In this document: positions 1 to 64,000 of the stretch, one piece after another
Layout: the number at the start of each line of letters is the position of its first letter
Numbering within the stretch: the stretch's first letter is position 1
DNA from: Bacteriovoracaceae bacterium
GTDB lineage: Bacteria > Bdellovibrionota > Bacteriovoracia > Bacteriovoracales > Bacteriovoracaceae
DNA: 64,000 nt
Direction of reading: 5' to 3'
Assembly (NCBI GenBank): GCA_024711325.1
Contig: JANJTC010000001.1
Span: 186,001-250,000, forward strand
The notes under the pieces: model-generated
The model's input: only the letters and a program-made list of their open reading frames with translations
What the model was told of the DNA's origin: nothing
Database searches by the model: none
Position numbers and translations under genes: made by a program

Positions 1-724
1 GGAGAGGAGGAAGTTGTCTTCGTTCTAGTTCAGTTGGAGTGATGTCTATAAGTTGATTTATACCTAATAATTGACAGGCCTCCTCGCACTGGGCCCTTCG
101 TTCATTATAGCCTCCATCAGTTGCTGAAAGGCGATGAGACAGACCGGAATTAATGACCATAAGATCCATCATGTCCAATGGCAGACGAATTCTTTCAAAG
201 CTCAAATGTAGGGTATCCAGAAACAAAGCTTCTCCTTCATGGGCGAGACTTGTGGCCATTTGATCCATAATTCCCACTCTTGCTCCCACAAAATCATTTT
301 CAATCCTCTGACCTGTCTTTGCCATGTCTACTTCACTCATTGAGAAATTGAAGGCCATTTTTAAGGCCTTCAAAAAACTCATCTCTAGTGCCGCGCTAGA
401 GGAGAGTCCACTGCCTTCCGGAATGGTTGATTCAATATGGGCAGAAAAACCAGAGATTGAAACGCCCGGCATTTCTGCCAGAAATTTTGTGGCCCCTTGC
501 AAATAATCAATCCATGTGTCGGTAGGGGATTCTTTACCTAGCTCATAACTTGCTTGTCTATCATGAGAGCTACTGATGCTTACAATATTTGTCGAATTCT
601 TTTGAAGAGTGACCTCTGTATATTGAGGAATGGCAGTAGGAAGAACATGACCTCCATTGTAGTCAGTATGTTCCCCTATGAGATTGACTCTTCCGTGGGC
701 AATGCCTTTAATGAGCTCACTCAT
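1..724 (-). CDS. galK: Galactokinase, C-terminus cut off by the window edge
   Basis: Phosphorylates galactose to galactose-1-phosphate, the first committed step of the Leloir pathway. I translated the minus strand by hand from the ATG at 724; the frame stays open to base 1 (241 codons). The N-terminus has the galactokinase signature GRVNLIGEHTDYNGGHVLP (about residues 11-29), and a GHMP-kinase ATP loop IPEGSGLSSSAALE follows near residues 104-117. The start overlaps the last 8 bases of galT, so the two are translationally coupled. Family members are about 350-390 residues, so roughly the last third is missing here. The assignment is firm; only the 3' end is unseen. Confidence 0.95.
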   Translation of the reverse strand, partial: MSELIKGIAHGRVNLIGEHTDYNGGHVLPTAIPQYTEVTLQKNSTNIVSISSSHDRQASYELGKESPTDTWIDYLQGATKFLAEMPGVSISGFSAHIESTIPEGSGLSSSAALEMSFLKALKMAFNFSMSEVDMAKTGQRIENDFVGARVGIMDQMATSLAHEGEALFLDTLHLSFERIRLPLDMMDLMVINSGLSHRLSATDGGYNERRAQCEEACQLLGINQLIDITPTELERRQLPPL

Positions 725-1841
725 CTACAACCTCCACTTCCACCTCTCTAATCTCTTTGGCCTTCTCTTCCGGGAGGGAATCATTCACAAAAACCCCGGC
801 ACCTAGTTCAGTGCCGGCCAGAAATTTCAAGCGGTCTTTAGACCTATATGGAGGTGTTATTTGAAAGAATAAATGGGCATAGGGATGCTCGCCTTTAACA
901 GGTGCCTGGTACAGATTCATTAAATAGGGGAAGGGTCGATTCCATAAATGATCAAACTTCAAGATCAGGGCCTTCAATACGGCACTTAAATCAAAGAGTT
1001 CTTCTGCAGTTAAGTCATAGAGAAACTGAACTTTTCGTTTAGGCATGATCCATGTTTCATACGGGTATCTGGCAAACACTGGTATAAACGATATGGTGCT
1101 TTCTGTTTCTATCAGTATCCTGCGGCCATCTGATTTTTCATCCAGAATTATTTGTTCCATCAGGCCGGAAGCTGTTTCCTTCCAGTAGCGCTTCATTGAC
1201 TCCATAAACTGAGAGGGAACAGGAGGTATGAAAGAATAAGAATAAATTTGTCCATGGGGATGGTGGAGAGTTACCCCCATTTCCACTCCTCTGTTTTCAA
1301 AAGGCATTACATATTGGATATGATCATTCTTCCCAATTTCACGTGTCCTTTCTCCTAAAACCTCCAGTATTAACTGGATCCTTTTAATGGGTAATTGCCC
1401 TAAAGAGGTGTCTGGATCATGAGTAAAAACAATGACCTCACAAATGCCTTTTGAAGGCTGAGTGTTCACTTTTAGTTCCGGTGCTTCCTCAGTTTCTAAG
1501 TTCATGGCAGGGAAAAGATTTTCGAAAACGGCCACTTCATAATTTCCCAAAGGCATTTCAGTTGGAAAATCTTTATTTCTGGATAGTGACAAAGGAGAAT
1601 AATCCTTAGGAGGAAGAAAGGTTCGATTTTGGCGATGACTGGCGTAGATGACCCATTCACGTCTTAAAGGATGCCAGCGTTGATGGGGGCGTGGTTTTAT
1701 GCCTTCATTCACTGGATTGGTGGGCACAATCCCTTCATCGATTGGGGTCCTTGAGTAGAGATATAAGTTCCGGCCATCAGGCTTTTTAAGGGCTCTCTTA
1801 TACATCCTTTCATTTATAGGGGAGGGCCTTCGGGACGCCAA
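717..1841 (-). CDS. galT: Galactose-1-phosphate uridylyltransferase
   Basis: Exchanges UMP between UDP-glucose and galactose-1-phosphate in the Leloir pathway. At 374 residues it is near the family size (about 350). The active-site HPHGQ, with the His that carries the uridylyl group, lies near residue 195, and the N-terminal RWHPLRREWVIYASHRQNR block is typical of GalT. The start is TTG: a strong CCGGAGG site lies about 6 bases upstream, while the first ATG is 12 codons further in. galK follows with an 8-base overlap, so this is a two-gene operon in the order galT-galK. No epimerase gene is visible in the window. Confidence 0.95.
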   Translation of the reverse strand: MASRRPSPINERMYKRALKKPDGRNLYLYSRTPIDEGIVPTNPVNEGIKPRPHQRWHPLRREWVIYASHRQNRTFLPPKDYSPLSLSRNKDFPTEMPLGNYEVAVFENLFPAMNLETEEAPELKVNTQPSKGICEVIVFTHDPDTSLGQLPIKRIQLILEVLGERTREIGKNDHIQYVMPFENRGVEMGVTLHHPHGQIYSYSFIPPVPSQFMESMKRYWKETASGLMEQIILDEKSDGRRILIETESTISFIPVFARYPYETWIMPKRKVQFLYDLTAEELFDLSAVLKALILKFDHLWNRPFPYLMNLYQAPVKGEHPYAHLFFQITPPYRSKDRLKFLAGTELGAGVFVNDSLPEEKAKEIREVEVEVVDE

Positions 1842-1894
1842 TGGCCTCCGGGTCGAGGTTATAACCCATTGTTTCTAATGCAATTAGTCCCGAT

Positions 1895-1909
1895 GTCTAA
1901 ATCTTAGAC
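1895..1909. promoter_or_regulatory. Short inverted repeat in the galT / M28 peptidase divergent gap
   Basis: GTCTAA-ATC-TTAGAC is a 6-bp dyad with a 3-bp centre in the 137-bp divergent gap, 54 bases from the galT start and 70 bases from the peptidase start. It could be an operator for either gene. It is short enough to be chance, and no cognate repressor is visible nearby. Confidence 0.25.
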
Positions 1910-1978
1910 GCTCACCATTTTTTACAGTGAAGAGATTCTCTTTTCCTAAAAATTAAACAGTTAAGCTAAGATAATTAA

Positions 1979-3058
1979 ATGAATAACTTATTTTCTCTCC
2001 TATTGTGTGCCGGCCTGTTTTTGATGGTGGGCTCTTCTTATAGAGGGAATGATTTATTTCAGGTAATCAGTTCTCATCCACATGATGTTGAGGAACTCTC
2101 CCCATATGTTGAGACAGTTCATCAAAGCGGTCGTTTATGGATTGTTCAACTCAAGAAGAATGCTCCTGATTCAGTTTTATCCCATTTAAGAACTCTAAGT
2201 GGCCGGGAAAAAAACTATCTCTATGAAGGCCTTTACGTCACTAACAAGAGTCGCAAGGCCAATAGGGTCAGCATTCAATCTTTCACAAGAGCGGTTGATC
2301 TTCAAAACATCCAAACTGATGTTGAAGAGTTGGCTGCTTATGAGACTCGTTATGTAGGCACGCTGGAAAACCAGCAAGCACTGGAAAAGAGTGCTGCTCG
2401 TCTGCAAGGTATGGGCTATAAAATTCAAGAAATCTGTTACCGCGAAATATGTAGTTTAATTGCCGAAAGGAAAGGTCTGGTTAATCCTGAGAGTGTGATC
2501 ATGATTATGGGTCATATTGATTCCGTGGGAGAAGCCTTTGCAGGTGCTGATGATAATGCTTCCGGAACCGCAGTTTTGCTGGAAATGGCCCGAGTCTTAA
2601 AGGATTACCAAAATCAAAAAACCATCCGTTTTTTTATTACCAATGGAGAGGAAGTAGGTCTTGTCGGATCCACTCATTATGCAAGACGCTTGCAAGATAC
2701 TCAGGAATTGAAAAAGATAAAACTCGTCATCAATATGGATATGGTCGGTTATAACTCTAACGGACTGGTTGAAATTGAAACCAATCCTGAGTTTGACGAA
2801 CTTGCCAGATGGCTGGCCGATTTGGCCTCCAAGTTCACATCCTTAAAAACAAAAATAACTTTAGGTGCATGGGGGAGTGATCATCTTCCTTTTTTGAATC
2901 GAGGGGTCCCTGCCTTATTGACAATTGAGGACTGGGATACCAAGAATCCTTGTTATCATCAGGAATGTGATACGGCCGATAAGATTAATTATGAGTATGC
3001 CGGTGAAATAGCCAAGCTGAACATCAGTGCGGTGATTGCTAAAGATTTGGATCAATGA
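1979..3058 (+). CDS. Exported M28-family zinc aminopeptidase
   Basis: Predicted extracytoplasmic aminopeptidase of 359 residues. A signal peptide (about residues 1-20, FSLLLCAGLFLMVGSS) is followed by an N-terminal region and then the M28 catalytic domain. The co-catalytic zinc ligands are in place: His in MGHIDS (about 178), bridging Asp in GADDNASG (about 190), the catalytic Glu-Glu in NGEEVGLVGS (about 223), Asp in NMDMVGY (about 254) and the final His in WGSDHLPF (about 303). Protein or peptide digestion outside the cytoplasm is the likely role. The 3' end overlaps the convergent glutathione-transferase gene by 7 bases. The ribosome-binding site before the ATG is weak. Confidence 0.9.
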   Translation: MNNLFSLLLCAGLFLMVGSSYRGNDLFQVISSHPHDVEELSPYVETVHQSGRLWIVQLKKNAPDSVLSHLRTLSGREKNYLYEGLYVTNKSRKANRVSIQSFTRAVDLQNIQTDVEELAAYETRYVGTLENQQALEKSAARLQGMGYKIQEICYREICSLIAERKGLVNPESVIMIMGHIDSVGEAFAGADDNASGTAVLLEMARVLKDYQNQKTIRFFITNGEEVGLVGSTHYARRLQDTQELKKIKLVINMDMVGYNSNGLVEIETNPEFDELARWLADLASKFTSLKTKITLGAWGSDHLPFLNRGVPALLTIEDWDTKNPCYHQECDTADKINYEYAGEIAKLNISAVIAKDLDQ

Positions 3059-3993
3059 GATGTTCTCATGAATTTGACTTGCCCGCGATCATGAGGCGCA
3101 TCCAGATCTAAGTCAGGCCCTTTGGGTACGATTTGAGTCGGATTGATCCAGATGTGACTTCGGTAATAATGTTCTTTAATATGATCAAAATGACAGGTAG
3201 ATCGAACTTCAGGTATTTGATAAATAGATCTTACATAGGGATATAAACTCTTGTAGTCACTAATTCTTTTTTTATTACATTTAAAATGGCCGTAGTAAAC
3301 GGGATCAAACCTTATAAGTGTCGTAAAAAACCTGATATCAGCTTCCGTCAAGACTTCACCTGTAAGAAACTGACTTTGGGACAGATGGAGATCCATTTCA
3401 TCCAGAGTTGCAAACAATCTGTCGTAGGCCCGCTCGTAAGCTTTTTGGTTATTGGCAAAACCTGCTTGATAGACACCGTTATTAACATCATTATAAATTT
3501 TATGGTTAATCTCATCGATTTTTGCCTGAAGAGTCTCAGGATAGAGATCTAAATCGGAGTTCGTTAATTCATCGAAGGAGCTATTGAAAATTCGAATAAT
3601 TTCAGAGGATTCGTTATTTACGATGGTGTTTTTTTTCTTGTCCCATAAGACAGGGACAGTGATCTTCCCAGTATAATTTTTTTTCGCTTCTACATAGAGT
3701 TCTGCCAGATACTTAGGATCTTTTGATTCATCAAAGGTCCATCCTTTATTCCCCATAAAAGGATTTGTCACTGACATCCCAATTACTGATTTTAATTTTT
3801 TGAGATTCCTTGTGATAATTGTTCTGTGGGCCCAAGGGCAGGCATAAGAGACATATAGATGGTAACGATCCTTTTCAATATCTTTGTCTGGTATCTGGTT
3901 CCTAAAGAGGGATTCCTGACGATCAAATTCCCCCGCAGGAGAAATCCTCGCTATAGGTTCATTGCTAATTTTCCCATCAACCAGGCTGGCCAT
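3052..3993 (-). CDS. Glutathione S-transferase of the Xi / glutathionyl-hydroquinone reductase type
   Basis: 313 residues, matching Xi-class enzymes (YqjG/PcpF-like) rather than the roughly 210 residues of classical GSTs. The N-terminal thioredoxin-like domain has the diagnostic YACPWAHRTII, whose Cys forms the mixed disulfide, and NNESSEIIRIFN is the glutathione-binding segment. The C-terminal helical domain follows, with VLTEADIRFFTTLIRFD. It should reduce glutathionyl-hydroquinones or related adducts in the cytosol. It lies only 2 bases after the alcohol dehydrogenase, so the two are co-transcribed, suggesting a shared detoxification role (inference). Confidence 0.88.
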   Translation of the reverse strand: MASLVDGKISNEPIARISPAGEFDRQESLFRNQIPDKDIEKDRYHLYVSYACPWAHRTIITRNLKKLKSVIGMSVTNPFMGNKGWTFDESKDPKYLAELYVEAKKNYTGKITVPVLWDKKKNTIVNNESSEIIRIFNSSFDELTNSDLDLYPETLQAKIDEINHKIYNDVNNGVYQAGFANNQKAYERAYDRLFATLDEMDLHLSQSQFLTGEVLTEADIRFFTTLIRFDPVYYGHFKCNKKRISDYKSLYPYVRSIYQIPEVRSTCHFDHIKEHYYRSHIWINPTQIVPKGPDLDLDAPHDRGQVKFMRTSH

Positions 3994-3995
3994 TG

Positions 3996-5153
3996 TTAAT
4001 GAGGCTTCAGGATAACCTTCATGCAGTTATCCTCCTTGTTGTTAAAGATCTGATAAGCTTCAGAAATTTTATCAAGAGGGAATTTGTGACTGATAATATC
4101 ATCCAGAAAGACTTTTTTATCTCTTACCAGTCCCATTAAATAATCAATATGGGTATGCACTGGTGCCTGTCCACCTATCACTTTAATTCCCTTATCAAAC
4201 ATCTGTCCCCATGGAAAATTATCATAAGTTGTTCCGTAAACACCTACAACAGAGAGTGTTCCTCCACGTCTTACGGCACGAACGCACATGCGAAGAGCAT
4301 TTAGGGTTCCGGCCTCTAAATGAACTAATTGGGCCGCCTTATCAAAAATACTGCGTTCAGCTTCCATGCCTACAGCATCTACTACGACATCTGCTCCTCT
4401 GCCGTTTGTCATTTCACGAATGAGTTCGGCAGGATCATTTTCCTTAAAGTTAATTACTTCGGCCTTGCCGCTTTTTTTTGCAATTTCCAAACGGTAATTT
4501 AAATGATCTATCCCTATTACCCTGGAGGCCCCTTTTAGCCAGGCCGATTTCATGGCCATGACTCCCACCGGGCCACAGCCAAACACGGCAACTGTTTCGC
4601 CACCTTTCATATTGGCCCATTCAATCGCTGAGTAACCCGTCGGGAATATGTCGGTTAGGAAAAGCACTTGCTCGTCCGTTAAATCATCATCAACTTTTCT
4701 CGGGCCAAAGTTAGCATAGGGCACCCGGACATACTCAGCCTGTCCACCATTGTAGCCGCCATACAAATCGGAATAACCAAAAAGGGCAGCCCCTTTTTCT
4801 CTTAAAAGTCCACCTTCTGGCCCATAGTTTGGATTACTGTTTTCACAGTGAGTGGACATCTGATGCTCGCAAAAGAAACACTGGCCGCAAGATATAGGAA
4901 AAGGGACGACCACTCGGTCTCCTCTTTTCAAATGACGTATATCTTTACCTACTTCTTCAACCACTCCCATGAATTCATGCCCCATGACCATTGGTCTGAC
5001 CTGAGGAATAAGACCGTTATATATATGAAGATCTGAGCCACAAATGGCGGTGGAGGTAACTTTTAATATGATGTCGTTATTTTTTTCTATTGTAGGATCA
5101 GGAATAGTGTCCAATGTTACTTTTTTTGGTCGATGGAAAACGAGGGCCTTCAT
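3996..5153 (-). CDS. Zinc-dependent alcohol dehydrogenase, FDH-like branch of MDR
   Basis: NAD(P)-dependent medium-chain dehydrogenase, 385 residues. Catalytic-zinc residues occur in AICGSDLHIYNG (Cys) and MGHEFMGVVEEVG (His-Glu). The structural-zinc loop is CGQCFFCEHQMSTHC, and the Rossmann glycine motif is FGCGPVGVMAM. The insertion after the structural zinc (NPNYGPEGGLLREKGAALFG) and the overall length resemble glutathione-independent formaldehyde-dehydrogenase-like members. A good AAAGGGAGAAAG site precedes the ATG. The gene leads a two-gene unit with the GST. The substrate cannot be read from sequence; an aldehyde or alcohol detoxification role is inferred. Confidence 0.9.
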   Translation of the reverse strand: MKALVFHRPKKVTLDTIPDPTIEKNNDIILKVTSTAICGSDLHIYNGLIPQVRPMVMGHEFMGVVEEVGKDIRHLKRGDRVVVPFPISCGQCFFCEHQMSTHCENSNPNYGPEGGLLREKGAALFGYSDLYGGYNGGQAEYVRVPYANFGPRKVDDDLTDEQVLFLTDIFPTGYSAIEWANMKGGETVAVFGCGPVGVMAMKSAWLKGASRVIGIDHLNYRLEIAKKSGKAEVINFKENDPAELIREMTNGRGADVVVDAVGMEAERSIFDKAAQLVHLEAGTLNALRMCVRAVRRGGTLSVVGVYGTTYDNFPWGQMFDKGIKVIGGQAPVHTHIDYLMGLVRDKKVFLDDIISHKFPLDKISEAYQIFNNKEDNCMKVILKPH

Positions 5154-5368
5154 AACTTTCTCCCTTTAAATGTCTTGAAATGAGATAAAACCCAATTTAA
5201 GAATGAGTCAATGAGCGGTGGTGAAGATAGTAGTAAATCAAGATTAGATTATGTTTCTGGAAAAAAAACTCAATGAAACTGAAGCGAAATTCTTTTAATA
5301 CTGCTGGTCATTCCTGTACATCAATCATGGCGTTTGCTACACTCGGACTCGTGAAAGAGATGGAAAGA

Positions 5369-5752
5369 ATGAAAAAAATTTTGGTCATTGATGATGATGA
5401 TGACGTCAGGGATGTTATCGTCTTTGCTTTATCCAGTGATGGTTTCGATGTGATTTCAGCAATCAATGGGGCCGATGCTTTGAATATTTTAAACAATTTA
5501 AATCCCAGCGAATATCCGGATTTTATTATTGTAGATAATCTTATGCCCGAAATGGATGGAGTTACTTTTATTCATGAAGTGAAAGAGAAGAATCCGGACA
5601 CTTTCGGCAAAATTCCCCTGGCCTTAAGTAGTGCCATGGGAACGGTTGATCCTTCCCTTGAGAAATTCAACGACTTGATCATTCTTCATAAACCGATGGA
5701 TCTGAATGATTTATTGCAAGTCGCCCGTGAATCCTGTCAAAAGAAAAACTGA
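5369..5752 (+). CDS. Single-domain response regulator (CheY-like receiver)
   Basis: Receiver domain with no output domain. The acidic pocket is in ILVIDDDDDVRD, the phospho-acceptor Asp in IIVDNLMPEMDG, the switch Ser in LSSAM, and the conserved Lys in LHKPMD. The frame is open from an ATG at 5273, but the extra 32 residues resemble nothing and lack a clear ribosome-binding site. The domain proper begins at the ATG at 5369, with GGAAAG just upstream; 5360 is a third option. No histidine kinase lies next to it. It probably relays phosphate or controls another protein by docking. Confidence 0.87.
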   Translation: MKKILVIDDDDDVRDVIVFALSSDGFDVISAINGADALNILNNLNPSEYPDFIIVDNLMPEMDGVTFIHEVKEKNPDTFGKIPLALSSAMGTVDPSLEKFNDLIILHKPMDLNDLLQVARESCQKKN

Positions 5753-5820
5753 GCAATTCACTTGGTGTAAAAACTTTGCCTGTAATAGAGGAATTTTAGG
5801 CCAAATGCTAAACTTTAAAA

Positions 5821-6660
5821 GTGAAGACAGATTTAACGACTACTGGTTCCTTTGCCCAAACCCAGGCCTTGACAAAGCCTAGTAACACTAAAAATTTAGT
5901 GCCTAAGCCCATTCTTTCAAAAATTCCACTGGATTCATCTCCTGACTATAAACTTGATTTATCAACAGGTGCCAGGGCAAGCATTCCCGCTTTACCAAGT
6001 GTCCCGCTTCCTTCTTTATCCACTCCTGAGTTAAGTTTGCCGGAGGCACCTAAGGAAGTATCGGTAGATCCCAAGAAAGACCGGATTAAACTAGAGGAGA
6101 TTAGGCCTGAAATTAAGGCCGGTTCTTTAAAAAAGGCCGGAATTTTCTTCATCAAGGGTCTGGATGTATTTAGCTCTCCATCTAAAAGTGAAGGTGGATA
6201 CGCAGGAGTAGGTAGAATTGCAGAATCGGTTGAAGGTTCCAGGCTTTATGGTTGGGATCAAAAAGAAGATATTAAAAAAGAGATCAAAAAAATTCATCCC
6301 GACTATCCAGTTATCTTAATTGGCCATAGTCTCGGCGGAGACACCGCAATTGAAATCGCTGATGAACTCGATGGTCTGAAAGAGGGCTTCAGAAAAGTGG
6401 ACCTCTTAGTTACTATAGATGCTGTAGGCTTTTCCCATGATATCATTCCACAGAACGTGAAGAAGCACTTGAATGTCTTTGGAGAAAAAGACTTATTCCT
6501 CAATGATGGCCCTCATGTGGCCCGTCGTGAAGAAAAAACCAGTGTGAGAAATATCCTCTCGCCTCATGATCATACTGACATTGACGATGATCGGGAAATT
6601 CAATTTGAAGTTGTAAGTCTTATTCAGGATACATTAAAGAATGGCCCCCACAAAGCGTGA
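5821..6660 (+). CDS. Lipase-like alpha/beta hydrolase with a Pro/Ser-rich N-terminal region
   Basis: 279 residues from a GTG start; no ATG lies in frame upstream and no clear ribosome-binding site is visible. Residues 1 to about 90 are low-complexity and rich in Pro, Ser and Leu (LPSVPLPSLSTPELSLPEAP). The rest resembles an alpha/beta hydrolase with the nucleophile elbow IGHSLGGDTAIEIAD. Likely triad partners are Asp in VTIDAVG and His in LSPHDHTDIDDD. No signal peptide or lipobox is visible. Esterase or lipase chemistry is inferred from the GHSLGG elbow, and the substrate is unknown. The gene stands alone between a response regulator and a convergent protease. Confidence 0.65.
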   Translation: MKTDLTTTGSFAQTQALTKPSNTKNLVPKPILSKIPLDSSPDYKLDLSTGARASIPALPSVPLPSLSTPELSLPEAPKEVSVDPKKDRIKLEEIRPEIKAGSLKKAGIFFIKGLDVFSSPSKSEGGYAGVGRIAESVEGSRLYGWDQKEDIKKEIKKIHPDYPVILIGHSLGGDTAIEIADELDGLKEGFRKVDLLVTIDAVGFSHDIIPQNVKKHLNVFGEKDLFLNDGPHVARREEKTSVRNILSPHDHTDIDDDREIQFEVVSLIQDTLKNGPHKA

Positions 6661-6674
6661 GGGCCGGGAAGAAA

Positions 6675-7898
6675 TTAAATAGTATCAGTTACCATGCTAC
6701 CGGTTTTAGCAGAATCAAGATGGTCTTTCAGACCGGCCTTCCATGAAGTGTGTAAACGTCCATAGAAATCAGGTTGATCATTACCACATGCAGCTCCGCC
6801 GCCATGAAGCTGACCAATCACACGGTGATTAAGGTCAAATAGAGGCGATCCAGAAGAACCAGGTTCAGTTGTTCCAATATCCCAGTCTCTTACTTTTACG
6901 TGGGTGCTGTCACCCGGTGAAGTTGCGCCACCGTAAGAGGATAGAACCGTCGGATCATTTTCAAAAGAAATAGATTTTTCATCAACATTTGGATGGTGAA
7001 TCGCCACTGCTGGTGAACCAATGCTGTCAGTTGCGTCCCAACCAGCATACTTAACATTCCATTCAGCTTTTGGCTGGCCGTTGAGTTTTACGAGGGTGAA
7101 GTCTGATTTCGTGCCAGATACCAGGTGAACTGATCCTGATTGGAAATCTGTCATCTTACCATCACGTGAACCACCACATTTTGATGTTTGATAGTTCCAA
7201 TATACAACCAATGAAGGAGCTGAACTTGCCGTAATACGACAGTGAGCTGCAGTCATGAAATAAGGAGTCTTATCGTTTGCAGTGTTGTTAACCATGAAAC
7301 CAGTACAGAAAGTAGAACCACCAGTAGAAATAACTCCTACAGAATTCACTTCATTTTCCCAGCCTTTAGATTCTGAACAAGCAACATCTACGTTACAGCT
7401 GCCGGCCTTGAGAGTTGACTGGCCAAATGTACGGAAACCTTGCCCAACTTGACCGAGTTCAATTTCAACCTGATCAATGACTTCAGCAGGAGATGACACT
7501 TCAATGATGACATCGTCACTCATGATGATTGGTGACCACAATTCTTTGGCCGAATTGTTATCTGCTGCCGTAAAAGTACGGATGAACTGAGACCGATCGG
7601 CCGAATAGATGTTCAGTTCAGCACCTTCTGGTAAATTAAACTTAGAAAAGCCGAAGTTTAATGAAACAGCATTAGGAGCAGTCACCTGGTGGGTCCAAAC
7701 ATAACCAGACTTGGATTTTTCCCAAGATGGCTTGATAGAAACTTTGTGAGGAATGGCGAATCTAGGTGCTTCACCTTTTTTTTCACTAGCAAGTTCTTTA
7801 TCATGAAGAGCATTTACATCCAGAGGCTGGAAGTATGATGAGCCTGCGAAGGCTTCGAAAGAAAGGCCAAGTACGGCCATAACGGCTAATAATCTCAT
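6675..7898 (-). CDS. Exported trypsin-fold serine protease, lysyl-endopeptidase-like
   Basis: Secreted endopeptidase of 407 residues. The start is the ATG at 7898, preceded by AAGGAGGA; the frame is open 26 codons further but that part precedes the signal peptide. Signal peptide MRLLAVMAVLGLSFEAFA is followed by an N-terminal propeptide-like beta domain of about 150 residues and a chymotrypsin-fold domain: His in MTAAHCRI (about 218), an Asp in the SDFTLVKLNG segment, and Ser in EPGSSGSPLFD (about 349). NVDVACSESKGW and the GGGAACG segment resemble Achromobacter Lys-C-type enzymes. Cleavage specificity is not proven. A digestive role fits the other exported hydrolases here. Confidence 0.85.
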   Translation of the reverse strand: MRLLAVMAVLGLSFEAFAGSSYFQPLDVNALHDKELASEKKGEAPRFAIPHKVSIKPSWEKSKSGYVWTHQVTAPNAVSLNFGFSKFNLPEGAELNIYSADRSQFIRTFTAADNNSAKELWSPIIMSDDVIIEVSSPAEVIDQVEIELGQVGQGFRTFGQSTLKAGSCNVDVACSESKGWENEVNSVGVISTGGSTFCTGFMVNNTANDKTPYFMTAAHCRITASSAPSLVVYWNYQTSKCGGSRDGKMTDFQSGSVHLVSGTKSDFTLVKLNGQPKAEWNVKYAGWDATDSIGSPAVAIHHPNVDEKSISFENDPTVLSSYGGATSPGDSTHVKVRDWDIGTTEPGSSGSPLFDLNHRVIGQLHGGGAACGNDQPDFYGRLHTSWKAGLKDHLDSAKTGSMVTDTI

Positions 7899-7990
7899 GT
7901 CTCCTCCTTGAGAAACGTTTACTGTATAAAACTGTAAAGATTTGTTTTTGATATGCCATCTTACATTTACTCTCATCGCAAAGCCGAAAA

Positions 7991-8009
7991 ACTGACTAAA
8001 AAAGTCAGT
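7991..8009. promoter_or_regulatory. Inverted repeat in the protease / marR divergent gap
   Basis: ACTGACT-AAAAA-AGTCAGT is a perfect 7-bp dyad with a 5-bp loop, about 95 bases upstream of the protease ATG and 113 bases upstream of marR. No T-run follows on either strand, so a terminator is unlikely. A regulator site is plausible but unassigned. Confidence 0.3.
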
Positions 8010-8090
8010 GCGACTGTTTTAGAATTTAAGTTTGGTACTATACAAATCCTCAACATAGCTGGACATCAATAAGGAGCTTCATTATTATCC

Positions 8091-8103
8091 TTAACTAAGT
8101 TAA
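8091..8103. promoter_or_regulatory. Palindrome just upstream of marR, candidate auto-operator
   Basis: TTAAC-TAA-GTTAA is a perfect 5-bp dyad ending 18 bases before the marR ATG. MarR repressors commonly bind short palindromes at their own promoters, so this is the best operator candidate for the efflux operon. Direct binding is inferred from position only. Confidence 0.4.
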
Positions 8104-8121
8104 CAATTAATCTGGTGAACC

Positions 8122-8541
8122 ATGCTGGCAAAAAAAATTTTAAATAGCATCCCGCAATCTATCAGGATGATTCGGCATTTATCGGTCTGCTTTATGGGCA
8201 ATGAATTAACCATTCAGCAATTCCGAATTCTAACTTTGTGCAAGGAAGGGATGGGGCAAACCCAAATGGCGCAAACTTTGCAGATTTCCATGGCGGCCAT
8301 CTCAAAGATGGTAGACCATCTGGTCAAACAGAATCTTCTGGAACGCCATCAAGGCGATGACCGAAGGTGCCTGAAACTAAGTCTCACTCCTGAAGGTAAA
8401 AAAATTCAAAAAAAGATCACAGGTCAGGTTGAGAAAGTCTTAAATAAAAATCTTGAAAAATTAACAAATGAAGAACAGGTCGATCTAGATCGTGGATTGA
8501 CCGTACTTGATAAACTCATGGGATTTGTAAATGAAAAGTAG
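8122..8541 (+). CDS. MarR-family transcriptional regulator
   Basis: 139-residue winged-helix regulator. The recognition-helix region is MAQTLQISMAAISKMVDHLVKQNLLER, and the wing DDRRCLKLSLTPEGKKI is the classic MarR pattern. N- and C-terminal helices would form the dimer. It overlaps the outer-membrane factor gene by 11 bases and is the first gene of the efflux operon, so it probably represses the operon and is released by a pump substrate (inference from family behaviour). A weak GGTGA site precedes the ATG. Confidence 0.9.
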   Translation: MLAKKILNSIPQSIRMIRHLSVCFMGNELTIQQFRILTLCKEGMGQTQMAQTLQISMAAISKMVDHLVKQNLLERHQGDDRRCLKLSLTPEGKKIQKKITGQVEKVLNKNLEKLTNEEQVDLDRGLTVLDKLMGFVNEK

Positions 8542-9775
8542 TCTGTCTTTACTTATTATTAGTTGGTTCATAATCAGTGACTCATTTGGGTCAATAACAC
8601 TCAAAGATTCCTTTGAGGCCGCTCGTCTTAACATGGAATCAATTAAGCGTGCAGAAGCTGTTATTAATCAAGGTCAGGAGCGGAAGAGTATCGCCCGCGC
8701 CGCGATCCTTCCCAACATCAGCGGAATTGGAAGTCATACTAATATAGATGCCCCAGACACTTCCAATGGGAACAGCCCATTTCAATTAACCCGTCAATAT
8801 TCGGCCGCTCTTCGTCTTACCCAACCGCTTTTACGAGGAGGGACTCTTTCGGCCTATGAACTGGCAAAAGAAAATATCCTTTTGTCCAGGTTTCAGAAAG
8901 ATTCTACAGAGCTAAATCTTTATCAGCTTGTGATTAATGCTTATTTCAATTTAAGTGTCGCTCAGATCGATAAAAAAAATGTGGAAGAACTTTTAAAGTA
9001 CAGTCGCGAAAGAGTAAGAGAAATAAGGGAAAGAACCAATATCGGTAGATCCCGAAAAGGTGAATTGGTTGAAGCCGAAGCTCAGCTACTAACGGCAGAG
9101 TCTCAATATCAGCAAACTATTATTTCTCTTAGTCAGGCCGAAAGGATTTTTGAATTTTATACAAAACTCAAAGCTGAAGAAATTGGAGAGTTGGGGGAGG
9201 TTCCCAAACTCACAACTTCATTGGAAGAATATAAGTTACAATTACGCTCTCGCCCTGACATACAGGCCACCCGTCAAGAAACCAGAATCGCCCAGAAACA
9301 AATTGATATCTCAAAAGGCGGCCATTTCCCTTCAGTTGATTTAACCGGCAATTATTATTTTGACCGCACTGGTGTGCTTGCCACTTCTGAGTGGGACGTG
9401 GGAATTGCCGTGGTTATTCCACTTTTTCAAGGTGGTGGGGTCCAGGCCTCTGTTCGTGAGGCAGTGGAAGGTAAGCGCATTGCTGAACTTCGAAGTTCGG
9501 AAACGCTAAGGGCCGCTGAGAGAGACATTGCGATTAATTATCAGAATATTATCCATCTTCAGGAGCAGCTTAAGGTTTTAAAAAAGGCCTTGGCCAAGGC
9601 CGAAGAGGCCTACAAGTTAAATAAGAAAGATTATCAATATGGACTGGTTACAAATCTGGATGTTCTTCAATCTCTGAATATCTTTATTGAAACCAAACGT
9701 GCTTATAATTCGTTGGTTTCCATTACTCACCTTAATTATAAAAATCTTGAAGCTTCAATAGGAGTTCTCCCATGA
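8531..9775 (+). CDS. TolC-like outer-membrane efflux protein
   Basis: 414-residue outer-membrane factor with a signal peptide (SLSLLIISWFIISDSFGS). The body has the two-fold OEP repeat: long alpha-helical hairpins (QSQYQQTIISLSQAERIFEF region; AERDIAINYQNIIHLQEQLK region) and short beta strands (TRQYSAALRLTQPLLRGG; EWDVGIAVVIPLFQGG). It would form the trimeric exit duct for the RND pump encoded next. Gene overlaps: 11 bases with marR, 4 bases with the pump. Length is normal for the family. Confidence 0.9.
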   Translation: MKSSLSLLIISWFIISDSFGSITLKDSFEAARLNMESIKRAEAVINQGQERKSIARAAILPNISGIGSHTNIDAPDTSNGNSPFQLTRQYSAALRLTQPLLRGGTLSAYELAKENILLSRFQKDSTELNLYQLVINAYFNLSVAQIDKKNVEELLKYSRERVREIRERTNIGRSRKGELVEAEAQLLTAESQYQQTIISLSQAERIFEFYTKLKAEEIGELGEVPKLTTSLEEYKLQLRSRPDIQATRQETRIAQKQIDISKGGHFPSVDLTGNYYFDRTGVLATSEWDVGIAVVIPLFQGGGVQASVREAVEGKRIAELRSSETLRAAERDIAINYQNIIHLQEQLKVLKKALAKAEEAYKLNKKDYQYGLVTNLDVLQSLNIFIETKRAYNSLVSITHLNYKNLEASIGVLP

Positions 9776-12700
9776 GCTTATCCGATATCTCAATTCGTAA
9801 ACCGGTTTTTGCCTGGATGCTCATGGCCGCCATGATCATCTTCGGCTTTATCTCCATGAGAAAAATGGGCGTCTCACAGATGCCGGATGTGGATTTCCCG
9901 GTAGTCAATATTGGTGTGACCTATGAAGGTGCTGCTCCTGAAGTTATGGAGCTTGATGTAATTGATCCAATTGAATCGGCAGTTTTATCAGTGGAAGGTG
10001 TCAAGGCGATTACTTCCAGTGCCCGTCTCGGAAGTGCGAATATTTCGGTTGAATTCAATCTGGAAAAAAACATTGATGTGGCGGTTTCAGAAATTGAATC
10101 TGCCATTAACCAGGCCCAGCGGAATTTACCTGATGATATTGATCCACCCACCATTAGAAAGATTAATCCGGATGACCGGCCCATCATGTTTCTTGCCGTG
10201 GCCGCACCAGAAATGGCCCCGAAAGATCTCATGGCCTATGTTCGGGATAATTTAAAAGATCAGTTTCAAACAGTTTCAGGGGTCGCAGATGTTTTCCTTG
10301 CCGGCTACATTGATCCTAATCTTAGAGTCTGGGCCTACAATGACAAGCTTAATAAACTGGAATTAACAGTAAACGACGTTATCGCTGCCATTCAAACTGA
10401 GCATAGGGAATCACCCTCGGGATTTATTGAAAATGCCATTACTGAGAGAAACGTTCGAACCTTGGGTGAGGCCACTTCCGTTGAAGAATTCAAAAGATTA
10501 CCCATCATCAAACGAGGCGGTACTGCCAACTATCGTCCCATCTTTCTGGAAGAGGTGGTTGATGTTGAAGAAGGTCTGGCCGATATTCGAAGAATTTCCC
10601 GCTCAAACGGAAAAAATGCCATCGGTTTAGGTATCCGGAAACAGCGTGGGTCAAATACCATGGCAGTGGCCGAAGGGGTTAAGAAGAAGATGGAGGTTCT
10701 ACAAAAGAATCTACCTCCTAATGTAGAAATGTATGTCAACTATGACTCCACCAAGTTCATTGAAGAAGCGATTCATGAACTTTCTTTTACCATGATACTT
10801 TCGGCCCTTCTGACCGCGATTGTCTGCTGGTTGTTCCTGGGATCATTTTCAGCAACCATAAATGTCATACTGGCAATTCCGACCTCGATTCTCGGTGCTT
10901 TCATAATCTTGAAGTATATGAATTTTACCTTAAACACATTTACTCTTTTAGGGCTTTCACTTTCCATCGGGATTGTTGTGGATGATGCCATCATGGTGTT
11001 GGAGAATATTTTCCGGCACAAAGAAGAAGGAAAAGATAAGGTTAGCGCTTCAAGGGATGGAGCGAATGAAATCTCATTTGCCGCCCTGGCAGCAACCATT
11101 GCCATCATAGCGATCTTCCTTCCGGTTGCGATGATGGAAGGAATTATTGGTAAGTATTTCTTTCAGTTCGGGGTAACCATCTCCGTTGCAGTTGGTCTGT
11201 CCTATATTGAAGCGTTGACACTGACTCCAATGAGAACCAGTCAGTTCATGGAAGAAAACAAACGACATACTAAGTTTGGAGAATTTGTTGATAGGGTATT
11301 TGATAAACTAGTGGCCTTTTATTCTTCCGTCCTGGAAGGAGCTCTTAAGCACCGCTTACCATTACTGATTGGCTCCTTTATCTTTTTTGTTGCGACCTTT
11401 TCAGTGGTTAGATTTATTCCTAAAGAGTTCGTGCCGGTGCAGGATATTTCTTCCTTTAATATGCGAATTAAAACGCCCGATGGTTCTTCTCTTGAGTACA
11501 CCGATAAAGTGACTAAGGAAGTAGAGAAGTACCTGCTGGAACAAAAAGAAATCAAACGCTATTTTGTCGCTGTCGGAGGTTTCGGGGCCTCTGCCGAGGC
11601 CAATTCATCTTTTTTATTTGTCACTCTTCACGATAAAAATGATCGGGCGATAAATCCTGAAACAGGTAAAAGACCACATCAAACTGAGTTACTGAATAAG
11701 TACCGCGCTCACTTTAAAGACTACAAGAAAGGTAAAGTCATTGTTCAAGATACTTCTCAGGCAGGTTTTTCGGCTTCAGGACGTGGTTTTCCGGTTGAAT
11801 TCACGTTGACTGGTGGTAATTGGGATACTCTTATCAAAACTTCTCAGTCCATCATGGAAGATATGCGTACTTCAGGTGTCTTCAGTGACATGGATACCGA
11901 TTACAAAGCTTCTGTTAAAGAAATTCAGGTATTCCCAGACAGAGAGAAGGCCAAGCGGAGAGGGGTTTCTGTGCTTGAAGTGGGGACGACCATCAATGCT
12001 CTCATCGGTGGTACGGTTGTCGGGAAATATTCCAAAGAAGGCCATCGAAATGATATCCGCATTAAAATGGCAGATGCCTCTAAAGATAAACTGGATGATT
12101 TAAAAAGAATTTTTGTCCGTAACACTCGCGGGGAACTAGTGAGACTACTGGATGTCGTTGAGGTAAAAGAGCTCCCTGGTGTTCAGTCGATTAACCGTCG
12201 AAGCCGCCAACGTGCCATTACTATTTTCGCTGGCATGGCCCCTGGAAAATCTCAAGGAGAAGCACTGGAGAAAGTCAGGGAAATAACCAGGGAGCATCTT
12301 CCTCCTGGATACAATCTAATAGAGTCCGGTTCGGCGGAAACTTATAATGAAGCCTTCTCAAGTCTTCTATTTGCTTTGGGGATGGGAATACTCATCGCTT
12401 ATATGGTTCTAGGAACTCAGTTCAATAGTTTTATTGATCCGGTAACTGTCTTGATGGCCTTGCCATTTAGTTTTTCCGGGGCGTTCCTTGGATTATGGGG
12501 GATGGGACAAACTCTAAATATTTATTCAATGATCGGACTCATCCTCTTGATGGGAATAGTGAAAAAGAACTCGATTCTCCTGGTGGATTTTACCAATCAG
12601 CGCCGGCGGGATGGTCTCTCCATACAAGATGCTCTAAGGGATGCTTGTCCGAAAAGATTACGACCTATTTTAATGACCACTTTTGCGACTGTGGCAGGAG

Positions 12701-12852
12701 CAGTTCCCCTGGCCTTCTCTTTAGGACCTGGCTCGGAATCTTTAAAACCTATGGGAGTTGCGATTATTTTTGGTAGTCTAGTTTCTACGGTGTTGACCTT
12801 AGTGGTGGTGCCAGCGATTTACTCATTACTTGGTCGAGAACCAAAAAACTAA
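9772..12852 (+). CDS. RND multidrug efflux transporter, AcrB / HAE1 type
   Basis: 1026-residue inner-membrane proton antiporter with the expected 12 membrane helices and two large periplasmic loops. Hallmarks are the N-terminal ISIRKPVFAWMLMAAMIIFG, the proton-relay pair in GIVVDDAIMVLEN (helix 4) and the Lys in MGIVKKNSILLVDF (helix 10). An AGGAG site precedes the ATG, and the gene overlaps the outer-membrane factor gene by 4 bases. The unusual point is that no membrane-fusion (adaptor) gene is present in this operon or the window, though tripartite pumps need one. Substrates are unknown. Confidence 0.93.
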   Translation: MSLSDISIRKPVFAWMLMAAMIIFGFISMRKMGVSQMPDVDFPVVNIGVTYEGAAPEVMELDVIDPIESAVLSVEGVKAITSSARLGSANISVEFNLEKNIDVAVSEIESAINQAQRNLPDDIDPPTIRKINPDDRPIMFLAVAAPEMAPKDLMAYVRDNLKDQFQTVSGVADVFLAGYIDPNLRVWAYNDKLNKLELTVNDVIAAIQTEHRESPSGFIENAITERNVRTLGEATSVEEFKRLPIIKRGGTANYRPIFLEEVVDVEEGLADIRRISRSNGKNAIGLGIRKQRGSNTMAVAEGVKKKMEVLQKNLPPNVEMYVNYDSTKFIEEAIHELSFTMILSALLTAIVCWLFLGSFSATINVILAIPTSILGAFIILKYMNFTLNTFTLLGLSLSIGIVVDDAIMVLENIFRHKEEGKDKVSASRDGANEISFAALAATIAIIAIFLPVAMMEGIIGKYFFQFGVTISVAVGLSYIEALTLTPMRTSQFMEENKRHTKFGEFVDRVFDKLVAFYSSVLEGALKHRLPLLIGSFIFFVATFSVVRFIPKEFVPVQDISSFNMRIKTPDGSSLEYTDKVTKEVEKYLLEQKEIKRYFVAVGGFGASAEANSSFLFVTLHDKNDRAINPETGKRPHQTELLNKYRAHFKDYKKGKVIVQDTSQAGFSASGRGFPVEFTLTGGNWDTLIKTSQSIMEDMRTSGVFSDMDTDYKASVKEIQVFPDREKAKRRGVSVLEVGTTINALIGGTVVGKYSKEGHRNDIRIKMADASKDKLDDLKRIFVRNTRGELVRLLDVVEVKELPGVQSINRRSRQRAITIFAGMAPGKSQGEALEKVREITREHLPPGYNLIESGSAETYNEAFSSLLFALGMGILIAYMVLGTQFNSFIDPVTVLMALPFSFSGAFLGLWGMGQTLNIYSMIGLILLMGIVKKNSILLVDFTNQRRRDGLSIQDALRDACPKRLRPILMTTFATVAGAVPLAFSLGPGSESLKPMGVAIIFGSLVSTVLTLVVVPAIYSLLGREPKN

Positions 12853-13139
12853 TGAAAAGTTGGCTCAAGTCCCACCCTAAAGGAGCAGTTTTAAGTCTCC
12901 ACATTCAGCCAGGTGCCAAAAAATCCGAGGTCATGGGTGAACATGGGGATAGATTAAAAATAAAGATAAAGGCCCCTCCACAGGATGGAGAGGCCAATCT
13001 TTGTTTGATTCAATTTATGTCAGAATTATTGCAAATTTCAAAGGCCCGGGTCCATTTGCTCTCTGGAGAGAGTTCCCGTCAAAAACTTGTTCTGGTGGAA
13101 CTTTCTCCCTCTGAAATTCTTACTTTACTTGGGCCTTGA
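12852..13139 (+). CDS. DUF167 / YggU-family protein
   Basis: 95-residue cytosolic protein with the family core: VLSLHIQPGAKKSEVMGEHG, LKIKIKAPPQDGEAN and the LLQISKARVHLLSGESSRQK segment. Its ATG shares a base with the stop of the RND gene (TAATG), so it is translated from the same message. The family is widespread and has no settled function. The 3' end overlaps a convergent protease gene by 20 bases. Confidence 0.88.
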   Translation: MKSWLKSHPKGAVLSLHIQPGAKKSEVMGEHGDRLKIKIKAPPQDGEANLCLIQFMSELLQISKARVHLLSGESSRQKLVLVELSPSEILTLLGP

Positions 13140-14067
13140 TACCCTGGTGGAGAACTTTTGCTATTGTTTCGATACGGAAAACAACTTCTCCATATTGTAC
13201 ATTTCCGTATTCCTCGCCAGAAGCACAGCTATTTCCGTTATCGTCACATTTGTTAACGACCTGACAGCTGCGTTCATCATTGGCCTTGCTGGGCATGTAA
13301 TCGTTCTTACCTTGAATCAAGATCCCTTCAACCAGGCCCGTGGCCGCATCAAATACCGCTGAACCGGAATTACCAGCAAAAGTATCGAGCGTAGTAGAGA
13401 AAGTGGTTGATTGAGTGTTACGGGTAACTTTTCCTGCAGGAGAGACTTTAGTTGGAAGCCCAGTAGGGTGGCCGATAACAACTAAAGACGTTGAATTGGA
13501 TATTTTTCCTGCATTCCTGAATTTTAAAGGCTCACGACCAACTACAGCACGATCAAGTTTAATAACGGCATAATCCATTGTTCCGTTTAATTCTGCCGCT
13601 AATACGGATTTGCAAAGATAGATATTTTGTAGAGGGATATCACGAGTCGGATTATGAGATGAAGATTTCATATCGTAACCAAAAACCCATGCAAATCCCT
13701 TACAAACATCTTTTGGATCTCTGCCCGATTTATAACAGTGTCCTGCCGTAACAAGCGTATCAGGGCCTACAAGAAATCCTGAACAGTTAGGAGCGATTTG
13801 CTGTTGTGAAAATGATTCAGAAGCACAAACGTTCATGGCGTTCTCTAGTGTGTCTGTGTTAATCAAATCAAAGAAATTTGGGCGCGATGACTTTTTAAAG
13901 TGTCTTACATCAATCATACCGGCAGTAGATTGGGCGAGTTTTTTGTGAAGAGAATTACTCACTTCATACATGTCCTGGCGATTATCACTCCCGTAAATAA
14001 CTTTTGTTGCAGAGTGGGCCGAAACCACAAACAGGGACATAAGAGTAAGTGCTAAAAGTTGTTTCAT
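13120..14067 (-). CDS. Exported S1 trypsin-like serine protease
   Basis: 315 residues with signal peptide MKQLLALTLMSLFVVSAHSA and strong AAGGAGA ribosome site. The catalytic triad is His in VTAGHCYKSG (about 108), Asp in MDYAVIKLDR (about 165) and Ser in FAGNSGSAVFD (about 235), resembling glutamyl-endopeptidase / V8-like proteases. The mature start TKVIYGSDNRQDMYEVS matches the start of the S1-ankyrin protease at 41155 (RVIYGQDNRIEVSEAS), and the body is similar, so the two are paralogues. This copy has no ankyrin repeats. It is probably a secreted digestive enzyme. Confidence 0.88.
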   Translation of the reverse strand: MKQLLALTLMSLFVVSAHSATKVIYGSDNRQDMYEVSNSLHKKLAQSTAGMIDVRHFKKSSRPNFFDLINTDTLENAMNVCASESFSQQQIAPNCSGFLVGPDTLVTAGHCYKSGRDPKDVCKGFAWVFGYDMKSSSHNPTRDIPLQNIYLCKSVLAAELNGTMDYAVIKLDRAVVGREPLKFRNAGKISNSTSLVVIGHPTGLPTKVSPAGKVTRNTQSTTFSTTLDTFAGNSGSAVFDAATGLVEGILIQGKNDYMPSKANDERSCQVVNKCDDNGNSCASGEEYGNVQYGEVVFRIETIAKVLHQGIKAQVK

Positions 14068-14193
14068 TCTTGGATCTCCTTCACGGGCATTGACGCCGGC
14101 GACCTTTATTCCAAAGTAAGAACGAATTGAAAACTAACATCTTCTGACAAATTTCTGACGGTTTGGGGTTTTTTAGTAAAGATGGGCCAAAGC

Positions 14194-14220
14194 AAAAAAA
14201 AAGGCCCTCATAAGAGGGCC
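14194..14220 (-). terminator. Rho-independent terminator of the HiPIP gene
   Basis: On the minus strand, GGCCCTC-TTAT-GAGGGCC forms a 7-bp GC-rich stem followed by a run of eight or more T, starting 25 bases after the HiPIP stop codon. Confidence 0.85.
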
Positions 14221-14244
14221 CTTTATTACTAAATTATCTTATAG

Positions 14245-14556
14245 TTAGGCTTTTTTTGCCCACATATTACAGTAAGCAGCTTCTTTAACTTTAGGAGCAG
14301 TTGCAGACTTCATTGCAGATTTCATTGCAGGAAGAACACAATCACCAACACCATTGGCGCCGGCCTTATAGTGCTTACAAGTACCACATGTCTTGCCGTT
14401 TTTAGCTTGTGGAGAAACTTCTTTATAACCAAGCTTGCCTGGAGTTACAAATACGTCAGCGGCAATTGCATCTGTGAAAAGACCAGTGGCCTTACCTACA
14501 ACACTTGAAACAGCAGCAAACAACAAAGTGCTTTTTAAAAAATCTCTTCTTTTCAT
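14245..14556 (-). CDS. High-potential iron-sulfur protein with a Tat signal
   Basis: 103-residue periplasmic electron carrier. The twin-arginine signal MKRRDFLKSTLLFAAVSSVVG is followed by a short mature domain with four Cys spaced as in HiPIPs: CGTC, a Cys in GDC, and a final YCNMW near the C-terminus. These would hold a 4Fe-4S cluster cycling between +2 and +3. The ATG at 14556 is preferred over an in-frame TTG two codons upstream because AAAAGG is better spaced. The gene is single, with its own terminator. The redox partner is not evident; other redox genes lie far away. Confidence 0.87.
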   Translation of the reverse strand: MKRRDFLKSTLLFAAVSSVVGKATGLFTDAIAADVFVTPGKLGYKEVSPQAKNGKTCGTCKHYKAGANGVGDCVLPAMKSAMKSATAPKVKEAAYCNMWAKKA

Positions 14557-14724
14557 ACTCAAACCTTTTGTTAATAAGAAATGTAACCATCATGGATTTG
14601 CTGTCACAATTTTACCACAAAAATATACTTATTTTCAGAGGGAAAATGATAAAAAATAACTGTTTCATATACCAAACTCCTGCATGATATCTCGAGCAGC
14701 CGTTTGATTTTTAATAGACACCCT

Positions 14725-15882
14725 ATGACTGAAAAATTACACTTTGAGCATATGAAAACACAGACTAAATCATTCAATTTTATCGATCTCTTTAGCGGTT
14801 GCGGTGGACTCTCTTGTGGACTTGAGATGGCAGGCCATCGCTGTCTCTTGGGCGTGGATGCCAATAAAGAGGCCATTGCCAGTTTTGCAGCTAACCATCA
14901 CGAAGCAGCAGTATATTTAGGGGACATTAAAAAATTGTCAGAGAAAAAGCTCAAAGAACTCTTGCGCAATCAAAAAGTTGATATGGTTGTCGGTGGTCCT
15001 CCTTGTCAGGGTTTTTCAACTGTAGGTCGGGGTGAAGTTGAGGATGAAAGAAATCATCTTTTCAAAGAATTTGTCCGCATTGTGAAAGTGACCCAGCCCA
15101 AAGTCATTCTTTTTGAAAATGTGACAGGTCTAGTGGCCAAAAAAAATCAGGTTATTTTACAAAAAATCTTCAAGCACTTTGAGCGCCTGGGTTACAACAT
15201 GGATGCGCGAGTGCTTTCGGCCGAAGAGTTTGGAGTTCCTGAGAAAAGGCGCAGGACTATTATTATGGGTGTTAAAGGTGGAGAGTGTCTTTTCCCACTG
15301 GCCACACATGGATCCAGGGCGGGAAAAAAAGTTAAAACAGTTTCTGAAGCTTTTAAAAACCTCAAGGCCCCTGATGGTCAAATCTATAATCACGATATAG
15401 AGATGGCGCAAATTAAGAAGTTGGAAGACCGTGAAAGATTAAAATTTATTCCTGCCGGCAAGGGGATTCGCTACGAAGCGGATGAAAAGTCTTACCTCCC
15501 CAAAAAACTCCGTTATGGAATTAATTGGAAAGAACTGAGAGAAAATCGTTTTCGTCAGACTAGACTTCAACGCTTACCACTCAACGAGCCATCTCCAACA
15601 ATCTTAACCGCGAGAACTAGTTACTACCATCCGGTTGAGGCCAGGTATTTAACTCCTAGAGAAGCCGCTGCCTGCCAGAGCTTTCCGAATGACTTCATTT
15701 TTCAAGGATCTCAAACTGCCATGTTCCGGCAAATTGGAAATGCAGTTCCACCTTTACTTGCAGAGGCCCTGGGTCAGGTAATTAAAAAGATCGACTTTAA
15801 GAAAGGTTCTTTTAAAAAGAAAACTGCAGAAAGTGTTGTGGGAAAAAATGCTTTTCACTATCATGAGCCTACTTACTTATGA
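14725..15882 (+). CDS. DNA (cytosine-5-)-methyltransferase without a neighbouring endonuclease
   Basis: About 385 residues. C5-methyltransferase motifs appear in order: motif I FIDLFSGCGGLSCGLE (SAM binding), motif IV GGPPCQGFSTVG with the catalytic Cys, motif VI FENVTGL, motif VIII RRRTIIMG, and motifs IX-X RQIGNAVPPLLAEALG near the C-terminus. The target-recognition region (about residues 225-300) gives no readable specificity. The frame opens at TTG 14704; ATG 14725 or 14752 are equally possible because no site has a good SD. No restriction gene is adjacent, so it looks like an orphan (regulatory or protective) enzyme. It overlaps ampG by 4 bases. Confidence 0.92.
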   Translation: MTEKLHFEHMKTQTKSFNFIDLFSGCGGLSCGLEMAGHRCLLGVDANKEAIASFAANHHEAAVYLGDIKKLSEKKLKELLRNQKVDMVVGGPPCQGFSTVGRGEVEDERNHLFKEFVRIVKVTQPKVILFENVTGLVAKKNQVILQKIFKHFERLGYNMDARVLSAEEFGVPEKRRRTIIMGVKGGECLFPLATHGSRAGKKVKTVSEAFKNLKAPDGQIYNHDIEMAQIKKLEDRERLKFIPAGKGIRYEADEKSYLPKKLRYGINWKELRENRFRQTRLQRLPLNEPSPTILTARTSYYHPVEARYLTPREAAACQSFPNDFIFQGSQTAMFRQIGNAVPPLLAEALGQVIKKIDFKKGSFKKKTAESVVGKNAFHYHEPTYL

Positions 15883-17114
15883 ATGAAACCCTGAAGAAAG
15901 TTTTTAGTTTTCGCATGCTGGCCATGCTTTTGACCGGCTATAGTGCGGGACTTCCACTTCTTCTAATAGGTTCTACTCTTCAGGCATGGATGACAGATGA
16001 AGGAGTTGATCTCACCGCGATTGGGTTAGTTTCTCTCTTAGGTCTTCCTTATGTCTTTAAGTTCCTATGGGCCCCTTTGTTAGATCGTTTTAAAATTCCT
16101 GTTTTAGGCCGACGTAAAGGCTGGATGCTTTTGTTTCAGGTCATGTTGGTGATTTGTATCCTGGGTTTATCTGTTACCAATCCAAAAGATGACATTTACC
16201 TCGTTTGTTTTTGGGCCTTTCTAGTGGCCTTGTTTTCGGCTTCTCAAGATGTAGTTCTTGATGCTTATCGAAGAGAAATTTTACCAGATGAAGAGTTGGG
16301 CCTTGGATCCTCTCTTTATGTTACTGGTTATCGACTGGCGATGCTGGTTTCAGGGGCGCTTGCTCTCTACTTGGCCGATCATATTCCCTGGAAAAATGTC
16401 TATCAGTGGCTAGCAGTATTTATGGCGCCATCTGTACTCTTTACCATTTTTGCTCCAAAAGAAAGTCAACATATCCCTATTCCTGCTAATTTAAAGGCAG
16501 CTGTCCTTGGACCTTTAAAAGATTTTTTCACTCGCAAAGGTGCCTGGATTATGTTGTTGTTCATCCTGCTGTATAAGGTAGGGGACAGTATGGCATCGAA
16601 TATGACGACTCCATTTATTCTGGATATTGGTTATTCGAAGACTGACATTGCAACGGTGGCCAAGACTTTTGGCATGATTGCAACGATCTTAGGCGGTATT
16701 ATCGGAGGCACCATGATGCTTCGGATGAATATCCGGTGGTCTTTGATCTTTTTTGGAATTTTACAAGCGGTTTCAACCCTTGGTTTTTCACTCCTTCCTT
16801 CACTGTCAGTCAGTTTTTCATCATTAGCAGCAGTCATTGCCTTTGAAAATCTGGCCAGTGGGATGGGAACAGCGGCCTATGCGGCCTACATGGCGTCACT
16901 GACTAATAAACAGTTTACGGCCACCCAATATGCTCTCCTGACGGCACTTATGGGGATTCCTCGAGTGATCCTCGCAAGTCCTACAGGATGGATGTCCAAA
17001 ATGATGGGATGGGAAAGTTTTTTTGTTCTTTGTACAGTGGTTGCGATACCTGGACTTTTGCTTTTGATTCCTGTTTTCCGGTTAGAACGACCAGAAGGCA
17101 AAACCGCAAGCTAA
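15879..17114 (+). CDS. ampG: AmpG-type muropeptide / MFS permease
   Basis: 411-residue inner-membrane permease of the major facilitator superfamily with about 12 predicted helices. The N-terminus is typical of AmpG: MLLTGYSAGLPLLLIGSTLQ, LLGLPYVFKFLWAPLLDRF and the loop GRRKGWMLLFQ, followed by ASQDVVLDAYRRE. AmpG proteins carry GlcNAc-anhydroMurNAc peptides into the cytosol for wall recycling; in a predator this could also bring in prey wall fragments (inference). It overlaps the methyltransferase gene by 4 bases and the convergent ankyrin lipoprotein gene by 33 bases. Confidence 0.88.
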   Translation: MNETLKKVFSFRMLAMLLTGYSAGLPLLLIGSTLQAWMTDEGVDLTAIGLVSLLGLPYVFKFLWAPLLDRFKIPVLGRRKGWMLLFQVMLVICILGLSVTNPKDDIYLVCFWAFLVALFSASQDVVLDAYRREILPDEELGLGSSLYVTGYRLAMLVSGALALYLADHIPWKNVYQWLAVFMAPSVLFTIFAPKESQHIPIPANLKAAVLGPLKDFFTRKGAWIMLLFILLYKVGDSMASNMTTPFILDIGYSKTDIATVAKTFGMIATILGGIIGGTMMLRMNIRWSLIFFGILQAVSTLGFSLLPSLSVSFSSLAAVIAFENLASGMGTAAYAAYMASLTNKQFTATQYALLTALMGIPRVILASPTGWMSKMMGWESFFVLCTVVAIPGLLLLIPVFRLERPEGKTAS

Positions 17115-18257
17115 GCTCTTTCTGATCTGACGATTAATTTCTTTGGCGGATGACTCAGTCAAATTCTTATCCACATCACGTGCTACCTGACAGGCACTAA
17201 AAGTGATTTTCTTGCCATCTCTTCTGAAGGTGTATTTTTCTACCGCTGAAAATGACAGCAACAAATCGACCAATTCAAGGTTATTAAGCTCAATGGCGTG
17301 AATTAGGGCAGATTTACCTTCTTTATCTAAGAGTTGTGGGTTGGCCTTGGCCGCTAAAAAAAGTGAGGCAAAACCTTGTTTTTGTATTCTAGTGGCCTTG
17401 ATTAAAGGTGTTTGTTCAGCATCCACAGGACCGTTAACATTCGCTTTATATTTAATCAGAAGTTCGGCACTCTTAATTGATTTGTATTCATCTTTCCCAT
17501 CAACCAATATTGCCAGTGGATTTATGGTTTCGTAATCATTTATGAGCTTAGGATAGCGTGAGAGAACCGAATTTAAGCGAGGCAGGTCAGCTTCATTCAG
17601 AAGCGTGCGAAAGCTCTTAAGATCAGGAGCGCCATATTCTGCCTGTAAGATGCTTCTAATTAACTCAGTCACTTCTGTTAAGTTTTTATCTTCGGCCAGG
17701 CGAATTGGGCTTCTTTGGTTTTTGTCCAAAGTTTCCAGATTCGCCCCTTCTTTAATTAAAAAAATCGCCATCTCTTTATTGGCATTCTTAATGGCCTGGA
17801 TGAGCGGGGTATTTTGCGAGGTCATGTCTATAGCATCCATATCCACTTTGAGGTCAATGAGAACTTTTGCAGAGTTTAACTGGTTATTTTTAACTGCTAC
17901 AAATAGGGGACTTTGTTTAATGCCATTGAGGGCTTCGGGATTGACCCCTTTTTCTAATAAATAATTTCGGATTTCTCTAAAGTCATGAATGATGGAAAGA
18001 GTTAGGAGCGTCTCTCCGGTTCCGGGAATAATTTGGTTGAGATCAATTTCATTTTTTGAAGAGATTATTTTTTTAACAACTTGAATGTCATTGTCCAACA
18101 CGGCCGTTTTTAAGTCTTTTAGAATATATCCTTGGTCTTCAGTTGACTGAACATTAGAGATTCCTGGATTTGAATCTTTAACCTTGGTCTTCTTCCCGCA
18201 TGATGCAAAACATGTCAGCAACACTACTAGGCCCAGGTTTAACAAAAAGATTTTCAT
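17082..18257 (-). CDS. Ankyrin-repeat lipoprotein
   Basis: 391 residues. The type II signal peptide has the lipobox in LLTCFASCGKK (Cys about 21). At least seven ankyrin repeats follow in two blocks, for example ETLLTLSIIHDFREIRNYLL, QSPLFVAVKNNQLNSAKVLI and KSALIHAIELNNLELVDLLL. The segment between the blocks (about 205-240) is less regular. It is a periplasm-facing protein-binding scaffold; ankyrin repeats bind proteins but do not define a partner. The C-terminal part is encoded antisense to the last 33 bases of ampG. Confidence 0.82.
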   Translation of the reverse strand: MKIFLLNLGLVVLLTCFASCGKKTKVKDSNPGISNVQSTEDQGYILKDLKTAVLDNDIQVVKKIISSKNEIDLNQIIPGTGETLLTLSIIHDFREIRNYLLEKGVNPEALNGIKQSPLFVAVKNNQLNSAKVLIDLKVDMDAIDMTSQNTPLIQAIKNANKEMAIFLIKEGANLETLDKNQRSPIRLAEDKNLTEVTELIRSILQAEYGAPDLKSFRTLLNEADLPRLNSVLSRYPKLINDYETINPLAILVDGKDEYKSIKSAELLIKYKANVNGPVDAEQTPLIKATRIQKQGFASLFLAAKANPQLLDKEGKSALIHAIELNNLELVDLLLSFSAVEKYTFRRDGKKITFSACQVARDVDKNLTESSAKEINRQIRKSLACGFAFWSF

Positions 18258-18325
18258 GTTTCAGTTATAAGGTCGGGGAGGTTTTAAGAGCTGATAAAAT
18301 GAAAGGTTGGGAAAATTTTACAAAT

Positions 18326-18349
18326 TTAGGACCCCTTAAGGGGTCCTAA
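18326..18349 (-). terminator. Perfect 12-bp palindrome after the lipoprotein gene, probable terminator
   Basis: TTAGGACCCCTT followed by its exact complement AAGGGGTCCTAA, starting 11 bases beyond the stop of the gene at 18360-19016. The flank on the minus strand is AT-rich but not a pure T-run. A terminator is likeliest; a protein-binding palindrome is the alternative. Confidence 0.55.
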
Positions 18350-18359
18350 GTGTTTGTAT

Positions 18360-19016
18360 TTAGAAAACCTGGTGAGGATATCTTTTAGAAAGCTTGATCA
18401 AGTTTTGAAGTTGTTTGTTCTTTAAATGCTCGCGACGTAGCAGAAGAATTCCTCCGGCCTTATATCCACGAATCTCATCATTTCCAACTAGACCAAAGAA
18501 TCCGATGTTTTTTCCGCTCTGGTTAATATTCCAGTAACCAGAAATTCCGGCAGTTTCAAATCCGACCGGAATCCAAACACCAAAGAGTTTCTCATGGTAG
18601 TAAAATGATAGGTCATTTAACTGAGTGTCAATCCGAAGTGAGTTCTCAAGACGTCCACCTGGAATTCCTGGAAGAGGTCTTCCGTCCGGAAGGTAGTTTC
18701 CATCACCAATGCCAATATCGATATCTTCCAGATCCTGAGGATCCAGAGACAGAACAAAAAGCATCCCCCCATCCTGGACATTGGGAGTAAAAGCGAAAGT
18801 TGAATTTCTAGTATCCGGAACCGGTCCACCCAAACCAAAATCTCCAGTGAGATTGAGGAATTTAAAAGTGACCAGAACCTGGCCGTTAACTACGTTGATT
18901 AAGGGGCCGACCACTCCATTAATGGAAGGAACACCTTCTTGTTGACCACAGCTAGCTGCGAGTACAAGTGCTAGTGACAAGATCATTGTCTTAATGGATA
19001 GGATCCATCGTTTCAT
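18360..19016 (-). CDS. Lipoprotein of unknown function
   Basis: 218 residues with a good AAAGGA ribosome site and a type II signal peptide whose lipobox is LVLAASCGQQ (Cys about 23). The mature part is beta-rich and glycine-rich (FKFLNLTGDFGLGGPVPD; GNYLPDGRPLPGIPGG), without a recognised domain. It ends with a basic helix-like tail, LRREHLKNKQLQNLIKLSKR. I do not recognise the family. It stands alone with its own likely terminator. Confidence 0.75.
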   Translation of the reverse strand: MKRWILSIKTMILSLALVLAASCGQQEGVPSINGVVGPLINVVNGQVLVTFKFLNLTGDFGLGGPVPDTRNSTFAFTPNVQDGGMLFVLSLDPQDLEDIDIGIGDGNYLPDGRPLPGIPGGRLENSLRIDTQLNDLSFYYHEKLFGVWIPVGFETAGISGYWNINQSGKNIGFFGLVGNDEIRGYKAGGILLLRREHLKNKQLQNLIKLSKRYPHQVF

Positions 19017-19146
19017 ACTACCGTCCTTTGTAATTTATGAGACTGCGAGTTATCTCTGAACAATATTATTTGTGTAATTTACTCTGAATGCAACGAAGGA
19101 AGATTTTTCTAGGACAGATGAATCAATTTGTAAGATAATTCGGGCC

Positions 19147-19959
19147 ATGAAAATCTCAGGTATTCTTTCTAAAATGAAGACTAGTTTGGTCAATCCTATA
19201 AGTTATGGATTGGTACTCCGCGAGGTGCATTTTGACCTCACAGGACTTGTAGGTAAACAACTAAAACTCTCGTACGAGGGGAAAATCTTTTGCACTAATT
19301 GCGGTGCCAAAACAAAAAAATCTTATTCGCAAGGTTACTGTTTCCCTTGCACTATCAAGCTTGCTGAGTGCGATCTATGCATCTTGAAGCCTGAGACTTG
19401 TCACTATGAAAAAGGGACGTGTCGCGACCCAAAATGGGGAGAAGAGAATTGCTTTAGACCTCATATTATTTATCTGGCCAATTCATCTGGTCTGAAAGTG
19501 GGAATCACTCGTAAGACTCAGATTCCTACCCGCTGGATTGATCAGGGAGCAAGCGAAGCATTGCCGATTTTGGAAGTTCAAAACAGGTTTGTGTCAGGAA
19601 AAATAGAAATGCTGTTTAAGAAACATATTTCTGATAAAACAGACTGGCGGAAAATGTTAAAGGGTGAACCAGAGTCTATCAATCTCATAGAATGGAGAGA
19701 TAAACTCATGTTGGAACTTAAAGATGAGCTTAAAACGTTTGAGTACACGCTACTTAATGAAGAACTCGTCAAAATTAATTATCCTGTTCAGATGTATCCA
19801 GAAAAAGTCACAAGTTTTAATCTGGATAAAGTTCCTGAAATCAACGGACGCCTGATAGGTATTAAGGGCCAATATTTGATCTTTGATACAGGAGTCTTGA
19901 ACGTAAGATCTCATACTGGTTATGAAATCACATTGGAGGAGATCCATGCAAACGCCTAA
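19147..19959 (+). CDS. DUF2797-family protein with zinc-ribbon-like cysteines
   Basis: 270 residues, cytosolic. A cysteine-rich N-terminal half has CTNCGAKTKKSYSQGYCFPC, then CDLCILKPETC and a final Cys in ENCFRPH. The middle segment HIIYLANSSGLKVGITR with RWIDQGA is the DUF2797 core and resembles a GIY-YIG fold. The function of the family is not established. The coding end overlaps the pepN start by 14 bases, so it is probably co-transcribed with pepN and translationally coupled. Confidence 0.82.
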   Translation: MKISGILSKMKTSLVNPISYGLVLREVHFDLTGLVGKQLKLSYEGKIFCTNCGAKTKKSYSQGYCFPCTIKLAECDLCILKPETCHYEKGTCRDPKWGEENCFRPHIIYLANSSGLKVGITRKTQIPTRWIDQGASEALPILEVQNRFVSGKIEMLFKKHISDKTDWRKMLKGEPESINLIEWRDKLMLELKDELKTFEYTLLNEELVKINYPVQMYPEKVTSFNLDKVPEINGRLIGIKGQYLIFDTGVLNVRSHTGYEITLEEIHANA

Positions 19960-22552
19960 AACAATTTACCTAAAAGATTATAAACCATCTCCGTTTAATA
20001 TTGATGCGATTGATCTGACAGTTGACATTCACAACGACCATACAATGGTGAATTCAGTCTTAAAACTTATGAAACGCCCTGAGCTTAAAGGGCAAAAAAT
20101 TAATCTTGAACTCAATGGTGAGGGTCTGGAACTGATTAGTTTGAAATTCAATGAAGAGACTTTATCTTCCGATCGTTTCCAAGTTTCATCAGATAAACTG
20201 GTTGTTTTAAATATTGAAGATGATGAATTCGTTCTTCACATCGAAAATAAAATTGATCCGGCCAATAACAAGGCCCTTGAAGGCTTTTATCAGTCTGGTC
20301 CTCAGCTATGCACGCAATGTGAGCCTGAAGGCTTCAGGCGGATCACTTATTTCATCGATCGCCCTGATGTGATGGCCCGTTATAAAACGAAAATGATTGC
20401 TGATAAAACTCAGTATCCTTTTCTACTTTCCAACGGAAATAAAATTGGAGCAGGGGATTTGTCTGGTGGAAGACATTGGGTCCAATGGCAAGATCCTTTT
20501 AAAAAACCAAGCTATTTATTTGCTATGGTGGCAGGTGATTTTGATATTGCCCGTGATACTTTCACGTCAATGTCAGGAAGAGAAATATCTCTTGAAATTT
20601 ATGTTGATAAGGGCAATCTGGGCAAAACGGGCCATGCCATGGAATCCCTCAAGCAAAGTATGAAGTGGGATGAAGACACTTTCGGGCTTGAATACGATTT
20701 GGATATTTACATGATTGTGGCCGTTGATTCATTCAACATGGGTGCAATGGAAAATAAAGGTCTGAATATTTTTAATTCCACTTATACCCTGGCAGATGAA
20801 CGTAGTGCCACTGACCATGACTTTCAGAATATTCAGGGAGTCATTGGGCACGAATACTTTCATAACTGGACTGGTAATCGAGTCACTTGTAGGGATTGGT
20901 TCCAACTGACGTTGAAAGAAGGTCTGACTGTTTTCCGGGATCAGGAATTCTCTTCAGATATGCTCTCAAGAGCGGTAAAACGCCTGGAGGATGTGCGCCT
21001 TCTGAAAGATGCCCAATTTGCGGAGGACGCGGGTCCTTTGAGTCATCCAATAAGACCTTCAAGTTATATTGAGATCAATAACTTTTATACCCGAACTGTT
21101 TATGAAAAAGGCTCCGAGGTCATCAGAATGATCCATACTTTGCTAGGGAAAGAAAATTTCCGCAAAGGGATGGATAAGTATTTTGAACTCAACGATGGTC
21201 ACGCCGTGACTACGGAAGACTTTTTACATGCCATGGAACTTGCCTCAGGCAAAGACCTCTCCCAATTTCAGAATTGGTATGCAAGACCCGGGACACCGAC
21301 TCTTGTGATAAATTCAAAAATGGAAGGTGGAGAATTTATTCTTGAGATAGAGCAGAAATATCCCCAGACCAGTATTAATGTTTCTCCGGAAAATATTCTT
21401 CATATGCCATTTGTTGTCGGACTTTTGGATAAAAAAACCAAAGAACAGACACAGTATCATCTGGAACTAAAAAAACTTAAGGAAAGCTTTCGTTTTAAAA
21501 TCAATTCGGAGGTGATCCCGTCTTTGAATTGTGGTTTCTCAGCTCCGGTTCATGTTGAATACCCTTATGAAAATTCTGATCTCATTACTTTAATGAGCTT
21601 TGAACGTGATCCTTACTGCAGGTATGAGGCGACTCAAAAAATTTATGACCACATCTTCAAGAAAGAATTTAATCACTTCAAAGCAACAGGTGCTCATTCT
21701 CCAGAACTTAGTGAAGACTTCACTGAAGCCTTTGGAAACTTACTACGAGATCAATCGATTGATCTTTCATTTAAGTCTTACCTTCTGGATCTTCCGACAG
21801 AAAATGGTCTATCTCAGGAAATGATTCTGCCGGACTTTGATGGGATTCACCTGACCCACAGGCACCTTCGGCAGAAACTCGGGATTGTTTTCCAGGAGTG
21901 GTTTTTAAGGGAACATGCCAGACTGTCGCAAATTTCTAAATTTGAGTTAACTCCCAAAGCTTTTGGAGAACGTGCACTTAAAAATCAGTGCCTGACCTAT
22001 CTAGTGGCCTCTGGCACAGATGAAGGTAAAGAGGCCCTAAAACGCCATTATGATCATGCAACTAACATGACTGAAGAAATACATGCTCTCCAGCAGTATA
22101 TTATCAGTGGGGTGGAGCTTGAGCACGAATCCATTCAGAAGTTTTATCAAAAGTGGAAGCATGATTCTCTGGTGATGTTGAAATGGTTTGGGGCGCTTTC
22201 CTCTTGTTCTCCTAAAAAATTCGCGATTGGGCGAATTACAAAGCTTGAGAATGATCCCTTGTTCCTTAAGCAGGTACCTAACTACCTGCGGGCCCTTTAC
22301 TTACAGTTTTCAAAAAACAATCTGGTCTCTTTTCATGATCACACTGGTGCTGGTTACCGTTTGATGGCAGATAGAATCAAGATGATCGATGGGTTTAATC
22401 CGCAAGTAGCTTCCCGCGCCGCAGGGGCATTCTCGCTGATTAATAAGTTGGATTCTGTCAGACAGCAGGAAATGCGAAAGGCCTTAAATCAGGTAATGGA
22501 GGGTCAACCTTCCAGGGATACTTTTGAAGTGATTTCAAAGTACCTCGCCTAG
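19946..22552 (+). CDS. pepN: Aminopeptidase N (M1 family, alanyl aminopeptidase)
   Basis: 868-residue zinc metallo-aminopeptidase of the bacterial PepN type. The substrate-binding GAMENKGLNIFN precedes the zinc site HEYFHNWTGNRVTCRDW (HExxH) and the downstream Glu in LKEGLTVFRDQEF. The long C-terminal half is the DUF3458 / helical domain seen in E. coli PepN. The start is ATG 19946 because GGAGGA lies 5 bases upstream; an in-frame start at 19922 has no such site. There is no signal peptide, so it acts in the cytosol, completing peptide breakdown. Confidence 0.95.
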   Translation: MQTPKTIYLKDYKPSPFNIDAIDLTVDIHNDHTMVNSVLKLMKRPELKGQKINLELNGEGLELISLKFNEETLSSDRFQVSSDKLVVLNIEDDEFVLHIENKIDPANNKALEGFYQSGPQLCTQCEPEGFRRITYFIDRPDVMARYKTKMIADKTQYPFLLSNGNKIGAGDLSGGRHWVQWQDPFKKPSYLFAMVAGDFDIARDTFTSMSGREISLEIYVDKGNLGKTGHAMESLKQSMKWDEDTFGLEYDLDIYMIVAVDSFNMGAMENKGLNIFNSTYTLADERSATDHDFQNIQGVIGHEYFHNWTGNRVTCRDWFQLTLKEGLTVFRDQEFSSDMLSRAVKRLEDVRLLKDAQFAEDAGPLSHPIRPSSYIEINNFYTRTVYEKGSEVIRMIHTLLGKENFRKGMDKYFELNDGHAVTTEDFLHAMELASGKDLSQFQNWYARPGTPTLVINSKMEGGEFILEIEQKYPQTSINVSPENILHMPFVVGLLDKKTKEQTQYHLELKKLKESFRFKINSEVIPSLNCGFSAPVHVEYPYENSDLITLMSFERDPYCRYEATQKIYDHIFKKEFNHFKATGAHSPELSEDFTEAFGNLLRDQSIDLSFKSYLLDLPTENGLSQEMILPDFDGIHLTHRHLRQKLGIVFQEWFLREHARLSQISKFELTPKAFGERALKNQCLTYLVASGTDEGKEALKRHYDHATNMTEEIHALQQYIISGVELEHESIQKFYQKWKHDSLVMLKWFGALSSCSPKKFAIGRITKLENDPLFLKQVPNYLRALYLQFSKNNLVSFHDHTGAGYRLMADRIKMIDGFNPQVASRAAGAFSLINKLDSVRQQEMRKALNQVMEGQPSRDTFEVISKYLA

Positions 22553-22555
22553 ATC

Positions 22556-22654
22556 CTACTTTTTAACGGGGACTGGTTTTAGGACTGGTTCCCGGCCCTT
22601 GATAGAGGCAGCGGCCAGAGCAGCGATGAGGGTAGAAATGATAATATATTCCAT
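22556..22654 (-). CDS. 32-residue small membrane protein
   Basis: Found by reading the minus strand after pepN: ATG at 22654, stop at 22556, 32 residues. The sequence is one hydrophobic helix (MEYIIISTLIAALAAAS) followed by a short basic Pro/Lys tail. A strong AAGGAGAACTTGA ribosome site sits 6 bases before the ATG, which argues for a real gene despite its size. It lies convergent to pepN with 3 bases between the stops. It resembles single-span regulatory or pump-associated peptides, but no function can be given. Confidence 0.55.
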   Translation of the reverse strand: MEYIIISTLIAALAAASIKGREPVLKPVPVKK

Positions 22655-22821
22655 TCAAGTTCTCCTTGTTGGACTCATGTCTTAGTATCGACACTTTTTA
22701 CATTAATATTATGCAGCAAATAACGAATATGAGGACTTTTTTCTCTTAGAAAGCCTTGAAATAAATGGTACACTTTCATTGAATTCAACAAATTCAGGTT
22801 CTTAAAGGTTGGAAGCCCCCC

Positions 22822-24237
22822 ATGGATACGACACTCTCACTCAGGCAAAAGGCCCTCAAAATAAACTTAGCGAAGAAGTTTTATGGAACTTTCGCAGAGA
22901 TCGGTGCTGGCCAGGAAGTGGCCCGCCATTTCTTTCAGGCCGGTGGTTCCAGTGGCTCAATTGCCAAAACCATTTCCGCCTACGATATGACTTTCTCAGA
23001 TTCTATCTATGGTAAAGAGCCTTCAGGACGTTACGTTTCTCAGTCTCGCTTACTTAAAATGCTAGAAAAAGAATTCCTCCTCCTTCAGGAGCGCTTAGGT
23101 GATACCCGTGGTAGAGATCACGCTTTTTTCGTTTTTGCTGATACTGTGGCAGCACTTAATTTTAAAAAAACGAATGAGGCCCACGGTTGGCTTGGGATGC
23201 GTTTTCAAAGCACACCTGGGGCCGAAATAAGTGACGTCGTCATTCATGTCCGAATGTTTGATCCCCAAAATTTAATGCAGCAAGATGCTCTGGGAATCAT
23301 GGGTCTTAATCTGGCCTATGCTTCTTTATTTCTTCAGCATGATCCTGAAGCCTTTATTCGTTCCTTAATGGATCATTTGGATGCTTCTCGGGTTGAAATT
23401 AATTTCATCCGTTTTGGCGGGCATGCTTTCAAAGATATTGATAACCGTTTGATGAATCTTCAGCTTTTAAAAGAAGGTTACACTCAGGCCATCATGTTTG
23501 ATGAAAATGGTGAAGTTGTTCTCGCTAATGATCTTTTGTATAAAAAAGATGTTCTGGTAGTAAGGGGATCTTATCGTCCTCCTACACTTGTCAGTTTTGA
23601 TATGGTTAAAGCAGGCCTGTCTAATTTTGCCAAAGATATAGGTAAAAGGCCGGAAGAGATTGTAACCATTTCTGAAATTACTATTTCGACTTTAAAGGCC
23701 GAAGCGGGTGCAGTGACAAAAGAGGATTTCCTGGCACGGGTGGATTTGATGTGCACCATGGGCCAGAAAGTTTTGATCACGAACTATCCTCAATATTATA
23801 AACTTGCCAGCTACTTTGCTAAGCTCAATGTTCCCCATTTGGGCCTGGTGCTGGGTATTTATAACTTCCAGCAAATATTCACTGAAGAGTATGCCAACGT
23901 TGAAGGGGGCATTCTTGCGGCCTTAGGCCAGCTCTTCCGTGATTATGTTAAAGTTTACATCTATCCTTACAAGTCGGAAGCAGGTCAGATTGAAACCATG
24001 GCCAATTTGAAAGTTCCGAAAGAATTTGATCATCTCTTTGCTCATTTAAAAGGCATGAAACAAATTGATGATGTGGCAGAATTCAATAAAGATATTCTTC
24101 ATATCTATTCATCGAAAGTGCTTCAGATGATAGTGAATAATGAGCCTGGTTGGGAGGAGATGGTTCCGCCTTCAGTCGCCAAGGCCATCAATGACAAATG
24201 TCTTTTTGGGCACCCTTGTTTTTTAAGAGCGCCCTAA
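22822..24237 (+). CDS. Conserved-looking 471-residue protein of unknown function
   Basis: Cytosolic, with no signal peptide and no membrane segments. Features that stand out: a glycine-rich N-terminal block (YGTFAEIGAGQEVARHFFQAGG), GRYVSQSRLLKMLEKE, an Asp/Arg-rich middle, and a second half that reads like an alpha/beta fold (VLITNYPQYYKLASYF). It looks like a complete, strongly constrained enzyme. From memory, similar proteins in other phyla carry inconsistent names (TonB-dependent receptor or nucleotide adenylyltransferase), neither supported by anything seen here. A weak GGAAG site precedes the ATG. It is a single gene, convergent with the small secreted protein. Confidence 0.8.
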   Translation: MDTTLSLRQKALKINLAKKFYGTFAEIGAGQEVARHFFQAGGSSGSIAKTISAYDMTFSDSIYGKEPSGRYVSQSRLLKMLEKEFLLLQERLGDTRGRDHAFFVFADTVAALNFKKTNEAHGWLGMRFQSTPGAEISDVVIHVRMFDPQNLMQQDALGIMGLNLAYASLFLQHDPEAFIRSLMDHLDASRVEINFIRFGGHAFKDIDNRLMNLQLLKEGYTQAIMFDENGEVVLANDLLYKKDVLVVRGSYRPPTLVSFDMVKAGLSNFAKDIGKRPEEIVTISEITISTLKAEAGAVTKEDFLARVDLMCTMGQKVLITNYPQYYKLASYFAKLNVPHLGLVLGIYNFQQIFTEEYANVEGGILAALGQLFRDYVKVYIYPYKSEAGQIETMANLKVPKEFDHLFAHLKGMKQIDDVAEFNKDILHIYSSKVLQMIVNNEPGWEEMVPPSVAKAINDKCLFGHPCFLRAP

Positions 24238-24240
24238 AGT

Positions 24241-24597
24241 TTATTCCTCAATTTGATAAACACAAGTCGCCGATGGATACACGATACGAAGAGTTCTGCC
24301 CTGGGGATATAGTATGGCGTGAATACGGTTTGTGCCAAAGCGTCCCTGAGGGTACTGAGTGACCACTTCTTTATAATGACAATAATTTGTCCCACATTCA
24401 GTTGCCTGGTAGTCCTCGTAAATTTCTCCTTCATAGCTTGAAACGACAATTTCTTGGGTGATATCATCTGAACAAATCTTCAGGTCATCAAAACGACAAT
24501 ATTTCAGATTCTCAGGGGTTGAATTCAAGCGTTTGCAATCAGCAAAGGTACTCTGAGCAAAAACAATACTTAAAAAGACGACGACCAAAAATTTCAT
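24241..24597 (-). CDS. Small secreted cysteine-rich protein
   Basis: 118 residues. The signal peptide is FLVVVFLSIVFAQSTFA. The mature domain of about 100 residues has seven Cys, including CKRL, YCRFDDLKIC, ECGTNYC and a late TCVYQ, so it is probably disulfide-stabilised in the periplasm or outside. AAAGGAGAAG precedes the ATG. I do not recognise the family. It is convergent with the 471-residue gene, only 3 bases apart. Confidence 0.72.
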   Translation of the reverse strand: MKFLVVVFLSIVFAQSTFADCKRLNSTPENLKYCRFDDLKICSDDITQEIVVSSYEGEIYEDYQATECGTNYCHYKEVVTQYPQGRFGTNRIHAILYPQGRTLRIVYPSATCVYQIEE

Positions 24598-24689
24598 AAC
24601 TTCTCCTTTATATAATGACAGGGTTATCGCTCAGGCCAATGAAACTGTATGTTGCTAAAAAGTCATTTTTGAGTTAACAAATTATCAAC

Positions 24690-25550
24690 ATGGAAAACTA
24701 CCTTATTCCTCCCGAGTATTGCTTGGTCATTAATGCTTTCATTCAAACCAGCAGTTTGCGGGAGGCCGCCTTATTGTTGAAAGTCGATCCCGCTGCCTTA
24801 GTCAGGAAAGTGCAAAAAATTTCCGGAGAGTTTGGACTGATTGAAAAAGTTGGAAATAAGTGGGTGGTAACGGAAGCTGGACGCCGAATTGCGCAGTGGA
24901 CGGATGAGAGTATTGCGAGACAAAAAAGTATTCTGAATGAAAAGCCCTTGATCAGGATTGCTTCCTTCACCTGGTTAGCGGAGGAAGTTTTAATTCCTCA
25001 TCATTCGATGCTTCATGAAATGACTGGAGGTAAATTTACCTGGTCATTCAAAACAATTTCATCTGAGCTGGAAAAAGAACTCATAAATAATCGTTCTGAC
25101 TATGTCGTGACCGGTTTTGCCCCTAATGATCCCATGGTGGCCCATAAAAGAATTTCAGTTCATCCCTGGAAGGTCATAGCCCCGGTGAGTTGGAAGAAAA
25201 AATTGGGAAATATAAAAGGGAGTGATCTTCTTAAGGAACTTCAAAGTAAACCGTATGTTCGATTTTCTTTATTAAATCCAGAGCAGACTTTAGGTTTTAA
25301 ACCTCAAACATATTCTCCCTTAATGGTAGACGGAGTCATTGGTATTAGAGCGGCCGTCGCGAGAGGTTTGGGTTGGAGTTGTGTGCCGGCCATGGCGATA
25401 AATACCCTTTTGGATGATGATAAAATCATCACCCTGGATTTGCCGGTAAGTACCAAAGATAATCTTTCACTCTGGTGGCTTAGATCCAGAAAGGATTCCT
25501 TGAAAAATTCCTCGGTCATTGCGAAATGGATAACTGAAATTACTAAGTAA
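24690..25550 (+). CDS. LysR-type transcriptional regulator
   Basis: 286 residues. The N-terminal winged helix (about residues 8-65) contains AFIQTSSLREAALLLKVDPAA and a wing. The C-terminal part (about 90-286) is a LysR-type effector-binding domain, with the RAAVARGLGWSCVPAMAIN segment typical of that domain. The N-terminal helix-turn-helix is a little divergent from the LysR consensus. It has no co-oriented partner; the Ogt gene is convergent with an 8-base overlap, so its target is probably elsewhere. Confidence 0.8.
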   Translation: MENYLIPPEYCLVINAFIQTSSLREAALLLKVDPAALVRKVQKISGEFGLIEKVGNKWVVTEAGRRIAQWTDESIARQKSILNEKPLIRIASFTWLAEEVLIPHHSMLHEMTGGKFTWSFKTISSELEKELINNRSDYVVTGFAPNDPMVAHKRISVHPWKVIAPVSWKKKLGNIKGSDLLKELQSKPYVRFSLLNPEQTLGFKPQTYSPLMVDGVIGIRAAVARGLGWSCVPAMAINTLLDDDKIITLDLPVSTKDNLSLWWLRSRKDSLKNSSVIAKWITEITK

Positions 25551-26013
25551 GATAGCCTTCCAGCTTTAGTAATTCTTCTTTCATCTTTAGGCCATGAGCA
25601 AAGCCGCCCATCCCATTTGAACCTAATACCCGGTGACAGGGATAAATGAGCATAAAAGGGTTCCTGCCACAGGCAGATCCTATGGCCTGGTAGGCCTTGG
25701 AATCCATTCTTTCGGCCAGGTCTTTATAAGTGGCCGCCTTGCCGTAAGGGATTTTTCTCATCTCCTTCAAAACTTTTAGTTGAAAAGGTTTAATCACTGA
25801 ATAATCGAGTTTTATAGAAATCTTTTTCGATTTTCTGGTAAGAAAAAGCGCAAGTTGTTCATAGCAATCCTTAAAAAAAGGATCGAGCTTATCAGTTGAT
25901 CTGTCATTGACTACATCAATTCCTGCCAGCGATTTTCCATCCAAGGTGGTTAATTTTAAAGTCCCTACAATAGGTAAGGGTGGCAGAATCACGCTCTTAG
26001 ATTGTTCTTTCAT
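25543..26013 (-). CDS. ogt: Methylated-DNA--protein-cysteine methyltransferase
   Basis: 156-residue suicide DNA-repair protein that moves O6-alkyl groups from guanine to its own Cys. The active site PCHRVLG is present, preceded by the DNA-binding helix-turn-helix with MRKIPYGKAATYKDLAERM and followed by GGFAHGLKMKEELLKLEG. There is no Ada activator domain, so it is an Ogt/AGT type. The start lies 23 bases from the divergent lipoate-ligase gene, so the promoters must overlap. Confidence 0.92.
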   Translation of the reverse strand: MKEQSKSVILPPLPIVGTLKLTTLDGKSLAGIDVVNDRSTDKLDPFFKDCYEQLALFLTRKSKKISIKLDYSVIKPFQLKVLKEMRKIPYGKAATYKDLAERMDSKAYQAIGSACGRNPFMLIYPCHRVLGSNGMGGFAHGLKMKEELLKLEGYLT

Positions 26014-26036
26014 GACAGGCAGTCTATCATGGCCCC

Positions 26037-26921
26037 ATGATGAAAGTCTTTACTTCACCCTTCAATAACCCCTTCATCAATCTGGCCCTGGAGGATCATT
26101 TCCTTCGTGGGGGTGCAGATCTGCCGCTACTGTTTTTTTACGTAAATAGACCCTCAGTTGTTCTGGGAAGATTTCAAAATCCTTGGCTTGAGACTAATCT
26201 ATCCTACTTAGTGGAAAACGATATCTGGTTGGTCAGACGCCAAAGTGGTGGCGGCTGTGTATTTCATGATCATGGGAATTTAAATTTCAGTTTTATCGTT
26301 CCTGAAGGCATGATTGACCGTAAAAAACATGCAGAATTATTAAAAGCGGCCTTCGCTCAAGCTGACATTGAACTTATGATCTCTCCTCGGAATGACCTGT
26401 GGCTTAAATCTCAGGAAGGAGAATGGAAAAAAATTTCAGGTTCTGCCTACAAACAAACAAAGACGGCCTCCTTTCATCATGGCACTTTTTTAGTCAGTAG
26501 CGATCTGGCCCGGCTCGAGGAGAGTTTGAAGCACACGATAATACCTACCCAGACCAAATCCATCGCTTCAGTCCGCTCTCGGGTGATCACTTTGAATGAG
26601 AGGCATCCAGGTGTTGAAATTAAGGATGTCATTGAGCTTGTGGCCCACCATTTTAAAACAATTCCTTTTGAAATAGACGGGACGATTCTCTCATTGCCTG
26701 AGGTTCAGGAGAGTTTCAGACATCTTAATTCCTGGGAATGGCTGTGGGGAGAGACACCTTTGTTTGAAACTCACGGTGTTACTGTTAGGAAAGGCATCAT
26801 TGAAGCGTCAGGTGAGAAATTTACCACTGAAACGATGAAGAGCATTTTTAATGCCACAGAATTACAAAGAATGTTTCCCGATTTTAGTGAGCAGCACAAG
26901 TTGAGCAGCCAGATTTTGTAG
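26037..26921 (+). CDS. lplA: Lipoate--protein ligase A-like protein
   Basis: 294 residues of the BPL/LplA fold. The lipoyl-AMP binding motif RRQSGGGCVFHDHGNLNFSF is complete, and the conserved Lys region is ISGSAYKQTKTASFHHGTFL. A C-terminal accessory domain (about 215-294, LNSWEWLWGETPLFE) is present, as in E. coli LplA. It would attach scavenged lipoate to E2 and GcvH proteins, which fits a scavenger or predator. Either ATG of the ATGATG pair (26037/26040) may be used. Confidence 0.88.
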   Translation: MMKVFTSPFNNPFINLALEDHFLRGGADLPLLFFYVNRPSVVLGRFQNPWLETNLSYLVENDIWLVRRQSGGGCVFHDHGNLNFSFIVPEGMIDRKKHAELLKAAFAQADIELMISPRNDLWLKSQEGEWKKISGSAYKQTKTASFHHGTFLVSSDLARLEESLKHTIIPTQTKSIASVRSRVITLNERHPGVEIKDVIELVAHHFKTIPFEIDGTILSLPEVQESFRHLNSWEWLWGETPLFETHGVTVRKGIIEASGEKFTTETMKSIFNATELQRMFPDFSEQHKLSSQIL

Positions 26922-27159
26922 CTGTCTGATCTTCAAAAGTCCAGTCTGAGTAATTGTCATTTAAATACAAGCAAGCATCCGTTAGGGAATCAAATCGTTC
27001 CTGGAAAACTTCCTGGTCCTCATTCTCAAGAACAGTCACATAATATTCCAAGCGGTCTTCCTGAATCGATTCAGGGTTGGCACCAAATGAAATCATGGCC
27101 ATGAAGTTTCCATTCATGAAGCGGGTATAAGACCAATTTTCAATATTTACACACTGCAT
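26884..27159 (-). CDS. 91-residue hypothetical protein with C-terminal GCSTC motif
   Basis: Acidic cytosolic protein, no signal peptide. The body resembles a small alpha/beta domain (LEYYVTVLENEDQEVFQERF; LTDACLYLNDNYSDWTFED). It ends in KSGCSTCAAH, a CxxC pair at the extreme C-terminus that could bind metal or undergo disulfide exchange. The 3' end is antisense to the last 38 bases of lplA. I do not recognise the family. Confidence 0.6.
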   Translation of the reverse strand: MQCVNIENWSYTRFMNGNFMAMISFGANPESIQEDRLEYYVTVLENEDQEVFQERFDSLTDACLYLNDNYSDWTFEDQTATKSGCSTCAAH

Positions 27160-27184
27160 CCGACACTCTCGATCAAGTAAAGTC

Positions 27185-27213
27185 TTGTATTCCTAGAGCA
27201 TCTAGTCTATAGT
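27185..27213 (+). promoter_or_regulatory. Sigma-70-type promoter for rpmG
   Basis: TTGTAT, 17 bases, then TATAGT, ending 41 bases before the rpmG ATG. Spacing is ideal and both boxes are close to consensus, as expected for a ribosomal protein gene. Confidence 0.55.
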
Positions 27214-27254
27214 TTGTGGACTTTTATGTAAATGATTACCATTGCGAGGATATT

Positions 27255-27431
27255 ATGGCGAAGGGACCACGAGTTATTGTGACTTTAGAATGTACAGAAG
27301 CTAGAAAAGAAGGATCTTCTCCTTCTCGTTATACAACTACAAAAAACAAGAAAACGACTCCAGAGCGTCTTGAAATGAAGAAGTATAACCCAAATCTTCG
27401 TCGTCACACTGTTCACAAAGAAATTAAGTAA
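27255..27431 (+). CDS. rpmG: 50S ribosomal protein L33 (zinc-free form)
   Basis: 58 residues from ATG 27255, preceded by GCGAGGA; longer in-frame starts upstream add unrelated sequence. It contains the L33 core [21 protein letters not shown] and the tail [10 protein letters not shown]. Only one Cys remains (LECTEA) and both CxxC pairs are missing, so this is the C-minus, zinc-independent form. It is not next to rpmB, which lies 3.8 kb away on the other strand. Confidence 0.95.
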
Positions 27432-27457
27432 TTTCTCATCTTTTTGAGTTAATTAAT

Positions 27458-27487
27458 AAAAAAGGGACACTTAGGTGTCCCTTTTTT
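27458..27487. terminator. Bidirectional terminator between rpmG and the DUF4340 gene
   Basis: AAAAAAGGGACAC-TTAG-GTGTCCCTTTTTT is a perfect 13-bp stem with T-runs in both directions, between two convergent genes. Confidence 0.9.
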
Positions 27488-27490
27488 ATT

Positions 27491-28486
27491 TTATTTAAGC
27501 TCATTCGGTTTGATTTGCAGCATTTTTAATTGGGCCTGATCTATCAGGAGAAAAGACTGTTTTTCATCAGTCGAAAGTGCGTAAGTTCCACTCTTGATCA
27601 CATTCATTCCAGGGATCTGGCTCCGGACATCACTGATGATGTAGTTGCGCACACCTTGAGTTGAAATAATCTTCAGGTTAAGTCCTGGACCCGTCATGGT
27701 CTTTTGCATGAAGGCCTGTTGTTCAGGATTGAGCTGGTCGAGAATGGAATAACTCTTAACTTCTTCCAGACGTTCAAAGAGCTTATTGACTTTAGTCTCA
27801 GATAGCTGGTTTCCACTTTGATCAATCCACTGATCATCGCGTTTGAGGATTTTTAACTGGAGCCCGGCCGGGCCATAAATTTCAAGAGAATTAAGTGAGT
27901 CCATATTTAAAGCGAAAACTTTTGATTCAACTAATTGGGCCAGGTCATAACTCTCCAATGCCATTTCTATAGGATCAATCTGGTAGATCTGATCCTGGCT
28001 TGAAAGAGAAAGGTAAGCAGAGTTATCAATTGGATTAATAAGACCAATTTTAAATTCGAAGTTTTTGTTTTTTTGGTTAGTGAAAAACAATGTCAAAGTA
28101 GGGTTATCCAGTGAGAAACTGGTGATGTTAATGGGTTCAAGCCGGTGAAAATTTCTGACTCTTATGACATTTAAAGCATCAATGATCTTTGAAATGACAT
28201 CACCTTTTAAGCGCAAAACCTGAGGTTCTATCATTTGCCATGGGCCACTTAGATTGGCCTCGGGATGTGTGTTCTCAAAGATAAAAGTACCGTGTTTGTT
28301 AGTCAGTTTGAAGCTCTTAAGTCTTTGGAGTTCATTGATGGGGACCGGATTGGCATAAATTTGAGCAATATCCACTTCAGGTGTTTGAGACTCAAATACC
28401 TCGGCGAATAACCCCAAAAACAGAAGAACAAAAAAGAAAAAAACTACCAAGAAGGTAGAAAGGGAGAGTCTTCGTCGGTTCTTCAT
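27491..28486 (-). CDS. DUF4340-like membrane-anchored protein
   Basis: 331 residues. One N-terminal membrane helix (LSTFLVVFFFFVLLFLGLFA) anchors a large extracytoplasmic beta-rich part with repeated units of the DUF4340 kind (WQMIEPQVLRLKGDVISKIIDAL; FEFKIGLINPIDNSAYLSLS). DUF4340 proteins often accompany gliding-type ABC transporter genes, but none is seen here. The start overlaps the upstream gene by 4 bases, so they form a two-gene operon. Function is unknown. Confidence 0.7.
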   Translation of the reverse strand: MKNRRRLSLSTFLVVFFFFVLLFLGLFAEVFESQTPEVDIAQIYANPVPINELQRLKSFKLTNKHGTFIFENTHPEANLSGPWQMIEPQVLRLKGDVISKIIDALNVIRVRNFHRLEPINITSFSLDNPTLTLFFTNQKNKNFEFKIGLINPIDNSAYLSLSSQDQIYQIDPIEMALESYDLAQLVESKVFALNMDSLNSLEIYGPAGLQLKILKRDDQWIDQSGNQLSETKVNKLFERLEEVKSYSILDQLNPEQQAFMQKTMTGPGLNLKIISTQGVRNYIISDVRSQIPGMNVIKSGTYALSTDEKQSFLLIDQAQLKMLQIKPNELK

Positions 28487-29235
28487 GGATTTGAATCGTC
28501 TTCAGCGTCTTTCTTGCCTTTTTTCTTATCCGGAAGAGTAGGTTCGATCGACTTTAAAAAGTTTCTTAGATGATCCCGTTCACCTTTCATGCTAAATGAG
28601 AATTTACACTGAAGTCGGTAATCAGGTTTAGTTGAACTGATGATTCGACTTCTCATGGCATAGTGATGGCAATAAGTCACATCTGCTGTCATCATGAAGT
28701 TTTGAGGAATTAAAAATTCCACAACAACAGACTGACCTTGGAGAAACTTATCTTTGGTAAAACTCAACATATGTTCCATGTTGATATCTGATAATAAGAT
28801 AAAACCATAGGAGACTTTTTCCAGGTCTGGTGGCTGGCGCTGATAGGGTCGTTCCAGAATGGGGTTTGGTTTATTGGTTTCCAGCCCTTGCAGTGTTTGT
28901 TCGGCTATTATCTCTTCTGCTTCATTTAATGCTTTATTTTCTGTTTCTTCAGATGGTGCTTCTTCAGTCTGGGTTTCTTCTCCTAACGACTCCATTAAGG
29001 AGTTCATTCCGACTTCCGTGGCCTTACCACCAATGGGAACGACGTTATCGGGAGCATCTGAAGGATCTGATAACTTATAATAGTTTTTAATATCTTCGAT
29101 GAAGAGAGGGATTCCGGCCGCTTCACATTCTTTCATTCTTCTTCCAATGGCCGCTTCAATTTCATCACGCAGACCCCAAAGGCGAATAGAGATTTTTTTC
29201 ACTTCAATTGGATGGCCGCTTTTATTATAAATCAT
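28483..29235 (-). CDS. Hypothetical cytosolic protein, possibly a divergent PilZ-like domain
   Basis: 250 residues, no signal peptide. The N-terminal part is a charged helical domain (WGLRDEIEAAIGRRMKECEA), the middle is an acidic low-complexity linker (about 78-125, many Glu), and the C-terminal part (about 130-235) looks beta-barrel-like: SYGFILLSDINMEHMLSF, VVVEFLIPQ, YRLQCKFSFSM. The last part loosely recalls PilZ, but no clear RxxxR...DxSxxG motif is present, so that is a guess. It ends with a Lys/Asp-rich tail. It is the first gene of the unit with the DUF4340 protein. Confidence 0.6.
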   Translation of the reverse strand: MIYNKSGHPIEVKKISIRLWGLRDEIEAAIGRRMKECEAAGIPLFIEDIKNYYKLSDPSDAPDNVVPIGGKATEVGMNSLMESLGEETQTEEAPSEETENKALNEAEEIIAEQTLQGLETNKPNPILERPYQRQPPDLEKVSYGFILLSDINMEHMLSFTKDKFLQGQSVVVEFLIPQNFMMTADVTYCHHYAMRSRIISSTKPDYRLQCKFSFSMKGERDHLRNFLKSIEPTLPDKKKGKKDAEDDSNP

Positions 29236-29414
29236 TCATTTTCCTCTTCCCTCTATTGTGACCTAAGTCTTGATTTAGATAAAGAGAGGAAAAAGCATTC
29301 CGACTAGTTTACTTGTAATTGACTGATTGCGTAAGACTATTTTTCCTCCCCCTGTAAATTACTCAAGACATCCTACAATTAAAGAACGTGAAAAATTTGA
29401 AGTTAGGAGAACGA

Positions 29415-31136
29415 ATGAAAAAAATGTCTGTTGCTGCCGTACTTGGTCTCGCAGTTTTATCAACAAGTGCTTTTGCAAAGAGTGCTCAGTCCATGGAAGC
29501 ACCATTTTTTCCTGGTGAAGTTCTGGTTAAAGTAAAACCGGGAGCTATGGGGAAGTTTCTCGCAAAGAAATCATTCCTTGGCGCAGACGTTAAGAGAGAA
29601 TTAAAGCTTCTGGCCGGTGATTATTTGCTTTTGAAAACAAACAGCAAATCAACTCAGGGCCTTGTAAATGAATTGAATAATCTGGATGAAGTAGCATTTG
29701 CTGAACCAAACTATATTTATAAAGCGATCAATTCAATTCCTTCTGTTGAAGGTATGCTGACTGGTACAGTTAAAGAATACCAAAGTTCTCTTGCCCCACG
29801 AGACGCTCTTTATGGAAAACTTTGGGGTCTTAACAACACTGGTTCCAATGAACCTGATAGAAACGGTGGATCTTCTACAACTCCAGGTGTCTCTGGTGCC
29901 GATGTTGATGCTGAGAAGGCATGGTCGATTACCCGTGGGGATAAGAAAGTTGTTGTTGCAGTCATCGATACCGGTATTGATTACAATCATCCAGATCTTA
30001 AAAACAACATGTGGGTTAATGAAAAAGAAATTCCTGGAAATGGAATTGATGATGATAGAAATGGTTATATTGATGACATCCATGGTTGGAATGCCAATGC
30101 TAAAAATGGAAATCCGATGGATGGAAATGACCATGGTACCCACTGTGCTGGTACTATCGGTGCTGAACATAACAATGGTCTCGGTGTTGCCGGTGTTATG
30201 GGTGACGTTTCCCTTATGGCAGTTAAATTCCTTTCTGATGAAGGATCTGGATCACTGGCAGATGCAGTTGTGGCCATTGATTATGCGACTCGCATGAATG
30301 TAGACGTCATGAGTAACTCATGGGGTGGTGGTGGTTTTTCGCAGGCGCTGGAAGACTCAATCAAGGCAGCAAAAGATAAAGGCATTGTGTTCGTAGCTGC
30401 TGCCGGAAATGACGGTACCAATAACGATTCCCGCCCATCATATCCTGCTAACTACCAAGTTGATAACGTCATCAGTGTGGCTTCACATACTGCTCAAGAT
30501 GTTCTTTCTTCATTCTCTTGTTTTGGTAAGAGAACTGTTCATGTTGCAGCTCCAGGCAGTAACGTTCTATCCTCAACTCCTAATGGTGAATATAAGGTGT
30601 TCTCCGGAACATCGATGGCAACTCCCCACGTTTCAGGTGTAGTCGGGCTTCTGATTGCAGAGAAAGGAAGACTTCCGGTGCTTGAACTTCGCAATCGTTT
30701 GATGGCCACAACTGTTCCAGCTTCTTCTTATAGAAAATCAACAGCTGCCGGTGGACGTGTGAGTGCTTATAACTTTCTAACAAATACTCGAATTCCACGT
30801 CAGGAACCGAATGAAAATGCCTGGAGAGTTGAAGCACTTTCTGATGTCTTCGAAACTACCCATCCATATGCTAACAATACTAAGACCAGCAAAACCTATA
30901 CTTTCCCTGGAGCGAAGTATGTGAAGTTTGTGGTTGAAAAGTATGACACTGAAACCGGCTATGACTTCGTTACATTTAAAGATGCCAAAGGTTCTGTGAT
31001 GGAAAAACTCTCTGGTAAAGGAGAGAATTATGAAACTGATTATACTGAAACAAATTCAGTCACAGTTGAATTCTCGTCTGACTCGAGTCAGTCTAGTTGG
31101 GGTGTTGTGATAAAAGATGTGAAAGTTATTTATTAA
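29415..31136 (+). CDS. Exported subtilisin-family protease with C-terminal CUB-like domain
   Basis: 573 residues from ATG 29415 (TTAGGAGAACGA just upstream). Signal peptide MKKMSVAAVLGLAVLSTSAFA; then an inhibitor-like prodomain to about residue 105 (LAEVAFAEPNYIYKA type); then an S8 domain with Asp in VIDTGIDYNHPDL (about 184), His in NDHGTHCAGTIG (about 239), oxyanion Asn in AAAGNDGTN and Ser in SGTSMATPHVSG (about 399). Residues from about 478 onward (THPYANNTKTSKTYTFPGA; TGYDFVTFKDAKG) look like a CUB or similar beta-sandwich domain. A secreted digestive protease is likely. Confidence 0.9.
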   Translation: MKKMSVAAVLGLAVLSTSAFAKSAQSMEAPFFPGEVLVKVKPGAMGKFLAKKSFLGADVKRELKLLAGDYLLLKTNSKSTQGLVNELNNLDEVAFAEPNYIYKAINSIPSVEGMLTGTVKEYQSSLAPRDALYGKLWGLNNTGSNEPDRNGGSSTTPGVSGADVDAEKAWSITRGDKKVVVAVIDTGIDYNHPDLKNNMWVNEKEIPGNGIDDDRNGYIDDIHGWNANAKNGNPMDGNDHGTHCAGTIGAEHNNGLGVAGVMGDVSLMAVKFLSDEGSGSLADAVVAIDYATRMNVDVMSNSWGGGGFSQALEDSIKAAKDKGIVFVAAAGNDGTNNDSRPSYPANYQVDNVISVASHTAQDVLSSFSCFGKRTVHVAAPGSNVLSSTPNGEYKVFSGTSMATPHVSGVVGLLIAEKGRLPVLELRNRLMATTVPASSYRKSTAAGGRVSAYNFLTNTRIPRQEPNENAWRVEALSDVFETTHPYANNTKTSKTYTFPGAKYVKFVVEKYDTETGYDFVTFKDAKGSVMEKLSGKGENYETDYTETNSVTVEFSSDSSQSSWGVVIKDVKVIY

Positions 31137-31145
31137 GAATTTCAG

Positions 31146-31171
31146 GGGCCTCTTCGGGGGCCCTTTTTTTT
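31146..31171 (+). terminator. Terminator of the subtilase gene
   Basis: GGGCCTC-TTCG-GGGGCCC stem (one G-U pair) with a UUCG tetraloop, followed by eight T, just after the protease stop codon. Confidence 0.85.
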
Positions 31172-31181
31172 ATTAAAATGC

Positions 31182-31208
31182 AAAAAAAAAAGCCCTCATT
31201 CGAGGGCT
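31182..31208 (-). terminator. Terminator of rpmB
   Basis: On the minus strand AGCCCTC-GAAT-GAGGGCT forms a 7-bp stem followed by nine T, 33 bases after the rpmB stop. Confidence 0.87.
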
Positions 31209-31241
31209 CGTTACTTTTTATGGTAAAGGTTATTTATACTA

Positions 31242-31463
31242 CTATTTGTAGTACTTACGTAAAAATTTAGAAAGACCCATTTTATCGAGAGTCTTGATAG
31301 TAGAAGTAGCTAGTTTAAGGCGGATAGTTTGACCAGACTCAGGATCAAAAACTTTCTTAGTCTTAAGGTTAGGCTGCTTGAAAGTACGTGTCTTGATGTT
31401 TGAGTGAGACACTTTATGGTTTGCCTGACGGCTCTTACCAGTTAGATCACATTGACGTGCCAT
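31242..31463 (-). CDS. rpmB: 50S ribosomal protein L28
   Basis: 73 residues with the L28 signature at the N-terminus (MARQCDLTGKSRQANHKVSH) and the C-terminal LKLATSTIKTLDKMGLSKFL. Zinc-binding CxxC pairs are absent (one Cys only), matching the C-minus L33 in this genome. It has its own promoter and terminator and is not in an operon with rpmG. Confidence 0.95.
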   Translation of the reverse strand: MARQCDLTGKSRQANHKVSHSNIKTRTFKQPNLKTKKVFDPESGQTIRLKLATSTIKTLDKMGLSKFLRKYYK

Positions 31464-31503
31464 AATAATTCCCTTGTCGTTAGTCTTATTTTAAAGTCCA
31501 AAA

Positions 31504-31532
31504 AATCTAAACTTTTTTAAGCACCTTGGCAA
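31504..31532 (-). promoter_or_regulatory. Sigma-70-type promoter for rpmB
   Basis: On the minus strand TTGCCA, 17 bases, then TAGATT; the -10 box ends about 40 bases before the rpmB ATG. The boxes are plausible but were not tested against a background model. Confidence 0.45.
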
Positions 31533-31623
31533 TAGCAAAACTGAAGAATCTTGTGGACTTAACTCTTTTAGGGTTTCATACTCTTTTCAATTCAAATCCC
31601 ATTCTCTTTAAAGGTGGTCCTTC

Positions 31624-33924
31624 ATGTCACTTAAGCCCTTGAATATTAAATCAAAACTACTTCCAGCGCCTACCGGTGGCCCCCTTTATTCTGTAGCGAT
31701 TAAGGATGCCGGGCAAAATGAAGTAAAACTGGCCAACCCTAAGGCCACAAGATCCCTTATCGCGTTGATGGATCTGGCCGCTGTTAATGGTGGGGCCGCT
31801 TGCCACTGGGGTGGACCTTCTGCCATGACAGAAGCATGGACCGCTGTTCACGGACTAATGTTTAAAGAGAAAAATTGGTTTGATAAATACAATTTCGTCA
31901 ATGATATCGGCCACGCTGAAAATGGCATTTACGCCCTTAGAACTGTTTTGGGTTATGGAGATTTAACTCTGGAAACTCTCAAAGGTTTCCGCTCTATGGG
32001 TTCAAAGTTAACTGGTCACGGCGAGTCTCATTTATATCCGGAAGGGGTACTTCTTTCTAACGGTCCTCTGGGATCGGCTTTTCCTCAAGCGCAAGGTCTG
32101 GCCGTCGCAGACAGGATCGCAGGTCGCAGTCGCACCACCATTGTTTCGGTTTCTGATGGGGCGGCGATGGAAGGTGAAGCTAAAGAGGCCTTTAGCGCAG
32201 TTCCAGGACTTGCTCAAAAAGGAAAACTCAATCCTTTCATCATGCTTTTGTCTGATAACAACACTAAGCTTGGTGGACGTATCGATAAAGATTCATTTTC
32301 TATGCAACCAACTTTTGAATCACTGGCACATCAGGGCTGGGAGGTTGTCAAAGTTGAAGACGGGCATAACCTGGAAAAGATCTATCAAATCTTAGAAGAG
32401 TCCATTGTAAAAGTTCAGAAAGATTCTTCTAAACCAATCTGCCTGTGGCTTAAAACTATAAAAGGCTTTGGAGTGAAGGCCACGGCCGACTCTTCCTCAG
32501 GTGGTCACGGCTTCCCACTTAAGGCCCATGACGAAGGCATTCATGCTTTCTTAAAAGAGATCTGGGGTTCAGAAGAAGTGCCGGCCGAGTTCACAAGTTG
32601 GGCAAATGACCTGACTGTTAAGCCAGAGAAAAAAGCATCAACAGGGGCACCTAAGGATAAGATCCAAGTTGGTGTTGCCCGGGCGCTTTCAAGAGCTGCT
32701 AAAGATAATTATCCGGTTTTCTCAATTACCAGTGATCTTCAAGGATCAACCGGGCTTAAAGGTTTTCATACAGAATTTCCTGATCATTACCTGGATATCG
32801 GTGTGGCAGAATCTAACATGGTTTCAACGGCGATTGGTATGAGCAAGGCCGGCTACATTCCCGTAGTTGATACTTTTGCCGCCTTCGGGGTGACGAAAGG
32901 AAATCTTCCTTTGATTATGGCATCACTTTCACAGGCACCAGTCATTGCGGTTTTTTCTCATACTGGTTTTCAAGATGCGGCCGATGGGGCCAGTCACCAG
33001 TCTTTGACTTATATGAGTGCTTTGGCGAGTATTCCTCATCTCAATATTGTGAATGTGGCCTCAGCAAAAGAAGCTGAAGAATATATCTATGGAGCGGTTA
33101 AGAAAATTGCCTTTGAGCGTGAAAGCGGAAATGACGGCGAATCTTATGTCTTCTTCATTGGCCGGGAAAACTTCGCTCTGGAAGTTCAGGCAGGTCTAAA
33201 CTATGAGCTACATAAACCTCAAAAGTTAGCGAGTGGTTCAGATGTGGCAATCGTAGTTTCTGGTTCATTAGTTGCGAAAGGTCTTGAAGCAAAAGAAAAG
33301 CTTAAGGCCAAAGGCATTGAAGCTTCGGTCATCAATCATAGTTTTGTAAATCACTCGGATTTTGCGCAAATCGGAAACTGGATAGCTGATAGTGGATCAA
33401 AAGTTGTAACAGTTGAAGATCATCAGCTTATTGGCGGAATGGGGGCCCAGCTGACTCATCAGTTAAAGCTTCTCGGTCTTGAGTTTGATATTGTTTCATT
33501 GGCGATTAAAGGTGAGTTTGGCCAGAGTGCTTACTCTGCCGACGAATTGTATGCTAAGCACCATGTCGATACTCATGCTATTATCGAGGCGGTTGAAACC
33601 CTACATAACAGAGGAAGTTTTATGAATCTCGATACGGAAATTTTGAAGTCGAAATGGAAAGACATCTCTCATGAGGCCAAAAGAAAATGGGATTCTATTT
33701 CTGAAAAAGATTTAGAAAAAGTGAAAGGTAATGCCGTGGCCCTGGTTTCATTGGTTCAAGAAAAGTTCGGTATTTCAAAAGAAGATGCGACTAAAAAAGT
33801 TGAAGAGCTGATTGCGAAATATCCTAAAGAAGAAATTAAAGCAAAAGTTGAAAAAACTGCAGGTAAAGTATTAGACACGGCCAGCACACTTTTTGATCAG
33901 GTGAAAGACAAGCTAAAAAAATAA
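31624..33924 (+). CDS. tkt: Transketolase fused in frame to a C-terminal CsbD-like domain
   Basis: 766 residues; AAAGGTGGT precedes the ATG. Residues 1-666 are a complete transketolase: thiamine-diphosphate site around [19 protein letters not shown] with LLSDNN, the pyrimidine-binding domain ([48 protein letters not shown]), and the C-terminal domain ending near GAVET-type helix residues. It is a divergent member (SDG, not GDG). Residues 667 to about 725 ([39 protein letters not shown]) match CsbD-like stress proteins, followed by an amphipathic Lys-rich tail. At the junction GAGGAAG sits 4 bases before an in-frame ATG at 33622, so a free CsbD-like protein may also be made. cysK follows 8 bases later. 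Confidence 0.88.
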
Positions 33925-33932
33925 GAGGTCTC

Positions 33933-34844
33933 ATGAAAGGGCAATCAATTCTGGATGTCATTGGGAATACTCCACACATTAAGATCAACCGTTTATTCGG
34001 TTCATCTGAGGTCTGGATCAAACTTGAAAGACAAAATCCGGGAGCCTCTATCAAAGATAGAATTGCCCTTTCAATGATCCAAGAAGCTGAGAAACGGGGT
34101 GACCTTAAAAAGGGCATGACCGTCATTGAACCCACATCAGGCAATACAGGAATTGGACTTGCTCTGGTGTGTGCGGTTAAGGGATATAAGCTCATCATCG
34201 TTATGCCGGAAAGTATGTCGCTTGAGCGCCGTAAAGTGATGGCCGCCTATGGAGCGACGTTGGAGCTGACGCCGAAAGAAAAAGGTATCAAAGGCTCAAT
34301 TGAAAGGGCCCGTGAACTGCAATCAGCAACTCCTGACTCATGGATTCCCATGCAGTTTGATAATCCAGATAATGTTAAAGTTCATGCCGAAACGACTGCC
34401 CAGGAAATATTGAAAGATTTCCCAGAAGGGTTTGATTATCTGGTGACTGGGGTGGGAACAGGTGGGCATTTAACAGCTTTGGGCCAGGTGCTAAAACAGA
34501 AATTTCCTCATTTAAAAGTGATCGCAGTTGAGCCACTGGATTCGCCTGTCCTCTCTGGTGGAGCTCCCGGCCCACATGCCATTCAAGGGATTGGGACAGG
34601 ATTCATTCCAAGTATTCTTGATCGCTCTGTTATTGATCAAGTGATTACAATCTCAAAAGATGAAGCTTTTACTATGGCCCAACGGGCAGCAAAAGAAGAA
34701 GGTCTATTCATCGGTATTTCTTCAGGAGCATCTCTTGCTGCCGTAAATAAAGTTCTATCCCAGGGCCATAAGGGAAGAATTATGACCTTCTGCTATGATA
34801 CCGGCGAGCGCTATTTATCCATTCCAGGACTCTTCGAAACCTAA
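33933..34844 (+). CDS. cysK: Cysteine synthase (O-acetylserine sulfhydrylase family)
   Basis: 303 residues, PLP-dependent. The PLP Lys is in [12 protein letters not shown], the substrate loop is [10 protein letters not shown], and the phosphate cup is [12 protein letters not shown]. The C-terminal [10 protein letters not shown] motif is complete. It makes cysteine from O-acetylserine and sulfide, or is a CysM-like relative; sequence alone does not separate the two. GAGGTCTC precedes the ATG, 8 bases after the transketolase stop, and the VOC gene follows 9 bases later, so the three are probably one transcript. Confidence 0.92.
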
Positions 34845-34853
34845 GGAGCACTT

Positions 34854-35315
34854 ATGAGTGTCGTTCCTAATTACGTTCCAAGAGAATACAAAACCATCAA
34901 TATTCAATTAGTCGTTAAGGATGCCCATAAGGCACTTAAGTTCTACAATAATGCTTTTGGTGCTGAGATCACGATGAAACTGGAAGATCCTGATGGGACT
35001 ATCATTCACGCTGAAATGAAAATTGATGACACTATCATTATGCTCTCGGAAGAAAACCCTCAATTCAATTTAAGTCCCACATCATTGGGAGGTTCTTCCG
35101 TCGTTCTTCAGATTTATACTGGGGATGCGGAAGGTTTGTTTGAAAGTGCCATTATGGCCGGAGCGGAAGAAATATTCCCAATAAGATCTCAGTTCTACGG
35201 AGACCGAGCTGGCAGAGTGAAAGATCCCTTTGGCCATCAATGGATCATTGCCACTCATATGGAAGATGTTACGGCGCGGGAGATTCAAAAACGGTTCAAT
35301 GAGCTTTATAGTTAG
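34854..35315 (+). CDS. VOC-family (glyoxalase/PhnB-like) protein
   Basis: 153 residues with the VOC fold as in PhnB/YdcJ-type proteins: INIQLVVKDAHKALKFYNNAFG at the N-terminus, DGTIIHAEMKIDDTIIMLSEE in the middle and YGDRAGRVKDPFGHQWIIAT at the C-terminus. Metal ligands of true glyoxalase I are not all clear, so the reaction is unknown. AAGGAGCACTT precedes the ATG. It is the last gene of the tkt-cysK unit and overlaps the convergent oxygenase stop by 4 bases. Confidence 0.85.
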   Translation: MSVVPNYVPREYKTINIQLVVKDAHKALKFYNNAFGAEITMKLEDPDGTIIHAEMKIDDTIIMLSEENPQFNLSPTSLGGSSVVLQIYTGDAEGLFESAIMAGAEEIFPIRSQFYGDRAGRVKDPFGHQWIIATHMEDVTAREIQKRFNELYS

Positions 35316-35788
35316 GAGCACCAGCCAGCAATGATAATCCGGCGACCGGCAGTTACCTGATGGATCTTATGTTCAAAACCGTAAAGACCAGTCAGAAAGA
35401 GTATAATAGTGCCAAAACCAGGCGTTGGGATTTCAAGAAAATGATCTGAGCCTTTGGGCCTCACACCTAACCTTCCACCTTCTACATGATCGGCATCCAG
35501 TGTGAGGGAAAGAGAAAAGGCAAAGACTCGGGACCCATCATCGTGCCAGATACCGTCTTCTTCCCAATCATTCTTTGCATCCCTGATGCTGATGATGAAT
35601 TCAATTTCATTAAAATCATGAAACTCATTTAGAAAATTAAACAGACGTCCGTCTTTTTTGGTGAGTGCTTTGAACTCTGAATCAAGCTTGGCCCAATCCT
35701 CATTTTTAACTAACTGACGGATATCATCTCCCAATGGGAAATAGCTCAGATGAAAACCATTTTGAAAGAGTTCTGGTTTTTTAAGCAT
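35312..35788 (-). CDS. Fe(II)/2-oxoglutarate-dependent oxygenase-like protein
   Basis: 158 residues, smaller than most family members. The iron triad is readable as His-x-Asp in WHDDGSR and a distal His in HKIHQV, with the oxoglutarate-binding Arg in TAGRRIIIAGW 7-8 residues later. The double-stranded beta-helix core spans roughly 75-158. The start overlaps the SPL-like gene by 8 bases, so it is the third gene of the nucleoside phosphorylase / radical SAM operon. Hydroxylation of a nucleic acid, protein or small molecule is possible; the substrate is unknown. Confidence 0.75.
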   Translation of the reverse strand: MLKKPELFQNGFHLSYFPLGDDIRQLVKNEDWAKLDSEFKALTKKDGRLFNFLNEFHDFNEIEFIISIRDAKNDWEEDGIWHDDGSRVFAFSLSLTLDADHVEGGRLGVRPKGSDHFLEIPTPGFGTIILFLTGLYGFEHKIHQVTAGRRIIIAGWCS

Positions 35789-36794
35789 GGTCTTCCATAC
35801 ACAAATAAATGGATTCAGGTTTAACCTTTGCCTGAATAGCGAGTTCTTTAATGGTGTTCATGATCCACATTCGCATCGGACGGTGGTAGCGAACCTTTCC
35901 ATCAAAACTCTTGACCATCGGGCCTGAATGGATGACTGAGTCTGGATAGTTCCTTTCTGCCTCTCGATAGACGTCTTTAGTGAAGCGGACGACTCCTAAA
36001 GAAAGGTAGGCGAGTTTTTCATTTATTTTTAAGCGATTCATCTGATCGAGGAGCTCTTGATATCTGATCTTAAATTGATCTTCATAAATAATGGGGTCAA
36101 AGTGCGCGGCGATCTTAAATCCCAATTGATTGAGTTTATCCATGGCCTTTAAACGTCCCTGAGTTGAAGGGGTTTTTAAGTCAACTCGTCTGGCCATCTC
36201 TTCCGGTGAAAGTGAAAAGCTTATAATAAAATTAGGTAAGGGGGAGAGTTTTTCCAGTTCTCTGGTGTTCACGGACTTAGTTCTTAACTCAATGATCGCT
36301 TCTGGATGTTTCTGGCAGAACTCATGATAGAGCTCAAGTTCACCGGTTAAGTGAGTCAGGGCGAGAGAATCAGAAAATTCTCCGGCATGAAACCAGACTC
36401 TTCCTGAATGGGACAACAAGACCTTCTCCATCTCCTGAATGATTTCTTCATGATTGATGAAGAGGACAATATCGGGAGTATTGAAGTAGCCCTGAAGATA
36501 GCAGTATTGGCATTCATAAATACAGTTATAGGCATGAATAAAATAGTAATGAGGCTCTCCCGCGCTGCCATAGGCGTCTGGTGCAAGTTTTAGCAGTTGA
36601 CCATGTTTTCGGGCCAGGAAGAGATTAAGGGTATCTCGTTTTTGAAGATAAGTTTTTTTTGAACGGCCCCAGATTTCATCAAAACTCTCGATAAAAAGAG
36701 GCGCTTTTTGCACCTTTCTTAGGATGCTTTCAACCCGAGGATGATTTTTAATGCTCTCTTCGACATAAATTTCATTCCACACTGAAGTCACCAT
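35781..36794 (-). CDS. Spore-photoproduct-lyase-family radical SAM protein
   Basis: 337 residues. The radical SAM cluster motif is C91-x3-C95-x2-C98 (NCIYECQYCYLQGY), with the Tyr after the last Cys and the overall length as in SPL. Later SPL-like blocks include FIISFSLSPEEM, GFKIAAHFDPIIY and VVRFTKDVYREAERNYP. However, the block matching Bacillus AACTSD, which carries the hydrogen-donor Cys141, reads AGEFSD: Glu139 replaces the Cys. It is therefore probably not a classical spore photoproduct lyase, and no other spore genes are here. It overlaps the phosphorylase gene by 23 bases and the oxygenase gene by 8. Confidence 0.85.
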   Translation of the reverse strand: MVTSVWNEIYVEESIKNHPRVESILRKVQKAPLFIESFDEIWGRSKKTYLQKRDTLNLFLARKHGQLLKLAPDAYGSAGEPHYYFIHAYNCIYECQYCYLQGYFNTPDIVLFINHEEIIQEMEKVLLSHSGRVWFHAGEFSDSLALTHLTGELELYHEFCQKHPEAIIELRTKSVNTRELEKLSPLPNFIISFSLSPEEMARRVDLKTPSTQGRLKAMDKLNQLGFKIAAHFDPIIYEDQFKIRYQELLDQMNRLKINEKLAYLSLGVVRFTKDVYREAERNYPDSVIHSGPMVKSFDGKVRYHRPMRMWIMNTIKELAIQAKVKPESIYLCMEDHA

Positions 36795-37782
36795 TCATGA
36801 TTTTTGCCAATGATGCGAGACTCACGGATTTTAAGGCCTCAATTTTTTCTTGAAGCTCCTGATCTGTTCCTGCTTCAAAAGAGATGATGGCCTTGGGATT
36901 TTCCCATTGAGGGTCTGTTGTTATGGTTAAACCTTTTCTTTTAAAACTTTCCTGAAGGGTCAACTTTTGTTGAAGGAGTTTCGCCTTAAGGGGATCGACT
37001 CTGTTTTCCATTTCCTCCAGAAGTCGTTTTGATCTCTCTTTAGGGGTAAGTTTTTGTTCACGTAAAGTTTCAGCTGGAAGTGATTCTAAAATTTCATCTT
37101 CACTTCTCTGCTCTTTAATGGATAACTTCTGGAGAAGGGCCTTAAACAGATGCTCAGTGGAAAATGTAAAATGAAATCCTGGCAGCATTTTCTTGGTTGC
37201 TTGAATTTTTTGATTAGTTGAAGCGAAATACATCTCCAGATGATCACTTAACTTTTCTGAAAACTCATAGGCCTTCTCTTTAATGATCTCACAAGCATCA
37301 ATGGTTCCGGCCAAGTCGGAGATTATTTTAAAGGCCTTAAAAGGAACGCCTGCAGTCTTTGCGGCCATGGCCACTCCCCAAGCTTCCCGGTCTACCAACT
37401 GTCCTAATCCCCGGAGTTTTTCCGCTTTTTCAAATTCCAGGATTCTTTCAAAACTGGTTAAGCAATCAAGGCCATCAGTAAAAACTTGAAAAGATTTAAA
37501 TCCAGGTTTTAAGTCCTGAACCAGATAAAGAGAACGAACAGGATGAATTTCCCCAATGGCATGATTTTTAAGCGAACCCGCTACACCCAGATTTATGACT
37601 TCCTGAAAAGGATAGAGAGGTAGAGTAAGGGCCGTTTTAGTCACGGCCTCAATTGGGCCCTCGCCAGTTAATAGCAGTACTATCTCTTCATTTTTAAAGA
37701 GGTCTGGGCGGACTTTTTGCAGGTGAAATTTCTCGATGACACCTTGAGCTTCACCCAGATGGGCCATTGTGATAAGATGCAT
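36772..37782 (-). CDS. MTA/SAH nucleosidase-like nucleoside phosphorylase with a C-terminal extension
   Basis: 336 residues from ATG 37782; the frame is also open from a GTG at 37821, but neither start has a good SD. Residues 1 to about 190 have the PNP/UDP phosphorylase fold: MHLITMAHLGEAQGVIEKF with a catalytic-type Glu, INLGVAGSLKNHAIGEI, VDREAWGVAMAA (ribose-binding Glu) and FKIISDLAG (catalytic-type Asp). About 145 further residues, charged and helical, have no counterpart in E. coli MTAN (232 residues). It is the first gene of the operon with the SPL-like radical SAM protein. Cleaving 5'-deoxyadenosine or methylthioadenosine is a reasonable guess. Confidence 0.75.
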   Translation of the reverse strand: MHLITMAHLGEAQGVIEKFHLQKVRPDLFKNEEIVLLLTGEGPIEAVTKTALTLPLYPFQEVINLGVAGSLKNHAIGEIHPVRSLYLVQDLKPGFKSFQVFTDGLDCLTSFERILEFEKAEKLRGLGQLVDREAWGVAMAAKTAGVPFKAFKIISDLAGTIDACEIIKEKAYEFSEKLSDHLEMYFASTNQKIQATKKMLPGFHFTFSTEHLFKALLQKLSIKEQRSEDEILESLPAETLREQKLTPKERSKRLLEEMENRVDPLKAKLLQQKLTLQESFKRKGLTITTDPQWENPKAIISFEAGTDQELQEKIEALKSVSLASLAKIMNGDFSVE

Positions 37783-37832
37783 AACCGCACTTTGCAGGAC
37801 ACAATCGTTTTTGTCAATCACGAGAGGACATC

Positions 37833-38768
37833 ATGATCTACCGAAATATAGCTGTTTTTAATTCTCCTCTGCCAGTTATCACGTTTGGGGGAGCTTCTAT
37901 TAGTGGAGAAGGTGGTGGTTATGGTTTTGGTGCTATGAATGAGGGTGAGGCGGAAAGGCTCTTAAAGGTGGCCTGGGATCAAGGTATAAATTTGTTTGAT
38001 ACCGCTCCTATTTATGGTTTTGGTCTTTCAGAAGAAAGACTTGGGAAATATCTTCCGAAAGAGGCAATGGTTATCAGTAAATCCGGGGTGGATTGGCATG
38101 AGACGAAACGGGTGAATATGACGAATTCACCCGTTCATACCGAAAGGATGCTGCATGAGAGTCTTAAAAGGCTCAAGCGTGAGATCATCGATATTTATAT
38201 GATTCATTGGCCTGACTCGAAATACGATATCCGGGAACCCTTAGCTGTACTTAAGAAGGCCCAGGAAGAGGGAAAAATTAAACATATTGGTTTATGTAAC
38301 ACTAATCTCGAGGACCTTGCCCGGGCGCGAGAGATTTGTCAGGTTGAAGTGATTCAAAGTGAGCTTAACCTTTTTAACAGTGCTCCTTTTGATTGCCTGA
38401 AAGATGAATGGAAAGAAACCTTCAGCATGAGTTGGGGGACCTTTGATAAAGGCATTTTAACTGGCAGGGTTACCAGAGAGCGCAAGTATGATAAGAGCGA
38501 CAGTCGGCATAGCGCACCCTGGTGGAATAAAAAAGATGTGCTTAAGAAAATTGAGCGGACTGAGCAGTTAAAAAAAATTCTGCCAGAGTTTGGGCTAAGT
38601 CTGCAGGAATTCTGTCTTCACTACAATCTGTACTATTACGGTTTATCGACTGTCTTAATCGGTTTCAAGTCGGAAGCCGACATTGTTCAGATGACGTCTA
38701 ATTTACAACAAAAACTTATGAGAGAGAGAATAGAGGAGGTCCTGGTTCTTTGGAATAATTACGAATAG
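37833..38768 (+). CDS. Aldo/keto reductase
   Basis: 311 residues, (beta/alpha)8 NAD(P)H oxidoreductase. The tetrad is visible: Asp and Tyr in LFDTAPIYGFGLSEERLGKYL, Lys in MVISKSGVD and His in YMIHWPDS. The C-terminal cofactor segment is TVLIGFKSEADIVQ. GAGGACATC precedes the ATG. It is divergent from the phosphorylase gene with a very short gap (11-50 bases depending on start). The XRE regulator follows 9 bases later and may be co-transcribed. The substrate is unknown. Confidence 0.88.
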   Translation: MIYRNIAVFNSPLPVITFGGASISGEGGGYGFGAMNEGEAERLLKVAWDQGINLFDTAPIYGFGLSEERLGKYLPKEAMVISKSGVDWHETKRVNMTNSPVHTERMLHESLKRLKREIIDIYMIHWPDSKYDIREPLAVLKKAQEEGKIKHIGLCNTNLEDLARAREICQVEVIQSELNLFNSAPFDCLKDEWKETFSMSWGTFDKGILTGRVTRERKYDKSDSRHSAPWWNKKDVLKKIERTEQLKKILPEFGLSLQEFCLHYNLYYYGLSTVLIGFKSEADIVQMTSNLQQKLMRERIEEVLVLWNNYE

Positions 38769-38777
38769 GAATAATCC

Positions 38778-39635
38778 ATGAACGAACAGACTTTTTCGAT
38801 CGGGCCTTTAATGAAAGCAGCCCGGAAATTTAAAAAATTCAATCAGGCCGATGTGGCACGCGCGATTGGATGTTCTCAGAGTGCTCTATCTAAAATGGAA
38901 CACAATCTCTTGGTTCCTTCTGCTCCCCAGTGGTTTTTATTCGCCAGGTTTACTTCTATTCCTCCTGAGACACTGGAGACGGGAGTGATTGATCGGCATA
39001 CCAAGGTGACCTTTAACAATGATCAGGTTTCTCTTGGTTTTAAGATCCCTAAAAAGTACCGGCATTTTCGGGCAGAGAAGGTTAGAGAAATTTATCCTTT
39101 TTTGATTTTTTTAGACAAAAAGCTAGTTCCTCCTCAGAAGGAGGATTTTATCACCTGGACCGGACTTGATCCGGAATTCTTTCTGGACTTTGATAACCTG
39201 ATTAACTTTCAGCTTTTCGTCGATACCATGGAATATTTTATCAGACTGGGGCGTTCCTCACGAAGTGATGTAAAAGGAATTGTTAATTTCGGGCAGGATG
39301 ATGTTTATTGGAACCATTACGGCATAGACTGGAAAAAACTCGATAGTGTTTCGGCCGTTTTGCATGAGTATTCTTTGGAACAGTTATTTTTCCAGACGGA
39401 CTTTCAGTTGAAGGTGGATACTACAGCTGGAAGAACGATTGTCAGTTATTTTCCGGAATATCATTTGAAACAATTTTCGAACACCATTTCGCCTGAAGCG
39501 GTTCAATTTCTAAATTTCTACCGACAGGGAACTCTTGAGAACTTGATATTGCGAGTTTTAAACAAAGAAGTGAAGGTTGAGCTCTTGCAGGAAACTCACA
39601 CTTCACCTCTGGGTGCACGTTTTGAAGTTAAGTAA
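38778..39635 (+). CDS. XRE-family helix-turn-helix protein
   Basis: 285 residues. The N-terminal HTH (about 10-65) reads LMKAARKFKKFNQADVARAIG followed by SQSALSKMEHN, a standard XRE motif. The remaining 220 residues form an unrecognised domain rich in aromatic residues (WNHYGIDWKKLD; DLIRNFQLFVDTMEYF-like region) that might sense a ligand or protein. It shares orientation with the aldo/keto reductase, 9 bases away, and ends at its own terminator. Target promoters are unknown. Confidence 0.75.
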   Translation: MNEQTFSIGPLMKAARKFKKFNQADVARAIGCSQSALSKMEHNLLVPSAPQWFLFARFTSIPPETLETGVIDRHTKVTFNNDQVSLGFKIPKKYRHFRAEKVREIYPFLIFLDKKLVPPQKEDFITWTGLDPEFFLDFDNLINFQLFVDTMEYFIRLGRSSRSDVKGIVNFGQDDVYWNHYGIDWKKLDSVSAVLHEYSLEQLFFQTDFQLKVDTTAGRTIVSYFPEYHLKQFSNTISPEAVQFLNFYRQGTLENLILRVLNKEVKVELLQETHTSPLGARFEVK

Positions 39636-39637
39636 GC

Positions 39638-41008
39638 TTAACTCTCATGGGGGAGAGTTTTTTTCCTGGGCCTGTAATAGGTCCGGGGTGAGTACTCTAC
39701 GAAATCAGCAATTGATGCCATATAGATACAAGCGTATTTCTCAATCTGTCCGGCCAGTCGACTTGGTTCTACTCCGGCCCGCATAGTTTCTCCCCAATAA
39801 GGATTAAAATACTGGGAGTGTGCGCGGATAAGTTTACCGATTTTTTTGTCTACTTTTTCAATCCTCTGAAAATGGGCCTGAATCTTTTCTTTATCTGGCT
39901 TTTTACCCTTTTCAATTTCTTTATCAAACAAATCATCAAGCTTTTGCTCGTAAGTTATTTTCTCAGTCATGAGAGTGTTGATTTCTTCTGATAGGGTTGC
40001 ACTCTCTTCAAGCGCTGTTGTTTCCTGGAAGAGCTCTTCAATCACCAGGGCGGTTCTCCAGTTACATGTTTTCTTTATGGAGAGGACGTCTCCATAAATA
40101 TGATCGCCTAGATACAATATCTGCTCACCGGTAAAGCCTGAACTCTTCTGGATGGTCTGGGCATTTCCTCCCTGATAAATACCATCTTCAATCTTTCCGT
40201 GATGATTTCGCATTAGTCCTGAGGCAGGGTCAACTTGCAGCAGAGGTAATTTATCTGTGAAAAATTTCGGTTTACTGGCGGCGGTGACGACGATGTTAAA
40301 CAGCTCGGACCAGTGTTTATGTTCTTTTAAGAAAGGATTAATCGAGTAATCAAGCAAGAGGCGTGAATACTCATAGTCTGAGTTGGTGATGACCCAAAGT
40401 TTTTTTCCATGTTTTTTAAAACGTTCTAAAGAAGATACGATTTCAGGATCCTGGATGATGTATTTCTTAACTGCCTTTTTTACCTGAGTTTTAAGCGACC
40501 CATCCCGATGTGAAATATCCAGTCCTTCAAGAATGTCGTACTCAATGGTTTTATAATCCGGCAGATTCAGTTCAGGATGATTATCCTTCAGATCAATGAT
40601 TTGCATGTAAAGCACGCAGTAGGAGATAGAGAAAGTAGTATCGACAATGGAGAAGCGGTCTGAATCGTTCAGGTCAATCACCAGACCTTGATAGATCTTC
40701 TGCTGAGTCTTAAAATCCATTTCTTTTAAACCATGATAGGCGTGCTTAACTTTACTGTAAGTCGAGAGTTTAAGAATGTTTCCATGAGGCTTATCAATCA
40801 CCAGTCCTCGGATGGCCAGGTTGAATTTGAATTTCAGTTGAGCGATAGAAGACGGGTAGCCTTTTACTTCAATGAGTTTTTTCTGAATTTCTTTATACGT
40901 CATTTCTTCAAATGCTTCAGAATCATATCGGACTAGGGTGTAATCCATGTCAAAACCGATAGCAGCTATTTGTTTCATGTTCAAGGTACGATTTACGTAA
41001 ATTCCCAT
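39638..41008 (-). CDS. HAD-family 5'-nucleotidase (cytosolic purine nucleotidase type)
   Basis: 456 residues. HAD motif I is IGFDMDYTLVRYDS (nucleophile and acid Asp), motif II is the Thr in WVITNSDYEY, and motif IV is YLGDHIYGDVL. The order, length and N-terminal YTLVRY wording match the HAD-IG purine 5'-nucleotidase group related to eukaryotic NT5C2. It would dephosphorylate purine monophosphates, useful when nucleotides are taken in excess from prey (inference). AAGGGATAACT precedes the ATG. A helical coiled-coil region with many Glu/Lys lies near residues 340-400. Confidence 0.88.
   Translation of the reverse strand: MGIYVNRTLNMKQIAAIGFDMDYTLVRYDSEAFEEMTYKEIQKKLIEVKGYPSSIAQLKFKFNLAIRGLVIDKPHGNILKLSTYSKVKHAYHGLKEMDFKTQQKIYQGLVIDLNDSDRFSIVDTTFSISYCVLYMQIIDLKDNHPELNLPDYKTIEYDILEGLDISHRDGSLKTQVKKAVKKYIIQDPEIVSSLERFKKHGKKLWVITNSDYEYSRLLLDYSINPFLKEHKHWSELFNIVVTAASKPKFFTDKLPLLQVDPASGLMRNHHGKIEDGIYQGGNAQTIQKSSGFTGEQILYLGDHIYGDVLSIKKTCNWRTALVIEELFQETTALEESATLSEEINTLMTEKITYEQKLDDLFDKEIEKGKKPDKEKIQAHFQRIEKVDKKIGKLIRAHSQYFNPYWGETMRAGVEPSRLAGQIEKYACIYMASIADFVEYSPRTYYRPRKKTLPHES
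39640..39665 (+). terminator. Terminator of the XRE gene, lying inside the 3' end of the HAD gene
   Basis: AACTCTC-ATGGGG-GAGAGTT with seven T after it, 5 bases past the XRE stop. The same bases encode the last residues and stop codon of the convergent HAD nucleotidase. Confidence 0.75.
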
Positions 41009-41154
41009 AGTTATCCCTTATTTAAGCAATTATAAATTTTCGCTGTTTATGTACTTACAGTCAAATAGAGAGATATTTACACACTGCATTAGATTTCATC
41101 AAAATCAGGCCTATTCGGAGTTATAAACTTCCTATTAATTTTCAGGAGCAATCA

Positions 41155-42444
41155 ATGTCGAATAAGGTTCAGTTGTTGGTTTTAAGTGGGATCCTTCTTT
41201 TTCCGTTGGCCCAAACCGCACATTCACGGGTCATTTATGGTCAAGATAATCGAATTGAAGTTTCTGAGGCCTCACCTTTTCAGCAAAAGCTTGCCAGATC
41301 GGCCGCGACCATGATTTCCAAAGATAATTTATCCCGAAATTTTTTAGGATCACTTCAAGTTTCTCAGAAAGAAACATTGAGGACTTATCTGGAACGGGCA
41401 ACTCCTCAGGGGCTACCCGTATGTCGTGGCGAGCGTTTTGTGGATCAACCTACACCAGGCTCTTGCAGTGGTTTTCTCATCGCGCCTGACCTGATCGTTA
41501 CTGCCGGCCATTGTATGGACGATGAATCGTCCTGTTCTGATAATAGTTGGGTGTTTGATTTTAAAGCTACTCCTTTATCAAATAAGGCCGGAACGAATAT
41601 AAAAAGTGAAGACGTTTATAATTGTAAAAAAAGAGTGTCGAACTATCTGAACTCGGCCACAAATTTAGATTACGCAGTTATTCAGCTCGATAGACCTGTC
41701 AAGGGACGAGAGCCGCTTGAAATAAACAGTAACGATAAAGTTAAAAATTTCACCAGACTTGTCATTATTGGTTCTCCTTCTGGACTCCCGCTTAAAGTGG
41801 CCGATGGTGCTTCCGTCCGGGATAATCAGCATCCACACTTTTTCAATGCCAATTTGGATTCCTTTCAAGGTAATTCTGGCTCTGGTGTGTTCAATGCTAA
41901 AACTGGTGCTATAGAAGGAATTTTAGTTCGCGGTGAGCAGGATTTCAGTATTGATTATGCCAACCGTTGTATCCAGACCTATAAATGCAGTGATTTTGGA
42001 TGTCGTGGCGAAGATGTCACACGAATTACTGCCATTCCTGAAGTTGGTATCCAGAACGCTCTTAATCAGGCCGCTCTTATGGGCGACGTAGCCACTTTAA
42101 ATACACTTCTGTCCCTTGAAACGTGGGTGGATTTTTATACTAAGGACGGTCAGAGTGCACTCATGAAGGCCGCTCAGGGTGGAAATAAAGCAGCTACAGA
42201 AGTCCTGCTTAAGGCCGGGGCAGAAGTTAACTTACAAGACTCTGATGGAAACTCAAGCCTGCATCATTTGGCGCGCATCCTGAACGAAACGACTAAAGAC
42301 ACTTTAGATTTACTCATTCAAAGTGGTGCTAACCTGGAGCTTAAAAATTCACAGGGCGAAACAGCACTGGATGTCGCTGCTAAAAATTCCAATTCTGTAG
42401 GTGTAGAGCTCCTGATTCAAAAGGGTGCTGTCAAAAAGAACTAA
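41155..42444 (+). CDS. Exported S1 serine protease fused to ankyrin repeats
   Basis: 429 residues with signal peptide (LLVLSGILLFPLAQTAHS). The S1 domain (about 22-290) has His in VTAGHCMDDE (about 119), Asp in LDYAVIQLDR (about 172) and Ser in FQGNSGSGVFN (about 241). Residues about 300-429 are four ankyrin repeats (DGQSALMKAAQGGNKAATEV; QGETALDVAAKNSNSVGVEL). The protease half is paralogous to the protein at 13120-14067. The ankyrin part may hold the enzyme on a target protein. A clear AGGAGCAATC site precedes the ATG. The Cys count suggests disulfides, as in the paralogue. Confidence 0.87.
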   Translation: MSNKVQLLVLSGILLFPLAQTAHSRVIYGQDNRIEVSEASPFQQKLARSAATMISKDNLSRNFLGSLQVSQKETLRTYLERATPQGLPVCRGERFVDQPTPGSCSGFLIAPDLIVTAGHCMDDESSCSDNSWVFDFKATPLSNKAGTNIKSEDVYNCKKRVSNYLNSATNLDYAVIQLDRPVKGREPLEINSNDKVKNFTRLVIIGSPSGLPLKVADGASVRDNQHPHFFNANLDSFQGNSGSGVFNAKTGAIEGILVRGEQDFSIDYANRCIQTYKCSDFGCRGEDVTRITAIPEVGIQNALNQAALMGDVATLNTLLSLETWVDFYTKDGQSALMKAAQGGNKAATEVLLKAGAEVNLQDSDGNSSLHHLARILNETTKDTLDLLIQSGANLELKNSQGETALDVAAKNSNSVGVELLIQKGAVKKN

Positions 42445-42457
42445 AAAAACTCTATTG

Positions 42458-42480
42458 AGGGCCTTCGGGCCCTTTTTTTT
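42458..42480 (+). terminator. Terminator of the S1-ankyrin protease gene
   Basis: AGGGCC-TTCG-GGCCCT stem with UUCG loop followed by eight T, beginning 14 bases after the stop codon. Confidence 0.9.
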
Positions 42481-42567
42481 TGCCGCGTCATTCCAGACAA
42501 AATCATATTGCCATTCAAAAGGAAGCTTGAAACTCTAAGAGTAAGGTTCATTCTAAAAGGAGTTAAA

Positions 42568-42891
42568 ATGAAAACATTTATGGCATTGGCCCTACTTGTG
42601 TCTTCTGTTTCCGCTTTCTCAGCTTCAGTCAAAGTAACATCTTTCAATTACGTTAGAATCGGCAATGACAACTTTAACAATCCTCTGGCAGAGCTCTGTG
42701 GCCTGGTAACAGGTGGAACAACACCTTCATTCGTGCAGATTAAAGTTGATCCAAAAAGTAAAAATCCAGCTATGTACAATACAATGGCCGGTGCTGACGG
42801 AAAGTTCTGCATGGCCGTAATTACTTATCGTGGAACTGCAGAAGTTAGCATGATCGGAGAAAATGCGAAGACTCAGGCTTCAATTAAGTAA
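42568..42891 (+). CDS. Small secreted protein of unknown function
   Basis: 107 residues from ATG 42568, with AAAAGGAG just upstream; an in-frame ATG 20 codons earlier lacks a site and gives no signal peptide. Signal peptide MKTFMALALLVSSVSAFSAS. The mature domain is a small beta-rich unit with two Cys (AELCGLVTGG; KFCMAVITYR) that could pair. Unrecognised. It is a single gene between a terminator and the tRNA. Confidence 0.72.
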   Translation: MKTFMALALLVSSVSAFSASVKVTSFNYVRIGNDNFNNPLAELCGLVTGGTTPSFVQIKVDPKSKNPAMYNTMAGADGKFCMAVITYRGTAEVSMIGENAKTQASIK

Positions 42892-42898
42892 AAAGCTC

Positions 42899-42927
42899 TT
42901 GCCGTTAATAAGAGTTTTTAATAAATT
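42899..42927 (+). promoter_or_regulatory. Candidate promoter for tRNA-Ala
   Basis: TTGCCG, 17 bases, then TAAATT, with the tRNA 5' end 24 bases downstream. Moderate match to sigma-70 boxes. Confidence 0.35.
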
Positions 42928-42951
42928 AGAGATCTCTAGATTTTCAGTTTT

Positions 42952-43027
<76 letters not shown>

Positions 43028-43034
43028 AAATACC

Positions 43035-43067
43035 AAAGGCCAGTTTTAACGAACTGGCCTTTTTTTA
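43035..43067 (+). terminator. Terminator after tRNA-Ala
   Basis: AAAGGCCAGTT and AACTGGCCTTT form an 11-bp stem with a 6-base loop and a T-run. It may also serve the opposing lipoprotein gene, whose stop is at 43082. Confidence 0.9.
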
Positions 43068-43081
43068 TTCCTTAGCGCTAA

Positions 43082-43804
43082 CTACGATTCACCGCCAGTT
43101 GTTCCATCAGTTTCTCCACCGGTTGTTCCGTCGGTTTCTCCACCGGTTGTTCCGTCGGTTTCACCGCCAGTTGTTCCGTCGGTTTCACCACCGGTTGTTC
43201 CGCCAGTTTCACCACCTGTTGTTCCACCGGTAGTTTCATTAATGGCCACTTGAAAGTTCATACAAACGATCGGAATATTCACCCCTCCTGTCTGGTCTCC
43301 ATAGACCACGAAGATAAAGTCTTCAACCTGTGTTGGCAGTTGCGATACGGGGATACTCTGATTAATCGTATAGTCTGGGCCCTGCTGCTGTTCCAGCGCA
43401 ACCACTGGTTGGCCTACTGTTTGCTCAACTTCAACTCGCTCGATGAGGCCATTATTATTTACGTCTACATTTTGGATGGCACTACAATTGGGTGCTACAT
43501 AAATAAACTGCTGATGGACCACTGGTTCGGCATCTTCCACACCACAATCAAATATGAGATCGTCGTCTTCCACGATAATGCGATTTGTGTCAGTGATTTT
43601 GATTGTGTTGTTTACTGATTGATTTATCCTAATCGGTTGAGAAGTATCGACTGGCCCCTCTTCCCGCTGCTGTTCAGGATTTTCTTCATTGATCACGACA
43701 CTAGTTGAATCATCATCATCGGCCCCACATCCGACTAAAATGGCAAGGCTAGAGGCGAGTAGCAATGAGAGTGTTTTAGACTTGATACTTTTCGTTGTTA
43801 ACAT
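43082..43804 (-). CDS. Lipoprotein with a calcium-loop-like motif and C-terminal TDGTTGGE repeats
   Basis: 240 residues. GAGGAG precedes the ATG. A type II signal peptide ends in LVGCGADDDD (Cys about 26), and an acidic linker follows. The middle contains DVNNNGLIERVEVE, close to an EF-hand or dockerin loop. About residues 192-240 are six copies of an 8-residue Gly/Thr/Glu/Asp unit. Middle and later parts match the lipoprotein at 55979-56629 (HQQFIYV/HHQYVHD, NC..., YG..., PI.C), so they are paralogues; only this one carries the repeat tail. Surface or periplasmic role unknown. Confidence 0.75.
   Translation of the reverse strand: MLTTKSIKSKTLSLLLASSLAILVGCGADDDDSTSVVINEENPEQQREEGPVDTSQPIRINQSVNNTIKITDTNRIIVEDDDLIFDCGVEDAEPVVHQQFIYVAPNCSAIQNVDVNNNGLIERVEVEQTVGQPVVALEQQQGPDYTINQSIPVSQLPTQVEDFIFVVYGDQTGGVNIPIVCMNFQVAINETTGGTTGGETGGTTGGETDGTTGGETDGTTGGETDGTTGGETDGTTGGES
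43091..43234. repeat. Six tandem 24-bp repeats in the lipoprotein gene
   Basis: Consensus on the plus strand TCCACCGGTTGTTCCGTCGG plus TTTC, six copies with a few differences each, encoding eight residues per copy near the protein's C-terminus. Two central copies are identical. Being a multiple of three, copy changes would alter protein length and not frame. There are no spacers, so it is not a CRISPR array. Confidence 0.9.
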
Positions 43805-43874
43805 ACTGACTCCTCTGTAACAAATAAGCGTTGAGGCAGTACTTGCAAGTCTACGACCAGTTTTAATTCCGATG

Positions 43875-43907
43875 AATAAGGCCCCGAAAGAAAGATGGGG
43901 CCTTATT
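43875..43907 (-). terminator. Terminator of the PepSY-protein gene
   Basis: AATAAGGCCCC and GGGGCCTTATT form an 11-bp stem around an 11-base loop, just past the stop at 43923 on the minus strand. The stem ends in A/T pairs and the T-run is short. Confidence 0.65.
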
Positions 43908-43922
43908 ATCTAAATTAACGAA

Positions 43923-44180
43923 CTATTTCCTTTTAACCACACTTCCATCTACTGGATTAAAGTAAATCTCTACATCATTGCCTGCCTTGTCTTTGCCATA
44001 GATTTCATAGCAAGAGCCTGGAGTTTTAAATTTTCTGATCGTGTAACCTTCTGCAATCACTTTTTGTTTAAATTGTTCAACTGTCATCCATTTTTCTTTG
44101 GGTTCTGTCGTGCAATTTTTTTTAGCAAAAGCGCTACCAGTACTAAGTGCGAGAATTCCTGCAATTAAAAACGTTTTCAT
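43923..44180 (-). CDS. Small exported PepSY-domain-like protein
   Basis: 85 residues from ATG 44180, with AAAGGAGTACCGT upstream; a start six codons earlier is less likely. Signal peptide MKTFLIAGILALSTGSAFA. The mature part reads WMTVEQFKQKVIAEGYTIRK then CYEIYGKDKAGNDVEIYFNPVDGSVV, the pattern of a single PepSY_2-type domain, with a Cys pair. It is divergently arranged with the cytochrome b gene. This pairing of PepSY and cytochrome b genes occurs in other bacteria (from memory) and suggests a shared redox function. Confidence 0.8.
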   Translation of the reverse strand: MKTFLIAGILALSTGSAFAKKNCTTEPKEKWMTVEQFKQKVIAEGYTIRKFKTPGSCYEIYGKDKAGNDVEIYFNPVDGSVVKRK

Positions 44181-44350
44181 ACGGTACTCCTTTATCAAAG
44201 ACTTAATTGTCCTCAGGAAACTTTAGGCTTCAGGCAGGATTCCAGAAATGGTCAAAAGGCCTAAAGACAATGAAATTTACCTGCTTACGGCATATGTCTC
44301 ATGTGTTTTAGGTCCCTTTGATTGATGATGAATGCATGGGGGATAGTTTT

Positions 44351-45043
44351 ATGAAAATGAATAAAGTATATGATCTGCCAACTCGGTTTTTCCATTGGAT
44401 GTTTGCAGTTGCGTTTGTTGGTGCCTTTATTATTGCTAAGGTGGTGGACGACGATTCAAGTGTATATGTTTACCATATGCTTCTTGGCTTCATTCTTACA
44501 TTTTTAGTCTTGTTTCGTCTGGTCTGGGGTGTAATTGGAAGTCACTATGCTAGGTTCTCTTCATTTCAGTTGGCACCAAGAAAACTAGTTGGTTATTTCA
44601 AACAGATGGTTAGAGGCAATACTGAACGTACTGCAGGCCACAATCCTGCTTCTAGTTGGGCCGCGCTAATCATGATGGGTTTATCTCTGGGTCTTGCTAT
44701 AACAGGTGTTATGATGGTGCAAAAAATAAACAAAGAATTTGTGGAAGAAATCCATGAGCTGTTTGCAAATCTTTTTCTTCTGGTATCAATTGGACATGTT
44801 TTGGGAATCTTCTTTCATACAATCAGGCACAAAGACAATATTGGCCTTAGCATGATTCATGGTAGGAAGCAGGATCTTGAAGTTGATGGTATTAAGAAAA
44901 ACTACGCGTTGGTAGCACTCATCCTTGTGTTATGCACTGGGATTTTTGGATATCAGCTCATAAACGGTTTTGATGCTAAAAGTGGCAAACTTGAAATTTT
45001 CGGAAGCTCTTTACAGCTAGGTGAACAAGAAGAGGATGACTAA
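44351..45043 (+). CDS. Cytochrome b561-family membrane protein
   Basis: About 230 residues, starting at the ATG at 44351 after GGGGGATAG; the frame extends to a TTG at 44318. N-terminal YDLPTRFFHWMFAVAFVGAF is typical of the Ni/Fe-hydrogenase-type / b561 family. Four core helices contain haem-ligand His candidates in RFFHWM, VYHMLLGF, EIHELFANLF and SIGHVLGIFFH. A fifth membrane helix (LVALILVLCTGIFGYQL) near the end is extra. It probably moves electrons across the inner membrane. The LuxR-type gene begins at the next base after its stop. Confidence 0.85.
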   Translation: MKMNKVYDLPTRFFHWMFAVAFVGAFIIAKVVDDDSSVYVYHMLLGFILTFLVLFRLVWGVIGSHYARFSSFQLAPRKLVGYFKQMVRGNTERTAGHNPASSWAALIMMGLSLGLAITGVMMVQKINKEFVEEIHELFANLFLLVSIGHVLGIFFHTIRHKDNIGLSMIHGRKQDLEVDGIKKNYALVALILVLCTGIFGYQLINGFDAKSGKLEIFGSSLQLGEQEEDD

Positions 45044-45565
45044 ATGAATTTGACTGAAAGGATCCTACTGGCCGTTGTTATGTTCGGTATAGCGATGCTG
45101 ATGACCTTTGACATGATCTCCGATTATAAACGAGGTGCGGATTTATTCCATCTTATCAGTGAAGGTTTTGTGGCGGTCTCTGCAGTGGTCGGCCTTTTCT
45201 TTCTTCTGCGAGGACAGCTCATCCTACGACAGAGATTGAAACATGAAATCAAGAACGCCCTTGATCTTAAAGTCGAGGCAGAAAAATGGAGAGTGCAGGC
45301 CAGAAAGTATTTAGAGGGTTTAAGTATGGCCGTGGATTTACAACTCACTCAATGGAATCTCACTTCTTCTGAGAAAGAAGTAGCTTTTTTATTACTTAAA
45401 GGTCTAAGCCTCAAGGAAATTGCTGACATCAGGCATACTACTGAGAAGACTGCCAGGGCGCAATCTGGAAGTATCTATGCTAAGTCTGGTTTGAGTGGTC
45501 GTTCCGAGTTGGCCGCCTTTTTCTTGGAAGACCTTTTGGTTCCAGGAGAAGATCTTCGCGATTAA
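45044..45565 (+). CDS. Membrane-anchored LuxR-type helix-turn-helix regulator
   Basis: 173 residues. Two N-terminal membrane helices (ILLAVVMFGIAMLMTFDMI; LISEGFVAVSAVVGLFFLL), then a coiled-coil-like linker (RQRLKHEIKNALDLKVEAEKW), then a C-terminal LuxR/GerE domain (WNLTSSEKEVAFLLLKGLSL; IRHTTEKTARAQSGSIYAKS). No receiver domain. The DNA-binding domain would act from the membrane. There is no space between it and the cytochrome b gene, so it may respond to membrane redox state (inference). Confidence 0.82.
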   Translation: MNLTERILLAVVMFGIAMLMTFDMISDYKRGADLFHLISEGFVAVSAVVGLFFLLRGQLILRQRLKHEIKNALDLKVEAEKWRVQARKYLEGLSMAVDLQLTQWNLTSSEKEVAFLLLKGLSLKEIADIRHTTEKTARAQSGSIYAKSGLSGRSELAAFFLEDLLVPGEDLRD

Positions 45566-45951
45566 TTATTTCTGGAGCGAAGTAGTGTGATGGCAATGAG
45601 TATCCATAGAGTCGATCGGATTGTCATGGCCGCCACTGTTCTCATCTCATAAGCTCCACCGCTTAGAATGTGAACACCAAAGAGAATAAAAACAATGGAT
45701 GTTGAAGCAGCAATCACAAACACTAAGGGACGAGCGAATTTCTTAAGTGTATATAAGGCGATTCCTGCTACGACATAAGCAAAACCAGCAATGAAATTGA
45801 ACCAAAGTACAAAGGGAACGTAGTTTCCGGCACCCTGCTTACCAGCTTCGGTAAATAAAACTGTTCCCCCTTCCTTAATGGTCATAAGACCAAATAAAAT
45901 GGCAACAATTGAGACGATACTAATCCAAAGATGGCGCTTTGATTTATTCAC
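45562..45951 (-). CDS. Small membrane protein with four predicted helices
   Basis: 129 residues from a GTG start. Four hydrophobic segments: LWISIVSIVAILFGLMTI, YVPFVLWFNFIAGFAYVVAG, FARPLVFVIAASTSIVFILF and AMTIRSTLWILIAITLL. No known domain recognised. It lies 4 bases after the OsmC gene, so it is probably co-transcribed, and overlaps the convergent LuxR-type gene by 4 bases. Confidence 0.7.
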   Translation of the reverse strand: MNKSKRHLWISIVSIVAILFGLMTIKEGGTVLFTEAGKQGAGNYVPFVLWFNFIAGFAYVVAGIALYTLKKFARPLVFVIAASTSIVFILFGVHILSGGAYEMRTVAAMTIRSTLWILIAITLLRSRNN

Positions 45952-45955
45952 AACT

Positions 45956-46390
45956 TTATTCCGATTGAATCACTGGGTGAAGGTGAATATCTGATTTGAT
46001 GGAATTTGTAATTAAACAATTCTCTTCTGCCTTTTTGAGTGCTGTAAGATAGGGATCAGGACTCTCTCCCGACGGCACTCTGAGAGTAACGAAGATATCG
46101 ACTTTAGTAAAACTCATTTTTGAGCCCTGTTTATCCAGGTAGGCATCAGCATCAACTTTTATTTCAGACCATTCGAGTTTCATTGCGCGAGCAACTGATT
46201 TGAAAGTAAGTATAAAACAAGTTGAGACTGCGGCGCTAAAGAAGGCTTCAGGATTCCAATAACCTTCAGGACCACCAAATTGAGTGGGAGGGGAAACCTC
46301 GAGATCAGGTAAATTTTCGGACTTGAGATTCAATACTGTCGCTGTCGTACCCTGAGCAGTTGTTGTATAGATGTGCGGAAAATCGGCCAT
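45956..46390 (-). CDS. OsmC-family peroxiredoxin-like protein
   Basis: 144 residues. The two redox Cys of the OsmC/Ohr fold are in VSTCFILTFKSVARAM and ENCLITNSIK, with GPEGYWNPEAFFSAAVSTC just before the first. It probably reduces organic hydroperoxides in the cytosol. AGGAG precedes the ATG. The upstream gap contains three tandem TATTGTAA-like repeats that look like a regulator site. The four-helix membrane protein is encoded next. Confidence 0.88.
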   Translation of the reverse strand: MADFPHIYTTTAQGTTATVLNLKSENLPDLEVSPPTQFGGPEGYWNPEAFFSAAVSTCFILTFKSVARAMKLEWSEIKVDADAYLDKQGSKMSFTKVDIFVTLRVPSGESPDPYLTALKKAEENCLITNSIKSDIHLHPVIQSE

Positions 46391-46411
46391 ATTAGACTCC
46401 TAATTACATTG

Positions 46412-46438
46412 TATTGCAGTATTGTAATATTGTAATAC
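46412..46438 (-). promoter_or_regulatory. Tandem 8-bp repeats upstream of osmC, candidate operator
   Basis: TATTGCAG, TATTGTAA, TATTGTAA then TAC, in direct succession and beginning 22 bases upstream of the osmC ATG. The block is also an imperfect 28-bp palindrome (GTATT...AATAC). Position and symmetry suggest a peroxide- or redox-responsive regulator site; the regulator is unknown. Confidence 0.5.
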
Positions 46439-46490
46439 GGCTCATCTTTTAAAACCATGACTCAGCTCATGTATTCGTGAATTTTAGAAT

Positions 46491-47216
46491 TTAAACAATT
46501 CCAAGAGTTATGAGTAATCCTAAAATAAATATCGCTGACCCCACAATAAAACGGATAAACTTCATATCAACTTTTTTAAGAAGGCGATTCCCAATAATCA
46601 CCCCAGAAAGTGCTGCCAGAGTAGTCAAGGAAAGGAGTAAGGTGTTATTGCCTATTTCAAGCTTTGAAATATTATTAAAATAAACCGCTAATCTTGTTAG
46701 ATCTACAAAGAATGAAAAAGCAGAGCCAGTTGCTATAAACTGCTCTTTAGTCAGACCCGCTCGTATTAAGAACATTGATCTAAATGCTCCTTGATGGCCT
46801 GTTAATCCACCAAAAAATCCACTCAAGACTCCACCAATGGGAAGATATTTTGAAGATACTGATATATTTTTAAGTCTTGGAAAAGTTTCTAAAATTGAAA
46901 AAATCATCATGAGTATTCCCACGATGAGCTTTAGAGACTGACCTTCAATACGAGTTAAAATCCAGGCCCCTAGAAAGGCAGAAGGTATCGCCAATAAACC
47001 AAATCTCCATAGCGTAGGTAGGTGGATATGTCTAAAGACTACTAAAACTTTGAAAATACCATTGATGAAATGAACGATCCCCGTCATGACAATGGCAGTA
47101 GAAATTGGAAAAAAAAGAGCAAATGTTGGAAGCATGATGGTGCCAAGACCAAAGCCTGAAAAAAAAGTAAGGATCGAGGCCAAAAATGCAGTGCTTATTA
47201 TAATGACTTGAATCAT
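46491..47216 (-). CDS. TauE/SafE-family membrane transporter
   Basis: 241 residues with about seven to eight membrane helices. Family wording includes LTFFSGFGLGTIMLPTFALFFP at the N-terminus and IGGVLSGFFGGLTGHQGAFRS in the middle. These proteins export sulfite, sulfoacetate or related anions, but the substrate here is unknown. It is upstream of and oriented like osmC, with 100 bases between. Confidence 0.85.
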   Translation of the reverse strand: MIQVIIISTAFLASILTFFSGFGLGTIMLPTFALFFPISTAIVMTGIVHFINGIFKVLVVFRHIHLPTLWRFGLLAIPSAFLGAWILTRIEGQSLKLIVGILMMIFSILETFPRLKNISVSSKYLPIGGVLSGFFGGLTGHQGAFRSMFLIRAGLTKEQFIATGSAFSFFVDLTRLAVYFNNISKLEIGNNTLLLSLTTLAALSGVIIGNRLLKKVDMKFIRFIVGSAIFILGLLITLGIV

Positions 47217-47322
47217 GCCCTATAATAATGAATTAAAGCTCAATTTGGCATCAGATTTTGAGGCTTAAAATAGTTTGTCACAAAAGCATTACTCCGATCG
47301 TCTGAACACGAAAGGAGTCTTT

Positions 47323-47775
47323 ATGAAAAAAGGGATTGTTGGGTTGAGTTTTTTTCTCGTCGCAGCTGGTTTTGGAATGGTTTATTTCGCTTCCAATAAA
47401 GTTTCTGCAAAAGAGATTGTAGTTTATCAATCAAGGACCTGCGGTTGCTGTAAAAAATGGGTGAAACACCTTGAAGAGAATGGTTATTCGGTTAAATCTG
47501 AATTCATGGAAGATGTCACTGAGGTTAAGCACCAGCTAAAGCTGCCTATGAATATGGTATCCTGCCATACAGCAGTCATTGATGGTTATATCGTAGAGGG
47601 CCATGTGCCTGCGACAGCAATCAAAAAACTTCTTTCTGAAAGGCCTGCCATTAAAGGAATCGCTGTCCCTGGTATGCCCATGGGGTCACCTGGTATGGAA
47701 GGGAGTTATAAAGAGGCCTATGATGTTCTTGCCTTTGATGAAAAGGGCAATGTTGAGAGCTATATGAATTTTTAA
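47323..47775 (+). CDS. DUF411-family metal-binding-like protein
   Basis: 150 residues from ATG 47323 (AAAGGAGTCTTT); an in-frame ATG 16 codons upstream lacks a site. An N-terminal hydrophobic segment (IVGLSFFLVAAGFGMVYFAS) exports or anchors it. The mature domain has the family's thioredoxin-like start IVVYQSRTCGCCKKWVKHLEENG and ends with GIAVPGMPMGSPGMEG. DUF411 proteins are linked to copper handling in other bacteria. The haem-binding gene follows after a single base, so they form a pair. Confidence 0.87.
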   Translation: MKKGIVGLSFFLVAAGFGMVYFASNKVSAKEIVVYQSRTCGCCKKWVKHLEENGYSVKSEFMEDVTEVKHQLKLPMNMVSCHTAVIDGYIVEGHVPATAIKKLLSERPAIKGIAVPGMPMGSPGMEGSYKEAYDVLAFDEKGNVESYMNF

Positions 47776-47776
47776 T

Positions 47777-48256
47777 ATGCAGCTACTCAATTTAATTCTA
47801 TTTTTTACAATTCCATCACTGTGCTATTCCCATGGTGGGAAAATTCATCGTGAAGAGACGGTCATACTGCCAAGTAAAGATGCATTTAAAGAAATATATA
47901 CCCAAGTTAATGATGATTATAAAAGACAAGTGGAACCGATATTTCAGGCGAAGTGCTTTAACTGTCATTCATTGAAAACGAACTATCCGTGGTATTACAA
48001 TATTCCTGGAGTGAAACAGATTATCAATGACCATATTAAAGAGGCCCTCGGACACCTTGACATGACGGAAGGATTTCCATTTAAGGGACATGAGACTCCA
48101 ATCAAGGATCTTGAGGCCTTAAAGAAGGCAATTAAAAATGATTCTATGCCGCCTTGGTATTACCGGATTTTTCATGAAGACTCCTCGATTACAGATCAGG
48201 AGAAAGAGTTAATCTTCAAATGGATTGATTCTTCGCTAGAGAAACTAGCGCCATAA
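47777..48256 (+). CDS. Exported haem-binding (Haem_bd-type) c-cytochrome protein
   Basis: 159 residues with signal peptide MQLLNLILFFTIPSLCYSHG. The c-type haem motif is CFNCH, followed by SLKTNYPWYYNIPG and, later, MPPWYYRIFH with a possible axial Met. This order matches the Haem_bd family. It starts one base after the DUF411 stop. Together the two suggest periplasmic metal or redox handling. Confidence 0.87.
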   Translation: MQLLNLILFFTIPSLCYSHGGKIHREETVILPSKDAFKEIYTQVNDDYKRQVEPIFQAKCFNCHSLKTNYPWYYNIPGVKQIINDHIKEALGHLDMTEGFPFKGHETPIKDLEALKKAIKNDSMPPWYYRIFHEDSSITDQEKELIFKWIDSSLEKLAP

Positions 48257-48321
48257 AAACTTGTCTAACTTAAACATTCATTCGTAAAATAGTCCGAATC
48301 ATTCTACTTCAAGGACTATTA

Positions 48322-48753
48322 ATGAAAATATGTCTCACCCTCGCCAGTCTTTTCTTCTTTTCGGTTTCTGCTATGGCCTCAAGAGATTCCATTGCTTTTT
48401 TTTATACACCTGCAAAAGTGAATATTCTGATAAATGAACGAGGCGTAAATTCAAGGCTTCATGATTTTATGAACTATTTTAAGGCCGGTCAGGAACTTAT
48501 TTTAGAGTCGGAAAATGGTGACATAACTCTAGGATGTGTCCGGGACATTAATAAGGTGGCCTGTCGATTTACTTTTATTCCATCAAGCAATGTTGCGATC
48601 GAAAATAAAGAATTATCTGTTCTTGCGGATATGACTTCTTTTAGGGTGATGACGAAAGATTCCTTCAAGATGACTTTTCTAGGTTCAATGAAAGACAATA
48701 TGTCGTTTAGTATTGAGAATGGTGAACTTAGGATTTTGGCCTCGAAGAAATAA
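48322..48753 (+). CDS. Secreted protein of unknown function
   Basis: 143 residues. Signal peptide CLTLASLFFFSVSAMAS. The mature part looks beta-rich (LILESENGDITLGCVRDI; VACRFTFIPSSN; FKMTFLGSMKDNMSFSIENG), with a Cys pair. No known family recognised. CAAGGACTATTA precedes the ATG. It is a single gene. Confidence 0.7.
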   Translation: MKICLTLASLFFFSVSAMASRDSIAFFYTPAKVNILINERGVNSRLHDFMNYFKAGQELILESENGDITLGCVRDINKVACRFTFIPSSNVAIENKELSVLADMTSFRVMTKDSFKMTFLGSMKDNMSFSIENGELRILASKK

Positions 48754-48909
48754 CTCAATGCGGCTATAAAAATAAAGATTAAAAAAAATTAACCAAAATC
48801 GTATTTTAAAATGGTTGCGAGCTGTTCATTGAGTTAACAAATAGATTTAATCATGCAAGAATTTTGAAAAATTTTACGCCATAGGAACTTTTCAAAAGGA
48901 AAAACTTTG

Positions 48910-49878
48910 ATGAAATTATTTATCGCTATGTCTTTGTTAATAAGCTCGCTTGCCTGGTCGGAAACTAAAACAACAACTGAAGAACAAACTTCTAAGAGTA
49001 AGCCGGTTAGCATTCAAATCGGATCAGAAAATAAAAGTGAAGATGAAGCTGACCAAGTGATAACGAATCGTCGCTTAAGAGCAGATTCGGGATCACTTTC
49101 TAAGTGGAGTGGCTCTCTTTATTTCAACTATCAAGGCGGTTCGGTTGCTGATCCTTTAAAGCCAAATCGTCCGAACATTGTGGCTGGGGCCGATGCTCTC
49201 TCTCTTCAAAACTTCACTGGGACAGTTGGTATTAGATATCGTCTAACTGCTTTAGATTCCATTACAGCTAGTACTGGTTTTTTTATAACAACTCCCTTTC
49301 ATGACAGAATTGTCACAAATGACCCGAAGTTAAAGAAAAGTTTTAAAGATACAAATAGAAAGTTAAATATCAATGATCCCCTTTTGAAATATCTTCATCT
49401 GGATAAAGTTTTTGGTCTTCAATCAGTAACTAACTTTACTCCAACTTTAATCACCAATAACCAACAGCATGATGTCGGTTATCGATCATCATGGCTCTTA
49501 TCTCAAACTTTAATGAAAGAATGGGGTAACGGCTTTTCTTTTGGTATCGCCACCCAGGGTGTCTTTTATACCTATGAAGTAGAGGATCCTAAAAACAATA
49601 GTAAAATTGCGAAGAACGTTCTTGGTATTTACCCCGCTGCCGAATATGTCATTAATGACACTTTTAATGTTCGCACAGTCTTCGGTACTTGGGTTTATGA
49701 GCAAACAAGAAATTTAGAAAGTGATACTTGGGTTAAACGAAAGGTTTATCAATCTGTAGGCTTAGGTATCTCTTTAAGTCGTGACGTTTTCCTTTATCCA
49801 AATATTCAATATATCCCAAGTGATATTCGTTCTGATAGAACCAATATTGCTATCAGTGCAAACGTAAACGTTTTCTAA
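48910..49878 (+). CDS. Predicted outer-membrane beta-barrel protein
   Basis: 322 residues from ATG 48910 (an adjacent TTG at 48907 is less likely; AAAAGGAAAAAC precedes). Signal peptide KLFIAMSLLISSLAWS, then a charged Thr/Glu/Lys linker. From about residue 65 there are alternating hydrophobic/polar strands (LYFNYQGGSVAD; GTVGIRYRLTALDSITASTG; GFSFGIATQGVFYTYEVED), ending in a strand with terminal Phe (ISANVNVF), typical of barrel insertion signals. Substrate and role unknown. Confidence 0.75.
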   Translation: MKLFIAMSLLISSLAWSETKTTTEEQTSKSKPVSIQIGSENKSEDEADQVITNRRLRADSGSLSKWSGSLYFNYQGGSVADPLKPNRPNIVAGADALSLQNFTGTVGIRYRLTALDSITASTGFFITTPFHDRIVTNDPKLKKSFKDTNRKLNINDPLLKYLHLDKVFGLQSVTNFTPTLITNNQQHDVGYRSSWLLSQTLMKEWGNGFSFGIATQGVFYTYEVEDPKNNSKIAKNVLGIYPAAEYVINDTFNVRTVFGTWVYEQTRNLESDTWVKRKVYQSVGLGISLSRDVFLYPNIQYIPSDIRSDRTNIAISANVNVF

Positions 49879-49885
49879 GATTATT

Positions 49886-49910
49886 GGCCGGCTAATTACC
49901 GGCCTTTATC
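49886..49910 (+). terminator. Likely terminator after the beta-barrel gene
   Basis: GGCCGG-CTAATTA-CCGGCC, a 6-bp GC-only stem followed by TTTAT, 8 bases past the stop. It may serve both this gene and the convergent MFS gene. The T-run is short. Confidence 0.6.
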
Positions 49911-49912
49911 CC

Positions 49913-51220
49913 TCACCCTTCTTTTTTTATTCTTAAAGAAAGCCAGTTAATTACTATTGCCACAAGTATTAGTGAACACACGTAAATCAAAACCGGCCAC
50001 GGGTCATCGCTCTTCTTTTGAAAAGTCATACTAGTGAGAACAGGGATAAGTCCCCCAAAAATACCATTGCCGATGTGATAGGGAATTGAGATGGACGTTC
50101 CTCTTAGGCGAGGTGGGAACATGTCTGCCAGTAACTTACCTGTTACCCCGTAGAGCGACAGGCTTCCCATGTAAAGAATAGCGATGGGAACAAAGACTGC
50201 CCATGCACCTGGCCCTTTAATCTTTGATATCTCAAAAAGTAAAAAGAACACTGGGATCAGAATGAAGTTGGCAATTAATAACCTAAGGAAAAGAACTCTT
50301 GGACTGGTCTTGTCGCTTTGTTTAGCGAAGAAGATAGCGGCAGGCCATGAGACAGTCATGATAGAAATCATGAAAAACATGACGAATTGATTACTTTCTG
50401 AAAAGGAAAGTGAAAGATAGTTTCTTATAAAGCTATGCATGAGATAAAAACTTGCCCCTTGGCCCGCGGTAATTGAAAAAAGGGCAAGTAGAATATCTTT
50501 TTTTATAACCTTGGACCTGAAGATTTCCTTTAAAGGTTCAATGCTCAACTCTTTTCGCTTTTTCATTAATTCATAGACCGGTGATTCTGGAAGATCCTTT
50601 CTGATCCGATTGGACAGAAAGAATAAAACAAGTCCAAAGAACAATGGAAACTTCCAAAACCATCGATGATATATCTCTGCACTAACCATTTGTGATGAAA
50701 CCAAAATCATGAGTTCTGATCCCAGGACGCCAATAGGGGCCGTGAGTTGTAAGATACCGGTAAAGAAACCAGTTTTTTCCTGAGGGACTGATTCATAGAT
50801 ATAGCTAATGGCAGCGCCATATTCCATGGAGATTGCCACACCTTGAAGCAAACGACTGATCAAAATCATGGAAATGGAGAGGCCTACTGGTGCACTATTA
50901 AAGGGAAATAGAAGGATGATAAAAACACTTAAGGAAAGTAAATTGAGGGAGGAAGTAAAGACCGATTTCCTTCCTAATAAATCAATCCTGGGAGCGAGTA
51001 ATATCGTACCGATAGGACGAATAAAAAAACCAAGCACTATTGCAAACCAACTCATGATATTAACACCATTGGCGACTATTTTTAAGTGGGTGCTAAATAT
51101 GTAGGGCAAGATGGACGAAAGAGCATAAAAGCAGTACCAATGAAGAAGAGTTCCCAATGAAGTTAGGGTAACAATTCTTTGAAGTTGAATATCACGCTCT
51201 AAGGATTTGATGTAGCTCAC
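49913..51220 (-). CDS. MFS transporter, metabolite:proton symporter type
   Basis: 435 residues from a GTG start, with 12 predicted helices. Between helices 2 and 3 FFIRPIGTILLAPRIDLLGRKSV matches the ProP / citrate-symporter branch, as do SRLLQGVAISMEYGAAISYIYES and the central loop. The second half has GVTGKLLADMFPPRLRGTSISIPYHIGN. Substrates in this branch are organic acids, betaine or proline; which one is unknown. It is divergent from the histidine kinase gene with only 30 bases between, so they share a control region. Confidence 0.85.
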   Translation of the reverse strand: MSYIKSLERDIQLQRIVTLTSLGTLLHWYCFYALSSILPYIFSTHLKIVANGVNIMSWFAIVLGFFIRPIGTILLAPRIDLLGRKSVFTSSLNLLSLSVFIILLFPFNSAPVGLSISMILISRLLQGVAISMEYGAAISYIYESVPQEKTGFFTGILQLTAPIGVLGSELMILVSSQMVSAEIYHRWFWKFPLFFGLVLFFLSNRIRKDLPESPVYELMKKRKELSIEPLKEIFRSKVIKKDILLALFSITAGQGASFYLMHSFIRNYLSLSFSESNQFVMFFMISIMTVSWPAAIFFAKQSDKTSPRVLFLRLLIANFILIPVFFLLFEISKIKGPGAWAVFVPIAILYMGSLSLYGVTGKLLADMFPPRLRGTSISIPYHIGNGIFGGLIPVLTSMTFQKKSDDPWPVLIYVCSLILVAIVINWLSLRIKKEG

Positions 51221-51250
51221 TATGGAATTATACCTTAGGAATAAGAAACT

Positions 51251-52240
51251 GTGACTAGTAATGAAAGTAAAACTTTAAAAACATTTGAGAATCCCATCTT
51301 TATATCGATGGGTGTCCTTTGGTTATGCGGAGTTCTGACTCTTGTTGCTTCAAGTTACTTATTGCCTAAAACTTATACAGGATTTAACTACTCTGTTGGC
51401 GTTGAAGGTGTGGGCTTTATTATCTTTTTATTGCTGACTATATCCATCCTTACTACCACCAGCGTTTGGTCATTTTTAACCTTCAAGTACCGGGTCGTGG
51501 AATATGCAGAAAAATTCGATAAAGAGATTGAGCAAGAAAGGCTCCGGAGCTTACATACAGCGAAATTATCTGCTCTGGGCCGAATGGCGGCAGGTGTGGC
51601 GCATGAAATAAATAACCCTTTGGCCATTATTGCAGGCAGCACTCATATGCTGCAGAAGCAAACATCCAGACATTTAAGCCAAGAAGAGATTGTTAACAGT
51701 GTAAGCATCATTGATCGGCAGGTGATTAGAATATCCAATATCGTTAAGGCCCTAAGAAGTATCACTGGAGATGGCAGCCGTGAATCGAAGCAACTAATCT
51801 CACTTCAATCGATTATCCTTCAGGCCTATGAGTTTCTGGCCAGTCGATTAAAAAGTGAAAATATTGAATTTATTTTTGAGGGTCAGAATAATGAAACGAA
51901 AGTTTTTTGTCGGGCCACTGAAATATCTCAAATAATCTATAATCTATTTTCAAATTCAATTGATGCTCTTGAGGGAAAAAAAGATAAGTGGATACGGGTA
52001 TCCTTAGAAACATCAGACGGTAATTGTATTATCAAATTCTCGGACTCCGGTGGACCATTAGATAAAGACCTTGTTGAGAAACTCATGGAGCCTTTTTTTA
52101 CCACAAAAGATGTCGGCAAGGGGACCGGACTTGGATTAAGTATTTGTAGCTCTATTGCCCAAGGGCACGGAGGGCTGCTTGAATATGATACAACAGCTCC
52201 GACGACAACCTTTATCTTAAAGCTTCCGATCGGGGCTTAA
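51251..52240 (+). CDS. Membrane histidine kinase without an adjacent response regulator
   Basis: 329 residues from a GTG start. Two membrane helices (ISMGVLWLCGVLTLVASSYL; GVGFIIFLLLTISILTTTSV) with a short extracytoplasmic loop, then HisKA with the phospho-His in GRMAAGVAHEINNPLAIIAG (about 118), then HATPase_c with N-box IYNLFSNSIDALEGKK, FSDSGGPLD and GKGTGLGLSICSSIAQGHGG. The H-box wording resembles NtrB/ZraS-type kinases that partner with sigma-54 activators. No response regulator gene is adjacent. It precedes, in the same direction, the diiron/desaturase operon. Confidence 0.9.
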   Translation: MTSNESKTLKTFENPIFISMGVLWLCGVLTLVASSYLLPKTYTGFNYSVGVEGVGFIIFLLLTISILTTTSVWSFLTFKYRVVEYAEKFDKEIEQERLRSLHTAKLSALGRMAAGVAHEINNPLAIIAGSTHMLQKQTSRHLSQEEIVNSVSIIDRQVIRISNIVKALRSITGDGSRESKQLISLQSIILQAYEFLASRLKSENIEFIFEGQNNETKVFCRATEISQIIYNLFSNSIDALEGKKDKWIRVSLETSDGNCIIKFSDSGGPLDKDLVEKLMEPFFTTKDVGKGTGLGLSICSSIAQGHGGLLEYDTTAPTTTFILKLPIGA

Positions 52241-52325
52241 ATAAATTGACCAATCTTTTGACAGTCGACAAATACATTCCATTCTGAATAACACTAAATT
52301 CCTAATAATTCTAAAACCCTTTAAC

Positions 52326-52341
52326 TGGCATCTTTCTTGCT
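52326..52341 (+). promoter_or_regulatory. Sigma-54-like -24/-12 promoter before the diiron oxygenase operon
   Basis: TGGCATCTTTCTTGCT has GG and GC separated by 10 bases, matching the TGGCAC-N5-TTGCA sigma-54 pattern except at weakly conserved positions. The predicted start of transcription (about 52352) would lie 2 bases before the ATG, and the gene has no ribosome-binding site, so the message may be leaderless. It is a single motif judged by eye. Confidence 0.55.
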
Positions 52342-52353
52342 TAGTTATCCAGT

Positions 52354-53346
52354 ATGGCCACCATAGACATTTATGATGAAGAGAAGATCGCGAGACTTCT
52401 TTTTGTCCAAAGAGCACAAGGAATTGATTTTAGTCTTGATTTAGACTGGTCTCAATCTATTGATCTAAAAAAATCCTTCTTGCCACTCGACCACAATGCA
52501 ATCCTTTTTCCTAAGGCAAGTGAAGAACAAAGATTAGTCATCTCACAATTTATAGGTCTCATGGTCGCTGCGACTATTTCCGAACTAGAGGAAGTCGCCT
52601 GCAGATTAAAAGGTCCGACCTGGGAAAATGTCCTGAGAAAATTTCCAGTAAATCCTGAGATTCATGAAATGGGTGAACTTTTTTATGAAGATGAAAAGAA
52701 ACATTCTGCTGGATTTAGGCGTTATATAGATTTATTTGCCGAAAAAGTTAATGTGGATCCGGTTGATCTCAAAGTTCTATTACCCAGTTCAGACAAGACT
52801 CTTTCAAGTAAGATTTATCACTTGAATTCCTTGGCCGGCGGTATGGCGATTTGGTGGCTAATTGCTGCTGTAGAAGAAGAATCGATCCTGATCTTTGATC
52901 ATATGAGAAAGAGTCGCAGAGAGATTGATCCTCTCTATTATGATCTTCATAAGGCCCACTATGAAGAGGAAATCAGACACAAAAGTTATGCTTCGATTAT
53001 GCTCCAGGTGAATAGTGAGTTTGCCCGTGTGCCTCATTCCATCGTTTTAAGAAAACTTGATTTCATTTTGGCCGAAATTTTAAATATAACATGGACCTTT
53101 AATCAGTTATTCAAGGTTAAAAACTTTAAAAAATTGAGTTCAGCAAATCCTTTTTTTAAAATACTTTCAGAGCTTGAACCACTTTTGAGAGATCAAAGTT
53201 CACTTTCTGTGATTCACCACCTTTTTACTACCGCTCCTTATATAAAAAACATGCTTCACTTATCTGAACACCAACATATCAGGCATATGCTGGAACGATT
53301 TGGTGCTAAGAAAATACCCCTTCATTATTTTAAAGGGGCCTCTTAA
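52354..53346 (+). CDS. AurF-like ferritin-fold diiron oxygenase
   Basis: 330 residues, helical, no signal peptide. All diiron ligand motifs of the AurF / p-aminobenzoate N-oxygenase family can be placed: Glu in ISELEEVACRL (77-80), E114-xx-H117 in YEDEKKHSAG, Glu in AAVEEESILIFDH (174-176), and H202-xxx-E206-xx-H209 in AHYEEEIRHKSY. AurF oxidises arylamines to nitroarenes; other members hydroxylate or act on lipids. It is the first gene of the operon and shares one base with the hydrolase gene. There is no SD before the ATG. Confidence 0.8.
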   Translation: MATIDIYDEEKIARLLFVQRAQGIDFSLDLDWSQSIDLKKSFLPLDHNAILFPKASEEQRLVISQFIGLMVAATISELEEVACRLKGPTWENVLRKFPVNPEIHEMGELFYEDEKKHSAGFRRYIDLFAEKVNVDPVDLKVLLPSSDKTLSSKIYHLNSLAGGMAIWWLIAAVEEESILIFDHMRKSRREIDPLYYDLHKAHYEEEIRHKSYASIMLQVNSEFARVPHSIVLRKLDFILAEILNITWTFNQLFKVKNFKKLSSANPFFKILSELEPLLRDQSSLSVIHHLFTTAPYIKNMLHLSEHQHIRHMLERFGAKKIPLHYFKGAS

Positions 53347-54197
53347 TGTATTGTATCGATTCCATATCCAGAAATGGGGAAGTTTTTCATTATATCGATG
53401 TAGGGTCATCCAATCAGAATGCATCTCTGGTTATTCTTCTCCATGGGTTTCCGGATAATGCTTTCGGATGGAACCTACAGATCACCACTCTTAAAGATCA
53501 CTTTCATGTCATTGCTCCTTTTATGCCTGGGACCTTGAACAGACATACTGTTCCCAGTGAAAGACTCAAGACCGAGGAGCTTAAGAAAGATTTATTCGAG
53601 GTACTGAATAAAGTCAGGGTATCTCAAACCCAAAGAGTTTATATTTTGGGCCATGACTTGGGGGCCTTCCTCGGCGAATCCTTTGCCAAAGATTTAGGGC
53701 AAGACATTAAGGGAATTATCTTTCTTAATGGAATGGGGCTTGAGCAATTTGTGAGTAGGAAATTTAAACTTACCCAATGGTTTAAATCTTATTACGCATT
53801 TTTATTTCAGTTGGCCTTTGTCAGAGCTCTGGTTTATGAAGTCTTGCCTGACTATTTTTTGAAAAAGGCCTATGATCATTCTATTGTCCCTTTGCATGAT
53901 GAAATAAGAAATAATGATAATCGCGTTCTCAGTACGATTCCGCTCTATAAGCACCTGTTTAGAGATGCTCTTAAATTCATTAGAAAGAAGCCTGGTCGTC
54001 TAACTATCCCCGCTCTTTTTCTCTGGGGAAAAGATGATGCTTTTTTAAACATTCCCAATCTTGATGAAGTGGATCAATTCTATGCTACGGGAACAGTCCG
54101 CGTCTTGGATGGTGGGCATTGGATTATGCGCTCTCGATTTGATCAAGTGAATAGAATCATTTTAAAGACTCTCAATCAATGGGAGAAAACGTCATGA
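53346..54197 (+). CDS. Alpha/beta hydrolase with Asp nucleophile (epoxide hydrolase / dehalogenase type)
   Basis: 283 residues. Oxyanion motif LVILLHGFPDNAFGWN. The nucleophile elbow is LGHDLGAFLGE, with Asp where lipases have Ser, as in epoxide hydrolases and haloalkane dehalogenases. Later acid LFLWGKDDAFL and catalytic His in VRVLDGGHWIMRSRF. Cytosolic. Its ATG overlaps the diiron-oxygenase stop by 1 base (TAATG) and its stop overlaps the desaturase start by 4. It may open an epoxide or ester made by its operon partners (inference). Confidence 0.82.
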   Translation: MYCIDSISRNGEVFHYIDVGSSNQNASLVILLHGFPDNAFGWNLQITTLKDHFHVIAPFMPGTLNRHTVPSERLKTEELKKDLFEVLNKVRVSQTQRVYILGHDLGAFLGESFAKDLGQDIKGIIFLNGMGLEQFVSRKFKLTQWFKSYYAFLFQLAFVRALVYEVLPDYFLKKAYDHSIVPLHDEIRNNDNRVLSTIPLYKHLFRDALKFIRKKPGRLTIPALFLWGKDDAFLNIPNLDEVDQFYATGTVRVLDGGHWIMRSRFDQVNRIILKTLNQWEKTS

Positions 54198-55006
54198 ATA
54201 AATTTAAAATCAACCGTCATTATTTGCTGATTTATTGTCTGTTTTCGTTGATCCTTTTTATAGTTATTGATTATGCTGTATTTTCTGTGAATGGCCTTAA
54301 CTTTGATTTTCAGTTGAGTTCTTATGATTTTTGGCTGGTCCTTTTACCGGTATTCTTGTGTGGTTTGCCTTCAAGTATCATGCATAACTGCGCACATAAC
54401 AATTTAAGGCCAAAAATGTTGAATTTAGTGGTAGGTGAACTCTGTGGTACATTTATGCTCTATGGTTTTAGGGGCTTTGCTCTGGCCCACATGTTTCATC
54501 ATATTCATCCTGATGATCCTCTGATGGATCCTCATCCACCACAAGGACAAACCTTTTTTCGTTTTGTCATCTCGCCTATCAAATCAACCCTAAAGGTTGT
54601 TGAACGGGCCTATTATAAAAATTATGGAATAACTTCGCGAACCATCATAAATATCAAAGCTCAGAAATTCCTATTCAATCTGTGTCTCTTGGCCAGAACT
54701 CTGTTTTGGTTATTTCTGCTGGGTCCCAAGTATTTTTTATTGGCCTATTTGCCGGTATATTTCGCTAATATATTTGTCTTTGCCCATATCAATTTTGCTG
54801 CCCACAAGGAGCGTTCAGACGGTAGTTCTGAAATTATTAATCTCAATCACAACCTTTATTATCAATTTATTAACTTAGTTTCTTTTGGTGGATATTTTCA
54901 TAAAAGTCATCATTTAAGACCTGGTGCCTTTAATCCTGCAAGAATTAAGACCTTAGAGGATAAGATTTATATTACAAATTCCAAAGCGATGGGGATTCAT
55001 GTATGA
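54194..55006 (+). CDS. Membrane fatty-acid-desaturase-family enzyme (first of two)
   Basis: 270 residues from ATG 54194, which overlaps the previous stop (ATGA) and has GGGAGAAAAC upstream. His boxes of the membrane diiron desaturase/hydroxylase superfamily: HNCAHNN, HMFHHIHPDDP and HKSHHLRPGAF, plus HINFAAH. Hydrophobic helices flank the boxes (YLLIYCLFSLILFIVIDY; LLPVFLCGLPSSIM). It uses O2 to desaturate or hydroxylate a lipid-like chain. It is a paralogue of the next gene (shared HHIH.DDPL.DPHPPQG). Confidence 0.87.
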   Translation: MNKFKINRHYLLIYCLFSLILFIVIDYAVFSVNGLNFDFQLSSYDFWLVLLPVFLCGLPSSIMHNCAHNNLRPKMLNLVVGELCGTFMLYGFRGFALAHMFHHIHPDDPLMDPHPPQGQTFFRFVISPIKSTLKVVERAYYKNYGITSRTIINIKAQKFLFNLCLLARTLFWLFLLGPKYFLLAYLPVYFANIFVFAHINFAAHKERSDGSSEIINLNHNLYYQFINLVSFGGYFHKSHHLRPGAFNPARIKTLEDKIYITNSKAMGIHV

Positions 55007-55758
55007 ATGGTTTTAAAAAGAATCCTCATTATTTGCTTAAATCTTTTAGCGTAAATATCTTCCTCTTTGGTTTATTTGTTTTTGTTATGATGACATTTAA
55101 ACCTTTAGTCTTTGAAAAATTTTCTATTCTTCTTCTGCTTTTGATCCCATTTGGGCTCATCTTGGGGCTAGTTAGCGCAACTGCTTTTCATAATGCCAGT
55201 CATGGGAACATTAAACCCCGTTTCCTGAATCGTATAATAGGAGAACTAACTGCGGCCCTCTTTCTTGAAGATTTGCGTTGTTTTAGAGTAGGTCACATGC
55301 TTCACCATATCCATACAGATGATCCTCTATTGGATCCACATCCGCCTCAAGGACTGAAGTTCTTTGAGTTTATTCTTTCTTCTCGCAAAAAAACTATTTC
55401 CTGTATTGAAAACCTTTATTACAAGCATCATCTGAAAACTGCTTTATCGATGAAGAATGTAAGGCTGCAGATTTTGTTTTTTCATATAGCAGCGGTATTG
55501 AAACTCGTTTTTTGGCTTTATTTATTTGGTCCCGTCACTTTCTTATTTTTCTTCATTCCTTCATACCTGGCCTATTTCTTTGGATTTGCCCATTTAAACT
55601 ATATTTCCCATCAAGAAGATTATGGAGATGGATCTATCTATAACCATAATGAGAACTTCTTCTATCAATTCATGAACGTTGTGACTTCCGGTGGTTATTT
55701 CCATAAAAATCATCACGCTTCGCCTGGGCTGTATAACCCGAGTAAATTATCCCGATAA
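55003..55758 (+). CDS. Membrane fatty-acid-desaturase-family enzyme (second of two)
   Basis: 251 residues, paralogous to the preceding gene. His boxes: HNASHGN, HMLHHIHTDDPLLDPHPPQG, HLNYISH and HKNHHASPGLYNPSK. Similar membrane helices. The start overlaps the previous stop by 4 bases. Two tandem copies suggest sequential modification of one chain or a two-subunit enzyme (inference). It is the last of the four overlapping genes. Confidence 0.87.
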   Translation: MNGFKKNPHYLLKSFSVNIFLFGLFVFVMMTFKPLVFEKFSILLLLLIPFGLILGLVSATAFHNASHGNIKPRFLNRIIGELTAALFLEDLRCFRVGHMLHHIHTDDPLLDPHPPQGLKFFEFILSSRKKTISCIENLYYKHHLKTALSMKNVRLQILFFHIAAVLKLVFWLYLFGPVTFLFFFIPSYLAYFFGFAHLNYISHQEDYGDGSIYNHNENFFYQFMNVVTSGGYFHKNHHASPGLYNPSKLSR

Positions 55759-55828
55759 ATTAAAAACTTTCATGTAAAACTTCATGTATACTGGTTTTCT
55801 AGAGGAATATTAAAATAAGGAGTTTCTC

Positions 55829-55942
55829 ATGGCGCGCGGAGAAGGTGGACAAGACAAAGGTAAGGCGAAAGGCAAGCCTAAGCTTACTACCAAAGAAAAG
55901 CAGGATAAGAAGAAAGAGAAGGCCAAAAACAAAGTAAAATAA
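55829..55942 (+). CDS. 37-residue Lys/Gly-rich basic protein
   Basis: ATG 55829 with AATAAGGAG 6-7 bases upstream, stop at 55942, terminator directly after. The sequence MARGEGGQDKGKAKGKP continues as an almost entirely Lys/Glu/Asp/Gln stretch and ends in VK. About 15 Lys in 37 residues. No hydrophobic segment. Such short basic proteins could bind nucleic acid or act as ribosome-associated factors. It is 70 bases after the desaturase gene, so it may be on the same message. Confidence 0.6.
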   Translation: MARGEGGQDKGKAKGKPKLTTKEKQDKKKEKAKNKVK

Positions 55943-55954
55943 CAATTAAGTTTG

Positions 55955-55980
55955 GGTCAGGTTCTACCTGACCTTTTTTT
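55955..55980 (+). terminator. Terminator after the small basic protein gene
   Basis: GGTCAGG-TTCTA-CCTGACC stem followed by seven T, 12 bases beyond the stop. It also abuts the stop codon of the convergent lipoprotein gene. Confidence 0.92.
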
Positions 55981-56629
55981 ATTCTTCTTCTGGCACCCTC
56001 AGGATTTTTCCGCAGGCAATCGGAAGGCTATCTTGAGAGGAGAGACCATTCATCGTTTCAATAGTCTCTGGTAAAGGTGTTCTCGCCGGCACTCCATAGA
56101 TAATAATTACTTTTTCCTGAGGATCAATATCTAAACTATCAGGTTTCATCACTTCTCTATACGTATAGTGACCGGACCCATCGGCCCGTGGGAACTCTGG
56201 ATCAAGTGGGTCTTTTGCATTCAAGTCACCATCGAGCTCCATCAGTTTTTTACCAGAAATCTTATTCACTTCTGCCACATCAATCACACCATCCTGATTG
56301 ATATCATGATTTTCCTCTGGACAATTATTCCCATCATGCACATATTGGTGATGAGTTACCCCAGCAGGTGTACCAACCATATTTATTTGAAATGCTATTC
56401 CTTCAATCAGTGTCTCAATATTGCCCGTGCCATTAGAAGTATGCTTGAAGACTTGGTTATTCAAAGGTGCCAAAATAATCCTATAACTTCCAATTCTAAG
56501 ACCTTCTTCATTTGGGCGCTCTTCTTGAACTTCCTGGGGGGAGGGTAAAAGGTCTTTATCATCTTTACCACAGGCCCATAGAAGACTTAGGCCCAGAAGA
56601 TAGACTAAAGGGAAAGATTTTATAACCAT
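55979..56629 (-). CDS. Lipoprotein with an EF-hand-like calcium loop
   Basis: 216 residues. AGGAGAGG precedes the ATG. Type II signal with lipobox LLWACGKDD (Cys about 20). The loop DINQDGVIDVAEV (about 116-128) matches an EF-hand pattern, and a nearby DGSGHYTYREV has Asp/Gly character. Similar to the lipoprotein at 43082-43804. Its start overlaps the protein-glutaminase-like gene by 10 bases, so the two are co-translated, and it could be a partner, chaperone or anchor of that enzyme (inference). Confidence 0.75.
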   Translation of the reverse strand: MVIKSFPLVYLLGLSLLWACGKDDKDLLPSPQEVQEERPNEEGLRIGSYRIILAPLNNQVFKHTSNGTGNIETLIEGIAFQINMVGTPAGVTHHQYVHDGNNCPEENHDINQDGVIDVAEVNKISGKKLMELDGDLNAKDPLDPEFPRADGSGHYTYREVMKPDSLDIDPQEKVIIIYGVPARTPLPETIETMNGLSSQDSLPIACGKILRVPEEE

Positions 56630-57402
56630 GGGGGAGCCTCTCCTAATTCTGCTTCAACTTGTCTGCCAAGCCTTCTTATTCGTGCTTCTTCTTTAAGCAA
56701 GTACGCTTTTTGTGCTTTTTCGGCCCTTAATTCTAATCCATCAGTATTTTTATCGCAGTTGTCCCCAGGTGAGTACGTTCCTGAACCGCAGATTGCAACT
56801 TTGATCTTCTCTGGCCTTCCCATGCGTGAGAGCCATTCAGTAAGTTCTAAGGGACGAGAAGGTTCTATGGCCGGGTCAAGGACGTATTTTTTATCCTTAA
56901 CCTGCACAATCGGGGCAACGTGATACCACCAAGCGACTTTTCCTCTAGGTGAATTCGGCGTCGTCACTCGAAGGCTTCCGAAGGCAAATATCTTTTTTGT
57001 CTGAGGGTATAACCAACGAAAGACATTCCGGCTAACCATCGCTGCACGCGCATAACAACCATCATCAGGATAAATCCATGATGGTCTTCTTTCTTCCCCA
57101 TTTATTGAAATAAATCTGGTGTCACGAAGTTTTTCAAATCTTGCTTGTAACAGAGTTGATTTCCAACGGGTAATATCAGGCAATTCTGCTTCGACGAACT
57201 TTTTTGCTTTATTCAAAGGGGTGTTTCTGATGATAAATTTAGCATTCGACTCTTGATTCCTGTTTAAATACCTATAGGCCCTTCTTTCATAGACTTCATA
57301 GGGAATATTTGGCCTACGATAGGCAGATTCAAGACCTGCTCTGGCATTGGGAAGAGCATTAATGCTAAAGATGAAAATAGTCGTGAATATTTTTAGTAAC
57401 AT
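56620..57402 (-). CDS. Exported protein-glutaminase-like enzyme
   Basis: 260 residues. GGAGCAGAG precedes the ATG. Signal peptide LKIFTTIFIFSINALPNARA. The Cys-His-Asp triad of the protein-glutaminase (protein-glutamine deamidase) fold is readable: Cys in PDDGCYARAAM (about 116), His in KVAWWYHVAPIV (about 153) and Asp in YVLDPAIEPS (about 175). A C-terminal GDNCDKN region with an acidic helix follows. These enzymes convert protein Gln to Glu. In a predator it could modify prey proteins. Function is inferred from motifs only. Confidence 0.75.
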   Translation of the reverse strand: MLLKIFTTIFIFSINALPNARAGLESAYRRPNIPYEVYERRAYRYLNRNQESNAKFIIRNTPLNKAKKFVEAELPDITRWKSTLLQARFEKLRDTRFISINGEERRPSWIYPDDGCYARAAMVSRNVFRWLYPQTKKIFAFGSLRVTTPNSPRGKVAWWYHVAPIVQVKDKKYVLDPAIEPSRPLELTEWLSRMGRPEKIKVAICGSGTYSPGDNCDKNTDGLELRAEKAQKAYLLKEEARIRRLGRQVEAELGEAPPWL

Positions 57403-57527
57403 CTCTGCTCCATGAGGTTTTTAATCTTTTAAAAGTTAGCTGCCGTTTTTGTAAAAGACTAGGTATGTAGGTTAGTTCATGGGAAAATTTAGAATAAGAA
57501 ATGGAAACGTAGCATCGAATAAGCGAC

Positions 57528-59063
57528 TTAGCGTAGAACAGTTGTCCCCATTTCTTTTGAATATATTTTATCCATAAGTTTCTTTAGTTCATGAGAGACC
57601 GCAACTTTATAGGGAGTTGGATTTTGGTGGCGAATGATATCCGCTCTCATCTTTGACATCTCTTGTAGGCTCCACTCTCTGATGTGCTCAAGATTCGTTT
57701 CTCCTTTCCATTGTCCCTTGATAAATAGAGGCCTTAGCATTTGCTCTACATGTGAAGGGATGACCTCTGCCTTCATTTGGTCAAAAAATGGATGATGAAC
57801 CAGAAGCTTTTCCCCTGGTTTCGGAGGCATTTCATTCTCATTTGTAAGAAGGTCCATGAGATAGGTTTTATCCTGTCCAGATATGCGATAAATCCTTTTA
57901 CTCGAAGGAATCGTTCTTTTTGTTGGTTGATCGGAAATTTTGATTCTAGGCCTGCCATTTATTTCAACCAGTTTATAGACTCCTCCTAATGAAGGATCCA
58001 TGGCGGATGTGACAAGTTTCGTTCCGATTCCATATGCATCAATTTTTGCCCCTTGTTCATTCAGTGCCAAAATAATTTTTTCGTCTAATTCATTTGAAGA
58101 AAAAATTTTGATTTCCTCAAAACCTGCCGAATCCAGCATCTTTCTTGCCTCTATGGATAAATAGGCCATATCTCCAGAATCAAGCCTTATGCCGTAAGGC
58201 CGATGTCCAAATTTTCTTAATATTTTAAACACTCTCAGAGCATTTGGAATCCCACTAGACAGTGAATTATAGGTATCGACTAAGAAAGTCGCTGTATCCG
58301 GGAAAATTTTAGCGTAAGCAATAAATGCTCCTAGTTCTCCTTCATTGGTAGATAAACCATCTTCTTGTTTAACTTGTTCCAATAAAGGAGCGATCGATTG
58401 ACCATTCCATTCTAAAGACTCAGGCCTTATTTTAAAAAAACTTTGCACGAATGAATGGGCCATCGTTCCTATTACAGGAATGTGATATTTATGGCCTGCT
58501 AGAGTATTGGATGTGGCCGAAAATCCTCCAATAAAACTGGACCTCGTGGCCATCATGGCGCCATTGGGGCCTTGCGCTCGCCGCATACCAAATTCAACTA
58601 ATGTTTTTCCTTCTGATATTAACCATGACCTACGTGCCAGGGTTGCTACCAGAGTTGCAAAATTTAAATGATTGAGCAGCATACTTTCTAATAACTGGAC
58701 TTTAATTAAGGGCCCTCGTACCTGGATCAGGGGCTCAAAGGGAAAAACGATTGAGCCTTCAGGAAACCCATATATTTCAACATCATTTAGATCAAGATTT
58801 TCCAGAAAGTTAAAAAAATCTGGATCTGATTTGGAAAAAACAGGCAGTTTTTTGAGATAGGCCAACTCATCTTTTTTAAAACTAAAATTTTCTAGTGCTT
58901 CTTTGATTTGATCATGGCCCGCAACAACCGCAAATTCTCCTCCGAATGGGCATTTCCTGAAAAATAATTCAAAAACAGAAACATCATCTTTTTTATGTGT
59001 CTGGTAATAGGCATTGGCCATGGTTAATTCATAAAAATCTGTAAATAGAGGTGACTTTCCCAT
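57528..59063 (-). CDS. pncB: Nicotinate phosphoribosyltransferase
   Basis: 511 residues. The N-terminal motif FTDFYELTMANAYY, active-site GTMAHSFVQSFF with the His, GIRLDSGDMAYLS, and the phosphate-site GIGTKLVTSAMD are as in NAPRTase. It converts nicotinate and PRPP to nicotinate mononucleotide in the NAD salvage pathway. It is divergent from pncA with a 54-base gap, so both NAD salvage genes share a control region. The ribosome-binding site is weak. Confidence 0.94.
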   Translation of the reverse strand: MGKSPLFTDFYELTMANAYYQTHKKDDVSVFELFFRKCPFGGEFAVVAGHDQIKEALENFSFKKDELAYLKKLPVFSKSDPDFFNFLENLDLNDVEIYGFPEGSIVFPFEPLIQVRGPLIKVQLLESMLLNHLNFATLVATLARRSWLISEGKTLVEFGMRRAQGPNGAMMATRSSFIGGFSATSNTLAGHKYHIPVIGTMAHSFVQSFFKIRPESLEWNGQSIAPLLEQVKQEDGLSTNEGELGAFIAYAKIFPDTATFLVDTYNSLSSGIPNALRVFKILRKFGHRPYGIRLDSGDMAYLSIEARKMLDSAGFEEIKIFSSNELDEKIILALNEQGAKIDAYGIGTKLVTSAMDPSLGGVYKLVEINGRPRIKISDQPTKRTIPSSKRIYRISGQDKTYLMDLLTNENEMPPKPGEKLLVHHPFFDQMKAEVIPSHVEQMLRPLFIKGQWKGETNLEHIREWSLQEMSKMRADIIRHQNPTPYKVAVSHELKKLMDKIYSKEMGTTVLR

Positions 59064-59117
59064 GTTAGATTTCTAGCCTAAATCTCATGGGAGAAGAAGT
59101 CACAGGGAGACGATGTT

Positions 59118-59834
59118 ATGTCCCAAAACCAATTGATTAATCCTGAGTCTTTAAGTGCTGCTCTTATTGTGGTGGATCAGCAGATTGATTTTCAACCTGG
59201 CGGGGCCTTGCCTGTAACTGGAGGTGACCAAGTCGTGGAAGGAATTAGCGATTTGATGCATAAATTTAAGACAGTCGTATTATCTCAAGATTCACATCCT
59301 CAAGGGCATATCTCCTTTGCCAGTTCTCATAAAGGTAAAAAACCTTATGACATTCTTTCTTTGGATGATTTGAATGATTCGAATTTTGAATCTCAATTCT
59401 CAAGGGATCGTTTAATAAATTACCTGCTTTCAATTCCTCAACATAAACAGACTCTCTGGCCCGATCATTGTGTGCCTGGAACTCCCGGTTGGGAATTTGA
59501 TCCGCGCTTACCGGTGGAGAAAGCCGATCTTATTTTAAGAAAAGGTAAAAGGATTGATTGTGATAGTTATTCCGCTTTTCAAGAAAATGACGGACGTACG
59601 ACTGGACTGGCCGGTTATTTAAAGGGAAAGAATATAAATACGTTGTATCTGGTGGGGCTGGCCGGTGATTATTGCGTTAACTGGTCAGCATATGATGCTG
59701 CCCAGTTAGGCTTTAAGGTTATTTATGATTATTCACTAACTCGCTTTGTAGATGCTAATCCAACAAATGCTAATCAAATTATTCAACGTTTAAAATTTTC
59801 GGGTGTGGAAGTTAAGAATACCTCAGCTGCTTAG
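59118..59834 (+). CDS. pncA: Nicotinamidase
   Basis: 238 residues, somewhat longer than typical (about 200). Catalytic Asp in VVDQQIDFQPGG, metal ligands in SQDSHPQGHISFASSH, Lys in RKGKRIDCDSY and Cys in LAGDYCVNWSAYDAA. It deamidates nicotinamide to nicotinate, the substrate of pncB next door. GGGAGACGAT precedes the ATG. The pair gives a complete route from nicotinamide to NaMN. Confidence 0.93.
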   Translation: MSQNQLINPESLSAALIVVDQQIDFQPGGALPVTGGDQVVEGISDLMHKFKTVVLSQDSHPQGHISFASSHKGKKPYDILSLDDLNDSNFESQFSRDRLINYLLSIPQHKQTLWPDHCVPGTPGWEFDPRLPVEKADLILRKGKRIDCDSYSAFQENDGRTTGLAGYLKGKNINTLYLVGLAGDYCVNWSAYDAAQLGFKVIYDYSLTRFVDANPTNANQIIQRLKFSGVEVKNTSAA

Positions 59835-59944
59835 TTTAGGCATTTTCAAAATCTTAACTGGAGATGCAAAAGAGTTTATTTTTAATTTCTCTTTATGGAA
59901 CTATCATTTTTTTGAAGGTAATAAATTAAAACCAGGAGGTTTAT

Positions 59945-60412
59945 ATGTCACTGTTTAAGAATCAGGCCCCTGCTACTAGAAATCAGAATCCCATGTCCTT
60001 ATGGCAGCAAGAAATGAACAGCCTATTTGATCGATTTAACCGTAATCTGGGTGATTTCGATTTCGGTGGACTAGATAAATTTTCCCCTAAAATCGAAGTT
60101 AAGGAGAAGGATAAAAACTACACAGTGTTTGCGGAAGTTCCAGGTATCAAGGAAGATGATATCAATGTGTCTTTAAGGGACAATAATCTGATCCTGGAAG
60201 GTGAGAGAAAATCAGAAAATACCGTAGACGAAAAAGATTTCTATAAATCTGAGTTTAGTTACGGAAGTTTTTATCGAACTATTCCGTTGGAAGATGAAAT
60301 TAACCCGGATTCAGTAAAAGCTTCCTATAAAGATGGGATTCTGAAAATTGAAATGGATAAAGTTAAACCTAGTGGGCAAAAGACCAAAAAGATACCAGTT
60401 CTAAAATCGTAA
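59945..60412 (+). CDS. Small heat-shock protein Hsp20
   Basis: 155 residues. N-terminal arm with SLWQQEMNSLFDRFNRNLG; alpha-crystallin domain from about 45 (PKIEVKEKDKNYTVFAEVPG to ASYKDGILKIEMDK); short tail ending KKIPVLK, containing the I-x-V-type motif that caps the neighbour. Very strong AGGAGGT ribosome site. A chaperone that holds unfolded proteins. A terminator follows, then a universal-stress gene. Confidence 0.92.
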   Translation: MSLFKNQAPATRNQNPMSLWQQEMNSLFDRFNRNLGDFDFGGLDKFSPKIEVKEKDKNYTVFAEVPGIKEDDINVSLRDNNLILEGERKSENTVDEKDFYKSEFSYGSFYRTIPLEDEINPDSVKASYKDGILKIEMDKVKPSGQKTKKIPVLKS

Positions 60413-60417
60413 AAATA

Positions 60418-60442
60418 GAAAGGGGGGAGCCGGCCCCCTTTC
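60418..60442 (+). terminator. Terminator after hsp20
   Basis: GAAAGGGGG and CCCCCTTTC pair around GAGCCGG to give a 9-bp stem. The stem's own T-run (CCCTTTCC) is short, so partial read-through into the stress gene is possible. Confidence 0.65.
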
Positions 60443-60455
60443 CTGTGAGGTTATG

Positions 60456-61343
60456 ATGTTGACTGAACCGAATATCCTCGTTTGTTCCGACTTCTCCCCT
60501 TACTCCGATTTTGCATTGAAGGCCGCTGAAGAAATTCGCAAAAAGACTAAGGGCCAAGTACATGTCCTTCATGTTGCAGAAGTTCCCATTCAGTGGCAGG
60601 CACCGTCCGTAGATTTTCTTCCTCATTATATGGATGAAAAATTTGATGTGGAACTTTTGAAAGTATCAAGAAAAGAACTCGAAAATAGAGTGGCCAAGGT
60701 CGGTTTGAGTGGCGAAGTACATGTCATGATCGGAATGGTATATGCTTCGATTCAGGAAGTAATTAAGAACAAAAATATTGATCTTCTTATAATGGGCCAT
60801 AAAGGATTGGCGAATTCCCCATTCCATTTAGGGAGTCTTGCAGAGAAAATGGTCGCCGCTTCACCCGTCCCAATATTGGTGACTAAAAGACCTGTGAGTT
60901 TTGAACGCATTGCTGGCCTCGTTGATCCGACGAATCCTTTAGTAGAGATTATTCAGGTCTCTCATGAACTGGCGCGGTTATTTTCTTCTAAGCTTGAAAT
61001 TGTGGCACTATTTAAAGATGTGATGACTCATTTTTTAGGATTAGGAAAACTTTCCTTTTCAACCAGGCTTTTAAGTTTGAGCGAGGAGCAAAAAGAAGAA
61101 GTTTTGCACAATACCCGGAGTCTCATCAAAAATCTTCTTCCTGCAGATTCTCATGCTCAAATCAAAGTTGAAATCACCATTGAAAAACAACTCGCCTATC
61201 ATCTTAACTCAATTCTCGAAGGTGACCATACTAGCTTTGCAGTCATGAAAAGACATCACCCAGGGTCTTTAGAAAAGCTCTTAATTGGCCAGGAAACCCG
61301 CCGAATGTTGGAATTATTTGAGGGGACTTTGTTGATTCTTTAA
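60456..61343 (+). CDS. Universal stress protein with two UspA-like domains
   Basis: 295 residues from ATG 60456; the adjacent ATG at 60453 is too close to GAGG. First domain (1 to about 150) has the full ATP-binding signature IMGHKGLANSPFHLGSLAEKM. The second (about 155-295) keeps the fold, with FAVMKRHHPGSLEKLLIGQETRRML, but lacks a clear glycine signature, so it looks degenerate. A cytosolic stress factor, next to hsp20, so a joint stress regulon is plausible. Confidence 0.88.
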   Translation: MLTEPNILVCSDFSPYSDFALKAAEEIRKKTKGQVHVLHVAEVPIQWQAPSVDFLPHYMDEKFDVELLKVSRKELENRVAKVGLSGEVHVMIGMVYASIQEVIKNKNIDLLIMGHKGLANSPFHLGSLAEKMVAASPVPILVTKRPVSFERIAGLVDPTNPLVEIIQVSHELARLFSSKLEIVALFKDVMTHFLGLGKLSFSTRLLSLSEEQKEEVLHNTRSLIKNLLPADSHAQIKVEITIEKQLAYHLNSILEGDHTSFAVMKRHHPGSLEKLLIGQETRRMLELFEGTLLIL

Positions 61344-61365
61344 TCCTGATTAATTTTATCAGGAT
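61343..61365 (+). terminator. Possible weak terminator or dyad after the usp gene
   Basis: ATCCTGAT-TAATTTT-ATCAGGAT is a perfect 8-bp inverted repeat overlapping the stop codon. No T-run follows, so it may be a protein site or an mRNA end. Confidence 0.35.
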
Positions 61366-61388
61366 CGGGGCCTTGTGTTTTACTTCAT

Positions 61389-61427
61389 AAAACTAGATCA
61401 ATTTTACTATTAAAACTAGATCAATTT
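61389..61427 (+). repeat. Two direct 16-bp repeats upstream of the RHH/recombinase operon
   Basis: AAAACTAGATCAATTT occurs at 61389-61404 and 61412-61427, 23 bases apart start to start, about two helix turns. Each half contains CTAGATC. Position 97-135 bases upstream of the RHH-like gene suggests operators or recombination-accessory sites. Confidence 0.7.
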
Positions 61428-61523
61428 AATTACTATGTTTTTATACCCCATAAGGGGAATTATGCGAGAGAACGGTGCGCATAACTTTTTTTTCGTCTTG
61501 GATCCCTTGATTTGGAGCTTTTT

Positions 61524-62108
61524 ATGGGTGATTCCTCCCGGAGTTTGAATGTTTTAAACAAAATTTTAAAGAACGAGATTAAACCCACGTCCAGTGAAAC
61601 GACTTCTGAACAAATCATCGAAAAATATTTTAAGCCGACTTCCAAAGAGAGAAAAAAAGTCAAGGCCCCAGGCCGCCCTAAACTTGAAGATCATCTTAAG
61701 GCCCGGAACTTTACCCTTTGTCTTGCTCCTAAATATGTTTCCTTTTTAGATCGTCTTCAAGTTCAGGATAAAAAAGTTCAGGGAAGAGGGCGTAAGATTC
61801 GTTTTATCATCGACCGCTTTTTGGAGATGGGTAAACGCCAAGAAGCTCAGTTGAAAATGATCAAAGAATCTCTGAGCAATGTGGAAGGAGTGCTTAAAAG
61901 CTTTTCTGGTCAGGTTAAAAAGGGACATAAACTTGAACTAAGTGTTAGAGAAAAACTGGAAGTCAGGAAGGCCGTCAATCAGGTGCATTTATTAGTTAAG
62001 CTCCAGGCCTTTACCGCTAAAGACCTTTATCGGCTTTTACCTCGTAATGATTGGGCGATAATGGCCTTCTGTCTTGATTGGAGTCGAAATCATCCGGAGA
62101 ATAAATGA
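61524..62108 (+). CDS. Ribbon-helix-helix-like protein preceding a recombinase
   Basis: 194 residues from ATG 61524 (GGAG, 6 bases upstream). Basic N-terminus with KAPGRPKLEDHLKARN, then the pattern ARNFTLCLAPKYVSFLDRLQ and GRGRKIRFIIDRFLEMGKR, which resembles a ribbon-helix-helix strand and helix pair. The C-terminal half is helical, with coiled-coil-like MIKESLSNVEGVLKSFSG. It overlaps the recombinase gene by 4 bases. It may be the accessory or auto-regulatory DNA-binding partner of the recombinase; the fold is inferred. Confidence 0.6.
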   Translation: MGDSSRSLNVLNKILKNEIKPTSSETTSEQIIEKYFKPTSKERKKVKAPGRPKLEDHLKARNFTLCLAPKYVSFLDRLQVQDKKVQGRGRKIRFIIDRFLEMGKRQEAQLKMIKESLSNVEGVLKSFSGQVKKGHKLELSVREKLEVRKAVNQVHLLVKLQAFTAKDLYRLLPRNDWAIMAFCLDWSRNHPENK

Positions 62109-63061
62109 ATCATAAGAGTCTTCAACCGTTTTCGGGATTTCAGATTGATCAGAATGCTAGGTTTGATAGGAACAAAATCTATTATGGTTTTATTCACAAT
62201 TATTCCTCGCCACACACCAGGGACGCCTACACCCGGGACTTAAGAAAGTTTCTTCATTTTATTGACCAGAGTTTTCGGGGGCTGAATGAACTTCAGGTTG
62301 AACACTCCCATCTTGTGGCCTTTAAGGATTACTTGCTGAGTGATGATTACTCCCAAAGAAGTGTTAATCGTTTATTGGCCACACTCTGGTCATTCTATGA
62401 TTACCTTATGGATTTGGAGTTAATTGACAAAAATCCCGTCAGTCGGGTTAAACGATTCAGTATTCCCAAAGAGGTGAGGACTCAAGATCTAAGTGATGAA
62501 CAAGTCCTAAACCTTCTGGGCGCCGTTGATGAAAGTACTGGTGCCGGTAAGCTTCATAAAGCGGTACTGAGTTTGTTTTTCACTACAGGGATGAGGCATC
62601 GTGAAGTTTCTCATTTACAGTTTAAATGTCTGGATGAAGAAAATGGCTTCACTATTATCCGTTATACGGCCAAGGGCTCTCAGGAGATGGTGACTCCTTT
62701 AAACCCCAAAGTTCTTACAGCATTGGGTGATTACTTAAGATGGTGTAAAGCTCAGGATTATCCTATGGGGCCCGAAGACTATATTTTTAGGCCAACCAGA
62801 AATGCTCATTCAGGGAATCTCAATAAGCCCCTGGATCCAAAGTCGCTCAATTATATCATTAAAAAATATGCTAAGAAGACAGGTGTCACCGGAAAGATAA
62901 CCATTCACTCTGCTAGATCCACTGTCATTGGTATGCTTCTGGATAAAGGCCACGCACTTGAGCGGGTTGCCGATTTTGTTGGCCACAAGAATATTTCGAT
63001 GACCAAGGCCTATAATAAGAGAAAATTAAGGATTCAACAGTCTTTAAGCCTGGAATTATAG
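62105..63061 (+). CDS. Tyrosine recombinase / integrase
   Basis: 318 residues. N-terminal SAM-like core-binding domain (YSSPHTRDAYTRDLRKFLHF) and a C-terminal catalytic domain with Arg in TTGMRHREVSHLQ, Lys in AKGSQEM, His-x-x-Arg in TIHSARSTVIG, His in FVGHKNISMTKAY and the nucleophile Tyr there. Length and wording suggest XerC/XerD-like or mobile-element integrases. No att sites or tRNA are next to it. It is co-translated with the RHH-like gene. Confidence 0.88.
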   Translation: MNHKSLQPFSGFQIDQNARFDRNKIYYGFIHNYSSPHTRDAYTRDLRKFLHFIDQSFRGLNELQVEHSHLVAFKDYLLSDDYSQRSVNRLLATLWSFYDYLMDLELIDKNPVSRVKRFSIPKEVRTQDLSDEQVLNLLGAVDESTGAGKLHKAVLSLFFTTGMRHREVSHLQFKCLDEENGFTIIRYTAKGSQEMVTPLNPKVLTALGDYLRWCKAQDYPMGPEDYIFRPTRNAHSGNLNKPLDPKSLNYIIKKYAKKTGVTGKITIHSARSTVIGMLLDKGHALERVADFVGHKNISMTKAYNKRKLRIQQSLSLEL

Positions 63062-63130
63062 GAATACCTGAGTGAAGCCCGCCAGATAAAAAGCATCAAT
63101 TTTGTCCAGCTTCTGCCGATAAGCCTCCAG

Positions 63131-64000
63131 ATGGCAAACACTATAAAACTTGATCAATTAAGGCCTTCCCTCAAAGCATGTAACCTTTACGAAGGGGACA
63201 AGACCATTGTGGTGGAGGATGTGGAAAGTAAGGCCCAGATCGTTCTTCCTAAAGAAAATGCTCCTATCCTGGAGCTTTTGACAGGAGAGTACAGTATTAA
63301 AGATATCTCGGCCGAGCTTTATCATTCGCACGGTCAGGTGAGCTTTCATTCCATCATTACAACGATTAAATTATTAGGTGAGGCCCATCTGCTTGAAGGC
63401 ATGGATCATAAATTCGATGCTGTTCAGGAAGAGAAAAGTCCCCATGAGCAAAAAGCTTCTATTCTTAATAGATGCTTATATGAATTGAAATTGATTAATA
63501 AATTGAGTCTTAAGTGGCATCACGATGTGGCCTTTTTTGCACTTGCCTGCGCCCTTGGCGCTATCTTGATTTTTAACTTTCAGGCATTCCTTGGATTAAA
63601 TCTCTCCCGTTTCCTAAAATCTCCCCTTGGTTATGATGAAGCTCTCGTGAGGCTTTTTGTGATGAGTTCACTTCTCATGACTTTGAAAAGCTTTTTACAA
63701 GGAACATTACTTCTGTTCTCAACAGGTTCGTTATATGGGGCAGGGGTAAAGCTTTATCCTTACTCTATATCACTTAGTATTAATGATAATTCCTTGTACT
63801 CCCATCCAAAAAAAAGTGTGATCATTTCTTATGGGATTTGCTCGGCCCTCTTATACCTGATTTGTTTTTCTGGGTTAAATATGATTCCTGCCTTAAGACC
63901 TTATCGACATGATCTGGGAGTCATGGCAATTTTGTTGACCTTCATTGAAATGAATCCTTATCGTAGAAGTGATTTGACGAAACTGTTTTATTTCTTCTAT
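63131..64000 (+). CDS. PqqD-like N-terminal domain fused to a polytopic membrane protein, 3' end missing
   Basis: 290 codons read by hand from ATG 63131; the frame stays open to the window edge and no strong ribosome site precedes it. The N-terminal 100 residues look like a PqqD-type winged helix (LPKENAPILELLTGEYSIKD), then membrane helices start near residue 130 (HHDVAFFALACALGAILIF) and continue. Near the cut end the sequence reads LTFIEMNPYRRSDLTK, similar to the loop of M50-like and YydH-like membrane proteins next to the second zinc ligand (usually NPYxxxDG). Zinc residues HExxH are not visible here. Peptide- or lipid-related membrane function is possible. Confidence 0.7.
   Translation, partial: MANTIKLDQLRPSLKACNLYEGDKTIVVEDVESKAQIVLPKENAPILELLTGEYSIKDISAELYHSHGQVSFHSIITTIKLLGEAHLLEGMDHKFDAVQEEKSPHEQKASILNRCLYELKLINKLSLKWHHDVAFFALACALGAILIFNFQAFLGLNLSRFLKSPLGYDEALVRLFVMSSLLMTLKSFLQGTLLLFSTGSLYGAGVKLYPYSISLSINDNSLYSHPKKSVIISYGICSALLYLICFSGLNMIPALRPYRHDLGVMAILLTFIEMNPYRRSDLTKLFYFFY

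Follow-up and report, generated by a model that had tools for sequence, protein, structure and literature searches.

Introduction

The characterised members of the AurF family of diiron enzymes, AurF and CmlI, are N-oxygenases (PMC10724926). Epoxide hydrolases (EHs) of the alpha/beta-hydrolase type are recognised by an HGxP motif, an Asp nucleophile, an Asp or Glu, a His and a pair of Tyr residues (PMC8244358), and those of the EphD type accept epoxystearic acid and epoxymycolates as substrates (PMC7998700). The combination of an oxygenase with an EH is already known as the logic of alkene catabolism. Pfam family PF10118, the 'predicted metal-dependent hydrolases', is mentioned by its number in a single paper of the literature that we searched. 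To our knowledge, no member of the AurF family is known as an epoxidase.

Here we analysed a 64,000-nucleotide stretch of a Bacteriovoracaceae genome (the window), in which an AurF-like gene lies together with the genes for a putative EH and two predicted membrane desaturases. A first-pass annotation, made from the sequence alone, could recall no named pathway with this set. In agreement with this, no paper describing the gene set was found in our literature search, in which subscription journals were thinly covered.

Organization of the operon

Four co-directional genes span positions 52354-55758 of the plus strand (Table 1) and overlap by 1, 4 and 4 bases (ATGA), as had been noted before and as can be read directly from the sequence. 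The start given in the first-pass annotation, 52326, is 28 bases upstream of the ATG of gene 1, whereas its residue numbering fits the ATG at 52354. For gene 3, an alternative in-frame ATG is located upstream at 54179, but it is from the ATG at 54194 that the ATGA overlap results. A hairpin with a T run downstream of gene 4, the sequence of which is present also in the relative L023, is plausibly the end of the operon transcript, as judged from a consensus search that found 5 terminator-like sites against 3.7 expected. Motif matches in the promoter scan were not above those in shuffled sequence, and no electron-donor gene was found inside the operon.

Table 1. Positions of the operon genes and of the terminator-like site in the window
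Feature	Position	Strand	Size or remark
Gene 1, AurF-like ferritin-type diiron oxygenase (predicted)	52354..53346	+	330 aa
Gene 2, alpha/beta-hydrolase epoxide hydrolase (predicted)	53346..54197	+	283 aa
Gene 3, membrane desaturase 1 (des1), FA_desaturase family (predicted)	54194..55006	+	270 aa from ATG 54194
Gene 4, membrane desaturase 2 (des2), paralogue of des1 (predicted)	55003..55758	+	251 aa
Terminator-like hairpin and T run	55954..55974	+	consensus match only

A histidine kinase gene (51251-52240), about 110 bases upstream of gene 1, was rejected as a member of the operon because the closest relative is the only other genome in which it adjoins the operon. Between the des2 gene and the hairpin, a 37-residue Lys-rich ORF (55829-55942, plus strand) is preceded by an RBS-like AAGGAG, and a near-identical sequence was found in L023. 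Further downstream, a 216-aa lipoprotein-like ORF without Pfam match (55979-56629) overlaps the ORF of a Gln_deamidase_2 domain protein (56620-57402, minus strand; PF18626, E 1.6e-30), whose domain is preceded by a signal-like N-terminus.

Diiron oxygenase and epoxide hydrolase

Gene 1 scored under the cut-off of both Pfam families to which it is related, AurF (PF11583; E 8.1e-6, 25.6 bits against 29.6) and PF10118 (Metal_hydrol; E 1e-3, 19.3 bits against 33.2). All 17 of its aligned relatives matched AurF, with a best E of 5.9e-11, and 10 of the 17 also matched PF10118. By hhalign, the gene 1 family was aligned with five plasmid-borne AurF-family 'diiron oxygenases' at E 2.4e-11, with ExxH and HxxxExxH in register. 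Profile-profile comparison with three PF10118 proteins gave E 1.2e-5, the ExxH, E and HxxxExxH ligand motifs being in register also in this alignment. Between PF10118 and the annotated AurF set, profile comparison gave no direct match, and the link runs only through the gene 1 family.

The ligands E114xxH117 and H202xxxE206xxH209, pointed out in the first-pass annotation, are present, but that list was incomplete in that E79 and E174 are also invariant. The whole set of seven (E79, E114, H117, E174, H202, E206 and H209), which we take to correspond to the ligands in AurF's own numbering, is kept in every relative that has residues at these positions. Because of the seven ligands and the profile-profile matches, gene 1 is placed by its sequence within the AurF/PF10118 superfamily, yet by score in neither of the two Pfam families. 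The gene is thus predicted to encode a divergent ferritin-like diiron oxygenase with all seven AurF-type ligands, in support of its earlier description as AurF-like. A search of PDB sequences with the gene 1 profile gave nothing below E 0.1 (best E 0.13), and an AlphaFold model built from three sequences was unusable (pLDDT 35).

The profile of gene 2 relatives matched solved EHs at E 6e-45 to 1e-25, the best being 5ng7 (E 6.3e-45) over profile positions 13-279 of 283. The nucleophile D104, within a GHDLGA elbow (residues 102-107) that is intact as first described, was conserved in 31/31 relatives, the acid D231 in 29/29 (one Glu) and the base H258 in 29/29. Both cap tyrosines, Y150 in an S-x-Y motif (31/31) and Y201 (29/29), were likewise conserved. 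The HGxP motif is HGFP at residues 33-36, with an aromatic x and with H, G and P invariant in the relatives. Since all the hallmarks of alpha/beta EHs are present and conserved, gene 2, called 'epoxide-hydrolase-like' in the first-pass annotation, can be upgraded: by every sequence criterion its predicted product is an EH.

Haloalkane dehalogenase was rejected as an identity of gene 2, because both EH cap tyrosines are conserved and the best solved relatives are EHs. The best NCBIfam match of gene 2 was the EphD-like EH-SDR fusion (NF004514), at 63 bits against a cut-off of 455, and the domain search found no SDR domain in gene 2. The substrates of EphD-type EHs, taken together with the desaturases of the operon, favour a fatty substrate.

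Membrane desaturases

Both genes 3 and 4 matched PF00487 above its cut-off of 29.7 bits, des1 with E 1.3e-17 (64.9 bits) and des2 with E 1.3e-14 (55.0 bits). In des1, the motifs H64xxxH68, H99xxHH103, N200xxxH204 and H236xxHH240 were invariant in 24 relatives, and in des2 the same three His boxes and the Asn-x3-His set were likewise invariant. The three His boxes of both proteins had been listed before as intact, and N200xxxH204 is an addition to them. The Asn-x3-His set is presumably the counterpart of that in the acyl-CoA desaturase SCD1, and the desaturase profile gave a weak match to 4ymk (E 0.0019). From these matches, genes 3 and 4 are assigned to the PF00487 membrane desaturases, with acyl desaturation as the predicted reaction. 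The two are paralogues of 39% identity and form separate clades in the tree (support 100/99), indicating that their duplication is older than the spread of the four-gene operon.

The best NCBIfam match of the desaturases was the beta-carotene hydroxylase CrtR, a very weak one (E 0.0015-0.0033; 17 bits, the cut-off being 475). This match would fit a terpenoid or carotenoid tailoring route, in which the desaturase-like proteins would hydroxylate a carotenoid-like isoprenoid or act on it as ketolases. We regard such a route as improbable: the conserved Asn-x3-His set and the general PF00487/acyl-CoA desaturase match argue against it, and no carotenoid gene was found conserved beside the operon in the neighbourhoods read.

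Conservation within Bdellovibrionota

The oxygenase was present in 32 of the 369 genomes of the phylum Bdellovibrionota, and the neighbourhoods of 30 loci in 29 genomes were read. At every readable locus (30/30), the EH gene adjoins and follows the oxygenase gene, and its product carries the EH catalytic signature. The genes behind this pair differ. The order oxygenase-EH-des1-des2 was observed in 10 genomes including this one, all in the window's family, and a single desaturase follows in 2 genomes. The order oxygenase-EH-M24-SDR, here called the sister version, was observed at 15 loci across several families; three loci end at a contig edge after the EH gene. One genome, G169, carries both the sister version and the order with des1 and des2, the two loci being L073 and L074. 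A diverged AurF-like homologue of 26% identity without adjacent EH (L040, genome G037), which probably belongs to another subfamily, was left out of the count.

The gene order is kept in many genomes down to 29-62% identity, indicating that the four-gene arrangement is not due to chance. The first-pass annotation had looked to conserved neighbourhoods as a check. The set does recur in 10 genomes, but the constant unit across the phylum consists only of the oxygenase and the EH, and the desaturase pair, specific to one family, is a module at the place where M24 and SDR genes usually sit. This exchange of modules was observed directly, as were the gene set, its motifs and their conservation. The oxygenases of the desaturase-bearing operons form a single clade (support 100/99), and the three version labels fit the oxygenase tree with only two changes. 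In the alignment of the M24 protein of the sister version, five positions, assigned as metal ligands on our assumption of analogy to the M24 fold, are kept.

Similar desaturases, often in tandem pairs, were found elsewhere in Bacteriovoracaceae without the oxygenase (G012, G032, G051 and G077), and four other PF00487 proteins are encoded in the window's own genome. Both observations, and the occurrence of the oxygenase-EH core without desaturases, would agree with a protective set, in which the EH and the oxygenase remove unsaturated or epoxidised lipids that are toxic and may come from prey, and the desaturases separately tune membrane fluidity, the genes sharing a common trigger and not one pathway. 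The four-gene order in 10 genomes, mostly with translational overlaps, and the monophyly of its oxygenases argue against such a loose association, which we judge to be quite unlikely.

In genome G005, a second, divergent desaturase pair (L028:10435-12044) is located upstream of the operon and is transcribed away from it.

Related clusters in other phyla

Evidence from other phyla comes solely from a plasmid collection. Searches of this collection by tblastn with the oxygenase and with des1 gave no informative match, and the M24 protein of the sister version was used as a lead to replicons of Dietzia, Embleya and Burkholderia. In these three, an M24 gene lies beside those for an EphD-like EH-SDR fusion (PRK05855) and a PF10118 protein. 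The M24/SDR combination is in this form present also in Actinomycetota and Burkholderia. The fusion scored well over the cut-off in Dietzia and Burkholderia, and the EH domains of all three carry the EH signature.

Altogether 12 plasmid loci of PF10118 were viewed, and an EH was found in the cluster at 6 of them, those of Dietzia, Embleya and Burkholderia included, the other 6 having no recognised EH. Stand-alone EHs were observed in Acinetobacter KCTC 92772, with a 4-base overlap, and in R. koreensis, together with a reductase. On plasmid pGS01 of Rhodococcus fascians (L106:4953-7806), the PF10118 gene is linked by 4-base overlaps with genes for a VanB-type reductase and a limonene-1,2-epoxide hydrolase (PF07858), which belongs to an enzyme family other than the alpha/beta EHs. 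No other single observation argues as strongly that the diiron partner yields an epoxide as the presence of an EH of a different family in this slot. Consistent with the needs of an oxygenase, a gene for a [2Fe-2S] VanB-type reductase is adjacent at four of the loci, those of Dietzia, R. fascians, R. koreensis and Embleya. These findings suggest that the R. fascians PF10118 protein is misnamed as a 'metal-dependent hydrolase' and is an oxygenase.

Several AurF and PF10118 clusters contain FAD monooxygenases and SDRs without EH, and in a Rhodococcus cluster of AurF proper, a Ser-nucleophile hydrolase is present instead of an EH. The diiron enzyme could then hydroxylate, N-oxygenate or oxidatively cleave its substrate, and the alpha/beta hydrolase could act on a lactone or some other electrophile, or on an epoxide formed as by-product. 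The EH-less clusters speak for this explanation, as does the oxidation of amines by the named AurF relatives (PMC10724926). Against it, the hydrolase paired with the oxygenase shows no variation in HGxP or in either EH cap tyrosine, and in R. fascians an EH of another family occupies the hydrolase's place. We consider it unlikely on balance.

Proposed route

We propose that the operon specifies an oxygen-dependent lipid route of desaturation, epoxidation by the diiron enzyme and hydrolysis to a vicinal diol, a reading that we hold to have about an even chance of being correct. One or both membrane desaturases would first create a C=C bond in an acyl chain or in a hydrocarbon chain of another kind. 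The AurF-like enzyme, receiving electrons from a ferredoxin/reductase of general cellular use, would then add one oxygen atom across the double bond, and the EH would open the resulting epoxide through a covalent Asp104 ester, with Tyr150 and Tyr201 activating the ring, to give the diol. In the sister version, the SDR might oxidise this diol to a hydroxy-ketone. That the diiron enzyme epoxidises, that the steps follow in this order, that the substrate is a lipid and that a cellular electron donor is shared are inferences from sequence.

The reading of the diiron enzyme as an epoxidase is based on the EH following the oxygenase at all 30 loci in the phylum and on the EHs, including one of a second family, at half of the PF10118 loci. 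Against it stand the N-oxygenase activity of the named enzymes AurF and CmlI (PMC10724926), the other half of the PF10118 loci viewed, the Ser-nucleophile hydrolase of the Rhodococcus cluster and the indirectness of the link between PF10118 and AurF. For the four-gene route as a whole, the desaturase pairs located away from any aurF-like gene and the lack of an electron-donor gene in the operon are points against. More tentatively, and with somewhat less confidence than doubt, we suggest that the single-chain diiron family of AurF-like and PF10118 proteins includes lipid-alkene epoxidases coupled to EHs across phyla, and that the Bacteriovoracaceae operon converts a saturated chain successively into alkene, epoxide and vicinal diol.

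If this is true, a concrete reaction, alkene epoxidation, would be provided for a diiron branch without described function, and the PF10118 'metal-dependent hydrolases' would probably be misnamed oxygenases. Dihydroxy or hydroxy-keto lipids would be predicted in predatory-type bacteria. The filling of the EH slot by two EH families would also allow the substrate chemistry to be approached in a simple way through genomes.

Comparison with known systems

Gene 1 resembles AurF and CmlI (PF11583) in the seven-ligand pattern of E, ExxH, E and HxxxExxH and in detectable profile homology. It differs from them in its score under the family cut-off and in its position beside an EH and desaturases instead of in an antibiotic cluster, and is known here from its sequence. 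With PF10118 it shares weak homology and a ligand motif in register, and several PF10118 members lie beside EH, SDR, M24 and reductase genes. PF10118 is, however, a separate Pfam family, and desaturase partners were not seen in the loci viewed.

Gene 2 has the same catalytic residues as the EphD-type EH-SDR fusions (PRK05855; M. tuberculosis EphD), and the sister operon encodes as two separate genes, EH and SDR, what these fusions combine in one protein. Gene 2 itself is stand-alone and far under the cut-off of that family, and its operon includes no SDR.

The single-chain AurF-like enzyme, its coupling to desaturases and the interchangeable tail of the operon appear to be undescribed as far as our searches show. 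Pathways of an alkene monooxygenase and an EH, of which the ibc genes are an example, reportedly employ multi-subunit soluble diiron monooxygenases acting on short alkenes. The isobutylene ibc genes (PMC13188929) follow the same logic of an oxygenase and then an EH. The window operon differs from such pathways in that a predicted single-chain AurF-like enzyme takes the part of the oxygenase and is accompanied by desaturases.
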